Of a stretch of 64,000 bases of DNA, positions 1 through 64,000 are shown piece after piece; within the stretch, counting starts at the first letter, position 1, and each line of letters starts with the position of its first letter. Source of the DNA: Prorocentrum cordatum. Taxonomy: Eukaryota > Sar > Dinophyceae > Prorocentrales > Prorocentraceae. Location: positions 176,335 through 240,334 of the forward strand of contig CAUYUJ010015938.1 of the NCBI GenBank assembly GCA_963575745.1. Reading direction: 5' to 3'. The translations under genes were made by a program, and so were the position numbers. Under the pieces are notes generated by a model. It ran no database searches and was not told the DNA's origin. It saw only the letters and a program-made list of their open reading frames with translations.

Positions 1-267
1 GTTGCAGGATCCTACAAGGTCCTGCAGGAGCCTGCACCCAAGCCCGGGTCAATGCGACCCTGGCCCTGCAGGATCCTGCAAGGTCCGGCGCTCTGGCCGA
101 CCCCCGTTTGCATGGACCCCCGTCGCTTGAGCCCCGACCCCCGCAGCCGTCGCCTCGGCGCAGCGGCGCCAAACGGTCCCGGCCTCGTGCACCAGCCTGC
201 GCCTGGCCGCCTGCCGCCAGCTCGAGGCGGGGACGCGCAAGCCGCCGAGGAACCGAGGCCGATTACG

Positions 268-436
268 GCCAAGTCAGGCCTGTCCCCCTGCAGGAGGAAT
301 GTGCAAGGACAGTCAAGCATAGTCTGGAGACGATGTTTCGTGCTCGTGTTTCTCATCGTACGGCAAGTCTTTCAGTTGGCGAGGTTCTAGGTGTCTTCCA
401 AAATCCGCCTGTAGCAGGACGTGCTCGACCTAAGAC
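268..436. repeat. Family N inverted repeat
   Basis: Arms: aagtcaggcctgtccccctg with caggaggaat on the left, and caaaatccgcctgtagcagg with acgtgctcgacctaag on the right. Similar elements at 28745-28905 and 57178-57345. Lies in the 3' flank of metacaspase-like copy 1. Confidence 0.72.
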
Positions 437-488
437 TACGGGCGGTTCCCCCCGACACCTCCAGCTCGTCGAGGAACAACAAACTGCA

Positions 489-640
489 TAAGCATAAACT
501 ATCGGAGGGCCGCCACTGGTTCCCCCTGGTGACGCCTCTGGCAGCGGAGCGCGCCAGGGGCGGCGCCGGAGGCGCCGCCAAGAGGGCCCAGCGCCGATCC
601 AAGAAATCCGCGCGGACATCCAAAAGTTTAGGTTTATGCC
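489..640. repeat. Family I GC-rich foldback
   Basis: An arm ending gccgatccaagaaatccgcg, with a GGCGCC/GCGCGCC-rich loop and partial left arm. Outer ends gcataaac and gtttatgc are inverted. One of about ten related copies in the window. Confidence 0.7.
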
Positions 641-734
641 GTCTCTTGTCCTCGAGCTCATACAGGTTTTCCCCTTGCACACGCGCGCACGCGCGGCCAC
701 TTCTGGCCGGAGTCTCACCCCGGGCGCGAGCCGC

Positions 735-968
735 TCAGCGGGCCGTCTCGAAGGCGGCGTCCGAAGCCGCCGCTGACTGCGAGAGCGCGAGCGCTGGAGT
801 CTGCTCCACGCCCTTGAAGTGCTGCTTGAGGCCGCCAGTGATGCCGACGATCGCCTCCCAGAGCTGGTGCACGCTGCACTTGAACTCGCTGGCGGCCAGG
901 GCCTTGATGAACGCCCACGTGAACGTGCCCTGGACGGTGCCCTCCAGGGGGAGCTCGGCATCCCACTC
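735..968 (-). CDS. Metacaspase-like copy 1, terminal p10 exon
   Basis: Seventy-eight codons including a TGA stop at 735-737. It reads EWDAELPLEGTVQGTFTWAF, IKALAASEFK, HQLWEAIV, HFKGVEQTPALALS and a short tail ending FETAR. This is the metacaspase C-terminus (GAFT strand, amphipathic helix, QTP-LS tail). The two places where copy 2 is interrupted (K|AL and Q|TP) are continuous here. The acceptor reads cacccgag. Confidence 0.82.
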   Translation of the reverse strand, partial: EWDAELPLEGTVQGTFTWAFIKALAASEFKCSVHQLWEAIVGITGGLKQHFKGVEQTPALALSQSAAASDAAFETAR

Positions 969-3597
969 CTCGGGTGCCAGCCAGGGTGTCGGGGGCTCCT
1001 CCCCTCCTACCACACATTTTCCGCCTCCTCCTGCTCCTCCTACTCTTCCTCCTCCTCCTCCTCCTCCTCCTCCTCCTCCTCGTCCTCCTACACCTTCAAC
1101 TCCCACACCCACTCCTCCTATACATAAGGAAAGAATGGGTGAAGCCCGCTGACTCATTTGATCTGGCACACTCCACAGCTAGACGTACCCCTCAACTTTC
1201 TCTTTCACCTCCTGCACCCTGTCCTCGTCCTCATCCTCCAACCTCTCCTCCTCCTCCTCCTCCTCCTCCTCCTTCTCCTCCCAATGTACTCCTACACAAT
1301 CTCTTGGCCGCGCGCGTAGTGACTGGCCGTGGGGGCTTGCAACAGCACGTTGCCGATAATACCTACCCGCCATCGCGTATGCAGCGGTAGGTGTGCGTCG
1401 GGTCCTTTCGCTGCTTCCAAAGCAATAATTGGGCCCCCCCCGACGCATGCAGCCAAAAAAGCCTTCATTACATGACCAAATCCCTCGGCTTTTGGCCGTC
1501 AAAAGAAAAATGTGCCTAAATACGAGTTTGGGGGACGGACGTTCAGTGACCCCCCCCACTGGCGCCCACGCCCCCTGCCCCCCCCCTCCCCTGGGTGCCC
1601 GCCCGAGCGCGGTGGCCGAATCGCGCGGCAGCGCCACTGGATAATTCGAACTATAGATGTCCCTGTAGTTCTGGTAATTCCCGACACTTCACGGTACATC
1701 AGAATTCAAGAACTGCACTAGACAGCCATTAGCCGAAGCCGCATCACATACAAGTTAGGTGTGGGCGCTACGAGAAAAATAAACATGCCTACTCTGTGTG
1801 CGCGTGTGCGTGCACATGCGATAATCCCATAATATTTGTGGGTGGGGCGTGCACTGGTATCAACACAGAAGAAATGCGCACGTCGAAACACTTCGGGCCT
1901 GCAACCGTCCCGAACTCGGACGCCCCAAACCCGAAAGGGGACTTGTAAAGAGGTATCGTCATGGGACAAACCCTTCGGCCCAAAAAGGGAGCAGCCGCAC
2001 TCGGGGCTGGAAACGCAACGCTAAACCGATTGTTACTAGTACAAACTGCACTTACGGGCGGAATCATCGCAGCTTCTGCAATCCTCCCGGGGCCCAAGCG
2101 CGCCCGATACTCTCCAACCTCTGTACAATATAGGGTTTGGATTCACGGGAACTGACATTGATGGGTCAACCGACCTCTCGGCAACCTCATGGACCGACAT
2201 TCCCCGACATCCTGCCGCATAGTACGCGGCGGATACCCTTGAATCGGTCTTGATGGCGCCATTGAGCCCTCCTCCCCCCCCTCCCGCGCCCCCTTCTGGC
2301 TTAGGTTCTGGCGCGGAGAAGCGATCAGGGGCCCAAGCCCGGGCATCGGTGGCCACCGACTCCGTCCCGAAATACGGCGCTTTCGAAATTGAATGACCTA
2401 CCTTGTGGATCCAGGCGCCATTTCCGTTTTGTTCCCCAAGCGCGGTGGCCCTACTCCCCAACCCAACGACGTGTTCGGACGCTTGAGGGATCCGCGTTTG
2501 GAGCTTACCCAGAGAAGGCTTCCAAGAAGGTCGCCCTGAAGGTAAGCTTGCTTCCAAAGAAAACCCGTGCCTCCTTACATGGCAGCCCCTTCGCGCCACT
2601 GCTTCGCGTGCCGTCAATCATCGCTCAGCACGAATTCTCCAGCGCCTCCAATCAACCCCCAAACCTGTCCCTGAACGCGTTACAGCTTGAATTTTCGTGT
2701 GGGTTCCAAGCTGATCGGGTCGGAGAATCGCGCCAAATCGTGGATGCATCGGCAATGCATCGGCGACGTCGGCATGAAGAGAGCTGGGCTCCCCATCGAG
2801 CCGCGTCGCCGATGCATCGGCGTTGCGGCTGCGATCTTCCAGCCCCATCTACTCTGGCCCTGGAGTCAATCCGCTTTCGGGTCACAATATGGGACTTGGC
2901 GGCCGCTGGGGACGATCCCGGCACGCCTGGAACGCTCTCGGCGAGGCGCAGCTGCTGGAGAGCATTCCGAGGCTGTTAGATGTTGGATCGCCAGTCGCCG
3001 ACAGAAACGACCGAAAACCTGCCTCCCTGAGATCAGGGCGTCGCATTGTTGTTCACACTACGGGATTTTGTTCGTTTCTGGATCTCGGGCGTATCGACCT
3101 GGCTCGAGGCGTGCTGGGGAGAGACGGGGTCGAGCTCCAATCGCAGAGGATCGACGAGAACGCCCGAAAACCTCGACGAACTACAGTCGGTGGTGCTAAG
3201 TCGTCCCCGCCCGTCCCCAGTGGACGTTCCGTGTGCCGGCACAATGAGTGCTCACAAGGTGTTAAGTCGTCCCCGGTGGACGTTCTGTGTGCCTGCGCAC
3301 GGAAAGCGAAATTCAAGAAACATCAACATGTCGCAAATCTGTAAAATCGCGAATGTCTCACGGATGCCGGCTCCCTGCTCCTCCTCCTCCTCCTCCTCCT
3401 CCTCCTCCTCATCTCCCTCCTCCTCTTCCTCTTCATCCTCATCCTCGCGTTCCTCCTCCCCTTCCTCCTTCTGCTCCTCCTCCTCCTCCTCCTCCTCCTC
3501 CTCCCTCTCCTCCTTCTTCCTGCTCCTCCTCCTCCTCCTCCTCTCATCCTCCTCCTCCCCCTCATCCTCCTCTCCTCTCCCCCTCCCCCTCCACCTC

Positions 3598-3629
<32 letters not shown>

Positions 3630-6600
3630 TCCCCCTCCTCCTCCCCCTCCACCTCCCCCTCCTCCTCCTCTTCCTCCTCCTCCTCCTCCTCCTCCTCCTG
3701 AAGGAGGGAGGAGGGGGGGGGAGGGAGGGAGGGAGGTGCATAGGGAGGGAGGGATGCTCCCCACGACTCCGCCGAGACGAGCCACCCACGATCGAACTGC
3801 CGCATCGCAGGCCCTCAAGAGTGCTCCACTCGGCCTCGCAGGCTCCGTTCGGCCGAGCTCCGCTCGGCTGCAGCCATGGCTAGAAGAACATGTACACCCT
3901 GCGAAATGCTTAAGAAATCATGGGTTAAGAAATTCACAGTCTCAGAAATTGACTAAAAACCCAGAATTTCTATGAACATCTTAGGATTTACATGGAAACA
4001 TTAAGAATAATCGAGACTCTGGCCGAAAACTTAAGCTTTCTTAAGCATCGCCTAAGGTGTACCTCGGCTTCTGGTGAGCGGAACCGTGAAGCAGCTGGAC
4101 TGGAGGCAGGGGCCAACTCTCTGACCCCACGGGCCGCGCACCCCTCAAGCACCTGGTGGCGGCGCGGAGGGTGGTGGCCCTGGCCAAAGTGGCTTGGGAC
4201 ACCGTTGCTTGAGAGGAGGGAGGAGAGAGATGAGGGAGGAGGGCAGAGGGAGGAGGCAGGAGGGAAAGGAGGGAGGGGGGAGGAGGAGGGAGAGCAGGGA
4301 GGGGAAAGGAGGGGGGAGGGAGGAGGGAGGGAGGGCAGGGAGAGGAGGGTGGGAGGCGGGAGGGAGGAGGGAACAGGGAGGCAGGAGGGAGGAGTGGGGG
4401 CGGGAGGAGGGAGGAGGGGGGGGAGGGGGAGGGGAGGGAGGGAGGTGCACAGGGAGGGAGGGATGCCCCCCCCACGACTCCGCCGAGAGGACCGCCGCCC
4501 CCCCCTCTCGGGCGGCGGGCCCTCCTTGAGGCCGCAGGCGGAGAAGCAGCGCAGGGCGCACGCGGGGTGCGCCGGCGCGGTGCCGCACTCCGCGGGCGCG
4601 CCCTGCACCGAGAGCGGCGCCAGCTCGACGGCCGCCACGGCGGCCCCGCCACGGGCCGAGGGGCGCCGTGTTTTACCGATCCTCGCTGCCTCGCTCCTCC
4701 TCGGCCCTCGATGCCGCCTCGAGCCGCGATGCTCCTCAAGCATCCTCGGCTCCTCCGCCTTCTCCTCCTGCGCCTCGAGGGCGAGTCCGGGCTGGGGTGG
4801 CGGCGCGTGGGCGTGATCTGGCCCTGGTCTTAGCAACAAGCACTGCCCTGCGACGAATGACACTCGAGCTGCTGAGTCACGGACGGCTGGCTTTCGTAAG
4901 GGCCCATTATCTGTCGAGGCTCCGGCGGGTGGCGGGCTCCTACGACCCCATCTACTCCGGCCCCATTTGGGCGGGCTGGACCGAATGGCCCCGATGCCTG
5001 GGCGGCGAGCATCAATTTCTCGACGGGCCCCTGCGCCCCGTGTCGGGCCCCAGGAGACCCCCACAGATCGAAAACGGCAACTGGGCAGACAACATGCAGA
5101 GGATGGATCATCGGAGGATCCGGCAGTAAGATGTGCTTCCCTTTGGGCCCTCAGGGGCCCCCCTCGTCCGAGCGGGCATGAGAGGCGGGGTTCTGGCTCA
5201 TGAGGGGGGGTCAGACGGCGGCGCGATCTGCAAGTGTCGACCAGGTCTCCCGGCAGCAATTCTCAAGCTGGATCGGTCCGTGAGGGTCCCCGCGCTCGAA
5301 CAGAGAGCAGTCGCGATGGCGTCTCGAGTCTTGGGTCTGCGTGCTGCGTGCCAAAAATGCCGCTGCTCCGAGGGGCTCCCGTGCCCCGGCGTGGCGGTGC
5401 TGGCGTGGCGATGAAGCGGGGCCGGCTGACGAAGTCCTGCAGCTTCCTGTAGTCGACCCGGCCTCGCTCCACCTCTGGGGCAGTTACCGCCTCGTCACTC
5501 CCTCATGTCTAGAGGCCTCCTAGATGCGGTCGGAGCAGATGGGATCGGAGGATATCGCCGCATCGCCGATACATCGGCGATGCATCGCCGATGCATCGTC
5601 GATGCATCGGCGATGCACTGGCGACGTCGGCGATGTATCGGCGACGTCGGCGTGGAGAAGAGTGGGCCCCACATCGAGCCGCATCGCCGATGCATCGGCA
5701 AGGCGGCGCGATCCTCCGCCCCCATCTACTCCGACCCCACCTAGAAGGCCTAGAATGTCTCCTCCCCCGTTTACGAGGCAACTTCTGAGAGGTTTTCATA
5801 AGAACGATTCAGTGGAGGCCCAGTGCGGATCGAAGACATCCGCGCGGACCTCCAACAACTGCTTCTTCGGCATCACTAGCACGGCCGAGCTGGGTAGGTA
5901 CGGAACACATGGATTCGACGCTAAGCCGAAAGCTTTGCCCAGAGCGACAGCGGCCGCTGTTGCGCAGGCGAGCTTCTGCATCAGACAGCCTCCGCGGCGA
6001 CACTGAACGCGAGTCTGGTCCTACATGAACAGAGACTGCTCCTCGTCGTGGCCTCTCCTCCCTCGCGAGGGGGCCCACAAAAAGACATCACAAGCATTCA
6101 CTCTCGGAGCTCCGAGCGGACTTCTTGGGTCGGCGCCTGTGCCCCCGGGGGCGGCGCTCTGGCGCCACCCCTGGTGCGCGGAGCCCGCCGGGGAGGGATG
6201 TCCAGCGCTGATCCAAGAAATCCGCGCGGAGCTCCGACAGTGGTGTGCATGCAGCTCTTCCTCTCTCTTGGGCGTGGCTTAGTGGGGGGGTCACAAATGG
6301 GGGGGTCAGAAACGGTCCCCTGTCGTGCCCCTTTCGGGCCCCTCTGGAGCCCCAGGGGGCTCGTTTAGGTACCGTTTGGGTACCTTTTCGGACCACCCGC
6401 GACACCCCCCCATTTATGACCCCTCCATTACGCAACGCCCAACTCTCTTGGGGGTTGGCCACACCGGGAACATCTGCTTCGTGGAGCGACTCAGGGCGAG
6501 CAGGCCCAATGGCGGTGCCACTGAGCCAAATTAGCCCGGACTGCGCCGAAGATTCTACGGAACTCAGATGGGCTTCGCGGAATCGCGCGGGATAGTGCCA

Positions 6601-9600
6601 TGTTAGTCTCCGGCCACGGATACATGTCAGCGCCGATGCTGAACATTTGACCTCCCAAAAATTGCATCCTAAGTCAATCCTCCCGTATTTTTCCCTCCTC
6701 GCACGACTTTGCAGTTAGAAATCGGCCCCAAAGCCTGTGCTTGGGCGCTTGCTGACCCCGATATGTTCTCGTTACGCCTGGCGGTCTGGGGTCCTCCTCC
6801 GCGAGATCGACCCCCTGAACCTGTCCTGGGGCGATTGCTGACCAGGACATCGAAAGAACATCGGCCGTGTGGCGACGAGGGCCACCGCTGGGAGGTCGAC
6901 AGAGGCAGAACGCACTAAACCTCCTCCCATTCCCTGCCCCAACCCCTCTTCCTTCTTGATACGTTGGCCGGACTTCGAGCGACAGGGCTAGCAACCTTCT
7001 TCTCTTCTCTTCCACCTCCTCCTCCTCCTCCTCCTCCTCCTCCCCCTCCTCCTCCCCCTCCCCCACCCGCCACCTTGGAGAACGACACCGGCTCGTCCCT
7101 CGTGGGGCCCACCCCGGGCAGCATCGGGTAGGAGCAGTCCAAGACCACCGTCATCGTCACCCCTGCGGGCACGCCTGTGGGTGTCCGCGCGGCCGGTCGC
7201 GTGGCCCCTCCCCGCCCTCGTCCCCGTCACGGGAAGGAGCGCGAAGGTCCCCGGGCGAGGGAGGAGGGAGCTGGCTGGGAGGAGGGAACACACAAGGAGG
7301 AGAGAATGCGGAGGAGGGAGGAGGGATGGAGGGAAGTGGGGTGAGGAGGTAGGGACGAGGGACAAGCTATGTGCGCTCGCGTCGTATGTGACGTCCTACC
7401 CCTCCCTCCCACGCCTTTCCATGGCGTAGATCTCCTCTCTTTTCGCACAGACGGATATCGAGCAGGGCAATGATCCCGAGAGGGTGCGAGATGCATCGTA
7501 AAGTACGACATAGCAGGGCGTAGAAGAGCACGGCAGAGCGTAGTATGTCATAGCATGGCGTGGCGTTGCGTAGTGAAGAATTGCATCTCTGAGCATTGCA
7601 ATGCAAAATAATAGCATCGCACATCGGCACATAACATAACATGGCATAGCATGGCGTTGAAGATCAAAGCGTCGCATGGCAGAACATGGCGCGGCACTGC
7701 GCAGTCGGCACGGCATCGAACAGCGGAGCACCACACAGCAACACACAGCATTGCATTGCATGCCGCGGTATGGCACTGGAAATAACGACGCCGAGGCTGC
7801 AGCGGGAGCACGATTTGGAACGAGCGGACGCGCGGAAAAGGAGGCCAACGCTGCAGCGGGAGCACGGTCCGGAACGAGCGGAAGCGCGGAAAGGAGGCCA
7901 GCGCGGGAGCACGACTCGGAACGAGCGGCACTCCGAAAATGAAGCCAGCGCTTCGGCGGGAACACTTCACTGAAAAAAAAACCAAGCGAAAACCAAACTC
8001 CCGGGAGTCCTGAGTCAACAACAATGCGCGGAGGGGGGGCCGAGATCTTCCGGACGTCATCGGGGGAGAGAGGAGAGGAGTACGTACCCATATTGAGTAA
8101 CTGTGGAGGGGCCAGGAGGGGGCTAGCTGCTAGCTGGCTGGGGGAGGAAGGGGCAGGAGGTAGCGGGGAGGACTCCGCCCATCTCCCCGTCCTCAGGCCT
8201 CCTACCCATTGCCCTCTTCCCCATTCTTGCCCAACGCTGCGGGGAGGAGAAAGGCGGGCGGAGGAGGAAGGAATGGGGAGGAGTGAGGGGGGAGCGAGGA
8301 GAGAAAAACAGGCGGAGGGAGGGAGAGAGGGACGGAGGGTGGGGGCATGGCAGAGAAATTAAGAGGGGGCAGGGTGGAGTGGGGAGGGAAGAGAGGGGGA
8401 GGAGGATAGAAGGTCAAATTTCTGAGCCCTGGGCCTGCTATGACCGAGCACAGCTCCAGCAGTGGCAGCAACCTGCTGGCGGGGAGCAGGGATGCCCACC
8501 GACACGCACACACAGACACACACACATACACAAATACACACACAATTGTTTAGGTCGGCGGCGCAGAGGAGCCTCAGGCGCGGTCAGCAAATGTAAATGC
8601 TAAGTGCGAACGGACGTAGTCGGAACGCGCAGTGAAGGATACGTCCACCACTGCAGTGCAGAAGGGATGGTGAAACAACACAGTGAGGTGCCATAAAAGC
8701 AACGTGCGGCGGACAACAAAGCGAGGAACAGAAAGCTCGACTCGAATAAGTTGACGCGCCAGCAGCCAGTTTCAAATAATTGTCACCAAATCTTCAGGGC
8801 AATGTTAGACAGCGAAGGCAAACACACTCACACAACGCAAGGCAGCGTTGTGTGTACAGCCCAGCCCATGGGTGCTCAATTGCCCCGCGCATTGCAAAGA
8901 ATGCCCATAACAAAACCGTTGCCCTCGGCGAATGGAACGACTGTCAATGCCAGGCGAATGCAGGGAAGGGAGGCGCAGAGACAAGGAAGAACAACGCAAC
9001 GGCCTGCGGCATGTGAGCTCGGAGTCGGAACAGGGCAAGGCAGCTCGAAATAGACCCACGCACCCATCCTGGAGACCGAACGCACCAATTGTCCGAGCTG
9101 CGTCCAGCAGTGGCGACGAGGAGCCCCCCCGAAGAAAAAACACCAGAGGTCTCCTTGATGCGATCGGAGTAGCTGGGATCGGAGGATTGCGCCGCATCGC
9201 CGATACATCAGCGATGAATCGGTGCATCGGCGACGTCGACGTGAAGGAAATCGGGCTCCACATCGAGCCGCATCGCCGATGCATCGGCGATGCGGCCCCA
9301 TCCGCCGACACCATCTACTCCGACCTCGTTTACGAGGCCTAGAACCACCGTTGTCTCAACTCAACCTCCTCCGAATGAGGGACAGGGGCGAAGGAATCAG
9401 GCAAAACCGGACGGCAGACCACAACGGCGCCGACACGGGCAGAAAGGCCCGGCAAGCGAGCCGCGCAAACGGGCGAAGGAGGCCGACGCGGCAGAGCGGG
9501 GAGCGCGCACAACAGAGATCCTGGGCGGACAAACCAGGCCAGCATGAGCACAGCCAGCGCGAGGTAGAGGTATCCCAAATGTCGGGAGCGGCCAAAAGGG

Positions 9601-11123
9601 GGGTATCCAAGAGGGGGGGGGTGCAAATCATGACCCGCGGCATGTGCGCGGCCCAGCGGGGGGGCCTGGGACGTACTGAATGAAACAAGAAGAGGCGCCA
9701 TGAAATCTGAGGAAAAATCATAGCCCGCGCCATGAAATCCCCCCCCCCTAGTCATCACCCCCCCCTTTTCCACTCCCGAAAATGGGGTCGGACTATCGCG
9801 CCGCATCGCCGACGCACCGTCGGTGCACCGGCGGTGCATCGGCGATGCATCGGCGTGGAGGGCGCCCCCTCCGCGCGCCGCGAGGAGAGACGGGGAGCGA
9901 GGAGCGAGGATCGAGGGCCTGGGCCGCGCGCCGGGCGTCGGGGGCCTGGGCCGCGCGCCGCGAGGAGAGACGGGGATCGAGGATCGAGGATCGAGGATCG
10001 GGGATCGAGGCTCGAGGATCGAGGAGCGAGGATCGAGGATCGAGGATCGAGGATCGAGGATCGAGGTAGGGCATGTCTCCCTGAAAAACCCAGACCCCCC
10101 CTCGAGTAGCGAAGAAAAAACATGACGCGGGTTTTTTGTTCGGAATTTTCGGCCTCCAGGGCCAGGGGCCCTCAGCGGGCGGGCCTCGGGAACGTCCAAG
10201 AGCGAACATCGGGCTCCCACACCGAGCCGCGTCGCCGATGCATCGGCGACGCGGCTTGATCCTCTGACCCCGTCTACTGGGACCCCGCCTGGGAGGCCTG
10301 GACGAGACGAGGGCCACGGCGAGAAGATGAAAGGACGGAGGACGCGGGCAGACGGGCGGGCGACACCTGAGCCAATGTACCGCGTGCTGCTGCTGCGGTC
10401 GAGCCGCCGACAAGCGGGAACCGAGGGAGCGGAAGGGGGCCACCTGCAGCGACGGTCCGAGGGCCGGCCGAGTGGGAAGGGCCCGGGCGGCCAGGAGGGC
10501 TCCACGCTCCACGGCCGCCTGTTGTAGGGCGGGTTCGTGTCGTGAGGACAATGGCGTTGGTTTCTGGCACCGCGTGGAACGTTCATCCTCGGACGATCGA
10601 CGGCGTTTCCATCGCCAGGCCGTGCCACCGTGGCCGATTCTGGGCAACCAGTCCAGAATTCAGCCTTGGAAGCCCGCGCTGGGGTCGCCGCCGAGTCGAC
10701 ACGACACGGACCTGCCATCGGGCCAGGGGGAGTGACACACGTCGAGCCCCCTCTCCACCCTCCCCGCCGACGACCTCCTCGTCAGTCCATGGCGATCCCC
10801 CTTCACTGATCCCCCTCTCCCCTTTCTCCCCTTCGAAGATTTGAACTCGCCGGCGATAGCACGACCCCACTTGTGAGGGCACGACTGGCATTACCCAATG
10901 GTTTCAAACACGTCAGAATCAAAGACAAAAGAGGGGAAGGCACGGAAGGCCTTTAGACTATCAGCGCATAATACTTCCTGAACGAACAAAACATCGGTCA
11001 GCGTTGACTCCAGATAGATTGGACGACTCAAATCAAGAAATCAGAGGAATCAATCATGCTTGGAATCCGCAACTCAGCAAGCAAGCAAGCGTGCAAGCAA
11101 GCGCGCAAGTAAGCGCAAGCGCT

Positions 11124-11160
<37 letters not shown>

Positions 11161-11838
11161 GTGCAAGAAAGCAAGCAAGCGAGAAAGCAAGCAGGCATAG
11201 ACATAGGACCAGGCATAGGAGTTAGGGAAGAGGCATAGGCATAGGCATAGCCATAGGAATTAGGGGGGTGTAGGAATTAGGGAGGGGAACGGACCAATCG
11301 GTAGGGCTTGAGCAAGTACTCCCATAGGGCAAGCCTATATCAGCCAGTGCTGACTCCAAATGGATTAGACGACCCACATCAAAGAATCAGAGGAATCAAG
11401 CATGCTTGGAACCCGCAACTCAGCAAGCAAGCACGCGTGCACGCAAGCGCGCAGCTCAGCAAGCAAGCAAGAAAACAGGCAAGCAAGCAAGCGCGCAAGC
11501 AATCAGGCATAGGCATAGGCATAGGCACAGGCATAGGCATAGGCGTAGGCATAGGAGTTAGGGGGGAGACATGGGCATAGGCATAGGCATAGCCATAGAA
11601 AGTAGGGGGGGCATAGGAATTAGGGGGGGCGACGGACCAATCAGTAGGGTTTGAGCTAGGACTCCTATAGGGCAAGCCTATATCAGCCAGCGTTGACTCC
11701 AAATATATTAGAAATTCAGGAATCAGAGAAATCAAGCATGCTTGGAATCCGAAACTCAGCAAGCAAGCAAGCGTGCAAGCAAACGCGCAAGCAAGCGCGC
11801 ACGCAAGCTCGCAAGCAAGCAAGCAAGCGTGCAAGCGC

Positions 11839-11876
<38 letters not shown>

Positions 11877-14800
11877 GCATAGGCGTAGGCATAAGAGTTA
11901 GGGGGAGGCATATGAATAGACATAGGCATAGGCATAGCCATAGGAATTAGGGGGGGCAAAGGAATTAAGGGGGGGGCAACGGACCAATTAGTAGGGGTTG
12001 AGCTATACCATAGGGCAAGCCTACTTGGAGAATTTTGAGAAAACTCAGAGAAGCCTCGCGGGCATCCGTCGTCGCCCCCGGCCAGCGGAGGCGGCGGTGC
12101 AGAGGCGCACGCGAGGGCGGCCTGTAGCCCTCGCGGCGGGCCTCCGCTGGCACCGGCTGGTCCAGTTGCCCCGTGAAGCCTGCGGGCGCGCGGGCAGCGC
12201 GGGCCCGGGCGGCCACGTTGACGACGGCGGCCATCAGACCACCCCAGCCAAACCCAACCCGAAGACCCGAATTTCGGGTTGGGGGGGTACGGGTTCCGTA
12301 TGTTTTTTTTTAATGTTCCCCGACCCCCCCCACTGGAAATGGAGGGCAAATTGAAGTATTCGGGTTGGGTTGGGGTGGCTTGGTGGGCGGTGAACGACGG
12401 CGGCCACAACTGCTAGAGGCATTCCAGATGGGGTCCAAGCAGACGGGGTCGGAACATCCCACCACGTCGCCGATGTATCGCTGAGGCACCGGCGTCGTCG
12501 GCGATGCATCGGGGCCGTCGGCGTGGAGGAGATCGGGCTCCGCATCGAGATGCATCGCCGATGCATCGGCGATGCGGCGCGATCCTGTGATCCCATGCGC
12601 GCCGACCCCATCTGGGAGGCCCAATACCGAATCGGTGACAGCAGAAGCGGCGGTGTCGACGGCGGTGGCGGTGATGACGGGGAGGGCGTCGACGATGTAC
12701 GGCAATGACGAGGCACAGAGGCGCGCAGCGTGCTTCGAATGCGTTAGCTTGCATGCGACTGGGCGGCGTCGGCGATGAGAAAGCACGGCGAGGACGACGG
12801 CGCCAAGGTCAATAGGAAGGCGACGGCGACGGCAGCGGGGAGGACGAGGGCGACGAGGAGGGCGGCGGCGACGAGGACCCTCGCGCTGTGGGGGAGGCGG
12901 CGGAGAGGCGGGGAGCGGGCGAGGGGGCGGAGAGGAGGGGGGATGGGGGGGTGGGGGAGGCGTGGAAGAGGGGGGTGAAGGGGGGACGAGCGGGGGGAAC
13001 TGGCCCCAGGGGGGTGCACCGTGGCCTGGTGTCGACGACAGCTCGGCGAGAAGCCCTCGACAGCGAAACCGCTCGTCCCTGGGCGGAGGGGGGGGCCCAA
13101 ACCCTAATTGGCGTCCTCCCTCCCTCATCCGTGTTCGCCCTCCTCCTCCCTCCCCTCCTCCTCCTCCTCTCCTCTCTCTCCTCCTCCTCCTCCTCCTCCT
13201 CCTCCCCTTCCTCCTCCTCTTTCTCCTCCTCCTCCTCCTCCTTTTCCTCCTCCTCTCCTCCTTCCTCCCTCCTCCTCCTCCTCCTCCTCCTCCTCCTCCT
13301 CCTCCTCCTCATCCTAGGGGGACTTTTGGGGCCACTTGAAAACACACAGCTCGAGTGGGTGACTGGGGCTCCATGATTCCTTTCATTGGCCAGTCGCCTC
13401 CAAAGGCCTGCTGTCGGCGACCCTGGAGGAGGAGGACCCACAGAACCAATAGGTCGCCTGCACGGGGTGCGGCACGGGAGCTGAACGGGGACTCCATCCG
13501 AACCCTTGCTCGACCCGGGCACCGGAGAACAGGAACACGCCCGACGAGACCCTGTCCGCAACGCCTGGAAGCCTGGGGGGACATCTTGGCTGGGGCCGTG
13601 ACCCCTCCTCGGATTCCATGGCCACCTCTCTTCTGAGTCTACCACGTCCCCTGACCCGCCCCTCCCCCATCGTCCGCGCACGTGCCTCGGGCCATGACTG
13701 CCCCCCCCCCCCTCCTTGGAGGAGGAGGGGGAGGGGGAGGGGGAGGAGGAGGAGGAGGAGGAGGAGGAGGAGGAGGAGGAGGAGGAGGAGGAGGAGGAGG
13801 GGAGGAGGAGGAGGAGGAGGAGGGTGAGGAGGAGGAGGGGGAGGAGGAGGAGGAGGAGGAGGAGGAGGAGGAGGAGGAGGAGGCGGAGGAGGAGGAGCAG
13901 GAGGAGGAGGAGGAGGAGGAGGAGGCGGAGGATGAGGATGAGGAGGAGGGGGAGGAGGAGGAGGAGGAGGAGGGGAGGAGGAGGAGGAGGAGGAGGAGGA
14001 GGAGGAGGAGACGAGGGAGGAGGAGGAGGAGGAGGAGGAGGAGGAGGAGGGGGGGAGGAGGGAGGCAAAACCCCACCTCCCCGCAAGGGGCGAACATATT
14101 CTGCCCCGCGGAGCCGGCGGGGAGGTCCGCCGCGAAGTCGGAGGGGACCAGGTAGGCCTCGCGCGGAGCCCCATAGCCGTGGAGGAGGAGCAGTGCGGGG
14201 GGGGGGGGGTAGGACGGACGAGCAGGGGGCAGGAGGGTCGGGAGGCAATTCATGGGAGGTCGTCGTGGGAGTGTCTCATGGAACGAACTGCCGATCGACG
14301 AATTACCCTCGCCAGCCGCCAACTCCGCTGCACCCTTCCGGCAAGGAAGCGCGCGCCAGAAGCGAGCCGGCACGCTCGGACTATCTTCGTTAGACGACCG
14401 CGTTCCACCACTCGCAAAGTAACTGCTCGCCTGCTCGCAAATGGCATCGATCCCCCGCGGAGAATCTACGATCAATTGTATCAAAGCGGACTTGTTTTTT
14501 CTGTTTTCGGACGTCTGCGAGTAGGCACTTTGTGGGTAGTGGGACGCGCTCGGTGAAGGACACATCTTCTGGCAGCGCGAACAACTCCAACATGTGGGAC
14601 GGCACGCTCTGACTAAACTTGCTGCCGGCAAGGTTGGCAATTCGCGCTGCGGTACAAGCTGGGAGCGGTACGGGCCCTGCAGCGGGAGGCACATAAAAAA
14701 CCCTCACACTGCAAAGTGCGTGTCAGAAGCGAACCCGCAGGCTTGGACTGAGCTTGCTTGCGCCCTGGCAGCACCGCTGAAAGGAGTCTGACCGCCGATC

Positions 14801-17800
14801 AAAAAGGCGCACATCGAATAATCTCTTTGGTAAATACGTCGCGCCCCGCAGTCGCGGATAAAATTGACGGGGCGGCGTGGACGACGGCAGTCTGCGAGGC
14901 TGAAGAAACCCGCCGCAAACGCCTAGCTGTTAACAATTATACACAAAACCCGCCGCAGGCACCGACTTTTCGATTAAACGATGTGGGCACGTCGCGGGGT
15001 GGGTCGCGGGTGGGTCGCGGGCGGGTCGTCGGGTGGGTCGCGGGTAGGTCGTCGGTAGGTCGCGGGGTGGGTCGCGGGTGGGTCGCGGGTGGGTCGCTGG
15101 TGGGTTACCAATGGGTCGCGGGCGAGGTCGCGGGGGGGACGACGACAACAAACAGCGACAACACCAACAACAACAATCAGTTCAATGCTGTTCGCTCTTA
15201 CCTGCTCGCGTGTCATTCAGCATGCATATCCCGAACCCTGGATACCCGCCCTCTGCGTCTTCGATCGTACCCCTTTTGGGGGGTATATTCATTCTCTGCC
15301 ACGCGTGGTTGGTGAAGCCCTTGAAATCGAAGGGTAACAGACCACGGGGGAGAAAGAGGACGAAGGGAGTGGAGGAAAGGAAGGGAGGAGTAAAAAGGAG
15401 GGAGGACAATGATTTGCGTTGTGAGTGGCGGTTCAACTTGCGCCATGGCTTGCGCCAGCAACTCCAACACATATTAACAAAAGTTTCGCCATGGGTCGCG
15501 CCATAAACAGCGCCACGTACCACCCTTTTGAAAGAACATATCGTGGATACCCACACGGGGGGACGTACAGCTGCGAACTAGTGTCAGAAACAAAGTTCGC
15601 GGAACCCTAAAAAGAAGCGGAAGGTTGGGAGAGCAACGGGGGCACCAATGGGGCCACGAAGGGCATGCATATGGGGAAACGACGGGCGCCAACGAACGGG
15701 GGCCACGAAGGGCATGCGTATAGGGGGCCGCTGAGGGCAGCGACGGGGCCGCTGAGGGCAGAAACGGGGCCGCGAAGGGCAGAGAGGGGGCGACGAAGGG
15801 CGACAGCGGGGCCACGAAGGGCATGCATATGGGACCACGACGCGCGCGAACCAGCGGGGGCCACGAAGGGCACACATATATGGGGCCACCAAGGGCGACA
15901 GCGGGGCCACTGAGCGCAGAAAGTGGGCCACGAAGGGCAGCGAGAGGGCCACGACGGGCGACAGCGAGGCTACGAAGGGGGCGACTGCGAGCGGGGGCCC
16001 CGAAGGACTGTATAATCCGGGGCCGCAGAAGGCAGCGACGGGGCCGCTAAGGGCAGCAACGGGGCCACGAAGGGCAGCGAAGGGGGCACAAAGGGCGACA
16101 GCGGGGCCACGAAGGGCATGCATATGGGGCCACGACGGGCGCGAGCGAGCGGGGGCCACGTAGGGCATTCGTAGATGGGCCGCAAAGGGCGACAGCGGGG
16201 CCACTGACGGCACCAAAGGGGCCACGAAGGGCAGCGAAAAGGCCACGATGGGCGACAGCGGGGCCACGAAAGGCATGCGTACGGTTGCGACGAAATCTCA
16301 AGCGAGAGCGCGATTCTCCAACGAACTGTGCGGAAGTATCAGGCGGGAGCCGCGATTCGGTGGTACATTGCAAGGAAGTCCCCAGCGAGAGCGCGATTCT
16401 TCAATACAGCGTAAGGAAGTATCAGGCGGCAACCGTTGTTGGCGCGGGCCACCGCGTGCGCCAACGAACGGGGGCCCCGAAGGGCATACGTATAGGGGGC
16501 CGCTGAGGGCAGCGACGGGGCCGCTGAGGGCAGAAACGGGGCCACGAAGGGCAGAGATGGGGCCACGAAGGACGACAGCGGGGCCACGAAGGGCACGCAT
16601 ATGGGGCCACGACAGGCGCCAACGAGCGGGGGCCACGAAGGGCATTCGTATATGGAGCCACAAAGGGCGACAGCGGGGCCACTGAGGGCAGCAAAGGGCC
16701 ACGAAGGGCAGCGAGAGGGCCATGAAGGGCGACAGTGGGGCGACGAAACGCATACGTATGGGACCACGAAGGGCGCGATCGAGCGGGGGCCACGAAGGGC
16801 ATATAATCCGGGGCCGCACAGGGCAGCGGCGGGGCCGCTGAGGGCAGAAACGGGGCCACGAAGGGCAGAGATGGGGCCACGAAGGACGACAGCGGGGCCA
16901 CGAAGGGCACGCATATGGGGCCACGACGCGCGCGAACGAGCGGGGGCCACGAAGGGCATTCGTATATGGAGCCACAAAGGGCGACAGCGGGACCACTGAG
17001 GGCAGCAAAGGGGCCACGAAGGGCAGCGAGAGCGCCACGAAGGGTGACAGCGGGGCGACGAAACGCATGCGTATGGGACCACGACGGGCGCGAACGAGCG
17101 GGGGCCACGAAGGGCATATAATGCGGGGCCACAGCGGGCAGAGGGCAACAACGGGGCCACGAAGGGCAGCGAGCGAAGGCGACCGCGGATTCGGTACGGG
17201 CAGCGAGGGGCATCGAAGGCGGGCGAGAGGCAGCGAGCGGCGACTGCAGTGTCTAACGGGCTAGTCGGGCGGGCAGGCCCAAACGGGCGGGTCGAGCGGG
17301 CCGGTCGTTGAAGCGTACATTCTGCATGAACCGCCAGGCATTATGTAGCGGGAGCGCGATTCGTGAGTGTCGAGGAGCGGCATCTGAATACATTGAGAGG
17401 AAGTATCAGGCGGGAGCCGCAATTCGGTGGTAAGTTGCGAGGAAATCCCAAGCGAAAACGCGATGTTTAAATAAATTGTGAGGACGTATAATGCGGGAGC
17501 CGCGATCTGGAGGAAATTACAAGGAAATCCCAGACGAGAACGCGATTCTTCAATAAATTTTGAGGAGGTATCAGGCGGGAGCCGTTGTTGTTGTTGTTGT
17601 TGTTGCTGTTGTTGTTGCAAACCGGGGGCCAACAACACAGTTTGACCCTCAAGACTTCCCCTGATAAAGAACAGGGTGCGAGCCCCGGGAGGGGCACTTC
17701 AATCGAAAAGAAACAATGTGCATCGGACGGGGGGGATCAACAATAATTATTCTTCGGAAATGAAAGCTCAACAACAGTAGCACCAACAGCAACAACTACA

Positions 17801-17833
17801 ACCTTAACCACCACAAAAACAACAAAATCACCG

Positions 17834-17870
<37 letters not shown>

Positions 17871-20800
17871 ACACCCGCACCGCAAAACCTCACTTCAACC
17901 ACGCGCCCAAGGACAGTGAATAACCGTTCGGCCCCCTCACAGCGCTGGCGCCACGAAGTGCGCCGTGTGCGAGTAGGCACGGTCGAACAAACCCGCATCC
18001 TGCTTACCTCCCCACTCCCTCCCCGCCCTGCCTCCTCCCTTCTCACGCCCTCACGCCAGATCGGGCGGCGGCCAAGGAGAGGCGGTATCGGAATATCCCT
18101 TGGAGTATATCTCACTTTGCAGGCTCGGTGTTTTGTTCTGGCTCTCACTTGTCCCTTCAGAATTGAGAGACAAAAGTTCATCGCTGAAATGACGCCCGCA
18201 CCTGAACACAACTTCGCGCCTTCCGATCCCACCGCCATCTCCTAACCTCCGTCATCTGCGTCCTTACGATTCGCCCCACAATTCCTCCTTGTCCTCCTCC
18301 CCCTCCTTCTCCTCGTCCTTTTTCTCATCGTCCTCCTCCTCCTCCTCCTCCTCTTTCTTCTTCCTGCTCCTCCTCATCTCCTTGTTTCTTTTCCTCCTCA
18401 TCCTCCCCGGCGCATCAATTCGCCACCGCAGGGACGGGCAGAGGCGGGGAGGAAAGGACAAGGCAGAGGGCAACGAAAGGGGGGGTAGGGCAGGAGGAGC
18501 GGCAACGAAGGAAACCCTGGGGTGGAAGGGGCAAGTGTGGACGCTGAGCCTGGCCAGCCTCGCACCGATCCTTCCACACTCGCCCCCCCCCCAGCACCCC
18601 CCCGTTGATTTCCAGGCTTGGCGCCCAGGACGCCTTTCGAAGACGACGAGGGCAGGGGCAAGGGGGGGGGGAGAGGGGCAGAGGGGGATGGGGGAGGGAA
18701 CCAAAGGAATGTAGCCTCTTCCTCGGCCGCTGCGTGGACGCTCGGGTCCTTGGAGGCTGGCCAGCCTGAGGCCGGCGCGGCTCGGGACGTGAGGCCAACA
18801 ACTGGGTGCCTGTGTAGCTTGTGCGAAACGTGCGCGTCAGGCTCTGGCCCAGCAGCTGGGGCGTCGACGATAGAACCGCGCACGGCGAGAGCCCGGAACT
18901 GCCACGCCCCATCGCCCCATCCCCACAGACGCATAGAGAGGGAGGGAGGACAGATGACGAGAAGGATGATGAGGGAGACGAAGTTTCAGCAGGATGAAGA
19001 GGACAGAAAAGATGAGGCATACGAAGAAGTAGGAAGCCGCTGGGGGAGGACGAAAAGGGACGAAATGACAATGCCTAGGGGTTCGATACACATATATATA
19101 TATATAGAGAGAGAGAATCAGGACAGGGATTCGGCACTGTCGTCTCCAAACGAAATATTATGTATACACTTCATGACGGTGCAGACCTCCCCTGCAACGA
19201 GAAGCCCGGCAAACCCTCCCCACCAACACCCTCTAACCCGGTCATCAATCCCGGCCGACCTTGTCAGGCGAACCCTAGTTAGGGCAATTCTTTCCATAAG
19301 ATATAGTACTAGGCCCGATGAGAAATTTTCAGACCAACAGGGAATGGCCAGCACTATCTGGGTCCAAGCCTGTCTAATGCTCCTCTTCTTCGTCTCCCCT
19401 CTCGTCACCCCTCTCCTCGATCGCCTCTTCCCCCATTGCTGCTTATCGTCTCGTCTGCCCTCTCGTCGTCCTCCTCGTCAATCGCCTCCTTCTCTTCTTT
19501 CCTACATCTCATATCGTCCTCTTCCTCGTCGAAGCTCCTGTGGCCCTCTTCCGCCTCGTTGGTCTCCTCCTATTCCTCCGTCCTGCTCATCGTTTCCTCT
19601 TCCTCTTCATCATCCCCCTTATCGTCTACCTGCTACATTCTCGCCTCCCGCCCATCCTCCTGACCCCCCTCCCAGCTCCTTCGTCCTAGTGGTCCCATTT
19701 TCTTCCCATCATCATTACAACCTCCGTCACCATACAAAAAAACATCTTCACGACAGCTTGCTATTTCAGCTCGAATCCCCAGACATCGCAAGACGCGGCG
19801 CGCCCAACCCCCCATGGACGTGCGCGTGGAGCTGCTGGAGAGGGATGTGGGCAGCCCGGTGATGCTGTGCATGGCAGCGCACGTGCACAATCACGGCCGA
19901 ACACGACGGCCGGCCTGCATACTGGAAGATCCATCAACCAGCCTGCAGTCGATGAGGGCAGCCTTGTTTCAGTGAGCCACGCGCGCATCATCGGCCTGCT
20001 GGGAGCCTCAGAAGGCCGACATGAGACGCATGGTCATCAATGCCGTCTTCATCACTCCATGTTCAAGGTGATGCTGTGCCAAGGGCCATCCGGAAGACTT
20101 TCAATTACGATGGGCCCCTCATCGAAAGTGATAGCTGTTGGCCCGTTCGTCTCATCTAGGGGGAAAACAAACCTACCTCGCTTTTGACCACCCTCGCTTC
20201 CAAGAGATACCAAGCGATGCCAAACTACGGCATGTACTGGTCAGGTCGCTTGACGAGGAGGCGCGTGGTATGACTTGGTTTTTCCTGGAAGCGAAAGCGG
20301 GGTAGGTAATTCACGCTCTGATCATCACCAGGAAGGCTTGAGATCATGACGACGCGAGCCCTGGCGCGGCGAAAGGCCACGCGACGAGGTCAAGATCGCC
20401 CCACCGGGGGGACCCGGCGGGGCGATCTCGAGGCGCCGTGGGGCGCCGGCGCGGCGCCGGAGCCACACGCCGAGCTCATCTTGCAGGCCTGGGAATTGGC
20501 ACCAACACCAGCACAGGGCTTCGCCTCCACATGGGGAAGAGGATCCTCGATTTTGGTGTTGGTGGTAGTATCTCGGCCACCTTGGGAGCCAGAATAGTAC
20601 CACCACCACCGAGATCGGGATCGTCTTTCCTCGGTGGAGGCACACCGCCGACATTGGTATTGGTGTCAACCTCTAGGCCTGCGATCATAACGCCCATCCC
20701 GGGGCCCTGCCGGGGCGATCTCAAGCTGAGAGGTGGCCCTGGCGCGGCGTCGTAGCCAGACATCGAGATTGCTCTGCCGGGGGAGAAGGGCGTTGCTGCG

Positions 20801-23800
20801 TGGCTGGGCGAAGGGTGAGCCGCCACACGGCAACATGCGCTTGCTCATAACGCCATGAAGCTCTGACACGGCGTCGGCGCCACACGGCGTCTTGAGCAGC
20901 CGGATGCCGCCGTGTTGCTATTTTCCATGAGGCATCTGCGAGCAGCGCGATCGTGATGATGTCTCAGATCAGCCTACTGGTGCTCCCAACAGGCCTGCTG
21001 AGCACGGCAATTGAGAGTCGCGGCGGGCTTCCATCCACGCAGGGACGCACCGATTCTTTACTCGGCGGATGCGGTGTAAAAGATGGAACGACGACGGATG
21101 CGCGAAGACGGATGACAGAACATCACCAAGAAGAGTTATGATGAGGAGGCAGGCCCTGGCGCGGCGCCCAAGTCACGCGGCGATTCTGAGATCGCCATGC
21201 TGGGGCCCATGGCGGGGCGAACTCAGCTTGACAGGTGGCCCTGGCGCGGCGCTGGTGGACTTGAACCGCACATGAGATCTCATGCCAAGCTACGCTGTGC
21301 TACACCAATACTCGCCATCGCTCGGGCGTCCATTTCCCGTGCATGTGTCGGTTTCGTGCGTGTATGTTTGACTCGATGGTCAAGGATGGTCCTCGATGGT
21401 TTTCGCTGAGAAAAAATGCACACGTCCGAGCGATGCCAAGAATACATCCACATAACATCAAATCGTAGAATAGTCCTATGGACACCCAGCAACACGTATT
21501 GTTGCCTGCGCCGCATCATGTTCGAGACGGCGTACCATAGCATCACACTGTTTTAGCATACAAAGTGCATCACCACGAGACGGTGCGCTTTCCACGAGAC
21601 GACCACGATGTCGTGCCGTTCAAAGGCTGGATCTCCATCCCTCCCACTCCAGCATCACGGCCTCACATCCTCTCCACCCTGGCATCAGCGCCATCTTGCA
21701 TCATCAGATGGCGCCCTCCAGCTTCGAACCATCGCAGTGGGGGTGCGGCTTTTCGTACCCTCTCAGATACTGGACTGTCAACTCAAATTTGAGCGTTTGG
21801 ACTCAGCGAGCCAACAAAAACATCACCAACACATCCACCAGCACCATCATAATCAACAAGAGCATTCCCCAGCATCGTCACCACCACCAGTCATCATCAC
21901 CAGCAACGGCACCTTCACCCATCATCTCCACCATCTATCACCACATCATCAATCACCCATCTAAACCACCCATCACCAACACCACCATCCACCATCCACC
22001 ATCCATCGCCATCCCTTCACATCAACATTACAACACACATCACGGGCCCCAGATAGCAGTGGCCAGATCCCAATTGGTCTGATACTTGCTTCCAATGAAC
22101 CACGGAGTCGGGTCAACCCAGATGAAGCCTGGGTTCGTCGTCGTCCTGCGCTCGTAGCTGGGCACCAGATGCCTCCTCCTGTCGCTGTGAGACCCACCGT
22201 GAGATACCTCACGCACTCCTGGGCAGGGCCGTCGTCGTCCTCCTCTTCCTCCTCCTCCAGCTGCTCCCCACCCCTCCGCCGAGGCCTGGTGTGCCTCCGC
22301 CCCGGGGCTGGCCGGGTGCTGGGCGCCGTGCCCGCAATAGCAGAAAAGCAGCTGGTCGCCGGGTCGGCCGTCCTCCGTGAGCCAGCGCAGCCCTTCCCTG
22401 GCGGGGTCGCGGGGCCAGCCGGCATCAAATTGAAAACACAATAGAGAAACAGAAAAATGCTTAACATCAGCCGGCCCCCCCTTGTGGGGCCACCAGGCTG
22501 TAGGGCTAGGGTCTGCTGCTCCCTGCACCAGCTGCAGGTTCCCGTTTCCACTGTTACAGGTTTGCTGTATGCTTCCTACTGTAAATTGCTACTGTCCGCG
22601 CGAGGGGGGGAGCCGAGAAGGAACCTGGTTACCACGCCCGAGTATTGTGCTCTGAATTCCTGGGGGTAGGTGGAACACTTTAAAAAACTTGAAATTCGCG
22701 CCCCCGTCGCCATAGACCCTCGTTTAATTACGCAGTAGTCGCGTCCCCGAGGCCATACACCCTCGTAAATTACGCTCTAATCTCGGCCAAGAAACCGTAA
22801 ACCCTTGTAACTTACGAACGAGTCGTGTCTCCAAAGCTGTAAACCCGTGCGAATGTACTATTCGTGTACATCAACCCTCGTGGCTTACACAATATTCGCG
22901 TCCCCGAGGCCATAAACATTTGTGAATTACGCAATACTCGCGTCTCCGAAGCTATAAACCATTGCACATACACCATACTCGTGTCCCCGAAGCCATAAAC
23001 CCTACTGAATTACACGGTGTTCGCGTCCCAGAAGCTTTAAACACTTGTAAAATACGCCATATTCGTGTCCCCGAAACTATAAACCATTAGAAATATTCGC
23101 GTCCTCGACACCATAAACCTTTGTAACTTACACAAACAATCGTGTGTCCGAAGCCATAAGCCCTTCTAAATGTTACGACATTCGCGGTTCCGAAGCCATG
23201 AACCTGTGTAAATTATACTATATTTGCGACCCCGAAGCAATGCGTATCCGAAGCCGCAAATCTTTGAAAAGTGCACGAAGCCATAAACCTGTGAAAATTA
23301 TATTATACTTGCGACTCCGAAGCCATAAACCTGGGTAAATGACACACCATTCGCGTATCCGAAGTCATAAACTTTCTAATGTGCACTATATTCGCGTCTC
23401 CGAAGCCATCAACCCTTGTGAATTACATTACAGTTACACTAGATTCGCGTCCCCGAAGCCATACACCTTTTTGTAAATTATACTTCAATCTCGGTCAGGA
23501 AACCATGAACCCTTGTAGTTTACATCAGACTTGCCAAATGTTTCAAAACTCGGCTGCACCCTTCACACAATCGGCGGGGACAGGGTCGAAACACCAATGG
23601 GATTTGCCACATTTCTGAAATTCGGCGGCACCCCTCACGCAGATCAGCAGGGTCAGGGTCGAAAAAACCAATGGGAATTGCCACATTTCTGAAATTCGGC
23701 GGGAAACCTCAGTGCACTGCATACGGAGGCAGGTTCGAAATGCAACGCCGAGTTCATCACAATCTGAATTTATCTTGCCGATGCTGCTTCACGGCGGCGC

Positions 23801-26800
23801 CGAGGCCTCATGATTTAATTGCATCGCCAACTATCCGAGAGGGGACCGGCGGCAGGAGCGAAGCCCTCACGGATAAAGAAAGAGGTCCGCGAGGAGGTCC
23901 GCGCGGATTTCTTGGACCTGCGCTGGGACCCCTTGGATGCGCCTCTGGCGCCGCCCCTGGCGCGCTCGCTCCGCGTGCCAGGGAGGGGGGCCCAACACCG
24001 ATCCAAGAAATCCGCGCAGACCGCCGAAAATTCATGTTCACGCAATTGTTCGGCCTTTAAAGGAGACCTTCACCACCTCTCGACGCTTGACAAAACGACG
24101 ACGGGAAAATATTGGCCATGCTCTGGGACCGTCAAACACAGACTCGGGATGAAAAGCTGGTCCTGGTGCATGGGTCCAGACGTGCGGGGGTCGACGTTGT
24201 GAACAACAATCACGATGTCGGGGTCTGGGGGGAAAATGGAGACTGGCAGATTATAGGCGACGGCCACAATATCCAAACACCCCTTTTCCTGACCTTTCTC
24301 TTGGACGCCACCGAGATTGCTGTGGTTTGTCCGATGCGTGGTTCGACGTCGCAGGATCAGTCAGCACTGGATCGAGAAATCGGATCGGATCGAAACGTGC
24401 TTTGGATCGGGCTGCGTCGGAACGGGGTCGAATCAAATCAGATCGGCCGCGCCAAGATGCACAAGGTACACCATGCAAGCATCGGGTCGCACCAAACCGT
24501 CTGAATGTTCGGTTAGAATCGACTGGGCATATCGACCTCGAATCGGATGGATCGGGTCATTCGGCTTTTGGACCATAGCAGCATCCTCCCGCGGCCGTTC
24601 GGGACGATCCGGGTATCCCTAGAACGTTCTCGGCGTGGCGCAACTGCCGGAACGCTTCCCGAGGCACCTCCTGGCGTCGGCGCAGACGTCCGACGAGGGG
24701 CCTCATGTAGGGCCTCCCGGCCCTAGGAGGGCAGCGCGGGGGGGCCGGGGCCCCTCCGAGGACGAGTCGGAGCCGGAGTCGGAGAGATGGACGCTGGATC
24801 AGCGCCCCTCAAACGGGGACTCCACTAACGGGTACTTTGGCCAGTGACCCAGCGAACCCAACCCTTCCCGATGTGGGCAACGCTGCAATGCCAGAAAAAG
24901 GCCCTAAAGTGGCAACTTCCGGCATAATTTCAAAGTACCCGTTAGTAAATACCCGTTACGGTGCCGTTGACTGGAGTCGGAACGTTGGGAGCCGGATCGG
25001 AGAGAAGGGCGCCGGAGTCGGAAGCGGCGCAGACGTCCGACACAGATGCAGAGCTCGACCCGGCGGGCCGACACAGACGCCCGAGCTCGACTCGGCGGGG
25101 CGGCACCGAGCCGGATATCCATCGGCTGGACATCGGCCCCGGGGAGACCGCGGGCGCGCGGGGACGGGACACGCAGGCGTGCGGGCCTCCGCCCGAGACG
25201 CGGCGTGCCTGTTGTGTTGGACGTCTCACGCTCGCGAGCCTGGCGCGGCGGACGTCCACCGTACTCTGCGCGATGGCGATGGCGGGCCTCCCGATATGGT
25301 GTTCCTGGAGGCCTCCCAATATGGAGGCTTCCTGGAGGTTTCGTGGTCGTGTTCCTGGAGGCCTCCCAAGATGGTGTCCGAGAAGACGGGGTCGGAAGAG
25401 AGGGCCGCATTACCGCGATGCATCGCCGAGGCATCGGCGACGTTGGAGATGCATCGGCGCCGTTGGCGTGGAGAAGATCGCCTCCACATCGAGCCTCATC
25501 GCCGATGCATCGGCGAAGCGGCGCGATCCTCCACGACCCCGTCTACTCGGATGCCTACGTACCTGGTGTCAGCAGGAAGCCTCGACAATATCTGGCCCAG
25601 AGTGCTGGAACCGTACAAACAAACAGCGCATGAGCAGCCCCTCCTCCTGAAACCGCTTTCGATCCTCCGACGGAGGCGTTCGGGCTCTGGGCAGGCACAC
25701 TCGGCCTCGCCCACTAGGGCAAACGGCCTGCACATGCAGCGTGCAAGCTGAAGTCCAACACGTGAAGGGACGCGCTACGACGGGTTTGTGTCGTGACGAC
25801 TTCGGCGATGGTCTCTGACACCAGGATGGACGATCGGCGGCTTCTCTATCGCCAAAGCGTTCCATGTTGGCCGATTCTGCGCCACCGGCGGCGCTCAGCC
25901 TTGGACTCCCGCGCTGGGGTCGCAGCCCCACCGGCACAGCGCGAACCTGCAGTGCGGATGCGGCCGCAAAACACTCTGGCAAGAACCCCCCCCCGGAACA
26001 CCCGCGCGCGACATGCACACTGGGGGGGGGGAACCCAGAGCACCCTGAACGCAGCAGCTTCTTCAACGGCCGCGGGAAGTCACCGCGCAGCGCGCAGGGC
26101 GAAGAAGCACCGGCTGCCCTGACGAAAAACATGTGGTTTCTTGATGCTCGTCCCCGCTGTACTTGGGCGCCCGAGTTATCCGGGATAACTCGGGTCCGGG
26201 GTAACTCGGGTTTGGATTCCCGAAAAAGGAACCCGAGTTAGCCCTGACCCGGGTTATCCCTGATGAATTGGGGCTCTGGGCGCCCGATCTATCCGGGATA
26301 ATTCGGGCCGGGGTAACTCGGGTTCGGAATCCCAAAAAGCGAACCCGAGTTAGACCTGACCCGAGTTACCCCTGATGATTCGGGGCTCTGATGTACGGTG
26401 CCCACGTCGATTGCACAGTCAACCCGTATAATTGATAAGGATGCCCGTCGTGATTCTTTTGTCACTACGCGAGGGGGTCTGGACCGCTCCCGTCCCCGAG
26501 GGGGGGGCTCCCGGCGAGGCCCCCCCGGCCTCATGCGCTCCAAGGCGGAAGGAGAACACGTCCAAGCGGGCCTGCTCCTGAGAGCGACCTCCTGTGGAGG
26601 GGAAGATCGAGGAACAGAAAACGCGATACACCTCATCCTTCGGAGCTCCGCGCAGCATTCTTGGATCGGCGCCGAAAGCGTTCCAGAACGCCCCCGTCCC
26701 AGAGGGGAGGCTCTAGAGGCCTCCTCAATGGGGTCCGAGTAGATGGGGTCGGAGGATCTCGCCGCATCGGCGATGCATCGCCGATGCATCGGCGATGCAT

Positions 26801-29109
26801 CGGCCATGCACCGGCGACGTCGGCGCGATGCATCGGCGCCGTCGGCGTGGAAAAAACTGGGGCCCACATCCGGGGATGGACAGACTCCCCTTTAGTAAAA
26901 CGTGGTTTAGTGAAAACGACCTGAGGCCCAAACCTGGCGGGCGCAAGCCTGGAAAATAACGGCCACGGCGCCCTCTCGAGTACCGAAAACGGACAATTCA
27001 CTAATCGACGTGTCACTGTTGGGGGTTCTGTCCACCCCCAACACATCGAGCCGCATCGCCGGTGCATCGCCGACGCATCGGCGATGCGGCGCGATCCTCC
27101 GAAGCCCACCTGCTCAGACCCCATCCGGGAGGCCCGGAGGCTCCCGGCAGGGCCCCCCAGAGAAGGAGGGGGAGGAGACGAGGAGGAGGAGGCCGGGGAG
27201 AGGGGGAGGGGGAGGAGGAGGAGGAGGGAGGAGGGAGGAGGAGGAAGAGGAGGAGGAGAGGAGGAGGAGGAGGAGGAGGAGGAGGAGGGAGGAGGAGGAG
27301 GAGGAGGAGGGAGGAGGAGGGAGGAGGAGGAGAGGAGGACGAGAGGAGGAGGAGGAGGAGGAGGAGGAGGAGGAGGAGGAGGAGGAGGAGGAGGAGGAGG
27401 AGGAGGGAGGAGGAGGAGGAGAGGAGGAGGAGGAGGAGGAGGAGGAGGAGAGGAGGAGGAGGAGGAGGAGGAGGAGGATGAGGAGGAGGACCCCCCCCCG
27501 GCCTGATGCGCTCCAGCGAGGGGGCGCGGCCTGGCTCGGGAGGCCGGCCGTTTTCCCCGTCGGCCAGCAGCTGCACCTCCCGGGGCCGCCGCCCGCCCTC
27601 GCCGCGACCCGCGGGCGGCTCCATCCTGGTGGGTTCTTCGCGAGGAGGAGGAGGAGGAGGAGGAGGAGGAGGAGGAGGAGGAGGAGGCGTTTCCCTCTGC
27701 CTCCTCCTCCTCCTCGCTTTCCTCCGCCGCCCCCTCCTCGTGGCCCTCGTCCTCGCCCGCGCCCTCGCCCGCCTCGTCGTCCTCGGCGTCCTCGTTCCCC
27801 CGCCGACCCTGCAGGGGCGCCAGGCTTTCGCCCGCGGGGCCCGAGGCCGATCCTGACCTCTCTGAGCCTTGATTGCCCTGCTCCGATGCACGACCAAAGC
27901 AGTCGCTCCCTCAGCGGGTGCCGCAATGCCGCACACCTCACTGCCCCTGTCTCCCTGTCCTCGTCCTGGCTCGCCGCCCGCCTCACCCTCGTCCTCCTCG
28001 CCCTCTCCCTCCTCTGCCGCCTCCGCCCTCCACCCCCTTGGTGCCCCCCCCCCCGCCCCCACCCTCTCCCCGCGCAAGCGCCTGGTCCTCGCCGAACTGG
28101 AAGACGCTTCTGAGAAGGCAGTGCATATTCCTGGAGGGGGGAGGGAGGGGAGCAAGAACGGTACCCACACTCGGGGGCCCCCAATCGGCGTGACGGCCAC
28201 ACCGCGCGGCGAGTCAGTGGGGGTTCGGGGTCACCGCACGGCTTCGGAACTCGGGTCGTTCTCCGAGGACGTCTCGGGCAACTGGCGCCTCCGAGGTCCC
28301 CCAAAAGCGGCGGCGGCTGGAGATTCCGAGGTCACCACGCGGTCCGTCAGTGCACGGGTTCTGGGCCCCCGAGATGCCGCTGCTCACCAGACCTCTCCCG
28401 GGGCGCGTTCTGACCAGGACTTCGAGGCGACGCCGGCCGTGGCCTGGATGGCTCTCCATTGAGCAGGGACCGACCGTCCCGGCATTCCTATAGGCCTACC
28501 ACGAAATGTTCTTGGAGCCCACAACATTTATGATAACAGAACATGTGTTCTTAGAACATAAACCTAATGTTGTGCTAAAACAAGACAATATCAACAAGCC
28601 ACGTTCTAAGAACCTTCCGTACACATCACGAAAGGCTCTGAGAACATCCGTTGGTGGGCCCATAGGCGAGCCAGAACGCTTCGCCACTGCTGGAGTCCAG
28701 GACGAGCAGCGGCACGAGCCATGTTCTCCTCCTCGGAGCTTTAGGTCGGGCATGTCCTCTGCAGGCGGATTTTGGAGGAAGAAGGAAACATACGCCAAAC
28801 AATCCTCAACCATGATAAAAAAACGCAATCGCAGAGTCGCCCCCAGACTATTGTTTTTCTCGATTGCAGAATATTCCTCCTGCAGAGGGACGTGGCCGAT
28901 TTGATCGGAGCTCCAGGCGTCGTTCACGCAGCCCTTCAGCGGGGCGTGCGACTCGGCGTAGCTGACCCCCACGAGCAGCGCCCGCCTCCGCTGGTGGTTC
29001 TGCGGCAGGGGCTGCCGCGGGATGCCCGCCCGCAGGCCTCGACGGCTCTCCTCCTTCAGCGCCTGGGCGGCGCGCGCGGCGCGGCTCTGAGCAGCCTCGA
29101 GCGGCTCCC
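735..29109 (-). CDS. Metacaspase-like gene, copy 1 (spliced gene span)
   Basis: A caspase-fold (peptidase C14, metacaspase type) gene rebuilt from eight exons on the minus strand: 29109-28914, 28130-28082, 27576-27503, 22397-22286, 14157-14115, 7174-7074, 4689-4525 and 968-735. Every junction keeps the codon phase and every intron ends in AG. The product has the p20 opening (RRRALLVGVSY, then GCVNDAW), the His motif (GHGAQ), the LVPSDF strand, a Cys-loop position reading VLDCSYP, and a p10 end (FSAC, QGTFTWAF, EQTPALALS). Metacaspases normally have a DxCHSG loop, so Ser stands where the nucleophile should be. The first exon has no clear ATG, so an N-terminal exon upstream of 29109 is probably missing. 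A short exon may also be missing between 14115 and 7174. It lies directly downstream of copy 2 on the same strand. Confidence 0.78.
1021..1280 (+). repeat. (TCC)n tracts upstream of the terminal copy 1 exon
   Basis: Pyrimidine tracts at 1021-1085 and 1216-1280. They are in the intron just before the 735-968 exon (GGA on its strand). Confidence 0.9.
1290..2700. other. No gene seen
   Basis: About 1.4 kb of mixed sequence within a copy 1 intron. I saw no repeat longer than a few units and no conserved coding segment on either strand. Confidence 0.5.
2702..2865. repeat. Family A inverted repeat (diverged copy)
   Basis: A foldback element whose arms read GGGGTCGGAGGATCGCGCC then CATCGCCGATGCATCGGCGA, and the complement on the other side. 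This copy is diverged (gatcgggtcggagaatcgcg on the left, gcgatcttccagccccatct on the right). Confidence 0.65.
3370..3785 (+). repeat. Long (TCC)n/(CTC)n tract with trailing module
   Basis: About 330 bp of near-pure pyrimidine (TCC, with CCCCCCC and TCTTCC variants). It ends in ggaggtgcatagggagggag and cacgactccgccgaga. The same trailing module ends the tract at 4195-4490. Confidence 0.9.
3888..4066. repeat. Family L inverted repeat (single copy)
   Basis: Ends GTACACCCTGCGAAATGC with TTAAGAAA, and the complement of tttcttaagcatcgcctaag with gtgtac. About 180 bp, AT-rich inside relative to its surroundings. Confidence 0.7.
4195..4490 (+). repeat. Long (GGGAGGA)n tract with trailing module
   Basis: About 250 bp of purine-only GGGAGG/GGAGGA repeats, then ggaggtgcacagggagggag and cacgactccgccgaga. 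Lies in the intron after the 4525-4689 exon of copy 1. Confidence 0.9.
4525..4689 (-). CDS. Metacaspase-like copy 1, p10 entry exon
   Basis: Encodes VAAVELAPLSVQGAPAE, AHPACALRCFSACGLK. The CFSAC motif aligns with CFSAC in copy 2 and with the SGC strand of metacaspase p10. The frame is 55 codons, phase 0 at both ends. The donor is AAG|GAGGGC (GA). The 5' boundary is uncertain; 4689 is the phase-compatible choice. A pyrimidine tract (GGGAGG on the plus strand, 4195-4450) follows in the intron. Confidence 0.62.
5514..5750. repeat. Family A inverted repeat
   Basis: Full-length copy, about 237 bp. The left arm is ggcctcctagatgcggtcgg and the right arm ends ccgaccccacctagaaggcc. The centre repeats the palindrome CGCCGATGCATCGGCG several times. 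Flanks ctaga and tagaa are similar. Confidence 0.85.
5813..5990. repeat. Fragments of families I and C
   Basis: 5813-5868 carries gatcgaagacatccgcgcgg, a family I arm. 5935-5990 has agcgacagcggccgctgttg, resembling the centre of family C. Both diverged. Confidence 0.45.
6082..6256. repeat. Family I GC-rich foldback
   Basis: Left cattcactctcggagctccg, right gatccaagaaatccgcgcgg then agctccgacagtggtgtgca. Directly precedes the family K element. Confidence 0.78.
6268..6442. mobile_element. Family K MITE
   Basis: 175 bp. Inverted ends TTGGGCGTGGCTTAGTGGGG and the complement TTGGGCGTTGCGTAATGGAG. Target duplication CTCTC at 6263-6267 and 6443-6447. The interior repeats gggcccct and ggtaccgtttgggtaccttt. 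Confidence 0.92.
6998..7065 (+). repeat. (CCT)n tract at a 5' splice site
   Basis: Pyrimidine tract on plus; on minus it is GGGGGA/GGA beginning within about 10 bp of the donor of the copy 1 Cys-loop exon. Confidence 0.88.
7074..7174 (-). CDS. Metacaspase-like copy 1, Cys-loop exon (Ser in place of Cys)
   Basis: Two bases plus 33 codons: GVPAGVTMTVVLDCSYP, MLPGVGPTRDEP, VSFSK. The preceding strand and VLDC match the metacaspase segment that leads into DxCHSG, but the position after DC is Ser and the HSG is YP. The acceptor is cacccacag and the donor AAG|GTGGCG, a GT donor in phase 0. A GGGGGA/GGA tract (plus-strand CCT repeats, 6998-7065) starts within about 10 bp of this donor. Confidence 0.78.
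7490..7785 (+). repeat. Degenerate CATAGCATGGCG-type repeats
   Basis: Irregular short units (cacggcagagcgtagtatgt, catagcatggcgtggcgttg, catggcatagcatggcgttg). No gene. Confidence 0.6.
7790..7965 (+). repeat. 54-bp tandem repeat, three copies
   Basis: Unit contains gcagcgggagcacg, ggaacgagcgga and aaggaggccaacgct. Copies start near 7797, 7851 and 7902 with small changes. Confidence 0.75.
8100..8420 (+). repeat. G/A-rich low-complexity stretch
   Basis: Purine-rich ggagggag-type sequence, followed near 8505-8545 by an acacac run. No coding signal. Confidence 0.6.
9147..9339. repeat. Family A inverted repeat
   Basis: Complete copy of about 193 bp: left ggtctccttgatgcgatcgg, palindromic CGCCGATGCATCGGCG core, right arm ending gtttacgaggcc. 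Confidence 0.82.
9590..9745. repeat. Family J repeat
   Basis: Shares aaatcatg, gcggcatgtgcgcg, aagaagaggcgcc and atctgaggaaa in order with 58895-59035. Confidence 0.75.
9781..10298. repeat. Family A copy split by a GGATCGA array
   Basis: The left half (9781-9868, ending gcatcggcgtggag) and right half (10206-10298, starting cgaacatcgggctcc) are consecutive parts of the family A consensus. They are separated by about 340 bp that include the GGATCGA tandem array. Confidence 0.65.
9870..10075 (+). repeat. (GGATCGA)n minisatellite
   Basis: A doubled unit, cgcgaggagagacggggagc followed by gagggcctgggccgcg, leads into about 90 bp of 7-bp GGATCGA units with occasional GGAGCGA variants. Confidence 0.85.
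11003..12030 (+). repeat. About 345-bp higher-order tandem repeat
   Basis: Three units beginning at 11003, 11349 and 11692 with gttgactccaaatggatt-like sequence. Each contains a variable AAGC/GCAAGCAA microsatellite, a variable ATAGGC microsatellite, then gacggaccaatc and tagggcaagcctatatcagc. The unit is well kept while the microsatellites vary. Confidence 0.88.
12122..12179 (-). CDS. Candidate extra exon of metacaspase-like copy 1
   Basis: Flanked by a good acceptor (cgcccgcag) and a GC donor (TACAG|GCC). It reads FTGQLDQPVPAEARREGY in the phase left by the 14115-14157 exon. It would fill part of the gap between LVPSDF and the Cys loop, where copy 2 has about 45 extra residues. It ends in phase 2, while the next recognised exon needs phase 1. 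So either another exon is missing or this is intron sequence. Low confidence. Confidence 0.25.
12234..12393. mobile_element. Family D MITE
   Basis: About 160 bp with inverted arms rich in CCCAACCC and CGAAG. Flanked by a 13-bp direct repeat ACGACGGCGGCCA (12221-12233 and 12394-12406), longer than in other copies. Confidence 0.82.
12415..12622. repeat. Family A inverted repeat
   Basis: Complete copy starting aggcattccagatggggtcc and ending ccccatctgggaggcc. Immediately follows a family D element. Confidence 0.82.
13137..13315 (+). repeat. (TCC)n tract
   Basis: About 180 bp of TCC with TTCC variants, inside a copy 1 intron. Confidence 0.9.
13716..14062 (+). repeat. Long (GGA)n tract
   Basis: About 345 bp of nearly pure GGA/GGAGG. 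On the minus strand it starts about 55 bp after the donor of the AYLVPSDF exon. Confidence 0.92.
14115..14157 (-). CDS. Metacaspase-like copy 1, AYLVPSDF exon
   Basis: Fourteen codons plus one base, AYLVPSDFAADLPA. This is the PxDF strand that follows the His loop in metacaspases, and it aligns with AHLVPADFADDLPA in copy 2. The acceptor is cgcgcgag and the donor GCCG|GCTC (GC, phase 1). A (TCC)n tract (GGA on the plus strand, 13716-14062) begins about 55 bp into the intron. Confidence 0.72.
14989..15140 (+). repeat. (GGGTCGCGGGT)n tandem repeat
   Basis: Runs of gggtcgcgggtgggtcgcgg with GTCGTCGG variants, about 11-bp units. Confidence 0.88.
15640..17170 (+). repeat. GGGGCCACGAAGGGCA minisatellite with 314-bp higher-order unit
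   Basis: About 1.3 kb of 14-18-bp units (ggggccacgaagggca, ggggccgctgagggca). A block at about 16521 recurs at about 16835, 314 bp later, in the same order (gcagaaac, gcagagatgg, gcacgcatat, gcattcgtatatgg). An unrelated 81-bp-type repeat interrupts at about 16275-16440. Confidence 0.88.
17335..17595 (+). repeat. About 81-bp tandem repeat
   Basis: Units contain gaggaagtatcaggcgggag, gattcggtggtaa, ggaaatcccaagcgaaaacg and cgatt. Repeats near 17405, 17487 and 17568. The same unit lies inside the 15.6-17.2 kb minisatellite at 16275-16440. Ends in a GTT/TTG run. Confidence 0.85.
20335..21270 (+). repeat. Three copies of a gcgcggcg-containing repeat
   Basis: gagccctggcgcggcgaaag (20358), ggtggccctggcgcggcgtc (20733) and ggtggccctggcgcggcgct (21233), each near ggggcgatctc or ggggcgaactc. 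No gene seen. Confidence 0.5.
20485..20690. repeat. Family P inverted repeat
   Basis: Left aggcctgggaattggcacca with acaccag, right ttggtattggtgtcaacctc with taggcct. The interior has accaccaccaccgagatcgg. Second copy, inverted, at 55398-55592. Confidence 0.75.
21810..22040 (+). repeat. CAC/CAT-rich low complexity
   Basis: accaccatcatc-type sequence without a fixed unit. Confidence 0.6.
22286..22397 (-). CDS. Metacaspase-like copy 1, catalytic His exon
   Basis: Encodes EGLRWLTEDGRPGDQLLF, CYCGHGAQ and a short loop ending AHQ. The His of GHG is the metacaspase catalytic His and is present. The exon is one base plus 37 codons and ends at CAG|GCCT, a GC donor in phase 0. In copy 2 an intron splits the codon just before the His position; here the frame runs through. 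The acceptor (cccgccag at 22398) is the best phase-compatible choice but the weakest boundary of the exon. Confidence 0.8.
22700..23530 (+). repeat. AT-richer 42-bp satellite, about 18 copies
   Basis: Unit approximates TTCGCGTCCCCGAAGCCATA followed by AACCCTTGTAAATTACGC and ATAC. Copies diverge by about 10-25 percent, and some carry short deletions. Distinctly lower GC than the rest of the window. Lies in the copy 1 intron between 27503 and 22397. Confidence 0.9.
23880..24045. repeat. Family I GC-rich foldback
   Basis: ggtccgcgcggatttcttgg on the left, accgatccaagaaatccgcg on the right, with gcgcctctggcgccgcccct between them. Confidence 0.8.
24300..24640 (+). repeat. GGATCGG/AATCGGATC-rich degenerate repeats
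   Basis: Recurrent gatcgggtc, aatcggatcggatcg and aatcagatcgg. No gene. Confidence 0.45.
25360..25556. repeat. Family A inverted repeat
   Basis: Copy starting ggcctcccaagatggtgtcc with the CGCCGATGCATCGGCG core near the right arm. Preceded at 25300-25360 by direct copies of tcctggaggcctcccaatat-type sequence, possible terminal fragments of the family. Confidence 0.75.
26165..26395 (+). repeat. 115-bp tandem duplication built of palindromes
   Basis: Two units (from about 26168 and 26283), each with a palindromic stem (cccgagttatccgggataac with tcggg in the first), ggggtaactcgggtt and aacccgagttagccctgacc, ending tgaattggggctctg or tgattcggggctctg. Each can form several stem-loops. Confidence 0.88.
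26628..26665. repeat. Family I arm fragment
   Basis: cttcggagctccgcgcagca followed by ttcttggatcggcgccg: a single arm without its partner. Confidence 0.5.
26715..27134. repeat. Family A copy interrupted by a family B element
   Basis: Left part 26715-26870, right part 27042-27134. Removing 26871-27041 and one copy of CACATC restores the family A consensus ggcccacatcgagccgcatc. Confidence 0.88.
26871..27041. mobile_element. Family B MITE nested in family A
   Basis: A 171-bp element bounded by a 6-bp target duplication CACATC (26865-26870 and 27042-27047). Ends are imperfect inverted repeats: GGGGATGGACAGA at the left and the complement of TTGGGGGTGGACAGA at the right. The interior contains tttagt and aatcgacgtgtca segments shared with the copy at 59113-59286. 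No coding capacity. Confidence 0.88.
27160..27485 (+). repeat. Long (GGA)n tract
   Basis: About 325 bp of GGA with GGGAGGA interruptions, directly downstream on the minus strand of the copy 1 exon ending at 27503. A shorter GGA tract lies at 27641-27690. Confidence 0.92.
27503..27576 (-). CDS. Metacaspase-like copy 1, VQLLADG exon
   Basis: Encodes VQLLADGENGRPPEPG then APSLERI, matching VRLVADGSEH then QPTRANI in copy 2. It starts in phase 0 after cgggag and ends in phase 2 (AG) at a GC donor. The next exon supplies the single base that completes Arg. A long (TCC)n tract (GGA on the plus strand, 27160-27485) begins within about 20 bp of this 5' splice site. Confidence 0.78.
28082..28130 (-). 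CDS. Metacaspase-like copy 1, 49-bp p20 exon
   Basis: One base plus 16 codons reading NMHCLLRSVFQFGEDQ, which aligns residue for residue with NALSLLRHTLRYAEDQ in copy 2. The acceptor is a pyrimidine run ending ctccag and the donor is CAG|GCGC, a GC donor in phase 0. Length and both phases are identical to the copy 2 exon at 55311-55359. Confidence 0.78.
28464..28690. repeat. Family E repeat
   Basis: Contains taggcctaccacgaaatgtt, gttcttagaaca and gaaaggctctgagaacat, and ends gcgagccagaacgcttcgcc. The inner arms GGCCTACCACG...ATGTTCT and their complement form a hairpin. The left leader gggaccgaccgtcccggcat is shared with the copy at 56648. Confidence 0.8.
28745..28905. repeat. Family N inverted repeat
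   Basis: On the minus strand, cacgtccctctgcaggagga at one end and ccaaaatccgcctgcagagg at the other. It starts about 8 bp past the 5' splice site of the copy 1 exon ending at 28914. Confidence 0.75.
28914..29109 (-). CDS. Metacaspase-like copy 1, p20 opening exon
   Basis: Encodes a charged Ala/Arg/Gln-rich lead followed by RRRALLVGVSY, SHAPLKGCVNDAW, the first beta strand and helix of the metacaspase p20 domain. The acceptor reads ggggtcag before GG GAG CCG. The donor is TG|GAGCTC, a GA donor in phase 2, and copy 2 uses the same donor. Unlike copy 2 there is no intron between RRRAL and the following strand. A family N inverted repeat begins about 8 bp inside the following intron. Confidence 0.75.
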
Positions 29110-29209
29110 CTGACCCCAAAGATGCGCGAGCAGGACGCGGCGACAGTCTCGGGGACGTGCCCCCCGGAAACCGAGGGAACCCTTGGAGGTCGGCATCTAG
29201 GTGAGGTGA

Positions 29210-29282
29210 CGCCCAGGAGGAGGAGGAGGAGGAGGAGGAGGAGGAGGAGGAGGAGGAGGAGGAGGAGGAGGAGGAGGAGGAA
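29210..29282 (+). repeat. (GGA)n tract
   Basis: About 70 bp of GGA, just upstream of the copy 1 exon at 28914-29109. The following 29400-29530 region has tcggaatcggaatcgg-type repeats. Confidence 0.9.
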
Positions 29283-30021
29283 CACAGGGATCGGCAGGCC
29301 GCCACCCCGAGCAGTCGGTGCGGCAGGACTGCACTCGGCGGCGCGCCCAGCGGGGAAGAGAGCCCCAAGGAGCCAGTCGATGGGTCGGGTCGGGGATCGG
29401 AAGGAATCGGATCGGCCTCCATTGAAAAACCGAAATCCAAAGCGGAATCCGAATCGAATCGAATCGGAATCGGAGTCGGAATCGGAATCGGAATCGCTCG
29501 AACTCGAGCCCAATCGAGTCGGAGTAGAGATGAGCCCTGAGGGGGGAGGCAGAGGGGGCGGGCCCTGCCAGGCAGCCTCTTCGAAGGCCTCCGAGCCTTC
29601 TGCGAGGCATCTTTTCTGAGTCCGCTCGGAAGCCCCGGCAGGGCTTTTCTCAGAAGGCCTGGGGGCTCCTGCGAGAAGCTCCGCCGCTCTCTGAGAAGGC
29701 CTGCCCCTTCTCGCTTCCCCCCCCCTCCACGCGCCGCCGATTGGTTGTCGGATCATGAATCGAGCCTCTGACGGCCGTTCGGGGTGATGCGTGCACCCCG
29801 GGAACGCCCTGGGCGAGACGCGGCTGCTGGAGAGCATCCCGAGGTTGGACAACCTCCCGGAGCGGACTGGCACGCCAGAACACGTCACACTTCCGGGTAG
29901 AGAAACGCATTCTTCGGCGCGCCGCTGGAGAAGGGGTCTGGGTGCGCCGGAGAGAGGGGGGCACGAAGGGGGGGGGGCGGCGGCCAGCGCATCGTGTGGC
30001 GCGAGCGGGGGCATTAAGACC

Positions 30022-30147
30022 GGATTGAGACTGGGATTAAGCCTGATCCGACGGGATGAATTAGGATCATGCTGGGTTATACCTGTTCTCGACCACGGAT
30101 AACAAGCGCCAGTGCTGAATAGTCACCTCCTGGGAATTGCATCCGCG
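30022..30147. repeat. Related GGATTAAGCC-type repeat
   Basis: gattgagactgggattaagc through gaatagtcacctcctgggaa with ttgcatccgc. Same family end as 53826 and 57620. Confidence 0.5.
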
Positions 30148-30907
30148 GGGGAGCAAGCGGAGCGGAGGCTGGCCAGCGGCCAGTGAACCACGTGGCCCGA
30201 AAAAAGACGCGCGCGCGGGCGCGGCGCGATGGGGGGGAGAGGGGGCCCGGGGGACGCCACCGCGAGGAAAATAAAGAACGAGTAAGGTCTGCCGAGAGGA
30301 GGAATGCTCGGCAGAGCAAGGAGCGAAGCCCCGTCTGGGCGCCGAATGCGCCTGGGTGCACGAGGAACGCCAAAGGAACAGCCACGGAATGACCTAAGGA
30401 ACAGCGAGCACCTTCCGAACTCAAACAAATGCTTATTTCAGCGTCTTGGCAATATGCACCAAGCCCGAATAGGGGGTCTCTAAACCGGATGAGGCCGAAT
30501 TGAACTTTGGATTAAGACAGATCAAACGAAATTCGTGGGGATTATACCGGATTAGGTTGGGGCGCCTCCTGGAGAGGCCCCTCTAGACCCCATGTCCTGC
30601 TCTGGTCTTCGAGCCGGATCGAATTGTGGTGGTCCTGGGGCCCGAAACAAAGCAAAATCGCACAAGGTGAAATAGTAACCCAGTTAGGGAACCGAACTTT
30701 ATACACCGACGCATTTTCTGGCCCTGCACGGGATGCTGGTGTATACATTTTCGTCATTTCCCCAGGGAAACGGGGGAACAACTATGCACCACACCACCCC
30801 GACGTCGTCCCTGACCCTCAAAAAGTCCAGGGATTGAAAAACAGCACGCCACTGGTGATGTAGATGTTCCAGTTTCCGACCAGGACCTCAGGGTGGCTTT
30901 CCCTGCC

Positions 30908-31073
30908 TGACTACCTACCAGACCACCCCAACCCAACCCGAAGACCCGAAGTTCGGGTTGGGGGGGGTAAGGGTTCCACATGTGCTTTTTCGATGTTTCC
31001 CGACCCCCCCAACTGGAAATCGAGGGTAAATCTGAGCCTTCGGGTTGGGTTGGGGTGATTTGGAGGGTGGCGA
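30908..31073. mobile_element. Family D MITE
   Basis: 166 bp. The left end TGACTACCTACCAGACCACC pairs with the complement of the right end. Target duplication CTGCC at 30903-30907 and 31074-31078. Confidence 0.92.
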
Positions 31074-31438
31074 CTGCCGGCCCTTGGGAAGCGGGGGGCC
31101 TTCCTGGGAGAAACCTGCAGGCCCCTGGGGAGCCTCGGGCTCCCGCCCAGACCCCCGGACGTGATCGTGTTTCGCAACGTCGGCGGCAGCGCCTCGAGGT
31201 CTCGACCCACTCCCCGGGACCAGATTTCCATCCCGAGTCGCTCTTTCGGACGGCCCCGGGGCCCAGCGAGGGCCCCCAGAGGCCGAAAGCGGCAAGCAGG
31301 GAGCAGGGAGGAGGGAGGAGGGAGGAGGGAGGAGGGAGGAGGGAGGACAGACTGCCGGCGACCCGCACGTCTCCACGACGCGAGGGGCCCCCCCCGTGGA
31401 GGGCCTGCCGGGCTGCTCCGGGCCCTCCCCCCCCCCCC

Positions 31439-31496
31439 AAGCGGCTCTGCGGGCCTCGCGCAGCTTCGCGGCCGTGGACAGCTGCACCACGGGCGT
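31439..31496 (-). CDS. Metacaspase-like copy 2, C-terminal exon
   Basis: After acceptor ccctgcag: TPVVQLSTAAKLREARRAA. Joined to the previous exon it gives DQTPVVQLS, the QTP-LS tail of metacaspase p10, against EQTPALALS in copy 1. The frame then enters a poly-Gly and low-complexity stretch and stays open to about 30915. The true 3' end (a stop, or another donor leading to copy 1) is not resolved. Confidence 0.68.
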
Positions 31497-33787
31497 CTGC
31501 AGGGCGGAGGAGGCTCCAGGGAGGAAGCACCGGATGGGGTATGTCTCTGGTGGGGTGGGTGTGGGACCTTCCGCCGGAGCTGGCTCATTTCCCCCCGCCC
31601 CCTCCTCCTCCTCTCCCCCATCCTGGCAGAGGAGCGGAAGCGACACAGTGTTCCCGCGCACATGCTGCCACATCTTCCCAAACCAGCAGCAAGACCACCA
31701 CAACCAACACCACCTCCCCCTCCTCCTCCCCCTCCTCCTCCTCCTCCCCTTCTTCTTCTTCGTCTTCTTCTTCGTCTTCTTCTTCGTCCCTCTCCTCCTC
31801 CTCCTCCTCCTCTTCCTCCTCCTCCTCCTCCTCCTCTAAACCCGCCTCCACCCGCTCCGACAGCACATGCTCATTCTCCCTCCCGCGGATCCAAGGGGGG
31901 GGTGATGATTTTCACATTCAAACAAAAAACGGGCCCTGACCAAAACATGCTCGGATCGAAACAAAACCACGAGGCTGGTCTTTAGTCCGTTTTTGGCCTC
32001 GGAGAGGGCCTTATCAGCCCCAAGATAATAATCACACCTGGTAAGACCCCAGTCAATGGATGATTTGAAAACTAGTCATACAGTTCTTGAGATCGATTGT
32101 GAGATCGATGATGAGATCGATCTTCTAATCGATAAAGGACGAGTGTATTGTCGATCGTGAGACCGAGTGGAACCGATTCAATGAGATCGATAGTGACATC
32201 GATCGCGAGATCGCTCGTGCGATCTCTAGTGAGATCGCTTGCGGGACCGATGGCGCGATCGATAAAAATTGGAAATGAGATCGATGCTGAGACCGATCTA
32301 TATGAAGATTGATCAGGAACCTGGGAACCTCGCCGCTCACCGAAATCAGCCCCAAAACCGGGAACCCAGAACCGGGAACACGGAAACCCAGCGTGCGACC
32401 AAAATCGGCGGGATTTTTTTGCAAAATACTTCAACCTCCGCTAGGACCCCTTCAATGCAAGCGCTGATAAGGGGAAAACGACTCGGGGAAAAAATCTGCC
32501 CTGGGCAAATGTTGGGACTTTGGGAGACCGCGTATGGAAAAAAATAGAACACCTCATGCCCAAGGAAGAGTCCTGGACCCCAGGGGCCTTCCCCCGAGAC
32601 CAGCTCTTCCCCCATTTTTTTGCTCGACGGTCCCGTGGCCCGCGGAAGAGGCCGGGGAGCCCGACACGGGCGAACAAATGCAGGACCCGTTTCCCACAGA
32701 ACCCGCAGCATCCGCGCTGGAAACATACTTCTGCTGCAACTAGACCACTCTCTAGAAAACGCGTTTCCTGAACAGGCTCACCCCCCCCCAAAAGTCGGGT
32801 CGACGACGTGAAACACGACGAAAAGGGAACCTATCCCCACACGGGGGGCAGTCGGACAGCGGGGCCAAGGCTTGCCCAGCGGAGTCGGGGACAGGTCCAA
32901 CAATGCGGAATGGCGACGTGGGTTCTGGTTTGGGCTGTGATGCACTAGCACGCCCCCCGAGCAGCCCGGGGCGGTCTCAACGCCGAAACCATGGAGCGCG
33001 GCTCGCCCCAGGAGGGTCGCCGGAAGCGGCGCCAGGGTGTTGATGATGGGCCGACGTTCCACCACCAATACCGTATGTAGGGGAGGAGGGAAGAGCAGGA
33101 GGAGGGACACCCATCCAGAGGAGGGGAGGTCCGAGGTCCACCAGCACGCCGCGAGCACGCGCGCGAGCGGGCGTGGGCGTTCCTGCGGGCTCTGGCTGCG
33201 CAGGACCGCAAGGACACAAGCCGCCGCCGCCACCAGAGCACGGCAAGATTGACAGAAAAGGCGACTTCGAATTTTAGGAGGAGGGAGGAGGAGGATGGGG
33301 GGGAGAGCGGGGAACTACGCAAGACCGAGACCCCGAGACAGCCTTTGGACATTCGAGCTTCTCCTGGCTCCAACCCTCCGCCTTGCCGCGAAAAAAGGCT
33401 AAGGGTGTGCTCGGGGGTAAAGCATCGAGGACTACTGGCACGGAAAAAGATGAAGCGTGCTATGCATCAAATCAATAGCTAGGACCTGGGACAGCAAGCG
33501 TTCACGAGATACCGAAGAGAAAAGGTGAGGAAGGAAGGTGGCCAAGTCCGTCTCGCCATGGTCGCCAGAAAGCCACGGTCGAACTCTTTGGGCCGCTTCT
33601 CGCAGGACGGGACAAGCTGCATAGCGTCTAAGGTCATCACCCCCACTCTCACAACAACATGGAAAAAACTTGGGCTCCCGGACGATATCGGCGCGTAGTA
33701 TTTCAGCTGTTAAATCAACTCTTGGGGCAGGCGGACATCACAGAGCTGGGGAAATATTTGGAGGCAACATGTATCCGTTTATATATT

Positions 33788-33822
<35 letters not shown>

Positions 33823-36800
33823 GCAGAAGGGTATCATGTTTGGGGCCGCGGGGCCAACATGTCTTGGGTGGGGGTGGGGGTCATTCTAAGGTCCTGGTTA
33901 AGCATCTTTGTGCTGGTGGCCTGAACTTGTTTCCACTGGCAGGTGATCGGACGGTGCACCCTGGAAAACTCGTCATACAGGTTCCACGTCCTCAGGCAGG
34001 GGCTGTGCTTGCCGCGCGGGCTCCACCGCCACGCAATGCACACTTCGTCGCTCTCTGCGAAGCTGGCCAGCTCTTGCTTCAGCACATGGGACCGAGGGCC
34101 TTTCACAGCAGCACGGAACAGCGAGGTATGGGCGACGATATAGAGACGACGAACCTGCACATTGTGATCCCGATCCTTCAACTGGAAGAGAGTCTCTGGA
34201 GGGGAGCTGAAACGCGGGGAGTTGGGCAACCTCTGGAGACATTTTCCGCAAGAGCTACCCACTTCGGAGGTTCCCCATCTGCGCAACGCGACTGATGACA
34301 GGAAGGCCAAACATGTTATTAGCGGCGATGCTGTGCGACAAGCCCTATCCAAGCTGCTTGACCTGGAGGGTTTTTTAATGAGCGTGTTGATCACCTGCCT
34401 CCAAGACGCATCTGAACCCCCAGTGCCAATGTAAAGCCCAAGATATTTTCTGGCGGCCAGGGTCGCGATCTCAGAGACGTCGACCCCCAACTCAAGAAAC
34501 TCCTGAACGACAGACACACAGAAGCCGGGGCTCGGGATCACGAGCACGCACTCGCTTCTATTCAGGACTAGACCAGCAAAGCGCCCAGCAAATGCAAGAT
34601 CGCAGAAGGCGCGAGGAAGAGCAATGAGAAGGTCCTGGCACGCCACTCCGATGCCATCCGCGGAGGCCCCCCAAGACGGTCGGAAGCCCCGAACGAATCA
34701 GCCTGAAGCGCTTCAGGAACGGGTTGATGCAGATGCAAGGAATAAGGCCCGAAATCGGACACCCTTCTTTAACGCCTCGTTCCACTAATGCAGAGATTTG
34801 CAGTGCTCATTCTGATGTGAATGGAAATTTTCACACGCACGCATGGAAATACTCATTATCATATTGAAGTAATAGGGAGCGGACGGCACGTCAAACATGT
34901 CGAGGAAGGTTTAAACCTTCGAGCTCTCCCCAAAATAAAGTCGCGGACGACGCTGGGGAACGCCGCCTTTATGTCGAGGAGGGCCGCGCCGCGCCCCGGG
35001 CTGATATCCATTATCGCCACTCGCGACGTCGCAGCATCGAGCAAGAACAGGCTGTCTAACAACTGACGGCCTTTGACGAACCCCTTTTTCCGGCACTTCT
35101 CCGCAGTGTCCTTCCACTGCCGTGTTGAGAGCGAAACCGGCGCAGCTGGTGACGGACTTGTTGTCGGCGTTGCTCGCCTCTCGCAGGCGGGCGCGCGGGC
35201 CTGGGGGTCGGCTCCGCCAGGGCACTCCTTCGGGAAGAAGGCGCCACGGGACGCGTTGAAGTCGCCTGGCAACTGGCCAGTGATCATGGGGCGCTCGCAC
35301 AGGCGGAATGCACTGCCCTGACCTATGTCACCAGCAGCTTTCCACGCGGCGTCGGGGGCCCCATCGGGCCCTAGAGACGCGCCCTTGTTCCGCCCCAAGA
35401 TGTCCTGGAACTTGGCCTCTTGGAACGACCCAGGGAAACCGAGAACCATCCTGAGCAAGATACTCCACGGGGTCGGCGGGGATGGAGTCAATATCCTGAC
35501 ACGCAGCTTTACCACCTGGAGTAGGAGCAGTGGCATACCTGAACACCTCCCCCCAATGTTCGGCAAGTTGTTTGGCGCATTCACTGCCGTCGTCGAAGTG
35601 CTGGCCACTGGGACTGGTGACCTGCGCCAAAATGACACGACCACCAGTGGCTCTCCAAGCTCGTGGGATTCGCCGCGCTCGCTGGATAGCCGCAGCGCAC
35701 TTCTGGGTAGCGGCGTCCGCGGTAGACACTACACCCTCTCTGGGCAGCAGCTTCGCGCCGTTCGCAGAGCTTGCGCGTGCGAGCGGCGAGGTGCAAGTCG
35801 AAAGCATGGCGACCGGTCCGCGCGCAAAACTCAGAATCGAAAACGCTCCCAGGGAGCTGCAACCACGAACTGCCTTCCGAGCCTCATGGAACCCCCCCGA
35901 CCGAAAATCGCGCATAAGCTTATTAGTGCAACAGGCGATGTTATCCCCCAAGCTGTCGGCACCTTTTTTGCAGATGTTTCCACGAACCTGGCGAGCAGCA
36001 CAATGGCAATTTCACATTCACGGCGCGCAGCTGGCCGACGAGCGCGTCACCTAGCACGTCTAGAACGAGCATGTCGGTAACCGTAAAAGCGAAAACCTCG
36101 CGCTTTGCAACCCAGTCGGCAATCGGGGTAGGCCCAGAGGGAGACCACGGACGTAGGGCGACGACGACGGGGGCGTGATCGGAGGGTTGCTGGAGGTCGG
36201 AGGCGGGCCACGCGACGCCAGTCCTGGGGCGAGCATCTCAAGTCCTGAGCGGGAAGGCTGCAATATGTTCGATCCAGCTGGCCGTGGTGCCACCCAGAGC
36301 CCCGGGACAACCGGCGCGCATCGCCGCCCTGCAGGATCTCACCCAGGAAGGGGAAGGAGGAGAAGACGGAGGCGAGGCGGTTGGTGGCTGGCCCATCACG
36401 GCCAGACGACGCACTCACCCGAGACCCCCCGATCTCTAAGAAGGTAACGTCCCCAAGCATAATCAAGTTGGCTTTCTGTGGGTCCAACGTGCGTTTGATA
36501 TTCGCGAAGATGCCGCGCAGCTCGCGGGCGCTCCGCACTGGGTCCAACTGCGCATTCTTGTGCGACAGCGAGCCTCGGAAGCCCTGCAAGTGCAACGCGC
36601 TGACGCGGCCAGGGGTGACGTGCTTAAATCAGCAACCTCCCATTTTGCAAGACACTGGTTAGAGACAAGAAGCAAGCTGCCGCCGACTGACGGCGAGTCA
36701 CAGAATGTTCCAAACGCACGGTGCGATCGAATTTCACGTTTGATACGTGGCATGTCTCCCTCCCCTCCGCGCGACCCCTGAATCCCAAAGACCTGGGGGC

Positions 36801-39800
36801 GGCGAATCAGAGAACGAACATGGTCGGCCCCACGTCGGAAGCTGGCTTGATTCGAACGAACAGAACCGATAATCGTCTGGATATTTCATGAGCAGGTGCC
36901 AAACTGGCAGTCGGGGAGATGCGGAAACTCGCGATTGGAAGAGGAGGTGGAAGAAGAGGGATCTGACGTGCAGCTAGCAGAAAATACTACAATATGCAAG
37001 GGACGGCGGCAGCAAAGCAGCAACCGCGAGATCATTGCCCTCGCAAGCCCCCTCTCGCGGACCGCGGGTATCACTTGCAGGGTGCACTGGGCCCTCCCTC
37101 CGTGACCGGCTCAACGGACGAGGCTGGCCCCCCTCCAGCTCAGCGACGACGTCAGCAGCTGCAGCGTGCACGCGGAAGTGCCCTGGGGGAACGTCCTAGC
37201 GCTCCAGCTGGGCAGCGGTGTAGGCGGCGTTGAAGCGGCGCTGGATCTCGTCGGCGTTGAAGTTCCACAAGTTGAGCTCCTCCTGGACGGCGACGCGCTC
37301 CCCGACGTGAGCCGAACGCTTCGCAGTCTTCACGATGGTGTAGATGCCGCGAGGCGTGACGGGCATCACTTTACCTTTGAATCCGTTCACTCCTCGCTTG
37401 CACTCGCATGTGCACTCAGGGTGCGCCTTCAGGCGGCCCAAGGTCGGCTGGTAGACACGACTGATCTGGCGCTGGCGGTCGCGAGCGTCGAGCGGCAGAT
37501 CTTGACGGATGCGTAGCTACTGAACGTGAACATCTCTCGGATCGCTCCAATGGAGCGAAGCAACATTCACAATTTCTGAGAACTGGTGGGCAGCAGCCAG
37601 GTCCTGAACACCAGCTTGTAGTTCTGAGCGGCCTTGTGAAAGATCGGCTCTACGTCCTGCAACAGAATCTGGTTGGCGTTCAAGAGATGTTGGCAGTGCG
37701 CCTCGCGCGCCGTCTGGTGCACAGGGCGGGGGAAGGTGCCCGCGAACCGCACGAGCGGGTTGGTCGGCGCCTGGCCTCCTCCACGCGGCTGCGGCACAGT
37801 GCTCGGCCCTGTGCGTGTCGACGCAAAACTGGCACCACTCGATGGAGGCTCCTTCAACTCATTCGGCTCTTGCTTGATGCCCTCGAGCTGGACATCTATG
37901 GCGGCGGCAACGGCTTCAGTGACAGTCTTCTGGCACACGCGCTCCACCTCGGTCAACCGAGTGTGGACGCTGCGCGGGTTGGAGTCGTGCGTCTGCAATG
38001 CGGATCGGAAATCGCGAATCTCCAGAATCATGGACTGCTCCATCTTCGCGATGCCTGCATTCATGCCACGAACCTCTGCCAGCAGATCTTTCATCCAGAA
38101 CGGCGGGCCTTGACTCCCACCACGGGCGCTCGCGTCACTGCCGCCACTGCGGCTGCGACTGTCGCGCCTTTCATCTGACGAACTGTTCCGAACACTGTGG
38201 GCTCGGCGGTCACGTTGGCGACGTCCTCCGTGACGGGCTGAGGCTGTACTCCATGTCGGCGCGAGACTTCTCAGCGCGGGTCTTGCGAGCAGAGCGGCAA
38301 CCACTGAAACGATGGGGACGGCGGCAGTACACACAGACAACATGTGTGACTACAGCGGGCAGTAAAAAGGGAACTGCACGTGCCTTGCTCGGGCGAGCAC
38401 CTGTGGTCACGAGCTTCGGGGGCCCACCTCGGCACCTTGAGCCAGAATGGCTTGAGCCAAAATGGCTTGAGTCAAAATAGCTACGGAGGGAGGAAGAGGA
38501 GGAGGAGGAGCAGGAGGAGAAGGAAGAAGAAGAAGAGCACCTCCCCATCCTCCCTTCCCTTCCGTCCTACCCATGGTGCTGGTGGTGGTAGTGGTGGCGG
38601 AGAAGCGGCCCACCAGCTGAGACCGCACCAGACCTCGCGGGTGGACTGTGGAGGCCAGCTGGGGCTGCCTGGGGGCATTGCCTGTGCGCGGATCGGAGCC
38701 TTGCCCTGCGCGATCCGCTCGGGCCTCCCGGCCCCCGGAGACGCAGCCAAGGGCCCCCGACCGCGGGCGCCCGCCTCCGCGCCGCCGCCGCGGCGCGGCG
38801 GCAAGAACCTGCCGTGCTGCCCCTCCTCCTGCGCTGAGGCACGCTGCGAAGCGCGCAAGCCGCCTCTGCTGACGGCCCAGGGGGCCCCGCGAGGGTAAGG
38901 GCCCCCGATCGTGGGCGCCCGCCCCCGCGCCGCCGCCGCGACGGCGGCGGCGAGAGCCTGCCGTGCTGCCCCTCCTCCTGTGCCGAGGCACGCCGCGAAG
39001 CGCGCAAAGTCGCCTCTGCGGACGGCCCAGGGGGCCCCGCGGGGGTCCCCCCAGGGGCCGAACGTCGGCGAAAGGCAGGAGCGCAACACACCAGCCGTCC
39101 TGCGTGCTGTCACGACTCCAGAGGGTCTGGGCCCTCAACGTCCTCATTCCTCTGGGCGGGTGGTAGTAGGGGGGGGGGGGGGGGGCCTACAGAGGGGGGT
39201 ACAGAAAAAAGGGCCCCAAAGGGCCGGCGGAGGAGGAGGAGGAGGAGGAGGAGGAGGAGGAGGAGGAGGAGGAGGAGGAGGAGGAGGAGGAGGAGGGAGG
39301 GGGAGGGAGGGAGGGAGGGGAGGGGCGCGCGGACCGCACGCCACCAGCAAGAGGCAAGCCTCGAGCTGGTGGTCCAGTTCAGGCATAGCCCAGCACACGC
39401 AAGGGCGTGGGCCGAGCGAGAGGGCCGCCCCGCCTGCCTGGCCTCGTCGCACACCAGCCTCCTCAGCGCCGAGAGCACCAGGAAGATGCACGCGTATGCG
39501 GCGGGGGAGGGGGAGGCGACGGGCGACAGACTACAAGGGCAGCCCAAGAAAAACCAAACGAGTTTAGTCAGAACCCGAGCTCGCTCCATCAGGAGCAGGT
39601 TCGGGCCCACGGGCCGCTTCCAGCAGCCTCAAAGAAGCGGAAGCACGGCGGAGCTCCGCGCGGTCATCGTCGCGCTCAGCGGCGCCAGCAATCTTCACGC
39701 CCGTTCTGGGGTGACACCCACGCTCCAGCCGCCGAATGGACATTCTCTGATTGGCAGCTGTGCTCGGGACTTTGGATCTCCCCTGGCATTGCTGCGTGAG

Positions 39801-42800
39801 GTTTCGCAGCGAGCTGAGAGAGCCATGAGCCCCGCACAGCTTGCAACAGTACACATGCAGATGACGAAAAACGTCGCGCCCAAGGTCCCGAAAAACAGAA
39901 AACTCGTCCGACGGCTCGGGCTCAGCCACAGGAGTCGGGGGACCTTGGACCTCATCAGTGCACACACGCTGAGCTTCGTCAGCAGCAGCCAGAGCAACCC
40001 TCGCCGCTTCCAGCTGCGCGGGCCTAAACGCAGCCCCAAACTCACGAAACCACTGGTCGCGCACGTGTCGCTGGATCGGTGATGGTAAACAGTCACGATT
40101 GTCTCTACTCGTGAGCAGGCTCTTAAGTGACTCCAACGTGCGAGCGACACGGCCACAGCTCCTGCACTTATAGGTGCTGGTGGCCTCACAGCGAAACAAC
40201 ACATGGCTAGTGACCGTGACCTTAGGAGGGGCAGGGGCTCTCAAGAGGCGGAGGGAACGATCAGGGTCAACTTGCGTCCATGTGCCAGACTCGAGCAACC
40301 GTTGAGCAGCCCATGCAATGAACCGCACCGTGGATTTATGATATTTTAAATCCCCTGACACAGCTGCGCAAAAACCCTCAGCCAGCGTGTGAGAGCTGGC
40401 CCCTAGTTTGGCGAAGAAGTCAGCCCACAGATTCCCAGCCCAACTTTTGACACACAGACCACGCTCCAACACGTCATCGAAACTCAGATGGGCTGGGAAC
40501 CAAGAAAACTGGGGGTGATTAGACTTAAGATCAAATATGGACCTCCAGATCGAGGCATGCTTGGACATGCCTTGGGAAAGATGCTGGCTCCAAGAATTGC
40601 CTTCTCGCACAACAGCCTGGAGGTCCGATACAATACTCTGATGCTGCGGGTGAAAAGCCAGACCCTGCCGCACAGCCCAGCGTTCTGCACGACCTATGGC
40701 CTGACGCTCACCTGGGAGCGCTCCATATACGGCCCTCAGGGGAAGCAGACAATCAAATAACTGCACAACGCCCCAACCAGCTCTGGAGACCTCTGGGACC
40801 CCAGAGTGATAGCAACTACCATCAGTGAAAGACTGAGGGCCCCAGGACCCAGAGACGTCCCCAAACTCAAAAACAGGTGGGTTGGCTAGCGGAGCGGGAA
40901 TATTGGTGGGCAAGGGAGGAATGCCATAAGTTAAATAATTAGAGTGCACATCGGGCTCCCCAGTTATAGAGGCCCGAGACTGGATCAACACGCGCCTATG
41001 CCTAGCCAGGGCCTCAGGGACCTCGTCACCCAAAGCGTCAACCCCGTCGTCGGTGATGAACTTAGAGCAGGCATACCACACGTGTCCGTACGTGCCTTGA
41101 GGAGCGGAGCAGGCGAGGCACTCAGGTAGTACATCATATTGCAGAGCAGATAGTGCAGCAGGTAGCGGAACCACATTCCCCCAGACGGCAGCAAGGGCCC
41201 CAAGAGCCCGCTGGTCTTTTACGGCACGTATACCATTACGTAGTGCACGAAACCAAGGCTCCCCTTCTGGAGGGTCAGTGTTATAGAGGTGCTGCTGCAA
41301 CCGACGTATCTGCCACCGCTGCACCCCTTCGATAATCGCAATTCGCACATCACTGGGACACACCACCAGCAGCGAAATATCTGTACCAAGATCGCTGCGA
41401 AAAGTGTGGGCATTGACCATCGTCCAGCCTATGCGAAGCAGGCTGAGCCACACCGCCGACAGCGGACCTCGAGCCTGCTGCCAAGTAGGGTTGTCGGACA
41501 TGATGTCTCTCAAACAGGTCCACGCACGTTGAAGTCTCGACAACTGAACTCTTCCGTCCCAGACGAACGTGGCGAACTTGACACACACACAAGTAGTGGA
41601 GTCGTAGATCGGGTCGTATAGCGGATCGGCCTGCGTCAGCAGATACGAGGTGATGCCACCGTGCTGCTTGGCACCTGCGATCGTAGCCGCAAGCTGCCTC
41701 AAATACTTCAGCGCAGTGTCTGAGATGCCCGACACGGAACCACCGTGCCCAGCCGTTGGGAAAGCTCCAGTCCTCCAAAGTCGGGTTGCACGCTTGCCAG
41801 TTGCATGTTTCAGTGCAACGAACTTGTCACGACGACATTTGAGAGCATGTAGCCTTTTCTTCTCCTGCGTGCGAACAACCCGACCAGCAGCTAATTCATG
41901 CCCGAGATTTCTCATCCATTTACGAACAGGTAGATGCAGCCGAATAGCCATCTTCGAGAAAACCTTCCGAGCAACTTTGTTCCCTGCTATGAGCCCCGAC
42001 TTTTTGACATGGGAGTGAAGCCCGAGAACCTTGGCATCTTCGGTGAACACTTTCACAGCACGCTCCAGGAAACGCACATCACGAGGATCCGAGGTGACGA
42101 GCTGAATCGAGATGTCGTCGACGAGGGCTCTCGGTGTTATACAGGGCGAAATGTCATTGAGTCTACGCACAGCACGCAGCGTGAGAAGGAAAAGCATGCC
42201 TGTCGCATGATTGCACCCAGCGAGGATGCCTTGATGCGAACAGAACTGCAGCGACAAGCTGCCGAAAGCTCGAAGACGCCGTGGCTGCCTGTACAGATCC
42301 ACCAGCATCCAAGCTAGCCGCATTGGAAAGTGCAACGCTTCAGCCTCTTTCAACAGCTGCTCCGAGTGAACCATTTCGAAGCATTTGATCATGTCTAAGA
42401 GGACAGATATTGAAATATCACCGACTAGCGCAGCCATTTCGGCAGCAATGTTGTGGGCAAACGCACTGTCTGAGGAACTGTGCCCACGACGAGTACCCCA
42501 AACAGCGTGGCAGTCATTACGCTCTTGCCAGTCGAAGGTGATGGGCTTGCGAACTTTGCCCCAAACACGGCACAGCAACGAGACAAGAGCGATCAGACGA
42601 GTCCCACCATCTGGTTTGGCAAGACGGCACATCTCGTTACATACGCGCTCTCTAGGCCAGGCTAAATGCAGCTCGCACAGGTTAAAGAGTTCAGCAATCG
42701 CCGAGAAGGCCGGCCTAGGCAAATGGATTAAAGCTCTCGGATGAATACCCATCATGCCTCCAGCAGTGCGAATGGGGTAAGTGTGAACGGCATCCTCCAC

Positions 42801-45800
42801 CTGAGCGGCCGTGATGGGCGGCAGCATGGGCCAGCTGGTGGACCCTCGGGGAGACTCAAGAACGGAACAGCCGTGGGTCAACCAAACCTCCTTCCAGGGA
42901 ACCAGTTCAGCATCGGCCTGCTGGTGGGGTGCCTCTCGCGCCTGGTTGCTTAAAACCTCTTGGATGGCCTTCACTTTTGAGAACCTGTGAGCCTTCGAAG
43001 CATTAGCCTAATTTGCTCACTAAGATGTTCTCTGGCCTTGCCTAAGTGTTTGGCCCAACCAAGAGCTACAGCCCAGGCACGTGCCTGCGGATCCTTATAA
43101 GTCCTCCTTGTGGGGGGAGTCCAGACAAGCTTTTTGAAGTGGACCTCCAGAGGCCCGCTGCGGCCAACATAGGCCTCGGCGGCTAAGCCAACACGGTCCC
43201 ACCTGGCAGCCAACTCTCTTTCCACCCCTTCGAGGACGAGATCCCAAAAATCAGCGACCTTGGCTACAGAGTCAACTTGCGGGGCGGCGGTCGACAAAAC
43301 CGCGTGCCACGGGTATATAGGAGGTCTAGCGCAGCCAATGGGAGGGGTAGACGGGAAAGCTTTCGGGACCTTGGCCACCCGAGCCCAAACCGGCGCCTCC
43401 CGAGCCCTCAAAGTAAGCTGGACGGGGAGGTGAGGGTAGGTGGTGGCAGCCTCCAACACACACGTGCGGGGGTTAAGCTTTGGCGCAAGCCAACTGCTAC
43501 AAATGAAATAATCGATGTGCGTGCCAGGTGAAACCTGCCTGCAGGTGGGCGCCTCAGAAACGAAAGCCAGTCCGCCAGCAGCCGCGATCCGAGGGAGGGA
43601 GGGAGGGAGGGAGGGAGGGAGGGAGGGAGGGAGGGAGGGAGGAGGGGGGGGTACAGAAAAAAGGGCCCCAAAGGGGCCCTGTGGGGTCCCTTTTCGGAGC
43701 CAGCAGGGGGCCCAAAGAGGCCCTTTAAAGAGCTCCTTTGGGAATCGAAGGATTGCAAAAAAAACAAGGATTGCAACCCGAAGGATTGCAAAAAAAACAA
43801 GGATTGCAAAAAAACGAAAGGGTTTTTTGCAATACCCGAAGGTTTTTTTTTTTTGCAATCCTTCGGTTTTTTTGCAATATCTCCCCCTCCCCGATGGAGG
43901 TCGCCCCGCCTTACCGCCCGCCCGCACCCAGCCCTCCCCTCCTTGACTACCTACCAGACCACCCCAGCCCAACCCGAAGACCCGAATTTCGGGTTGGGGG
44001 GGGTATGGGTTACACATGTGTTTTTTCGATGTTTCCCGACCCCCCCCCACTGGAAATCGAGGGTAAATCTGAGCCTTCGGGTTGGGTTGGGGTGGTTTGG
44101 TGGGTGGTGACCTCCTCCCTGCCATCCGTATTTATATCCGAGTCTCCGCGGAAGCAGGCAGTGCTCAAAGCGATCAGACTCGGGCTGCATGTTGTGAGAA
44201 TCGCAAAATTGCAAAGTTGTGCATCGTCATCGTACTCTGCTGTCGGTATTCCTCCCTGCCTGGTCCATCCACGAGAACCGCTGCTGCAGGTCCGCGAGGA
44301 TGCTGTGCAGCGCGGCGTGGAGCTGCCGGGTCGGCGGGTCCAGGTGCCCGGCGACGAGGGCCTGGCACAAAAGACCGCGCACCGCGGCGAGCAGAAGCAA
44401 CACGCGGCCTCTCCGTCCTCCAAAACTGAGCCAAGACGAGGACAAAGTCGGGTGAGGATACATCGAGAATCTCCGAGATCTGGCGGTTCTGGAGGGTGCA
44501 TTGGGCGCCGCGGCCTTCTCAGAGCGTCCTGGTGGAACGTTATGAGAGCGGTCTGGAACGATCCGGAACGGCTTTATAATCGTCGTAGCCCCGTCCGGTC
44601 CCCAGACGTGCTCGCGTCGAGAACGACCCCAGACGGCACCAGCAGACACGAGGGCCCACGATGGCCCCGAGGCGTCCCACAGAGCCCCAAAACGGCCGAA
44701 CAGTGCCCCAAGAGGCCCTCAAAACGACCCAACAGGACCCCGTGACAAGCCCAATGCGGCCTGAGAGTAACCCGTGAAGGACCCAAGAGAGACAAGAACA
44801 ACGGACGCAGAACGAGGCAGAAACATAGGGGGACTCGCAACGGGGGGACGGAGGAGGGGGGGACGACAACGAAAACGAAGGAACACGCCCCGAAACGACG
44901 CGGATAAGCGTGTCACATGTTGCGGCTATTGCACGGGCATGGGCGACGATCTGTCGCGTGGCACGGTTGTCTTGGCGGCGCTCTAAAACTCGCCGCGCCG
45001 AAACATGCGATATCGCAGTGCGCGGGACTTGCCGCGAACACATCGGCATAACGTAAACGCTCAATTCTCTACACGCAACTGCAGCGCGTATGATTTGTCA
45101 ACGAAGTCGCGCCCTCCAGGAGCCGACCGGTCTGTCCATTCTGAGATGCGCGCAATGAGAAAAATAATAAACACACAATGCAAAAAGAGAGAAGGTTAGG
45201 GAGGGCAAAGGGAAATGGCCGGGGGAGAGGCGAACCACAAATGATCACCGCCCAAAAGAAGGTGGCAAACGCAAGCGGCGAACAAACAAAGGGAACGACA
45301 TTCCAATTTCTTGGCGCGCCGCCAAGCAGGGAAGGGGGCGGGGGGCCCGCGAGCCCAGAAGGAACAAGCTTGGCGGCATGCTAGACGCTACAGAATGCCT
45401 CGCCACGCGGAGGCGCTCTGCCCGAATGGACGAGTGCATCGTCGCCCAAAATCTGCGCAATCACGCCGCGCGAAGCATCGCTGCGAGGGGGCAATCCGCA
45501 CCGTGCAAGACACGTGCAACTGACAAGCGAAACGGGCGTTCCGCGCCGCCAGAAACTTAGTGCTGCAATGCCGCAGCGGCCACGTTCTTACTACTGCGAC
45601 CTCCCCTGATCAGCGCGCGCGTGGGTCGTGGCAAACGGGCGCCGCCGCGCGCGACCGCCACTCGGCCTCGCGAAAGCACATTGAAGGGGATCTCCGCGGG
45701 GAAAGCGCTGCAAAAGGCCAGGCTGCAACCTTTCGAGAATACACTGCGTCATGCCAGAAACACTCGCCAACGTGAGCCGCAACGTAGAAACAACCGACAG

Positions 45801-48800
45801 GAAACACAATTAAAAAAACGTCCAAAACTTCCGGTTGCGGTGGTGTCTTGCCCGGTCAGAGTGTGGGGAAGCGCAGGCCGCAGGCAAGCCACGACAACAA
45901 AATCTGTGAAAGAAACAAACGGGAAATCGATGATTCATGCCTATTGGGGCTCTCTCGGAAACCAATATTTTGGACGCCAAAAATAGGTACGGAAAGAATG
46001 GGCACTATGCCCAACAACACATGTTGTCCCAAGCCAACAGCGGCCGCTGTTGGGCAGGCGGCCTTCTGTTTCGAATGGACACAGGCCGCGGCGGCGTGGA
46101 CAGCGAATCCTGTTCAAAATGAACAGGAATTGTTGTTGGGCATCGTACCCAGTCTTTCAGCACCCATTTCGGGCGTCCAGAAATATGGGGCCCTCTCGGG
46201 CCGGACTGAAGGCCTCTTGGGCCGTCTCGAGGGAATGGTGGGCGCCACGGCCTCCGTGGCGCTCCGTGAGCTCCCTCGAGGGGCCCTGCAGCGTGTCAAA
46301 GCTCACTTTGGGAGCTACCTCGGGGCCTCTTGGCGCGTGACTTCGTTGGCGCCCGGGGCGTCTCGGCGCGAGACTTCTTCGGCCCGGGGCGTCTCGTCGC
46401 GTGACGTCTTCGGTCCAAGAAGGCCCCAAGACGGGCCAAGAGGGCCCCGAACCGCCGAAATATCGCCGCGAAACGGTCTCGAGACTGCCAAAGCTGCGCC
46501 TAAAACCTCCCCAGAGACCCCCAAGACGAGGCAACAACCATTCAATTGCCTGTGGTGTTTGAAAGGTTTGAGGCCCATTCGCTAGTTAGTGCCCCTATCT
46601 AGCTTCTCGCTGGAGCGGAGTTCGCCACCTCGCCGCAGACGAAAAAAGTTTGAAAGGTTTGCGCGTGCTCGCCTTTTGTTGTGCTTTCTCACGCTCCAAG
46701 ACGGCTTCGACGTCCCCAGGGATCGCTCCCAAACGGCCAAAGAGGCCTCCAAGAGGGCCCCCAAACGGCCTCGGAGGACCCCAAGACGGCCCAAGAGACA
46801 TTCAAGACGGCCTAAGAGGCCCCCAAGACGGCCCCGAGAGGATGCCAAGACGGGGGACCTGAAAGGACATTCCCGGCCCTCAGCCCCGAAAGGCGCCCAG
46901 GAGGCGCCATAAGGCGCCCAAGAGGTCCCAAAGAGGTCCAAAGAGGCCCCCAGGAGGCCCCCAAACTGTCCCCAAGAGGCCCCGGAACTGTGCCCAAAAG
47001 GCTCCCGAAATCGCTTCGAAGAGAACCCTAAGAAGCATCCGCCAGGACTTTGACCCACAATCCAGGCACGGTGGCGGGATGGGCCGAAAGTCATTCTGTC
47101 CTTTTGACTCAAGAAGCTCGGCGAAAATCAGGTAGGGACCTGATCCTCCTCCTCCGTATCCTCCCTTTCCTCCTCTCTCCTCGGAGGGCGAGGGGAGAGC
47201 AGGCTTGATTGAGGACGAGGAGGGGGAGGGGGACGAGAGAGAGGACGAGACGGTCAAAGAAGGGGTAGCATCGGAAAAGAGGAGGAGGGCGACGAGGTGG
47301 GGGGGGGAGGGCGAGGACCCGGAGGGAAAGCCGAGGAGGAGCAGCAGCCTACGACGAGCAGCAGCCTCGACGAGGAGGGGGGACAGCGAAAAGGAGGACG
47401 AGACTGGGGTGACCAAAGTTCGGTGGCAATTCAGGGGAGCCTCCCACGCCATCTTGTCGGCTCTTGCGACTCGACGCTAGTCGACGCTAAATCGACACTA
47501 ATCGACGTTAAATCGACGCTAATCGACGCTAACCGACGCTGAATCGGCACTATCTCATCGACTCACAGATGCTGATCGACGCTGAAGGCTAAAGTAAGAG
47601 GGTATGCCAGGCTCCCATGATGTGCTACCGAAAGAGACTGGGGTGACCAACGGGTACCGCCACCGCCACCGGCAAGACAGCTCCGGCGTTCTGACCAGAA
47701 CGTCGAGGCGAACCTCGTCGTGGCGCGTCGAGGGAAGGGCGGCGGTACCGGTATCGCTCCCTCTTCTCCGAGACGGGGAGGAGGAGGCAGCGGCCTAATG
47801 GGGCACTCCTGCAGTCTCGCCCGACTCCCTGTCCATCACCATATTCATGTGTTACTCACGATTCTTGCTCCTTTTGCTCCCGTCCCTCTCTGGCTCTCGC
47901 TGTCTGGTTGACCTGGTGCACGCCCTGCCGTCCCGCGGCCCGCCGCGGGCGTCTGACGTTAATTACGGGCGCAGACGCGCGCCCTCCGGCCTGCGCAGGA
48001 GAGGGCAGCGGCCGGCCTTGACCCACGCCCACGTGAACGCGCCCTGCATCACGCCCTCGATCGGCAGCTCCACGCACCTGGAAGAAGAAACAGTTGCTCA
48101 AACATTTTTTTCTCCTGGCAACGTAATAGCTCCCAAAAGTGTCCTGTGAAACAGTCCCACAAGCATGCACTCTCGGCGCTCCGCGCGGATTCCCTGGATC
48201 GGCGCTGGGACCCGCCTCCCCGGCGCGCGGAGCGCGCCAATGAGGCCCAGCGCAGACCCCAGAAATCTGCGCAGAGCTCGGGGTTGAAAGAAGTTAGTAG
48301 AAACATGAAATAGGAAGGCTGTGAAAGTACATTGGATCTCCGCCCGCTCCCTGAATGCGAAGTAGGTGGGAAAACCACTCGACCTTTGAAATAGGAAGGC
48401 GCCTAAAGTAGATTGGCAGATTGGACTATTGTGATCAAACGTACCTACTTTCAACGACCGATGGGGATGCATCTTCCGTCTTTAGAGGCCTCCTGGATGG
48501 AGTCCGAGCAAATGGGGTCGGAGGATCGAGCCGCCTCGCCGATGCATCGGCGATGCAGTCCACGTCAACGTCGCCGATGCATCGCAAACATCGCGATGCT
48601 CCGGCGATGCATCGGCGATGTGGCGCGATCCTCCGACCCCATCTACTCGTACCCCATCTGGGAGGCCTACCCATCGGTCGTAAGAAGTAGGTAGAAACAT
48701 GAAGTAGGAAGGAAAGCAGAGCAGGTCTCCGCTCGCCCCCTGAAGGGGAGGGAAGAGAGGAAGCCACTCGATCATTGACGCAGGAAGGCACTGAAAGCAT

Positions 48801-51800
48801 ACTGGAATCTGGGAATCCAGAAATACCTACTTTCAACGACCGATGGGACTCCTACCCAGCCTGGGAGGCCCAGAGTCTCCTTCGAGCACCTCTGCTGCGG
48901 CCGCCATGACGAGCAGCCATGCACCAGGCAGGCAGGGGCAGGCTCTGCCTCCCCGGACTCCCAAGGGGGTCCCGGCCACGGGGGGGGAATAGGAGGCGCC
49001 GGCGGGGGCCCCGCGAGAAGCCCGGCGTGCAGGGTACCGGTGGCACCGGCCGCAAGGCCTTCCCAGTGCCTGCTTTCATAGGGGCCTTCCAGATGGGGTC
49101 GGAATAGATGGGGTCAGAAGGTCGCGCCGCATCACCGATACATCGGCGATGCATCGGCGACGCCAGCGTGGAAAATCGGGCTCGGAGGATGCATCGCATC
49201 CCCGATACATCGACGATACGGCGCGATCCTCAGACCCTATCTACTCGGACCCGTCTAGGAGGCCTAGATTTCAGGGGTCGGTGGGGATGCAATTTCTGGG
49301 GAAACCTAAAGGTACCGATACCGCTACTCGCCGGACCTTTCCCGGGGTGCGTCCTGACCAGGATTGCGATGCGAATCCAGCGGTGGCAACGAGGGCTCCC
49401 GAGGAGGCCAGAAGAGGGGAAAACCAGGCGAAGGGTAGCGGCATCGGTGCTTTCCACGACCCCCGACGCATGATTTATCATGACGTGGACCCCCGCTGTT
49501 TCGACCCATTCCCCCGGACCGCTTTTTCGTCCCGAGTCGCTTTTTGACGGTTCCGAGGCCAGGCGAGGGCCCTCAAAGGCTGAAAATAGAGAAAAACCTC
49601 CCGGCATGATTTTTGTCACTGCCCGAGGGGGTCTGGGCTTCCTCCTCTGGGCTTCGTCCTCTTCGAGCACCACTGCTGCTGCTGGCACGCCGAGAAGCAG
49701 TGCACCAGGCAGGCGGGCTCCGGCGGGCTCACGCGCACGCCGGGCCGCGCGACGCGCGTCTGCCCCGGCAGCGGCGGCAGGTGCAGGCAGCGCGGCCGGG
49801 GCGCGAAGCGCGCGTCGGAGGCGCCCGCCCCGTCGCCGCCGCCGGCGAAGCTGGCGGGCCGCAGGGCTCGGAGGCGGGGCAGTCTCGGCCCCAGGCATGA
49901 TCGCGCCGTAGAAACATCCGGACGGGAGGTGTTTGGCCGTGTTCGGCCTCGGGGGCCCTCGCCGGGCCCCGGGGCCGTCCACAAGACGACTGAGGATGAG
50001 AGGCCGGTCCCGGGGAGAGGGTCGGGGCTTCCTGGGACGCCGCCCTGAAACAAAAAGCAGGACGTCGCATGTCTGGGACGACGCCGAAGGGTGTGGCGTG
50101 CAGAAGGTGCGGTTTGCAGCCCGCACCCCTGGGGGGAGGGGCGAGGACCTCAGCAGAGTTCTCCGCCGCGCCCCCGGGGAGGCTCGAGGAGGGCAAAGTC
50201 GTGAGCCCCAAGCCCCAACGGCGCCGAGCGCAAACCACACCCTGGCGCCGCCGCACCCCATGTTGGATGCTCGTTCTGGGGAACTTCCTGGAGCCATTCG
50301 CTCCACTCGTGCGTCGAAGCTGCGCCGAACGTCCGTCGAGTTGGGTCGACCCCGAGTCGAACCCGAGTCGAACCTGAGTCGAGCGTGAGTCGACCTTGAG
50401 TCGAACTTGAGTCGAACTGGGGTCGAACAGATCCGTTAGGTGGGCTCCAGGAAGGTCCCCGAAACGAGCATCGAACCCATGCAGTCGCCGAGGACGGCGG
50501 CCCTCCCTGGCGTTGTTTGTTGCAGTCTCGAGGCCCTTCGGGAAGCTTCTCGTCGCCGCGGCTGGCTCGCGCCTCGCGGAACGGGCCAGGACGGATCCTG
50601 GGAGGGGTCGCGATGGGCCGCTTTGGGCATGGCTTGATGGGGGGGTCACAAAATGGGGGGGTCAGAAAAAGGGTCCTCTTTCGTGCCCCTTTCGGGCCCC
50701 CTTTCGGGCCCCTCCAGAGCCCCAGGGAGCTCGTCTGGGTACCGTTTGGGTACCTTTTCGAACCACCCTTGCCTCCCCCCCGATTTACGACCCCCCCATG
50801 ACGCGGCGCCCAACCGCTTCTGAGCGGAGTGGGGCCGGGCGGGAGGACCGCCGTCGTCTCCACTGGCCCTCCTCCGAATGGCCACGCGCGGGAAGCACGC
50901 GGGGGCCGACTTGCCCGGGATCCCGACCCCCGGCACGACGGAGTGGCAGCAGTCCTGAGCATCGTGGAGCCGATCCTATTATCCCCACTGGCATGGCCTT
51001 GGCCCAGCTGGCCGACTTCCCCGCCGACCCGTCGGTCGGAAGAAGTAGGTCGAAACATGAAGCAGGACAGCGTGGAACATAGATTGGGTCTCCGCCCGCC
51101 CCCTGAAGAGGAGGGAAGAGGGGAAGCCACTCGATCATTGACGCAGGAAGGCGCTTAAAGTAAATTGAGAAATGGGACTCCCCAAATGCCTACTTTCAAC
51201 GACCGGTGGGCAAGTCCCCCGACCTAGATCGAAGCAACGGCCCGAAAACCAGATCCCCTCCTGATCCCGAAACTGGTTCTTATTCCAGCGTCTTGGCTGC
51301 AAGTGCGAATCGAAGGTTGTGGGGTGAGATCGCAGTGGAACGCAGAGCCCCCCACTGGGAAACCGGTTTCGGCTTCGTGTTCGTGTCGTGCGTGCGGGCG
51401 ACGCGAAGCTGTGTGGGCGCGCGAGAGGAATCATCCCGCCGTCGATGGGGCGATTCGGGTTCAAAAGTCTGGCCCTCCAGTGGGCGCGCCGTGGCTGGGG
51501 GTGTTCCGCCGTGGTCTCTCGTGGTGTCCCGATGGTGTCCCGCGGTGTCTCGCCGTGGGCGCGCAAGAGGAGTGATCCTGCCGTCGCCAGAACGATTCGG
51601 ATGCAAAAGTCCAGCCCTCTGGTGGGCGCGCGGTGGCCAGGGGTGTCCCGCTGTGATGTCCCGCGTTGTCCCGACGGTGTCCCGAGGTGGTCCGCGGTAG
51701 TGTCCCGAAAGTGTCTCGTGGTGTCCCAGTCCCGTGGTGTTCCGCGGTGTTCCAATGGTGCCCAGCGGTGTCCCGTGGTGTCCCGTTGTGTCCCGCCGTG

Positions 51801-54800
51801 GTGTCGCCGCCTCGAGGGCGCGCCACCAGCATAGTTTGGTCGTATAGGTACACGCATGTTCCATCAGGTTTCGCGGGGCCGATCTCCTCCTACGAGGGTG
51901 GGCCGAGACAGCATCCCAGACGTGCGATGTCTTGTTTCTCAGAATGCCCCCCCCCCGGAAATCCCGACCTTCCCCAGGGCAGGTCCTTCATCCCGAGCAG
52001 GTCGTCCGCAGTCCCAGGGCACGGCGGAGGCCCCCGGAGGCCGACAGCGGCCACCCAGCCTCCCGCCGTGACCCCGTCACGGCGCGAGCACGTCTGGCTG
52101 CCAAGGCCCAGCAGGCACGGGATGGGGATGGGGCTGCGGCTGGTTCGCGTCGCGATGTCGCGGGCGTGGGTCTCCGACGCCGCGTGGTTCGTCCAGCCTC
52201 GAACGATCGCGGATCCCCGACAGCGCAGACCGCTCGAGGTCGGCCGACTCTGGGCCGCTGGCGGCGACTGGCCTTGAACGCCCGCGATCGACGCAAACCT
52301 ACCATGTGGACGATGCTGCAGTTTGGCGGCGCACACATAGGGGTAGGGGGGAGGGGGGAAGGCTTGAGTGAGGCTGCTTCTTAGAAGGAGTCTGCCTGAC
52401 ATCTACAGACAAGGCCCGCGCCTTCTGAGCAGCAGCCTCCTTCGACGACGTCCCCCCCCTCCCCCTATCCTGATGGGCAAATGTTCCACCACCACTACCA
52501 TATGTAGGACGGGGGAGAAGGGAGGATGAGGAGGTCCTCCTCATCCTCCTCCTCTTCCTTCTCTTCCTCCTCCTTTTCCTCCTCCTCCCACTCCTACCTA
52601 TGGTAGTGGTGGTGGACAATGGCCCATCATCTCCCCCCTCTGCGCGTGGCCGAGTATTGCATCGATGCCGCAGTCCAGCACCAGCGTGGCCCTGCAGGAG
52701 GCGGGCAGTGCGCCGAGCGCCCGGCTCAGCTCCGCCAACGGCACCAGCCGGTAGGCCACGTGGGGCCCAGCCGACGCCAGCGCCGCCTCCCAGGCCAGCT
52801 CAAGTTCTGCCTATCACACCCGAGCGGCTCAGGCTCGTTGTCACATGTTGTCCATCACACGTGAGTTGTGTGTTGTCACCCTCGAGTTGTTGTATCACGC
52901 CTGAGCGGCTCAAGCTTTCTATCACCCGCTGTCCATCACACTTGAGATTTTGGCGTTTGTCACCGGCGAATGTTTGCCATCACACTGGAGCCTCCCGGGC
53001 CGGGGCGTCCCCACCGATCAGGTCGGCGGCGAGGTCCGCGGGCAGGTCGTCGGCGAAGTCGGCGGGGACGAGGTGCGCCTCCACAAGGACGGCGCTCGTG
53101 CATTCGGGCCCCCTCCAGGCCTCGCTCTCCAACGCGGCACGGTGCACGTGCGATTTGTGGGCTCCGAGGGCCGACGAACGATACAATCAACCCGTATCGT
53201 ATATAGTGAAGATGCAAGATAAGGATGCAAGGGCCTTGGACGCCCATCTCGAAGGAAGCTTCACGAGCGGGTCGCGGCCAACGAACGTGGCAAAGGACGG
53301 ACCGAGGAGGCAAGGAGGCAAGGGTACCCTTGGGAAGGTTGCCCATCCTCACTATGATCTCCCCCCCCCTGAAGCCGCTGGGGGGGTTGGGCACGTGCTG
53401 TCGGCACGGGTGGAGGGGGAATTGGAGGCAGAGGAGGAGGAGGGTGAGGAGGGGGAGAAGGACGGAGGGGGCGGGATTGGGCAAGCTCAGTCGGGAGGTT
53501 AATCGCCCCTCCCCCCCCCTTGATGAATACCCCATGCCGAATTTTGCGGGATGACGACGTGCACCGTGCCGTGCCCCGGTCGCGGAACGAGGACGCCCAG
53601 GGAGGCCGCCCCACCGCAGGTGCGGTGCACGAGAGGTCGTCCGCCGAGCCTCGTGCAGGTCGGAGCCGTGCGCCTGGGGCAGCTGGGCCCCGTAGCCTGA
53701 GAGGAGGAGCAACGAAAGAGGCATACAACAGCAGGTTCGGAGTCAACTACTGGGAGGTCTTCGATCAAAGAGAATCAAGCCCCATTGGGGGGCTACCTAC
53801 TACGCAAGATGAGGCCGCGGACTAAGCGGGATCACGCCGGACTACACCAGATTTCCGACCAAGTTCAAATCAGAATTTGACCTTCCAGCAGTTGCATCCG
53901 AAAGTAAGAGCTCGACAACGAGGAGGCCTCCAGAGTAAACCCAACCTTGAGACCCTGCCCCCAAGAGAGCCCACGAAGCCCCCTGGAGGCCCCACGAGGC
54001 CTCCGAGAGGCCCAAAAAGAGGCTCCAAGAGGCCCCCAAACGGTCCCAGGAGGCCACGAACGACCAGGCAAACGCCTGCCATGGCACAATACGGGCCGGC
54101 GGAATGAGCGAAGCGATGAATAAACCCAGCCCTGAGACCCGGTCCACTGATTTCTGGCGTCGGCGCGTCATGCTGTCCACAGCAGCATCATCATCGAAAC
54201 CCAGGAAGGCAGGGCACCCTGGGGGCAAGCCGGGTGGATCTTGGCATGGGTTTCCAGCACAGGCGGAACAACGAGAGATGCATGTGAGCAGAAACTTCCG
54301 GAGGTCCGCACCGATTCTTCGCGTCTGGGCTGGCGCCCCCTGGCGGCGCCTGTGGCGCCACCCCTGGCGCGCGGTGCGCGCCAGGGAAGGGGGGTCCAGC
54401 GCCGATCCCAAAACGCCGCGCGGACCTCGGAGAATTCCCGGGGGAAATCGAACAAAGGCACCGAGACCGCGGCTCCCTGGACCCCTCCCGGGCTGCGTTC
54501 TGGCTAGGAGCCCGAGGCGAATCGAACGGCCAGCGCCGATCCAAAAAACGCCGCGCGGACCTCGGAGAATTCCTGGGGGAACTCAAGCAAAGGTACCGAG
54601 ACCGCGGCTCCCGGGACCCCTCCCAGGCCGCGTTCTGGCGGGGAGCCCGAGGCGAATCCAACGGCCGCGACGAGGGCCTCCCAGGAGGCCCCGAGACGGG
54701 GCAACGAGGGAGTGGTGGCGGTATTTGGTACCTCCTCCTCCTCCTCCTCCTCCTCCTCCTCCTCCTCCTCCTCCTGCTCCTCCTCCTCCCCCTCTTCCAC

Positions 54801-57539
54801 CTCCACCTCCTCCTCCCCCTCCTCCCCCTCCTCCTCCTCCTCCTCCTCCTCCCCCTCCTCCTCCTCCTCCTCCTCCTCCCCCTCCTCCTCCATCTCTTCC
54901 TCCTCCTCTATCTCCCCCTCCTCCTCGATCTCCTCCTCCTCCTCTTCCTGCAAGTTTTCTTCCTCGAGCCACCGCAGAAGTAGAAGAAGAGCTCGTCACC
55001 GGGCCGGGCGTCCCGCACCAGCCACTGCAGGCCGTCCAGGATATTCGCCCGGGTGGGCTGGCGGTCGAGCGGCATGCGGCAGTGCTCGGACCCGTCCGCG
55101 ACGAGTCGCACCTGTCGGGTCGGGCGAAAGGGGGGATAGTAAAGGGGGGGTTTGAGAATCAGCTCACGTAGCTGATTTTCCCGGCGCCTCCCGGCGCCGG
55201 AGGCGCCCATGTATCGAGGAATGGGCCCCTCGGTGGGGCCGATCCCAGCTGCATGCAGCAGATTTCGTACCCCCCCCTTTCCCAAACCCCCCCTTTCGCC
55301 TGACCCGAACCTGGTCCTCGGCGTACCGCAGCGTGTGTCTGAGGAGGCTCAGCGCGTTCCTGGACTGGGGAGACCCAGAGGACTCGGGTTCGGGGAGGCC
55401 TAGAGGTGGGCACCAATACCCATATCGGCGGTGTGCCTCCACCGAGGGACGGTGCTCCCGATCTCGGTGATGGTGGAAATGTGGTGGCTTCCTAGGTGGC
55501 CGAAGTATTAACAACAGCGCCAAAGTATAGGATCATCTATCCGGGTTGAGGCATGCCCGTGTGTTGGTGCTGGTGCCCATTCCCAGGCCTCCAAGGTTCG
55601 GCAGACTCGGGTTGGCCTGACGGGGCCGCCGGGAGAACGACGCGACGCAGCCTGAAATTTGGCGCGGGCTCCCGCCGCGAGCATCCCACGACAATTGGAC
55701 CGTGCAGACCCAGGACGCGCTGGTCCAACAAGGCAGTCGAACCCGAGTTCCTGCGTACTCGAGTCTTACGCTCCCCCGTTCCCAGAGGCCTCCCAAAACG
55801 GGTTCCGAGTCGATGGGGTCGGAGGATCGCGCCGCACCGCCGATGCACCGAGGCATGGCTGCTGCATCGGCCACGTCGACGTGGAGAGACTCGGGCTCAA
55901 CATCGCCGACGCATCGCCGACGCATCGGCGATGCGGGGCGATCCTCCGACCCCATCTGCTCGGACCCCACTTTGGGGGCCCAGAGCTCCACGCGTCGTTC
56001 AGCGCCCCGTGCAGCGGGGCCCGCGACGCGAAGTAGCTGCACGCCACGACCTACGGGGATGCCAACTCTGCACCTACAGCGACCCTGGGCAGGCTCATCC
56101 CGGGCGCCAGGATCGGCGTATGGGCCCTCCTGGCATGGGAAGGGAGGCGCTCGCGACAGCACGCCGTGGCATGAACAGAACTTCTTCCGGAGGTCCGCGC
56201 GGATGTTTTGGGATCGGCGCTGGACCCTCCTCCCTGGCGCAGGGGACGCCGAACGGTTTCATGTTCATGTCATCTCTGTATACGTATTTCGTTCGCCGCC
56301 GAGAGATCAGTTTTCCACCCCCAAAACATTACCCAGCCCGCCCAACAAGAGAGGGAAAACAGTCTCCGCCGCCGCCGCGACGAGGAGGTTTTAGGACCAG
56401 CTTGATTCGCCGTCGAGAGATCGAGGGGGGGTCAAAACCAAAACAAATCCCGAGGTAGGAGGAGGAGGAGGAGGAGGAGGAGGAGGAGGAGGAGGAGGAG
56501 GACGAGGCATAGACTCCGATCCTGGGCCAAGGATCGGCCAGGCCATGAGTCAGTGTGCGGCAGGCTCGCGTCGTGCCGACGCCGGCGTTGGCTCCCGACA
56601 CCGTGGAGAGCACTCAGCCTGGAACAATCGGCCGCTTTCGAACCTTGAGAACAGGGACCGACCGTCCCGCCATTCCCATACAGTCGGGGCGTTGACCTAA
56701 GGAACCCTCAATAAGGAACGAGGCCCCTTTTTTCCATGAGTTAAACTGAGGTTCCCGATCGAAAACATAAGGAAAACCTGAGACAAGCTGCGAAACACCT
56801 AAGGAACGCGGAGCCCCTCCCCAACGAAAAGAGTTCCTTCTTCAGGGCCCCGACTGTAGGCCTGCCGCGACATGCTGTTCGATTCCCAAAATGTTCTAAG
56901 CACGAAAGCACTGTTCTTAGACCCCAATCCCGACGTGTTGAAACGAGGCGGCCTCAGTCAGAAAGCTTCTGAGAGCATTCCTTGCAGACCTCCAGAGGCT
57001 CGTATAACATTATTTGGTGGGCCTCTTGGCGAGCCAGGACGCTTCGCCACTGCTTGAGAAATGTCAGGTCGTTCAACATCGACCGATCGAGAGTCGCCGG
57101 CGGGGTTCTGCGTTAAACGCCGGCGGCGGGGCCGCCGCCGGTCGACACGACGCGAACCCGACCACAGATGTAGTAGCTAAGGTCGGGCATGTCCTACAGG
57201 CGGATTTGAAACGAACAATAAAACATCGCCCCAAAGACAAAGCAGCTCAACCAGATTCCACAAATGGTGGAACAGTCCTCCCCAGACAGTCTGTCCCTAC
57301 CACTTTCGAATCCTCCTCCTGTAGGAGGGCCAGGCCCGACTTTGGCGCCCTCCGCCGACCAGCGCCCGGCGCCTCTCGGCGCCGCGGGGCGGCTCCGTCA
57401 GGCCGTGCAGCGCCGCGGGCACGGAGTGCATGCAGCCGCCGCGCGCGGGCCGCCGCTCCGGCGCGGCGCTGCTGGCCGGCGGCTCGGCCGCCTCGGGGAA
57501 GCGCCAAGAGGACGGAGCAGGGGCCGGCCGTCCCGGCAC
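31439..57539 (-). CDS. Metacaspase-like gene, copy 2 (spliced gene span)
   Basis: A second metacaspase-like gene upstream of copy 1, rebuilt from eleven minus-strand exons: 57539-57360, 56050-55989, 55359-55311, 55111-54973, 53696-53650, 53078-53015, 52806-52669, 49866-49671, 48077-48017, 44361-44260 and 31496 downward. Phases match at every junction. Domains run p20 then p10 as in copy 1. Catalytic sites are altered: the His motif reads CGYG (Tyr for His), and the Cys loop reads VLDC followed by Gly if unspliced or Ala if spliced at the GC donor. Introns range from about 200 bp to 12.8 kb. The largest holds both LINE elements. The start and the exact 3' end are unresolved, and a fusion with copy 1 cannot be excluded. 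Confidence 0.75.
31705..31840 (+). repeat. (TCC)n/(TTC)n tract
   Basis: TCC runs with ttcttcttcgtcttcttctt inside, upstream of the copy 2 C-terminal exon. Confidence 0.9.
32085..32300 (+). repeat. GAGATCGATNGT 12-bp repeats
   Basis: gagatcgattgt, gagatcgatgat, gagatcgatagt and similar, about 17 units with variation. Rich in GATC. Confidence 0.85.
33779..33822. repeat. (TA)n run
   Basis: atatatttaca then about 14 TA units, just beyond the LINE-1 3' end. Confidence 0.85.
33834..34690 (-). pseudogene. LINE-1 reverse transcriptase, motif C to thumb
   Basis: Begins SADGIGVACQDLLIALPRAF (a decayed YADD motif, the second Asp lost), then AGRFAGLVLNRSECVLVIPS (motif D type), and AARKYLGLYIGTGG (motif E type). 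It ends in a C-terminal stretch rich in Trp and Cys. Its frame differs from that of motif B just upstream. Confidence 0.65.
34558..35644 (-). pseudogene. LINE-1 reverse transcriptase, motifs 0 to B
   Basis: Motifs in order on the minus strand: SLGPDGAPDAAWKAAG (motif 0), KKGFVKGRQLLDSLFLLDAA (QxGFxxGR class), GAALLDIKAAFPSVV (motif A), and ERGVKEGCPISGLIPC (motif B) near 34780. Frames change between segments, so the reading is interrupted several times. The stretch upstream (35644-35951) is a linker between endonuclease and reverse transcriptase. Confidence 0.72.
36047..36770 (-). pseudogene. LINE-1 AP-endonuclease domain, broken
   Basis: Minus-strand fragments include ELRGIFANIKRTLDPQ and ANLIMLGDVTF (the GDxN/F strand of endonuclease/exonuclease/phosphatase folds). 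In a second frame come TTASWIEHIAAF, a TGA, then LQQPSDHAPVVVALRPW, the SDH catalytic motif. At least one frameshift and one stop are present, so it is inactive. It lies between ORF1 and the reverse transcriptase, as expected for APE-type LINEs. Confidence 0.65.
37196..37513 (-). pseudogene. LINE-1 ORF1 C-terminal continuation
   Basis: An open segment in another frame reading LRIRQDLPLDARDRQRQISR, VYQPTLGRLKAH, then VKTAKRSAHVGERVAVQEEL, NLWNFNADEIQRRFNAAYTA. Composition and position (between the coiled coil and the endonuclease) suggest the ORF1 C-terminus displaced by a frameshift. Confidence 0.45.
37567..38343 (-). pseudogene. LINE-1 ORF1 (zinc knuckle and coiled coil), frameshifted
   Basis: A frame of 258 codons with an RS/RD-rich stretch (SSDERRDSRSRSGGSDASA) and a helical segment (FWMKDLLAEVRGMNAGIAKM, EQSMILEIRDFRSALQTH). 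It continues through TRLTEVERVCQKTVTEAVAA, typical of ORF1 trimerising coiled coils. Just upstream in another frame (38210-38350) lies CVYCRRPHRFSGC, a C-x2-C-x3-H-x4-C knuckle, so a frameshift near 38215 splits ORF1. It ends at a TAG-type break after LLPTSSQKL. Confidence 0.6.
38436..38487 (-). other. Triple DinoSL relic
   Basis: On the minus strand, 38487-38466 reads tCCGTAGCTATTTTGACTC followed by AAG: the 22-nt dinoflagellate spliced leader with two changes. It is followed without a gap by CCATTTTGGCTCAAG (38465-38451), an exact match to the last 15 nt of the leader, and CCATTCTGGCTCAAG (38450-38436), one mismatch. The partial copies start just after the AG in CCGTAG, the pattern left when an integrated cDNA is transcribed and trans-spliced again. 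Confidence 0.9.
39190..39320 (+). repeat. GTACAG module with (GGA)n/(GGGA)n tract
   Basis: The module gtacagaaaaaagggcccca followed by about 70 bp of GGA and then GGGA repeats. See the matching copy at 43575-43690. Confidence 0.65.
39564..42974 (-). CDS. LINE-2 reverse transcriptase with RNase H domain
   Basis: An uninterrupted frame of 1136 codons. Reverse transcriptase motifs are RLIALVSLLCRVW, VLLDMIKCFEMV (motif A), SHQGILAGCNHATG (motif B) and RALVDDISIQLV (motif C with VDD in place of YADD). The RNase H domain (about residues 720-850) has SFTDGSC, GERQAIGRAERWAV, SIVSDLQAVV and GNLWADFFAKLG, giving all four acidic positions. The C-terminus carries two Cys clusters, CRSCGR...C and CCKLCGAH...C, possible zinc fingers. 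The first in-frame start is GTG in this frame; the native protein probably continued upstream into the endonuclease. Confidence 0.88.
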   Translation of the reverse strand: MKAIQEVLSNQAREAPHQQADAELVPWKEVWLTHGCSVLESPRGSTSWPMLPPITAAQVEDAVHTYPIRTAGGMMGIHPRALIHLPRPAFSAIAELFNLCELHLAWPRERVCNEMCRLAKPDGGTRLIALVSLLCRVWGKVRKPITFDWQERNDCHAVWGTRRGHSSSDSAFAHNIAAEMAALVGDISISVLLDMIKCFEMVHSEQLLKEAEALHFPMRLAWMLVDLYRQPRRLRAFGSLSLQFCSHQGILAGCNHATGMLFLLTLRAVRRLNDISPCITPRALVDDISIQLVTSDPRDVRFLERAVKVFTEDAKVLGLHSHVKKSGLIAGNKVARKVFSKMAIRLHLPVRKWMRNLGHELAAGRVVRTQEKKRLHALKCRRDKFVALKHATGKRATRLWRTGAFPTAGHGGSVSGISDTALKYLRQLAATIAGAKQHGGITSYLLTQADPLYDPIYDSTTCVCVKFATFVWDGRVQLSRLQRAWTCLRDIMSDNPTWQQARGPLSAVWLSLLRIGWTMVNAHTFRSDLGTDISLLVVCPSDVRIAIIEGVQRWQIRRLQQHLYNTDPPEGEPWFRALRNGIRAVKDQRALGALAAVWGNVVPLPAALSALQYDVLPECLACSAPQGTYGHVWYACSKFITDDGVDALGDEVPEALARHRRVLIQSRASITGEPDVHSNYLTYGIPPLPTNIPAPLANPPVFEFGDVSGSWGPQSFTDGSCYHSGVPEVSRAGWGVVQLFDCLLPLRAVYGALPGERQAIGRAERWAVRQGLAFHPQHQSIVSDLQAVVREGNSWSQHLSQGMSKHASIWRSIFDLKSNHPQFSWFPAHLSFDDVLERGLCVKSWAGNLWADFFAKLGASSHTLAEGFCAAVSGDLKYHKSTVRFIAWAAQRLLESGTWTQVDPDRSLRLLRAPAPPKVTVTSHVLFRCEATSTYKCRSCGRVARTLESLKSLLTSRDNRDCLPSPIQRHVRDQWFREFGAAFRPAQLEAARVALAAADEAQRVCTDEVQGPPTPVAEPEPSDEFSVFRDLGRDVFRHLHVYCCKLCGAHGSLSSLRNLTQQCQGRSKVPSTAANQRMSIRRLERGCHPRTGVKIAGAAERDDDRAELRRASASLRLLEAARGPEPAPDGASSGSD
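42971..43590 (-). pseudogene. LINE-2 AP-endonuclease C-terminal remnant
   Basis: Reads LAFVSEAPTCRQVSPGTHID, YFICSSWLAPKLNP, then ATTYPHLPVQLTLRARE. THIDYFICS and the Y-P-H-L-P segment correspond to the last strands of the endonuclease fold (normally SDHxP). The frame ends at TGA inside tctcaaaagtga; shifting one base at the AAAA run continues straight into the reverse transcriptase frame. The N-terminal half is missing beyond the GGGA tract. Confidence 0.7.
43575..43690 (+). repeat. (GGGA)n tract and adjoining GTACAG module
   Basis: About 70 bp of GGGA repeats followed by ggtacagaaaaaagggcccc. The same module, gtacagaaaaaagggcccca, sits next to a GGA/GGGA tract at 39190-39320, on the other side of LINE-2. 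The two copies therefore bracket LINE-2. Confidence 0.7.
43738..43880 (+). repeat. GATTGCAAAAAAAAC short tandem repeats
   Basis: Several copies of aggattgcaaaaaaaacaa, then the inverse ttttttgcaatccttcgg. The stretch can fold on itself. No gene. Confidence 0.6.
43944..44110. mobile_element. Family D MITE
   Basis: About 167 bp, left TGACTACCTACCAGACCACC, right ending GGTTTGGTGGGTGGTGA. CCTCC/CTCCT flanks are compatible with a 5-bp duplication. Lies upstream of LINE-2 in intron 9-10 territory of copy 2. Confidence 0.88.
44260..44361 (-). CDS. Metacaspase-like copy 2, p10 helix exon
   Basis: Thirty-four codons, phase 0 at both ends: ALVAGHLDPPTRQLHAALHS, ILADLQQRFSWMDQ. The acceptor is ttttgtgccag and the donor CAG|GCAGGG (GC). 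It aligns without gaps to ALAASEFK through GVEQ in copy 1. LINE-2, LINE-1 and 12.8 kb of intron follow. Confidence 0.83.
44630..44790 (+). repeat. CCCAAGAGGCCC degenerate 12-mer array
   Basis: gaggcgtcccacagagcccc, cagtgccccaagaggccctc and similar. Related arrays at 46180-47010, 53950-54070, 60640-61130 and 62840-62910. Confidence 0.6.
45969..46181. mobile_element. Family C MITE
   Basis: 213 bp with about 50-bp terminal inverted repeats starting TTTGGACGCC and TCTGGACGCC. Flanked by a perfect 5-bp duplication AATAT (45964-45968 and 46182-46186). The centre has the palindrome aacagcggccgctgtt. Confidence 0.93.
46190..47010 (+). repeat. CCCAAGACGGCC degenerate array
   Basis: Two blocks: a block of ggcctcttgggcc units (46190-46320) and a block of ccaagacggcccaagagaca units (46730-47010), of about 12-bp periodicity in opposite orientations. 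Confidence 0.6.
47466..47590 (+). repeat. AATCGACGCT 10-11-bp repeat
   Basis: actcgacgctagtcgacgct, aaatcgacactaatcgacgt and similar, about ten units. Confidence 0.85.
48017..48077 (-). CDS. Metacaspase-like copy 2, GAFTW exon
   Basis: One base plus 20 codons: CVELPIEGVMQGAFTWAWVK. The acceptor is an excellent pyrimidine run, tttcttcttccag. The donor is AAG|GCCGGC (GC, phase 0). It matches the middle of the terminal exon of copy 1, which has no intron after IK. Confidence 0.84.
48159..48280. repeat. Family I GC-rich foldback
   Basis: Left catgcactctcggcgctccg, right cccagaaatctgcgcagagc. Abuts a family H element on its right. Confidence 0.75.
48281..48465. repeat. Family H inverted repeat
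   Basis: Ends contain GAAAGAAGTTAGTAG on the left and ctactttcaacgaccgatgg on the right. Shares internal ccactcga and aggaaggcgcctaaagta with the other copies. Confidence 0.75.
48484..48667. repeat. Family A inverted repeat between two family H elements
   Basis: Copy starting aggcctcctggatggagtcc and ending cccatctgggaggcc, with a family H element directly on each side (48281-48465 and 48670-48847). Confidence 0.82.
48670..48847. repeat. Family H inverted repeat
   Basis: About 178 bp. The left end CCCATCGGTCGTAAGAAGTA pairs with the complement of the right end (TCAACGACCGATGGG). Internal gccactcgatcattgacgca. Confidence 0.85.
49081..49264. repeat. Family A inverted repeat
   Basis: Copy starting ggggccttccagatggggtc, with the central CATCGGCGATGCATCGGCGA, ending gtctaggaggcc. 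Confidence 0.82.
49671..49866 (-). CDS. Metacaspase-like copy 2, p10 entry exon
   Basis: Two bases plus 64 codons plus two bases. Contains an Ala/Gly loop, RCLHLPPLPGQTRV, SPPEPACLVHCFSACQQQQ and a split Trp. CFSAC matches copy 1. The donor TG|GTGCTC is GT, phase 2. It joins to give QQQQWCVELPIEG against GLKEWDAELPLEG in copy 1, with the Trp aligned. The 5' boundary (ctccgag) was chosen for phase. Confidence 0.68.
50335..50430 (+). repeat. GAGTCGAACCT 11-bp repeat
   Basis: About eight units of gagtcgaacctgagtcgagc type. Confidence 0.85.
50623..50813. mobile_element. Family K MITE, second copy
   Basis: 191 bp, same ends as 6268-6442. Target duplication CCGCT at 50618-50622 and 50814-50818. 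The interior has an extra tttcgggccccc unit. Confidence 0.92.
51029..51210. repeat. Family H inverted repeat
   Basis: Copy starting CCGTCGGTCGGAAGAAGTAG and ending ttcaacgaccggtggg. Nearly identical in the middle to 48670-48847. Confidence 0.85.
51405..51810 (+). repeat. 143-bp duplication with GGTGTCCCGTG units
   Basis: The block at about 51408 (gggcgcgcgagaggaatcat, cgattcgggttcaaaagtct) recurs at about 51552 (gggcgcgcaagaggagtgat, cgattcggatgcaaaagtcc). Then comes a run of 11-bp ggtgtcccgtg-type units. Confidence 0.8.
52669..52806 (-). CDS. Metacaspase-like copy 2, Cys-loop exon
   Basis: Two bases plus 45 codons plus one base: LELAWEAALASAGPHVAYRL, VPLAELSRALGALPASCRAT, LVLDC. The ALPASCRATLVLDC segment matches the strand before the metacaspase nucleophile. 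The proposed donor is TGCG|GCATCG (GC, phase 1), which fits the next exon and makes the next residue Ala. Reading through gives Gly. Neither is Cys. The acceptor is aggcag. Confidence 0.7.
52814..52985 (+). repeat. About 81-bp direct repeat
   Basis: gagcggctcaggctcgttgt and gagcggctcaagctttctat, each followed by gtccatcacac and ttgag or gtgag. Lies in the short copy 2 intron 53014-52807. Confidence 0.7.
53015..53078 (-). CDS. Metacaspase-like copy 2, AHLVPADF exon
   Basis: Twenty-one codons plus one base: AHLVPADFADDLPADLAADL, I. The acceptor is ttgtggag and the donor ATCG|GTGGGG (GT, phase 1). It matches the AYLVPSDF exon of copy 1, with a longer tail. Confidence 0.75.
53650..53696 (-). CDS. 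Metacaspase-like copy 2, His-loop exon with Tyr
   Basis: Two bases plus 15 codons after a strong acceptor (cctcctctcag): YGAQLPQAHGSDLHE. Joined to the previous exon it reads FYFCGYGAQ, so the catalytic His of GHG is Tyr. The donor is GAG|GCTCGG (GC, phase 0), at the same position as the copy 1 donor after AHQ. Confidence 0.72.
53826..53905. repeat. Related GGATTACACC-type repeat
   Basis: gcgggatcacgccggactac, then atttgaccttccagcagttg with catccgaaag, as at 57620-57760. Confidence 0.55.
54287..54435. repeat. Family I GC-rich foldback
   Basis: acttccggaggtccgcaccg on the left, cgccgatcccaaaacgccgc on the right, with gcctgtggcgccacccctgg between them. Its right arm is part of a 134-bp tandem duplication. 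Confidence 0.75.
54401..54668 (+). repeat. 134-bp tandem duplication
   Basis: gccgatcccaaaacgccgcg (54401) and gccgatccaaaaaacgccgc (54535), each followed by ctcggagaattcc, gtaccgagaccgcggctccc-like sequence and gcgttctggc. Differences are few. Confidence 0.85.
54725..54958 (+). repeat. (TCC)n tract at a 5' splice site
   Basis: About 230 bp of TCC. On the minus strand it follows the donor of the pre-His exon (54973) within about 20 bp as (GAG)n. Confidence 0.92.
54973..55111 (-). CDS. Metacaspase-like copy 2, pre-His exon
   Basis: Forty-six codons plus one base: VRLVADGSEHCRMPLDRQ, PTRANILDGLQWLVRDARPG, DELFFYFC. PGDELFFYF is the strand leading to the catalytic His in metacaspases. The donor GCG|GTGGCT is GT, phase 1, and splits a Gly codon. 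In copy 1 the same region is split earlier (in the Arg of SLERI-R) and not here. A (GAG)n tract (plus-strand TCC, 54728-54955) follows within about 20 bp. Confidence 0.82.
55311..55359 (-). CDS. Metacaspase-like copy 2, 49-bp exon
   Basis: One base plus 16 codons, NALSLLRHTLRYAEDQ. The acceptor is ccagtccag and the donor CAG|GTTCGG (GT). Size, phases and sequence correspond exactly to the copy 1 exon at 28082-28130. Confidence 0.78.
55398..55592. repeat. Family P inverted repeat
   Basis: aggcctagaggtgggcacca on the left and ctggtgcccattcccaggcc on the right. Complement of the 20485-20690 copy. Lies in the short intron between two copy 2 exons. Confidence 0.75.
55784..55980. repeat. Family A inverted repeat next to a splice site
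   Basis: Copy starting aggcctcccaaaacgggttc and ending ccccactttgggggcc. CAGAG occurs on both flanks, a possible target duplication. Its right end is 8 bp from the 5' splice site of the copy 2 exon at 55989-56050. Confidence 0.82.
55989..56050 (-). CDS. Metacaspase-like copy 2, p20 strand exon
   Basis: Twenty codons plus two bases: VVACSYFASRAPLHGALNDA then W across the junction. The acceptor is ccccgtag, right after an in-frame stop that rules out read-through. The donor is TG|GAGCTC, the same GA donor as copy 1. The right end of a family A inverted repeat lies only 8 bp beyond this donor. Confidence 0.76.
56175..56250. repeat. Family I arm (partial)
   Basis: cttcttccggaggtccgcgc followed by ggatgttttgggatcggcgc; the right arm is missing. 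Confidence 0.55.
56648..57055. repeat. Family E copy interrupted by family F
   Basis: The left piece (gggaccgaccgtcccgccat, 56648-56680) and the right piece (ggcctgccgcgacatgctgt through cgcttcgccactgct, 56857-57055) are contiguous in the copy at 28464. A family F element separates them. Confidence 0.82.
56681..56856. mobile_element. Family F MITE with TA duplication
   Basis: 176 bp starting CAGTCGGGGC and ending GCCCCGACTG, flanked by TA on both sides (56679-56680 and 56857-56858). TA target sites are typical of Tc1/mariner-related transposition. Interior rich in taaggaac/gttcctt. No coding capacity. Confidence 0.85.
57178..57345. repeat. Family N inverted repeat
   Basis: ggtcgggcatgtcctacagg with cggatttg on the left, and cctcctgtaggagggccagg with cccgactttgg on the right. 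It starts about 14 bp past the 5' splice site of the first copy 2 exon. Confidence 0.75.
57360..57539 (-). CDS. Metacaspase-like copy 2, N-terminal exon
   Basis: Ala/Pro/Arg-rich lead, an in-frame ATG (MHSVPAALHGLTEPPRG), then AERRRAL. The donor CTG|GTCGGC is GT, phase 0. Joining to the next exon gives RRRAL-VVACSYF, the same spacing as RRRAL-LVGVSYA in copy 1. The 5' boundary is arbitrary; the ATG near 57433 is a possible start. A family N element begins about 14 bp inside the intron. Confidence 0.6.
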
Positions 57540-57619
57540 TCCTGCATCGGGAGGCAGCTATACTGGGAGGCTGTCGTCGGAGGGACTACAGGAAGGATTG
57601 AGCCCCCTTGGGGGGCTGT

Positions 57620-57760
57620 GACGCCGGAGGGGGCCTCGGATGAAGCGGGACTGAGCCGGATTTGGCGGGATCCAGCGGGACTACACCGGACTGAGCGGGA
57701 CAAAGCCGGATTTCGGACCAGGGCAAAATCAGAACTTGACCTCCCAGGAGTTGCATCCGA
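57620..57760. repeat. GGATTAAGCGGGAC-type repeat
   Basis: Short degenerate units (gggactgagccggatttggc, gggactacaccggactgagc) followed by gacctcccaggagttgcatc. Related sequence at 53826-53905, 30022-30147, 30480-30560 and 6576-6670. Confidence 0.55.
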
Positions 57761-57768
57761 ACCAGTAG

Positions 57769-57974
57769 GCCTACCACGACATGTTCTTAGAACCGAAAAA
57801 TGTTCTCAGAACAAACACAGTGTTCTTAGAGCATGAGCCTGGTGGATTAAAACGTACTGGAACAGACAGTCTCGGCCAGAACTGTACTCAGAGCATGTGG
57901 CGCAAGCTACAAAAGGCTCTGAGAACATTGTTTGGTGGGCCTCTAGGCACGCCGGGACGCCTCGCCACTGCATG
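57769..57974. repeat. Family E repeat
   Basis: Copy starting ggcctaccacgacatgttct, with gttcttagagca inside and gaaaggctctgagaacattg-type sequence, ending cgcctcgccactgcatg. Confidence 0.8.
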
Positions 57975-58158
57975 AAAAGGAAACCTTTTGTGGACTCCGC
58001 GATGGGCCCCCCTTCTTACACCCGCCGGCCGTCGGCGGTCTTCGGCGATCTCTTGGCGGCCTTCTGGCGGCCCTCGGCGGATTTCTGACGGCCTCCTGCG
58101 CTGCCGGTTTCCGATGGTCTTCGGCGGTTTCTCGTGGTTTTCGGGGCGACAGCTAGAC

Positions 58159-58334
58159 TGACTACCTACCAGACCACCCCAACCCAACCCGAAGACCCAA
58201 ATTTGACCCGAATTTCGGGTTGGGGGGGTACGGATTCCATGTGTTTTCTCCACGTTCCGCGACCCCCCCCCCACTGGAAATCGAGGATAAATTGAGGCCT
58301 TCGGGTTGGGTTGGGGTGGTTTGGTGGGTGGTGA
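58159..58334. mobile_element. Family D MITE
   Basis: 176 bp with a small internal duplication (acccaaatttgacccgaat). Target duplication TAGAC at 58154-58158 and 58335-58339. Confidence 0.92.
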
Positions 58335-58654
58335 TAGACGGTCGCGGTTGGCACCGCGCCGCGGCACGTGCGGGCCCCCAGCGCGGCGCGCGCTAGAGAG
58401 GAAACGCGGGGGGGATTGCGCGCGACCGTACGCGGGCAGCTCACGCGCGCCGCACGGGCGCCGTCGTCCAAATCTTGGCCCCGACGACCATCGATTCTCT
58501 TCGAACTCGATGGGAGGCGGGGAATCCCACCAACCCTCTTGGCGTAGGTTGTCTGGCGATGTGCTTCTTGCCTCTTCCAGCGGCCTCCTGAGAGCGTCCC
58601 GGGACGCTCTGAGAGCGTTCTGGAACGCTCCGGTACAGAAACATCCGCGTCCTA

Positions 58655-58815
58655 GTCTGTACAGAAACTGTTGGCGGTCCGCACGGATTTCTTGGATCTG
58701 AGCTGGACACCCCTCCCTGGCGCGCGGAGCGCGCGAGGGGCGGCGCCAGAGGTGCCGCTGGGAGGGGGGCCCAGCGCGGATCCACGAACTCCGCGCGGAG
58801 CGCCAAAAATCTGAA
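58655..58815. repeat. Family I GC-rich foldback
   Basis: ggcggtccgcacggatttct on the left, cggatccacgaactccgcgc on the right. GC-rich loop with ggcggcgccagaggtgccgc. Confidence 0.8.
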
Positions 58816-58894
58816 TGGCGATTTTTGTTCTTCGATGTTCCTCCCGTGAGCCTCGGGGACCGTCGGCAACCGGCGCGTTGCCTCCTCGGGGGCG

Positions 58895-59035
58895 GCCAAG
58901 AGGGGGAAGCCCAAGAGGGGGGGGCGCAAATCATGGCCAGCGGCATGTGCGCGTTCCAGAGGGGGGGGCGGCCAGGGACGTAATGAAGAAAGAAGAGGAA
59001 GAGGCGCCGTGAATCTGAGGAAATATCATGGGTCC
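58895..59035. repeat. Family J repeat
   Basis: Second copy: gcgcaaatcatggccagcgg, then aagaggaagaggcgccgtga and atctgaggaaatatcatggg. Confidence 0.75.
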
Positions 59036-59112
59036 AAAAATCGCCCCCCGTCTATTTTCGGACCCTTCTTGAACGTTCCTCCTGTCGAGGGACCGGCGCG
59101 ACTGGACTCTTG

Positions 59113-59286
59113 GTCGGCGGTGGACAAACCTCCCTTTAGTAAACCTCCCCTTAGTGAAAACGGCCTGGGACCGAAACCGACGGACCTGACCCCGCAAACA
59201 CTGACGGCCGCGACGCCCTCTCGCAAACCGAAAACGGCCAACTCCTTAATCGACGTGTCAGGGTAGGAGGTCTGTCCACCCCCGAC
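59113..59286. mobile_element. Family B MITE, second copy
   Basis: 174 bp. Terminal repeats GTCGGCGGTGGACAAACCTC and the complement of the right end match at about 19 of 21 positions. The interior shares ccctttagtaaa, agtgaaaacggcctg and taatcgacgtgtca with 26871-27041. A family C element is inserted at its right end. Confidence 0.82.
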
Positions 59287-59288
59287 TT

Positions 59289-59501
59289 TTTGGACGCCCG
59301 AAATGGGTACCGAAAAAATGGGTACGATGCCCAACAGCAAATGCTGTCCCAAACCAACAGCGGCCGCTGTTGGGCAGGCGGCCTCCTGTGTCGAGTGGAC
59401 ACAGGCCGCGGCGGCGTGGACAGCGGATCTTGTTCAAAATGAACAGGAACTGCTGCTGGGCATAGTACCCATTCTTTCAGTACCCATTTCGGGCGTCCAG
59501 A
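59289..59501. mobile_element. Family C MITE, second copy
   Basis: Also exactly 213 bp, flanked by GACTT on both sides (59284-59288 and 59502-59506). Terminal inverted repeats start TTTGGACGCC and TCTGGACGCC. Inserted at the right boundary of a family B element. Confidence 0.93.
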
Positions 59502-59689
59502 GACTTGGCCGCCCCCCACCTCGGCGGCGTCCGGCCCGGCGGCGTCCGGGCCGGGCGCGGCGCCTCCGCGCAGGGCGGCGGGCGCCTCCGCGCAGGGCGG
59601 CGGCGCCTCGCGCGGCGGCGCGCCGCAGGCCCACGGGGCGCTCGCGAGCGCCTGCTGCGAGCGGGCGGCGAAGTGCTGGAGGGCTCAAG

Positions 59690-59960
59690 GAGGAGGAGGA
59701 GGAGGAGGAGGAGGAGGAGGAGGAGAGGAGGAGGAGGAGGGAGGAGGGGGGAGGAGGGAGGAGGGAGAGAGGAGGAGGGAGGAGGAGGAGGAGGAGGGGA
59801 GGACGGAGGGAGGAGAGGAGGAGAGGAGGAGGAGGAGGAGGAGGAGGAGGAGGAGAGGAGGAGGAGGAGGAGGAGGAGGAGGAGGGGGAGGAGGAGGGAG
59901 GGAGGAGGAGGAGGGGAAGGAGAAGGGAGGAGGGAGGAGGGAGGAGGGAGGAGGAGGTTG
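59690..59960 (+). repeat. (GGA)n tract
   Basis: About 265 bp of GGA/GGGAGGA. Confidence 0.9.
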
Positions 59961-60270
59961 CCGCCGACGCACGGTTTCTCAGATCTCTGCGCGGGTTGCA
60001 AAGTGTTGGAGGGCCATGACTACCCTGCTTCCAGAAGACGAGTATCTGGGGCCAGTGCCGAATAGTTACCGCTCTCACGTTCTGGCATAAAACGTATCTG
60101 AAAGCGTTGGGTGCCGTGGCGTCTATGGATGCCTTGGGGGTGGATACGTCTATGGGCAGCTCGGCCGTTGCGTTCGGCGCAGCATAGGGTTCCAGAAAGG
60201 GTATATCCGTCTAAGGCATATTCTCGTTCCAGAGCAGGTCCCACATGGTGCTCCAGGCTAAGTGGATACA

Positions 60271-60429
60271 CGCCGGTCGGCAGAAGTAGGTAAAACCATG
60301 AGGGATTGCGTTCAGGCCAATCCGGAGAATAACAGGACACAGAGAAACCATATCGATTCTTGAAGTAAGAAGGCGCCTGAAGTAGAGAGGGATCCGGGAA
60401 TCCAGAGGTACCTACATTCAACGACGCGT
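60271..60429. repeat. Family H inverted repeat (diverged)
   Basis: Copy starting cgccggtcggcagaagtagg and ending acctacattcaacgacgcgt. Shares aagaaggcgcctgaagtaga. Confidence 0.75.
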
Positions 60430-60639
60430 ACGCGTAAGGGGGGAAGAGCGGATGCCAAGAGATGGCCCTCCGCCGACCTCCGCTTGCCGGGGGTGGAAAG
60501 AAGGCGTGCGCGATATTGTTAGCTTTCCCCCTCCCCCTTTCCCCCGGTTCCCCCTCCCCTGCGGTTCAAACTGCCGTATGCAGGGGGGGGGTCCCCCCGG
60601 GAGCTCGCCAGCGCCTCCCAGTGTGCCCCTGGAGCCCCC

Positions 60640-61130
60640 CAAAAAAAACCCGCGAAGGGGCCCGAACAGAGCGCCAAACTGTTCCAAGAGAGCGTCGATA
60701 CGGCCAAGGGGGTAGCCCCACGACTGTCTGAGATGGCTTCGCGGCGGCCCACGAGGCCCCGTCAAGACGCAAAACTCGTCCCGCTCCTCCTGAAAAACGT
60801 ATTTGTCTAGCGTCATCGCCTTATTCGCCTTGACACGTCCAAAACGGCCCAGTGGGCCCCAAAGATCGACCCAAAGAGGCCCATGAGGAGCCCCAAGACA
60901 TCCCGAGAAGGTCCCCAAAACGGCCCCATGGCCCCCCAAGACGGCCAGAACGAATCCTACGAGGATCCCACGAGGGGCCCGAGATGGGAAATGCGAAGCG
61001 GCATGTCGACCCTTTGCCCTCCCATATGGCCCAACGGCCCCCGCAGAAGACTAGAGGCCCCGAGATGCCTCCCGAAGGCCCGAAAGACCCCAAGAGGCCC
61101 CCAACGCAGAAAAGAAGCAACAAAACCACA
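60640..61130 (+). repeat. CCCAAGACGGCC degenerate array
   Basis: Units such as gatcgacccaaagaggccca, gacatcccgagaaggtcccc and ccccaagaggccccc. No gene. Confidence 0.55.
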
Positions 61131-61349
61131 CACATAGAGGAGGCCTCCAAGAAGCCCCCCCCCCCCCAGAAGCCGCAGAAGAACCACAGCACCCCCCCAC
61201 GAAATACCAAACCATTCCACAAGGAGCTTTCCGAGATGCCCCTCCGAAGCAACTGCAGAGCCCCTTTATATGTGTACAAGAGGCTCCTGACCCACTACGT
61301 CACTTCCACAATCGCCCCATGTTCTCAATGGTTCGAGGGTCGGATTGAC

Positions 61350-62340
61350 ATGGTGAGTTTCTTCGCTCTCCTCCCCATCCTCCTACTCCTCCTGCTCCCC
61401 GTCCTCGTACCCGTCCTCCCCTCCCCCATCCTCTTCTCGCCCATCGTCCTGCGTCGCCGCTACACCCTGTCGAGTGTTCTCCGCCATCTCAGACGGCGTC
61501 TCGTGAGACGCACCAGCGTCGTAGTCCTCCTACCCCTTCTCTTCCTCCTTTTTACTCTTCGTGCGTTCCTTCCTCTTTGTCGTCCTCCTGTCCTCTCTCC
61601 CCCTCCCTGTCCTCCCTATCCCGCGTCGCCAATGCACCGTTCAAGGAATCCCCCGTCATGCCAGCAAAGAGTTCCGCCAACGTTGTTCTTAACGCGCGGC
61701 TCGCCACGCGTCGCCAATGTACCATTCAAGGTTTCCTCCGACATCTCAGCACACCTCTTCCTCCTCCTCGACGTCCTCGTCCGTATCCTGAAACCACATC
61801 CTCGTCGACCCTCTCCTCTTTGGCCACCTCACCGACGTTCTCGTCGTATTCACCCTGTCCCTGGTCCTCGTTGAACCGTTCCGAAATTGTTCGCCATCGT
61901 CATGGTCCTCCTCCTCTTCGTTCTCTTCATCCTCCTCCTCAAACTGGCAATCCGCCTCCACCTCCTCCTGCTCCTCCTGCGTATCCAGTTGCTCTTCCTC
62001 CAACTCCCCATTCTCCGCCTCCTCCTCCTCCTCCTCCTCCTCCTGTCCTCTTCCTCCTACTTCCGCTCGCCCTTTTACTTCCGCTCGCCCTCCTCCTCTT
62101 CTTCCTCCTCCTCATCCTCATCCTCCCCCTCCGTCTCCACCGGGTCCGCCTCTCGTCTACAACATCTTCCTCGTCCTCGTCCTTGCCCTCAACGTCTCCT
62201 TGCTCGTCCCGCTGCCTCTCCTATTGCCTCCTCTCTCGCGCTCGTCCTTCTTTCTCCTCCTCCTCACCCTCCTTCTCCTCCTGGTCCTCCGCCACCTGCT
62301 CCTCTTCCTCTGTCCTCGTGTTCCTCGTTACACGATGCAT
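61350..62340 (+). repeat. TCC/CTC-rich region with short duplicates
   Basis: Pyrimidine-rich. gcgtcgccaatgcaccgttc (61623) and gcgtcgccaatgtaccattc (61708) are a partial duplication. No exon recognised. Confidence 0.55.
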
Positions 62341-62344
62341 GTCT

Positions 62345-63200
62345 GGACCTCCCCTTGGCCCCAACGGACAGGAGGCAAACTCCCCCGACCGATTCCCGAT
62401 GTGACGACACAACTCGAAATTGCACAGGATACATGAATCCTCTGACTCTAGCTTCCCTGGGGTCAAAGGCGTGAGCGACATTCGTCTGTCCCCCTTCCCC
62501 CTGTCACCCCTTCCACGGTGCCACACTTCGGTATGACGAGGAATAGGGTGCGGGAACGAGCTCGCCATCGCACCCTCAGCGTCCGCAGAAACTCGAAATG
62601 CACATTCCGTGGCCTCCGAGATACCCAAGGTGGCATCGATACGTGATCAAGCTGAGCTCGAAAATGGTGATGAACCCTCAAAAAAGCTAAGGCTCAAGAC
62701 CGCCGGAGAAGCCAAGACGCCCAACCAGTGCTCCAAACAAACAGGAAGGCACGAAAAAGCAAAACTCTATCACATCCATAAAGACAACGTAGACCTTCAC
62801 ATACGTACTCGCCTTTGTTCTCTGCGCAGCGTCGAGAAAGGACTCAAGAGGCCTTTCAGATCGGTCCAAGACGGCCCGACATCGCTCCAGGACGGCCCAA
62901 AGATGGTCACAATGCATCTGAGGGAACGATCAATCAAGACGCCTACAGGTAGCGCGAACAAGACCTCAAGAGGAGCCCAAGAGCGAAGACTCGAACTGAC
63001 ATTTCAAACCGTTCCCCCCCAAGACAGAGAACTCAAAAAACAACATTCAACCAACAAAACTGGAACTCTCCCGTAACGTTTCTGGAACTGTTTGAAAACC
63101 ACCATCGGCTCAACCCTTTGCCTCGGATCCAACTTGCACATCAGGCCGAACCTGGCTTATAAAAGGCTACACACGCACCAAATGTCTAGGGGGGCATCAT
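62345..63200. other. No gene seen
   Basis: Moderate GC, with a few ccaagacggccc units (62840-62910). No coding segment with splice support on either strand. Confidence 0.45.
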
Positions 63201-63329
63201 TCCGCTAAGTGGGCGGGGCCCACTTGGCCAGCACAGTTGCACCCCCATCGCCACATGTGGCCCACTTACACGCCAGGTTGGGCCAGACATGATCCACCGT
63301 GGCACCCGCCCGTGACCCCCCCTGTTCAC

Positions 63330-63806
63330 TCAGCAACCCGCGCGGCGGTCCCAGCTGGGCTCCCCTGGGGCCTCCGGCGCCTCCGCCAGCGTCGGGGGCG
63401 TGTCCGCCCGCCGCGCCTGCGTATGTGGTTCGTCCGCCCCCCGCGCCCGCGGCGACGCGGGCTCCAGACCGGGCAGGGCCGTGCCCCGCGGCTCTGTGCG
63501 GGGCGGCCCTGTGCCGAAGGCGGGCAGCGCGCAGGCATCGTCCACGCGCCTCGCCACCTCCTCGATCGCGACGCGCAGCTCGTCGCCCTGCGCCCGCCTC
63601 GCCCTGCGCTCCGCCTCGATGGTGCCGACGAGCTCGACGCACTGCTGCTCGCTGTGCTGTACGACCGTCGCGAGCTCCTCCGCCAGCTTGGCCTGGAGCG
63701 ACAGCGCCCTGTCCTTCTGCGCCTCCGCTGCGCGCACGCCCGCCGCGACGGCGTCGCGCAGCTCTGCGATCTCCTCCGCCAGCCTCGGAGGAACGAACGA
63801 CGGCAC
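63330..63806 (-). CDS. Coiled-coil exon of unknown gene
   Basis: A 158-codon frame with heptad-like composition: RLAEEIAELRDAVAAGVRAA, EAQKDRALSLQAKLAEEL, VELVGTIEAERRARRAQGDE. It then becomes Pro/Arg-rich and ends at a TGA. A plausible acceptor (cgttcctccgag) lies just before LAEEIAEL, so the initial residues are probably intron. An inverted repeat of family I abuts it upstream. It may be an exon of another gene or an N-terminal exon of the metacaspase-like gene downstream. I do not recognise a named family. Confidence 0.5.
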   Translation of the reverse strand: MPSFVPPRLAEEIAELRDAVAAGVRAAEAQKDRALSLQAKLAEELATVVQHSEQQCVELVGTIEAERRARRAQGDELRVAIEEVARRVDDACALPAFGTGPPRTEPRGTALPGLEPASPRARGADEPHTQARRADTPPTLAEAPEAPGEPSWDRRAGC

Positions 63807-63915
63807 AAATCCGTGCGGAGCTCAGCGCTGACTTCTTTGGATCGGCGCTGGAGCCCCGTGGCGGCGCCCCGGGGCGCCGCCCGTGGCGCGCGGAGAGCGC
63901 CAGGCCAGGGGTCCG
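63805..63915. repeat. Family I GC-rich foldback (partial)
   Basis: aaatccgtgcggagctcagc then ttctttggatcggcgctgga and ggcgccccggggcgccgccc. Adjoins the coiled-coil exon. Confidence 0.65.
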
Positions 63916-64000
63916 ACGCCTACTGTCCACTGCCACCACTATCGACCCGGGGCGGCTGATCTACGGCAGTGCTTTGCTGTGCCAGGCGCCCACCGCGCCC

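Follow-up and report, generated by a model that had tools for sequence, protein, structure and literature searches.

Spliced leaders preserved as relics on recycled genes (DinoSL relics) were reportedly described by Slamovits and Keeling in 2008. Among LINEs, Kibi, Koshi and Mino are APE-type elements that are specific for microsatellites. In the available part of one source, recycled dinoflagellate genes begin with a full leader, followed by 15-nt remnants that were cut at the AG of CCGTAG and can stand several in tandem (PMC3229502). Other microsatellite-specific LINEs, in the portion of the literature available, are the HERO families and the (TG)n-specific Togen (PMC4640811). SymbioLINE-Dnmt and other Symbiodinium LINEs are also dinoflagellate LINEs with an ORF upstream of the reverse transcriptase (RT), and their description, in the part available, does not mention 5′ leaders, unlike in the family reported here (PMC5890265). 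In the accessible sections of two further studies, nearby leaders and LINEs were taken as hints of viral gene integration (PMC10235124), and the retroelement mediating dinoflagellate retroposition was left open, with LTR elements favoured (PMC6050394). No report of leaders at LINE 5′ ends was found in the open-licence literature, which was partly accessible and is weak as evidence of absence. Relic leaders and microsatellite-specific LINEs are each known; what is new here is that the two occur together, with a leader that would serve as a 5′ end open to renewal.

Here we describe a LINE family of Prorocentrum cordatum that carries the host leader at its 5′ end, probably because its RNA is trans-spliced before being copied back (we put the probability at about 0.8). 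All conclusions on leaders and LINEs were drawn from the DNA sequence of one genome. Like the recycled DinoSL genes in the available part of their description, the family shows a full leader and tandem 15-nt remnants cut at the AG of CCGTAG. It differs from them in that the message is a retrotransposon, that one to six units are a trait of the copies examined, that joints at inner AGs reset the arrays, and that insertion is mostly into microsatellites. It resembles the microsatellite-specific LINEs in lying inside a simple repeat, but here the repeat is (CCT)n or (AGG)n, a leader stands at the 5′ end, and the repeat may double as a splice-acceptor tract. The copy that was followed up lies in a 64-kb window (the whole stretch of DNA that was analysed, 64,000 nt), with these features:

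38488..38538, minus strand: imperfect pyrimidine tract, (CCT/CTT)n, lying upstream of the leader array
38466..38487, minus strand: outermost and presumably newest leader, 21 nt with 2 substitutions, plus a T at 38487 in agreement with the first nucleotide of DinoSL (22 nt)
38451..38465, minus strand: second leader, an exact 15-nt remnant (CCATTTTGGCTCAAG) beginning after the internal AG of CCGTAG
38436..38450, minus strand: innermost and presumably oldest leader remnant, 15 nt (CCATTCTGGCTCAAG) with 1 mismatch (CCATTCTGG)
37567..38343, minus strand: ORF1-like frame of 258 aa, with 147 matches genome-wide
38304..38305, minus strand: internal AG (ATCGTTTCAG followed by TGGTTGCC); the leaders of locus L031 are attached exactly at the homologous place
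34862..36885, minus strand: decayed pieces in several frames, weakly similar (tblastn) to leader-headed loci
33089..33110, minus strand: approximate 3′ end of the element, where homology to L031 (its 3′ part is L064) ends inside a C/T-rich stretch
about 38486-33090, minus strand: the decayed LINE as a whole, with leaders, ORF1-like frame and decayed pieces

The three leader units abut head to tail without gaps (38486-38436, minus strand). The outermost unit, CCGTAGCTATTTTGACTCAAG (38486-38466), covers 21 of the 22 leader nucleotides with 2 mismatches. An earlier note on this DNA had placed leader fossils at 38436..38487 without giving a strand; the coordinates were right, and the strand is minus. 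It had also described one full-length and two 15-nt leaders in tandem, which is correct for the array, whereas "full-length" is true only with two substitutions. The array stands before a LINE ORF1, as the same note had said, with 92 nt between the leaders and the ORF1-like frame. A chance origin of the array was rejected. The 21-mer (at most 3 mismatches) occurred in the 64-kb window only at the array, in two overlapping placements, and in none of 100 shuffles; the 15-mer (at most 2 mismatches) matched three times, always in the array, against 0.12 matches expected. The pyrimidine tract at 38488..38538 may have been both the target of insertion and the polypyrimidine tract of the trans-splice acceptor.

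The window copy is a dead, old fossil of the process and not a working example of it, because its coding pieces lie in different frames and the bases with the start codon, which relatives have just behind the TTTCAG site, are missing. Its ORF1-like frame is shorter than those of relatives (e.g. an open frame of 486 aa in L033). The decayed pieces matched L015 best (tblastn, E 5e-12) and also L010, L018 and L012, loci in which an endonuclease and/or an RT was recognised. In the leader-headed loci, the matching pieces follow in the same order and at a spacing behind the leader similar to that in the window. A Pfam search of three window pieces from the leader-headed LINE named no domain. A CCT stretch near 33,300 was considered as the 3′ end of the element and rejected as internal, since the comparison with L064 extends the homology to about 33,090.

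A second LINE lies directly upstream (39564-44125, minus strand), with a 1136-aa frame containing RVT_1 (39564-42974). A leader was looked for at this element and none was found. C/T-rich simple repeats lie near both of its sides (about 43595-43650 and 39227-39320, minus strand), so that it looks like a 5′-truncated insertion of another LINE group.

We searched the 4.13-Gb assembly with the window ORF1-like protein (11,510 first-look candidates, 147 scored) and obtained 147 matches. The best 30 of the 147, including the window copy (L030), were read for leaders, a choice that favours copies complete at the 5′ end but gives the copies on which a 5′ feature can be assessed. Outer leaders were counted with at most 4 mismatches and each inner unit with at most 3. 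Leaders were present upstream of ORF1 in 26 of these best 30 loci: one leader in 11 loci, two in 10, three in 3, five in L031 and six in L034. Measured to a single homologous position in ORF1, the distance from the end of the leaders was 89-336 nt in the 26 loci (median 220), not the random distance that the earlier note had listed as counter-evidence. The outer unit was a full 21-nt leader at the joint with the microsatellite in 26/26 (at most 4 mismatches; L044 reads CCGTCG). Inner leaders were reduced to the 15 nt that follow the AG of CCGTAG in the window copy and in 14 other loci of L031-L059. Among the four leaderless loci, L051 adjoins an assembly gap, and L043 and L054 are 5′-truncated, as they start inside the family 5′ region right behind a (CCT)n tract; L058, a distant copy with only a short CCT-like tract, is less clearly so. 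All 26 loci in which the family 5′ end is present and readable therefore carry a leader. A general lack of leader remnants in other copies, the other outcome that had been set in advance against the idea, was not seen among these 30 loci, and the claim that the recycled message is itself a retrotransposon agrees with the arrays at these loci. Leader arrays are a trait of the copies examined, in one genome.

It could be argued that the relic belonged to another gene and came by chance to stand before an unrelated LINE fragment, in a window that is dense in repeats and has an apparently 5′-truncated LINE directly upstream of the array. However, 26 of the 30 ORF1 loci show this order with comparable spacing, and together with the constrained distance between leader and ORF1 this refutes such a chance neighbourhood, which we consider hardly credible.

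Beyond the ORF1 family, the exact 21-mer occurred 14,218 times in the 4.13-Gb assembly (7201 on the plus and 7017 on the minus strand) and its reversed control 0 times. At 1,202 places (622 and 580) an exact 15-nt repeat followed the leader. We sampled the next 20 listed places (contigs C1-C3, 8 kb each), in listing order and not at random; these loci are young, since their leaders are exact. An RT profile was seeded with the RT of the adjacent LINE in the window and trained on the same 20 loci, further fetched loci and the window. It recognised an RT on the leader strand, 2.4-4.4 kb behind the leader, in 14/20 (70%, 95% interval 46-88%) and on the opposite strand in 0/20. In the 8-kb stretches of L013, L017, L021, L022, L026 and L027 the profile revealed no RT. 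Eight further leader loci of 3 kb were too short to show one. Two frames starting at or near the leader were open to the end of the stretch, with at least 2325 aa (L029) and at least 2331 aa (L020). Pfam reported Exo_endo_phos and RVT_1 above the cut-off in L029, L010 and L012, and in L029 the endonuclease and the RT shared the long open frame (at least 2325 aa). In L020 RNase_H was found, with Exo_endo_phos and RVT_1 below the cut-off. Two frames of L022 gave no Pfam domain, and seven further frames of leader loci gave only YL1 in L026, below the cut-off. With an APE endonuclease and an RT downstream of the leader, the leader-headed relatives are APE-type non-LTR LINEs. A protein search, in which the 8000 candidates sharing most words were scored, returned one relative, from Prorocentrum cordatum.

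Some of the sampled loci had additional leader-like sequences. In L019 and L022 a degraded, near-complete 22-nt leader was seen by eye behind the new one, as would be expected of an acceptor AG within the repeat next to it, which would add 22 nt instead of 15 nt per cycle. L006 had a shorter leader-like stretch just behind its first leader. In L013 two leader-like sequences (1001-1021 and 2623-2643; one exact, one with 2 mismatches) were 1.6 kb apart, with similar flanks and no microsatellite; they may represent a tandem gene or a unit like the SL RNA.

Leaders were also scanned for in viral and prokaryote collections. Three contigs (L060-L062) were found, none of which tests the connection between LINE and leader. 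L060 (IMGVR_UViG_3300045993_001077), which is AT-rich and giant-virus-like, had two exact leaders on the reverse strand (2746-2766 and 2893-2913), 147 bp apart. Behind the leader at 2746-2766 lies a frame of 267 aa; a viral genome may here have taken up dinoflagellate cDNA with its leader tag, or the contig may be chimeric through assembly. L061 and L062 are bacterial MAG contigs filed under Dehalococcoidia that contain the exact dinoflagellate leader; they are probably contaminant dinoflagellate DNA. In L061 the leader was preceded by (CAT)n, as in L025.

The sequences next to the leaders were mostly microsatellites. Among 28 exact leaders (eight loci and the 20 sampled ones), 14 followed a pyrimidine tract (C/T content of 90% or more over 40 nt), 7 followed a purine tract, and the remaining 7 followed neither. 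Among the 7017 exact leaders on the minus strand, (CCT)4 was present within 20 nt upstream of 2378 (33.9%), and four AGG units of 889 (12.7%). The background at other positions was 0.34% (CCT) and 0.60% (AGG) in the 20 loci, and 1.2-1.6% in the window. These gapped-pattern counts refer to the minus strand, in the printed rows of which each leader appears once, because the plus-strand counts were inflated by overlapping starts. In 8/14 RT-bearing loci, the same repeat was found on the same strand on both sides of the element. As for the other six, L012, L023, L024 and L025 had no repeat on both sides, and in L020 and L029 the 3′ end was beyond the fetched stretch. Insertion into microsatellites is a strong preference and not a strict specificity. 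None of the 14 RT-bearing loci contained a run of at least 12 A in its fetched stretch of 8 kb (which in L020 and L029 does not reach the 3′ end), so an L1-like 3′ poly(A) tail was not encountered there.

Behind purine repeats, too, a T preceded the leader in 6/7. This T is therefore part of the 22-nt leader, and the copies extend as far as the cap site. No sequence in front of a capped leader can derive from the message, so the flanking repeat should be target DNA.

These flanks bear on whether the family inserts into spliced-leader RNA genes, like SLACS/CRE and NeSL, where a LINE also lies beside a spliced-leader exon and the leader is target DNA. LINEs with such targets do exist, according to the part of the source available (PMC4640811). 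In the present family, however, the sequence upstream of the leader is mostly microsatellite and not SL-gene DNA, the 3′ flank is that same microsatellite in the eight RT-bearing loci mentioned above, and the point at which the leader is attached varies with the positions of AGs. The leader as part of an interrupted SL RNA gene is contradicted by the microsatellite flanks. The leader seems to be brought in by the RNA, and the endonuclease of the relatives is of the APE type. We regard insertion into SL RNA genes as extremely improbable.

The most direct evidence for a change in leader number came from L049 and L050, which have one and two leaders, respectively. Behind the leaders they differ in 8 of 2436 bases (99.67% identical). 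They are on different contigs, and their 5′ flanks have no similarity. They are separate insertions that differ by exactly one 15-nt leader.

In L031 and L038 the leaders were attached further in than in relatives. In L031 the joint corresponds to the position at which L032-L035 retain CTTTC[GT][CT]TTCAG/TGGTTGCC (the slash marks the joint); the relatives read CTTTCGTTTCAG (L033 and L035), CTTTCTTTTCAG (L032) and CTTTCGCTTCAG (L034) there. The array of L038 joins at the place where L039-L041 keep GACTCAAG/TGG, and L036, L037 and L039-L042 read CCCCGACTCAAG there. In both cases an AG in the 5′ UTR of the relatives immediately precedes the joint, which argues for splicing rather than slippage. 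By its sequence, the site that corresponds to the L031 joint (TTTCAG) is a classical pyrimidine-rich 3′ splice site, and its AG is retained in the window copy at 38305-38304.

A tree was built from 29 copies (L051 was left out because of the gap), with six leader labels, the three leaderless copies forming one of them. The labels required 13 changes, compared with a mean of 14.9 after shuffling; a value as low as 13 was reached in 31 of 200 shuffles. Leader number is hardly more clustered on the tree than by chance, which fits a fast turnover and is no test alone. The window copy and L034 were sisters, with L031 next to the pair. The innermost mutated remnant of the window copy, with its flanking 5′ UTR, is common to L034. 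Since these two are sisters, relics pass through replication. Such a pattern would be expected from serial trans-splicing.

Replication slippage might also have produced the arrays, as a 15-bp minisatellite that expands and shrinks after the capture of a single leader. In its favour, the arrays consist of short tandem units that keep one register. A substitution is common to two adjacent units of L031, and the young arrays of L039 and L055 show no difference between the 15 nt of their units. In contrast, no two units have the same 15 nt within the array of the window (three units) or within that of L034 (six units), and the outer unit is the full leader at the microsatellite joint in every one of the 26 loci. 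Slippage does not account for L049 and L050 being separate insertions, and it cannot produce attachments to the 5′ UTR that are exact at different AGs in L031 and L038. We thus consider slippage as the source of the arrays very unlikely. The earlier note had read at least three rounds of trans-splicing, reverse transcription and reintegration from the three leaders of the window copy; there may have been three, and slippage could have given single steps. The last G of the leader was changed (CAAG to CAAA) in two L031 units and in one unit of L034, suggestive of a mutation-prone site.

Trans-splicing before the RNA is copied back would connect the arrays, the 15-nt register, the one-leader difference, the AG-exact joints, the microsatellite flanks and the domains of the relatives, which are observed features, in one cycle. 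The element would sit within a (CCT)n microsatellite, and a transcript starting upstream would take in the (CCU)n tract. Together with CCGUAG of the inserted leader, (CCU)n would form a polypyrimidine tract and a first AG, i.e. a 3′ splice site. A new 22-nt leader would be spliced on at CCGUAG, with 15 nt of the old leader remaining. Alternatively, a later AG in the 5′ UTR would be used and the old array would be removed, which resets the count. The order of such events in each copy is a reconstruction from the sequence. The leader-capped RNA would then be translated; the leader may be the means by which the LINE is translated, as also suggested in the earlier note. The encoded APE-type endonuclease and RT would finally insert a copy, complete to leader nucleotide 1, into another microsatellite. 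Use of the first AG or of a later one would explain the 15-nt register and the variation in leader number without further assumptions.

If (CCU)n acts as the acceptor tract, more arrays are predicted behind (CCT)n than behind (AGG)n. Among the matches listed, counted by hand up to contig C92 for (CCT)n and up to C558 for (AGG)n, 15-nt arrays were found behind 8/35 and 4/45, respectively. The difference is in the predicted direction and not significant (P = 0.12). Arrays do occur behind purine repeats (e.g. L017), so a CCT tract is not strictly required. A plain pattern with CTCCTCCT directly before the array had 152 matches genome-wide.

The inserted leader might act mainly as a promoter, through its TTTG motif, with the arrays as by-products. 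A proposal of this kind was made for retrogenes by Song et al. in 2018, in the part of the paper available (PMC6050394), and every insertion would then carry its own motif. However, transcripts starting inside or behind the relic would lose the old leaders, a point that the accessible text of Song et al. itself raises for genes (PMC6050394), and arrays of five or six units as in L031 and L034 would hardly arise. As the main function of the leader, a promoter seems distinctly unlikely; it may be an added role in copies with a single leader.

LINE RNA should be a preferred template of the LINE's own enzyme, as is established for LINEs. LINE messages might therefore be expected to be recycled like any abundant mRNA, as Slamovits-Keeling recycling without a special link between leader and LINE, and the 15-nt register is the same as in recycled genes, as far as the available part of their description goes (PMC3229502). 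But a leader was present in all 26 loci with a readable family 5′ end. For a LINE, being recycled is its replication, and the leader thereby becomes one of its regular components. Recycling without such a link overlaps with the cycle proposed here and differs from it in emphasis more than in mechanism; on its own we consider it rather unlikely.

In a stronger form of the proposed cycle, trans-splicing by the host would be an obligate stage of the LINE. The element would have no fixed 5′ end or promoter of its own, and any read-through transcript would be cut, at the (CCU)n-CCGUAG acceptor built by the insertion, into a capped, leader-headed messenger. We advance this form tentatively, at somewhat less than even odds. 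If it is true, the preference for (CCT)n would have been favoured by selection because such targets offer polypyrimidine tracts ready for use, and the intact leader copies of this genome would mostly mark the 5′ ends of LINEs rather than retrogenes.

Which retroelement is behind the DinoSL-tagged retrogenes is an open question for dinoflagellates, according to the available part of PMC6050394. As the LINEs described here appear to copy their own leader-headed RNA, they may be natural candidates for making such retrogenes. As 14 of 20 exact leaders had an RT behind them, LINEs may also inflate counts of retrogenes that are recognised by a leader in front of a gene model. Keeping a complete and translatable 5′ end in each cycle is a general problem of LINEs, and here the host would supply it in trans. 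Judged from the genomic copies, the RNA-joining machinery of the host (trans-splicing) seems to be part of the life cycle of the element, with the leader apparently gained or swapped on copying, and the number of leaders would be a readable trace of past cycles.
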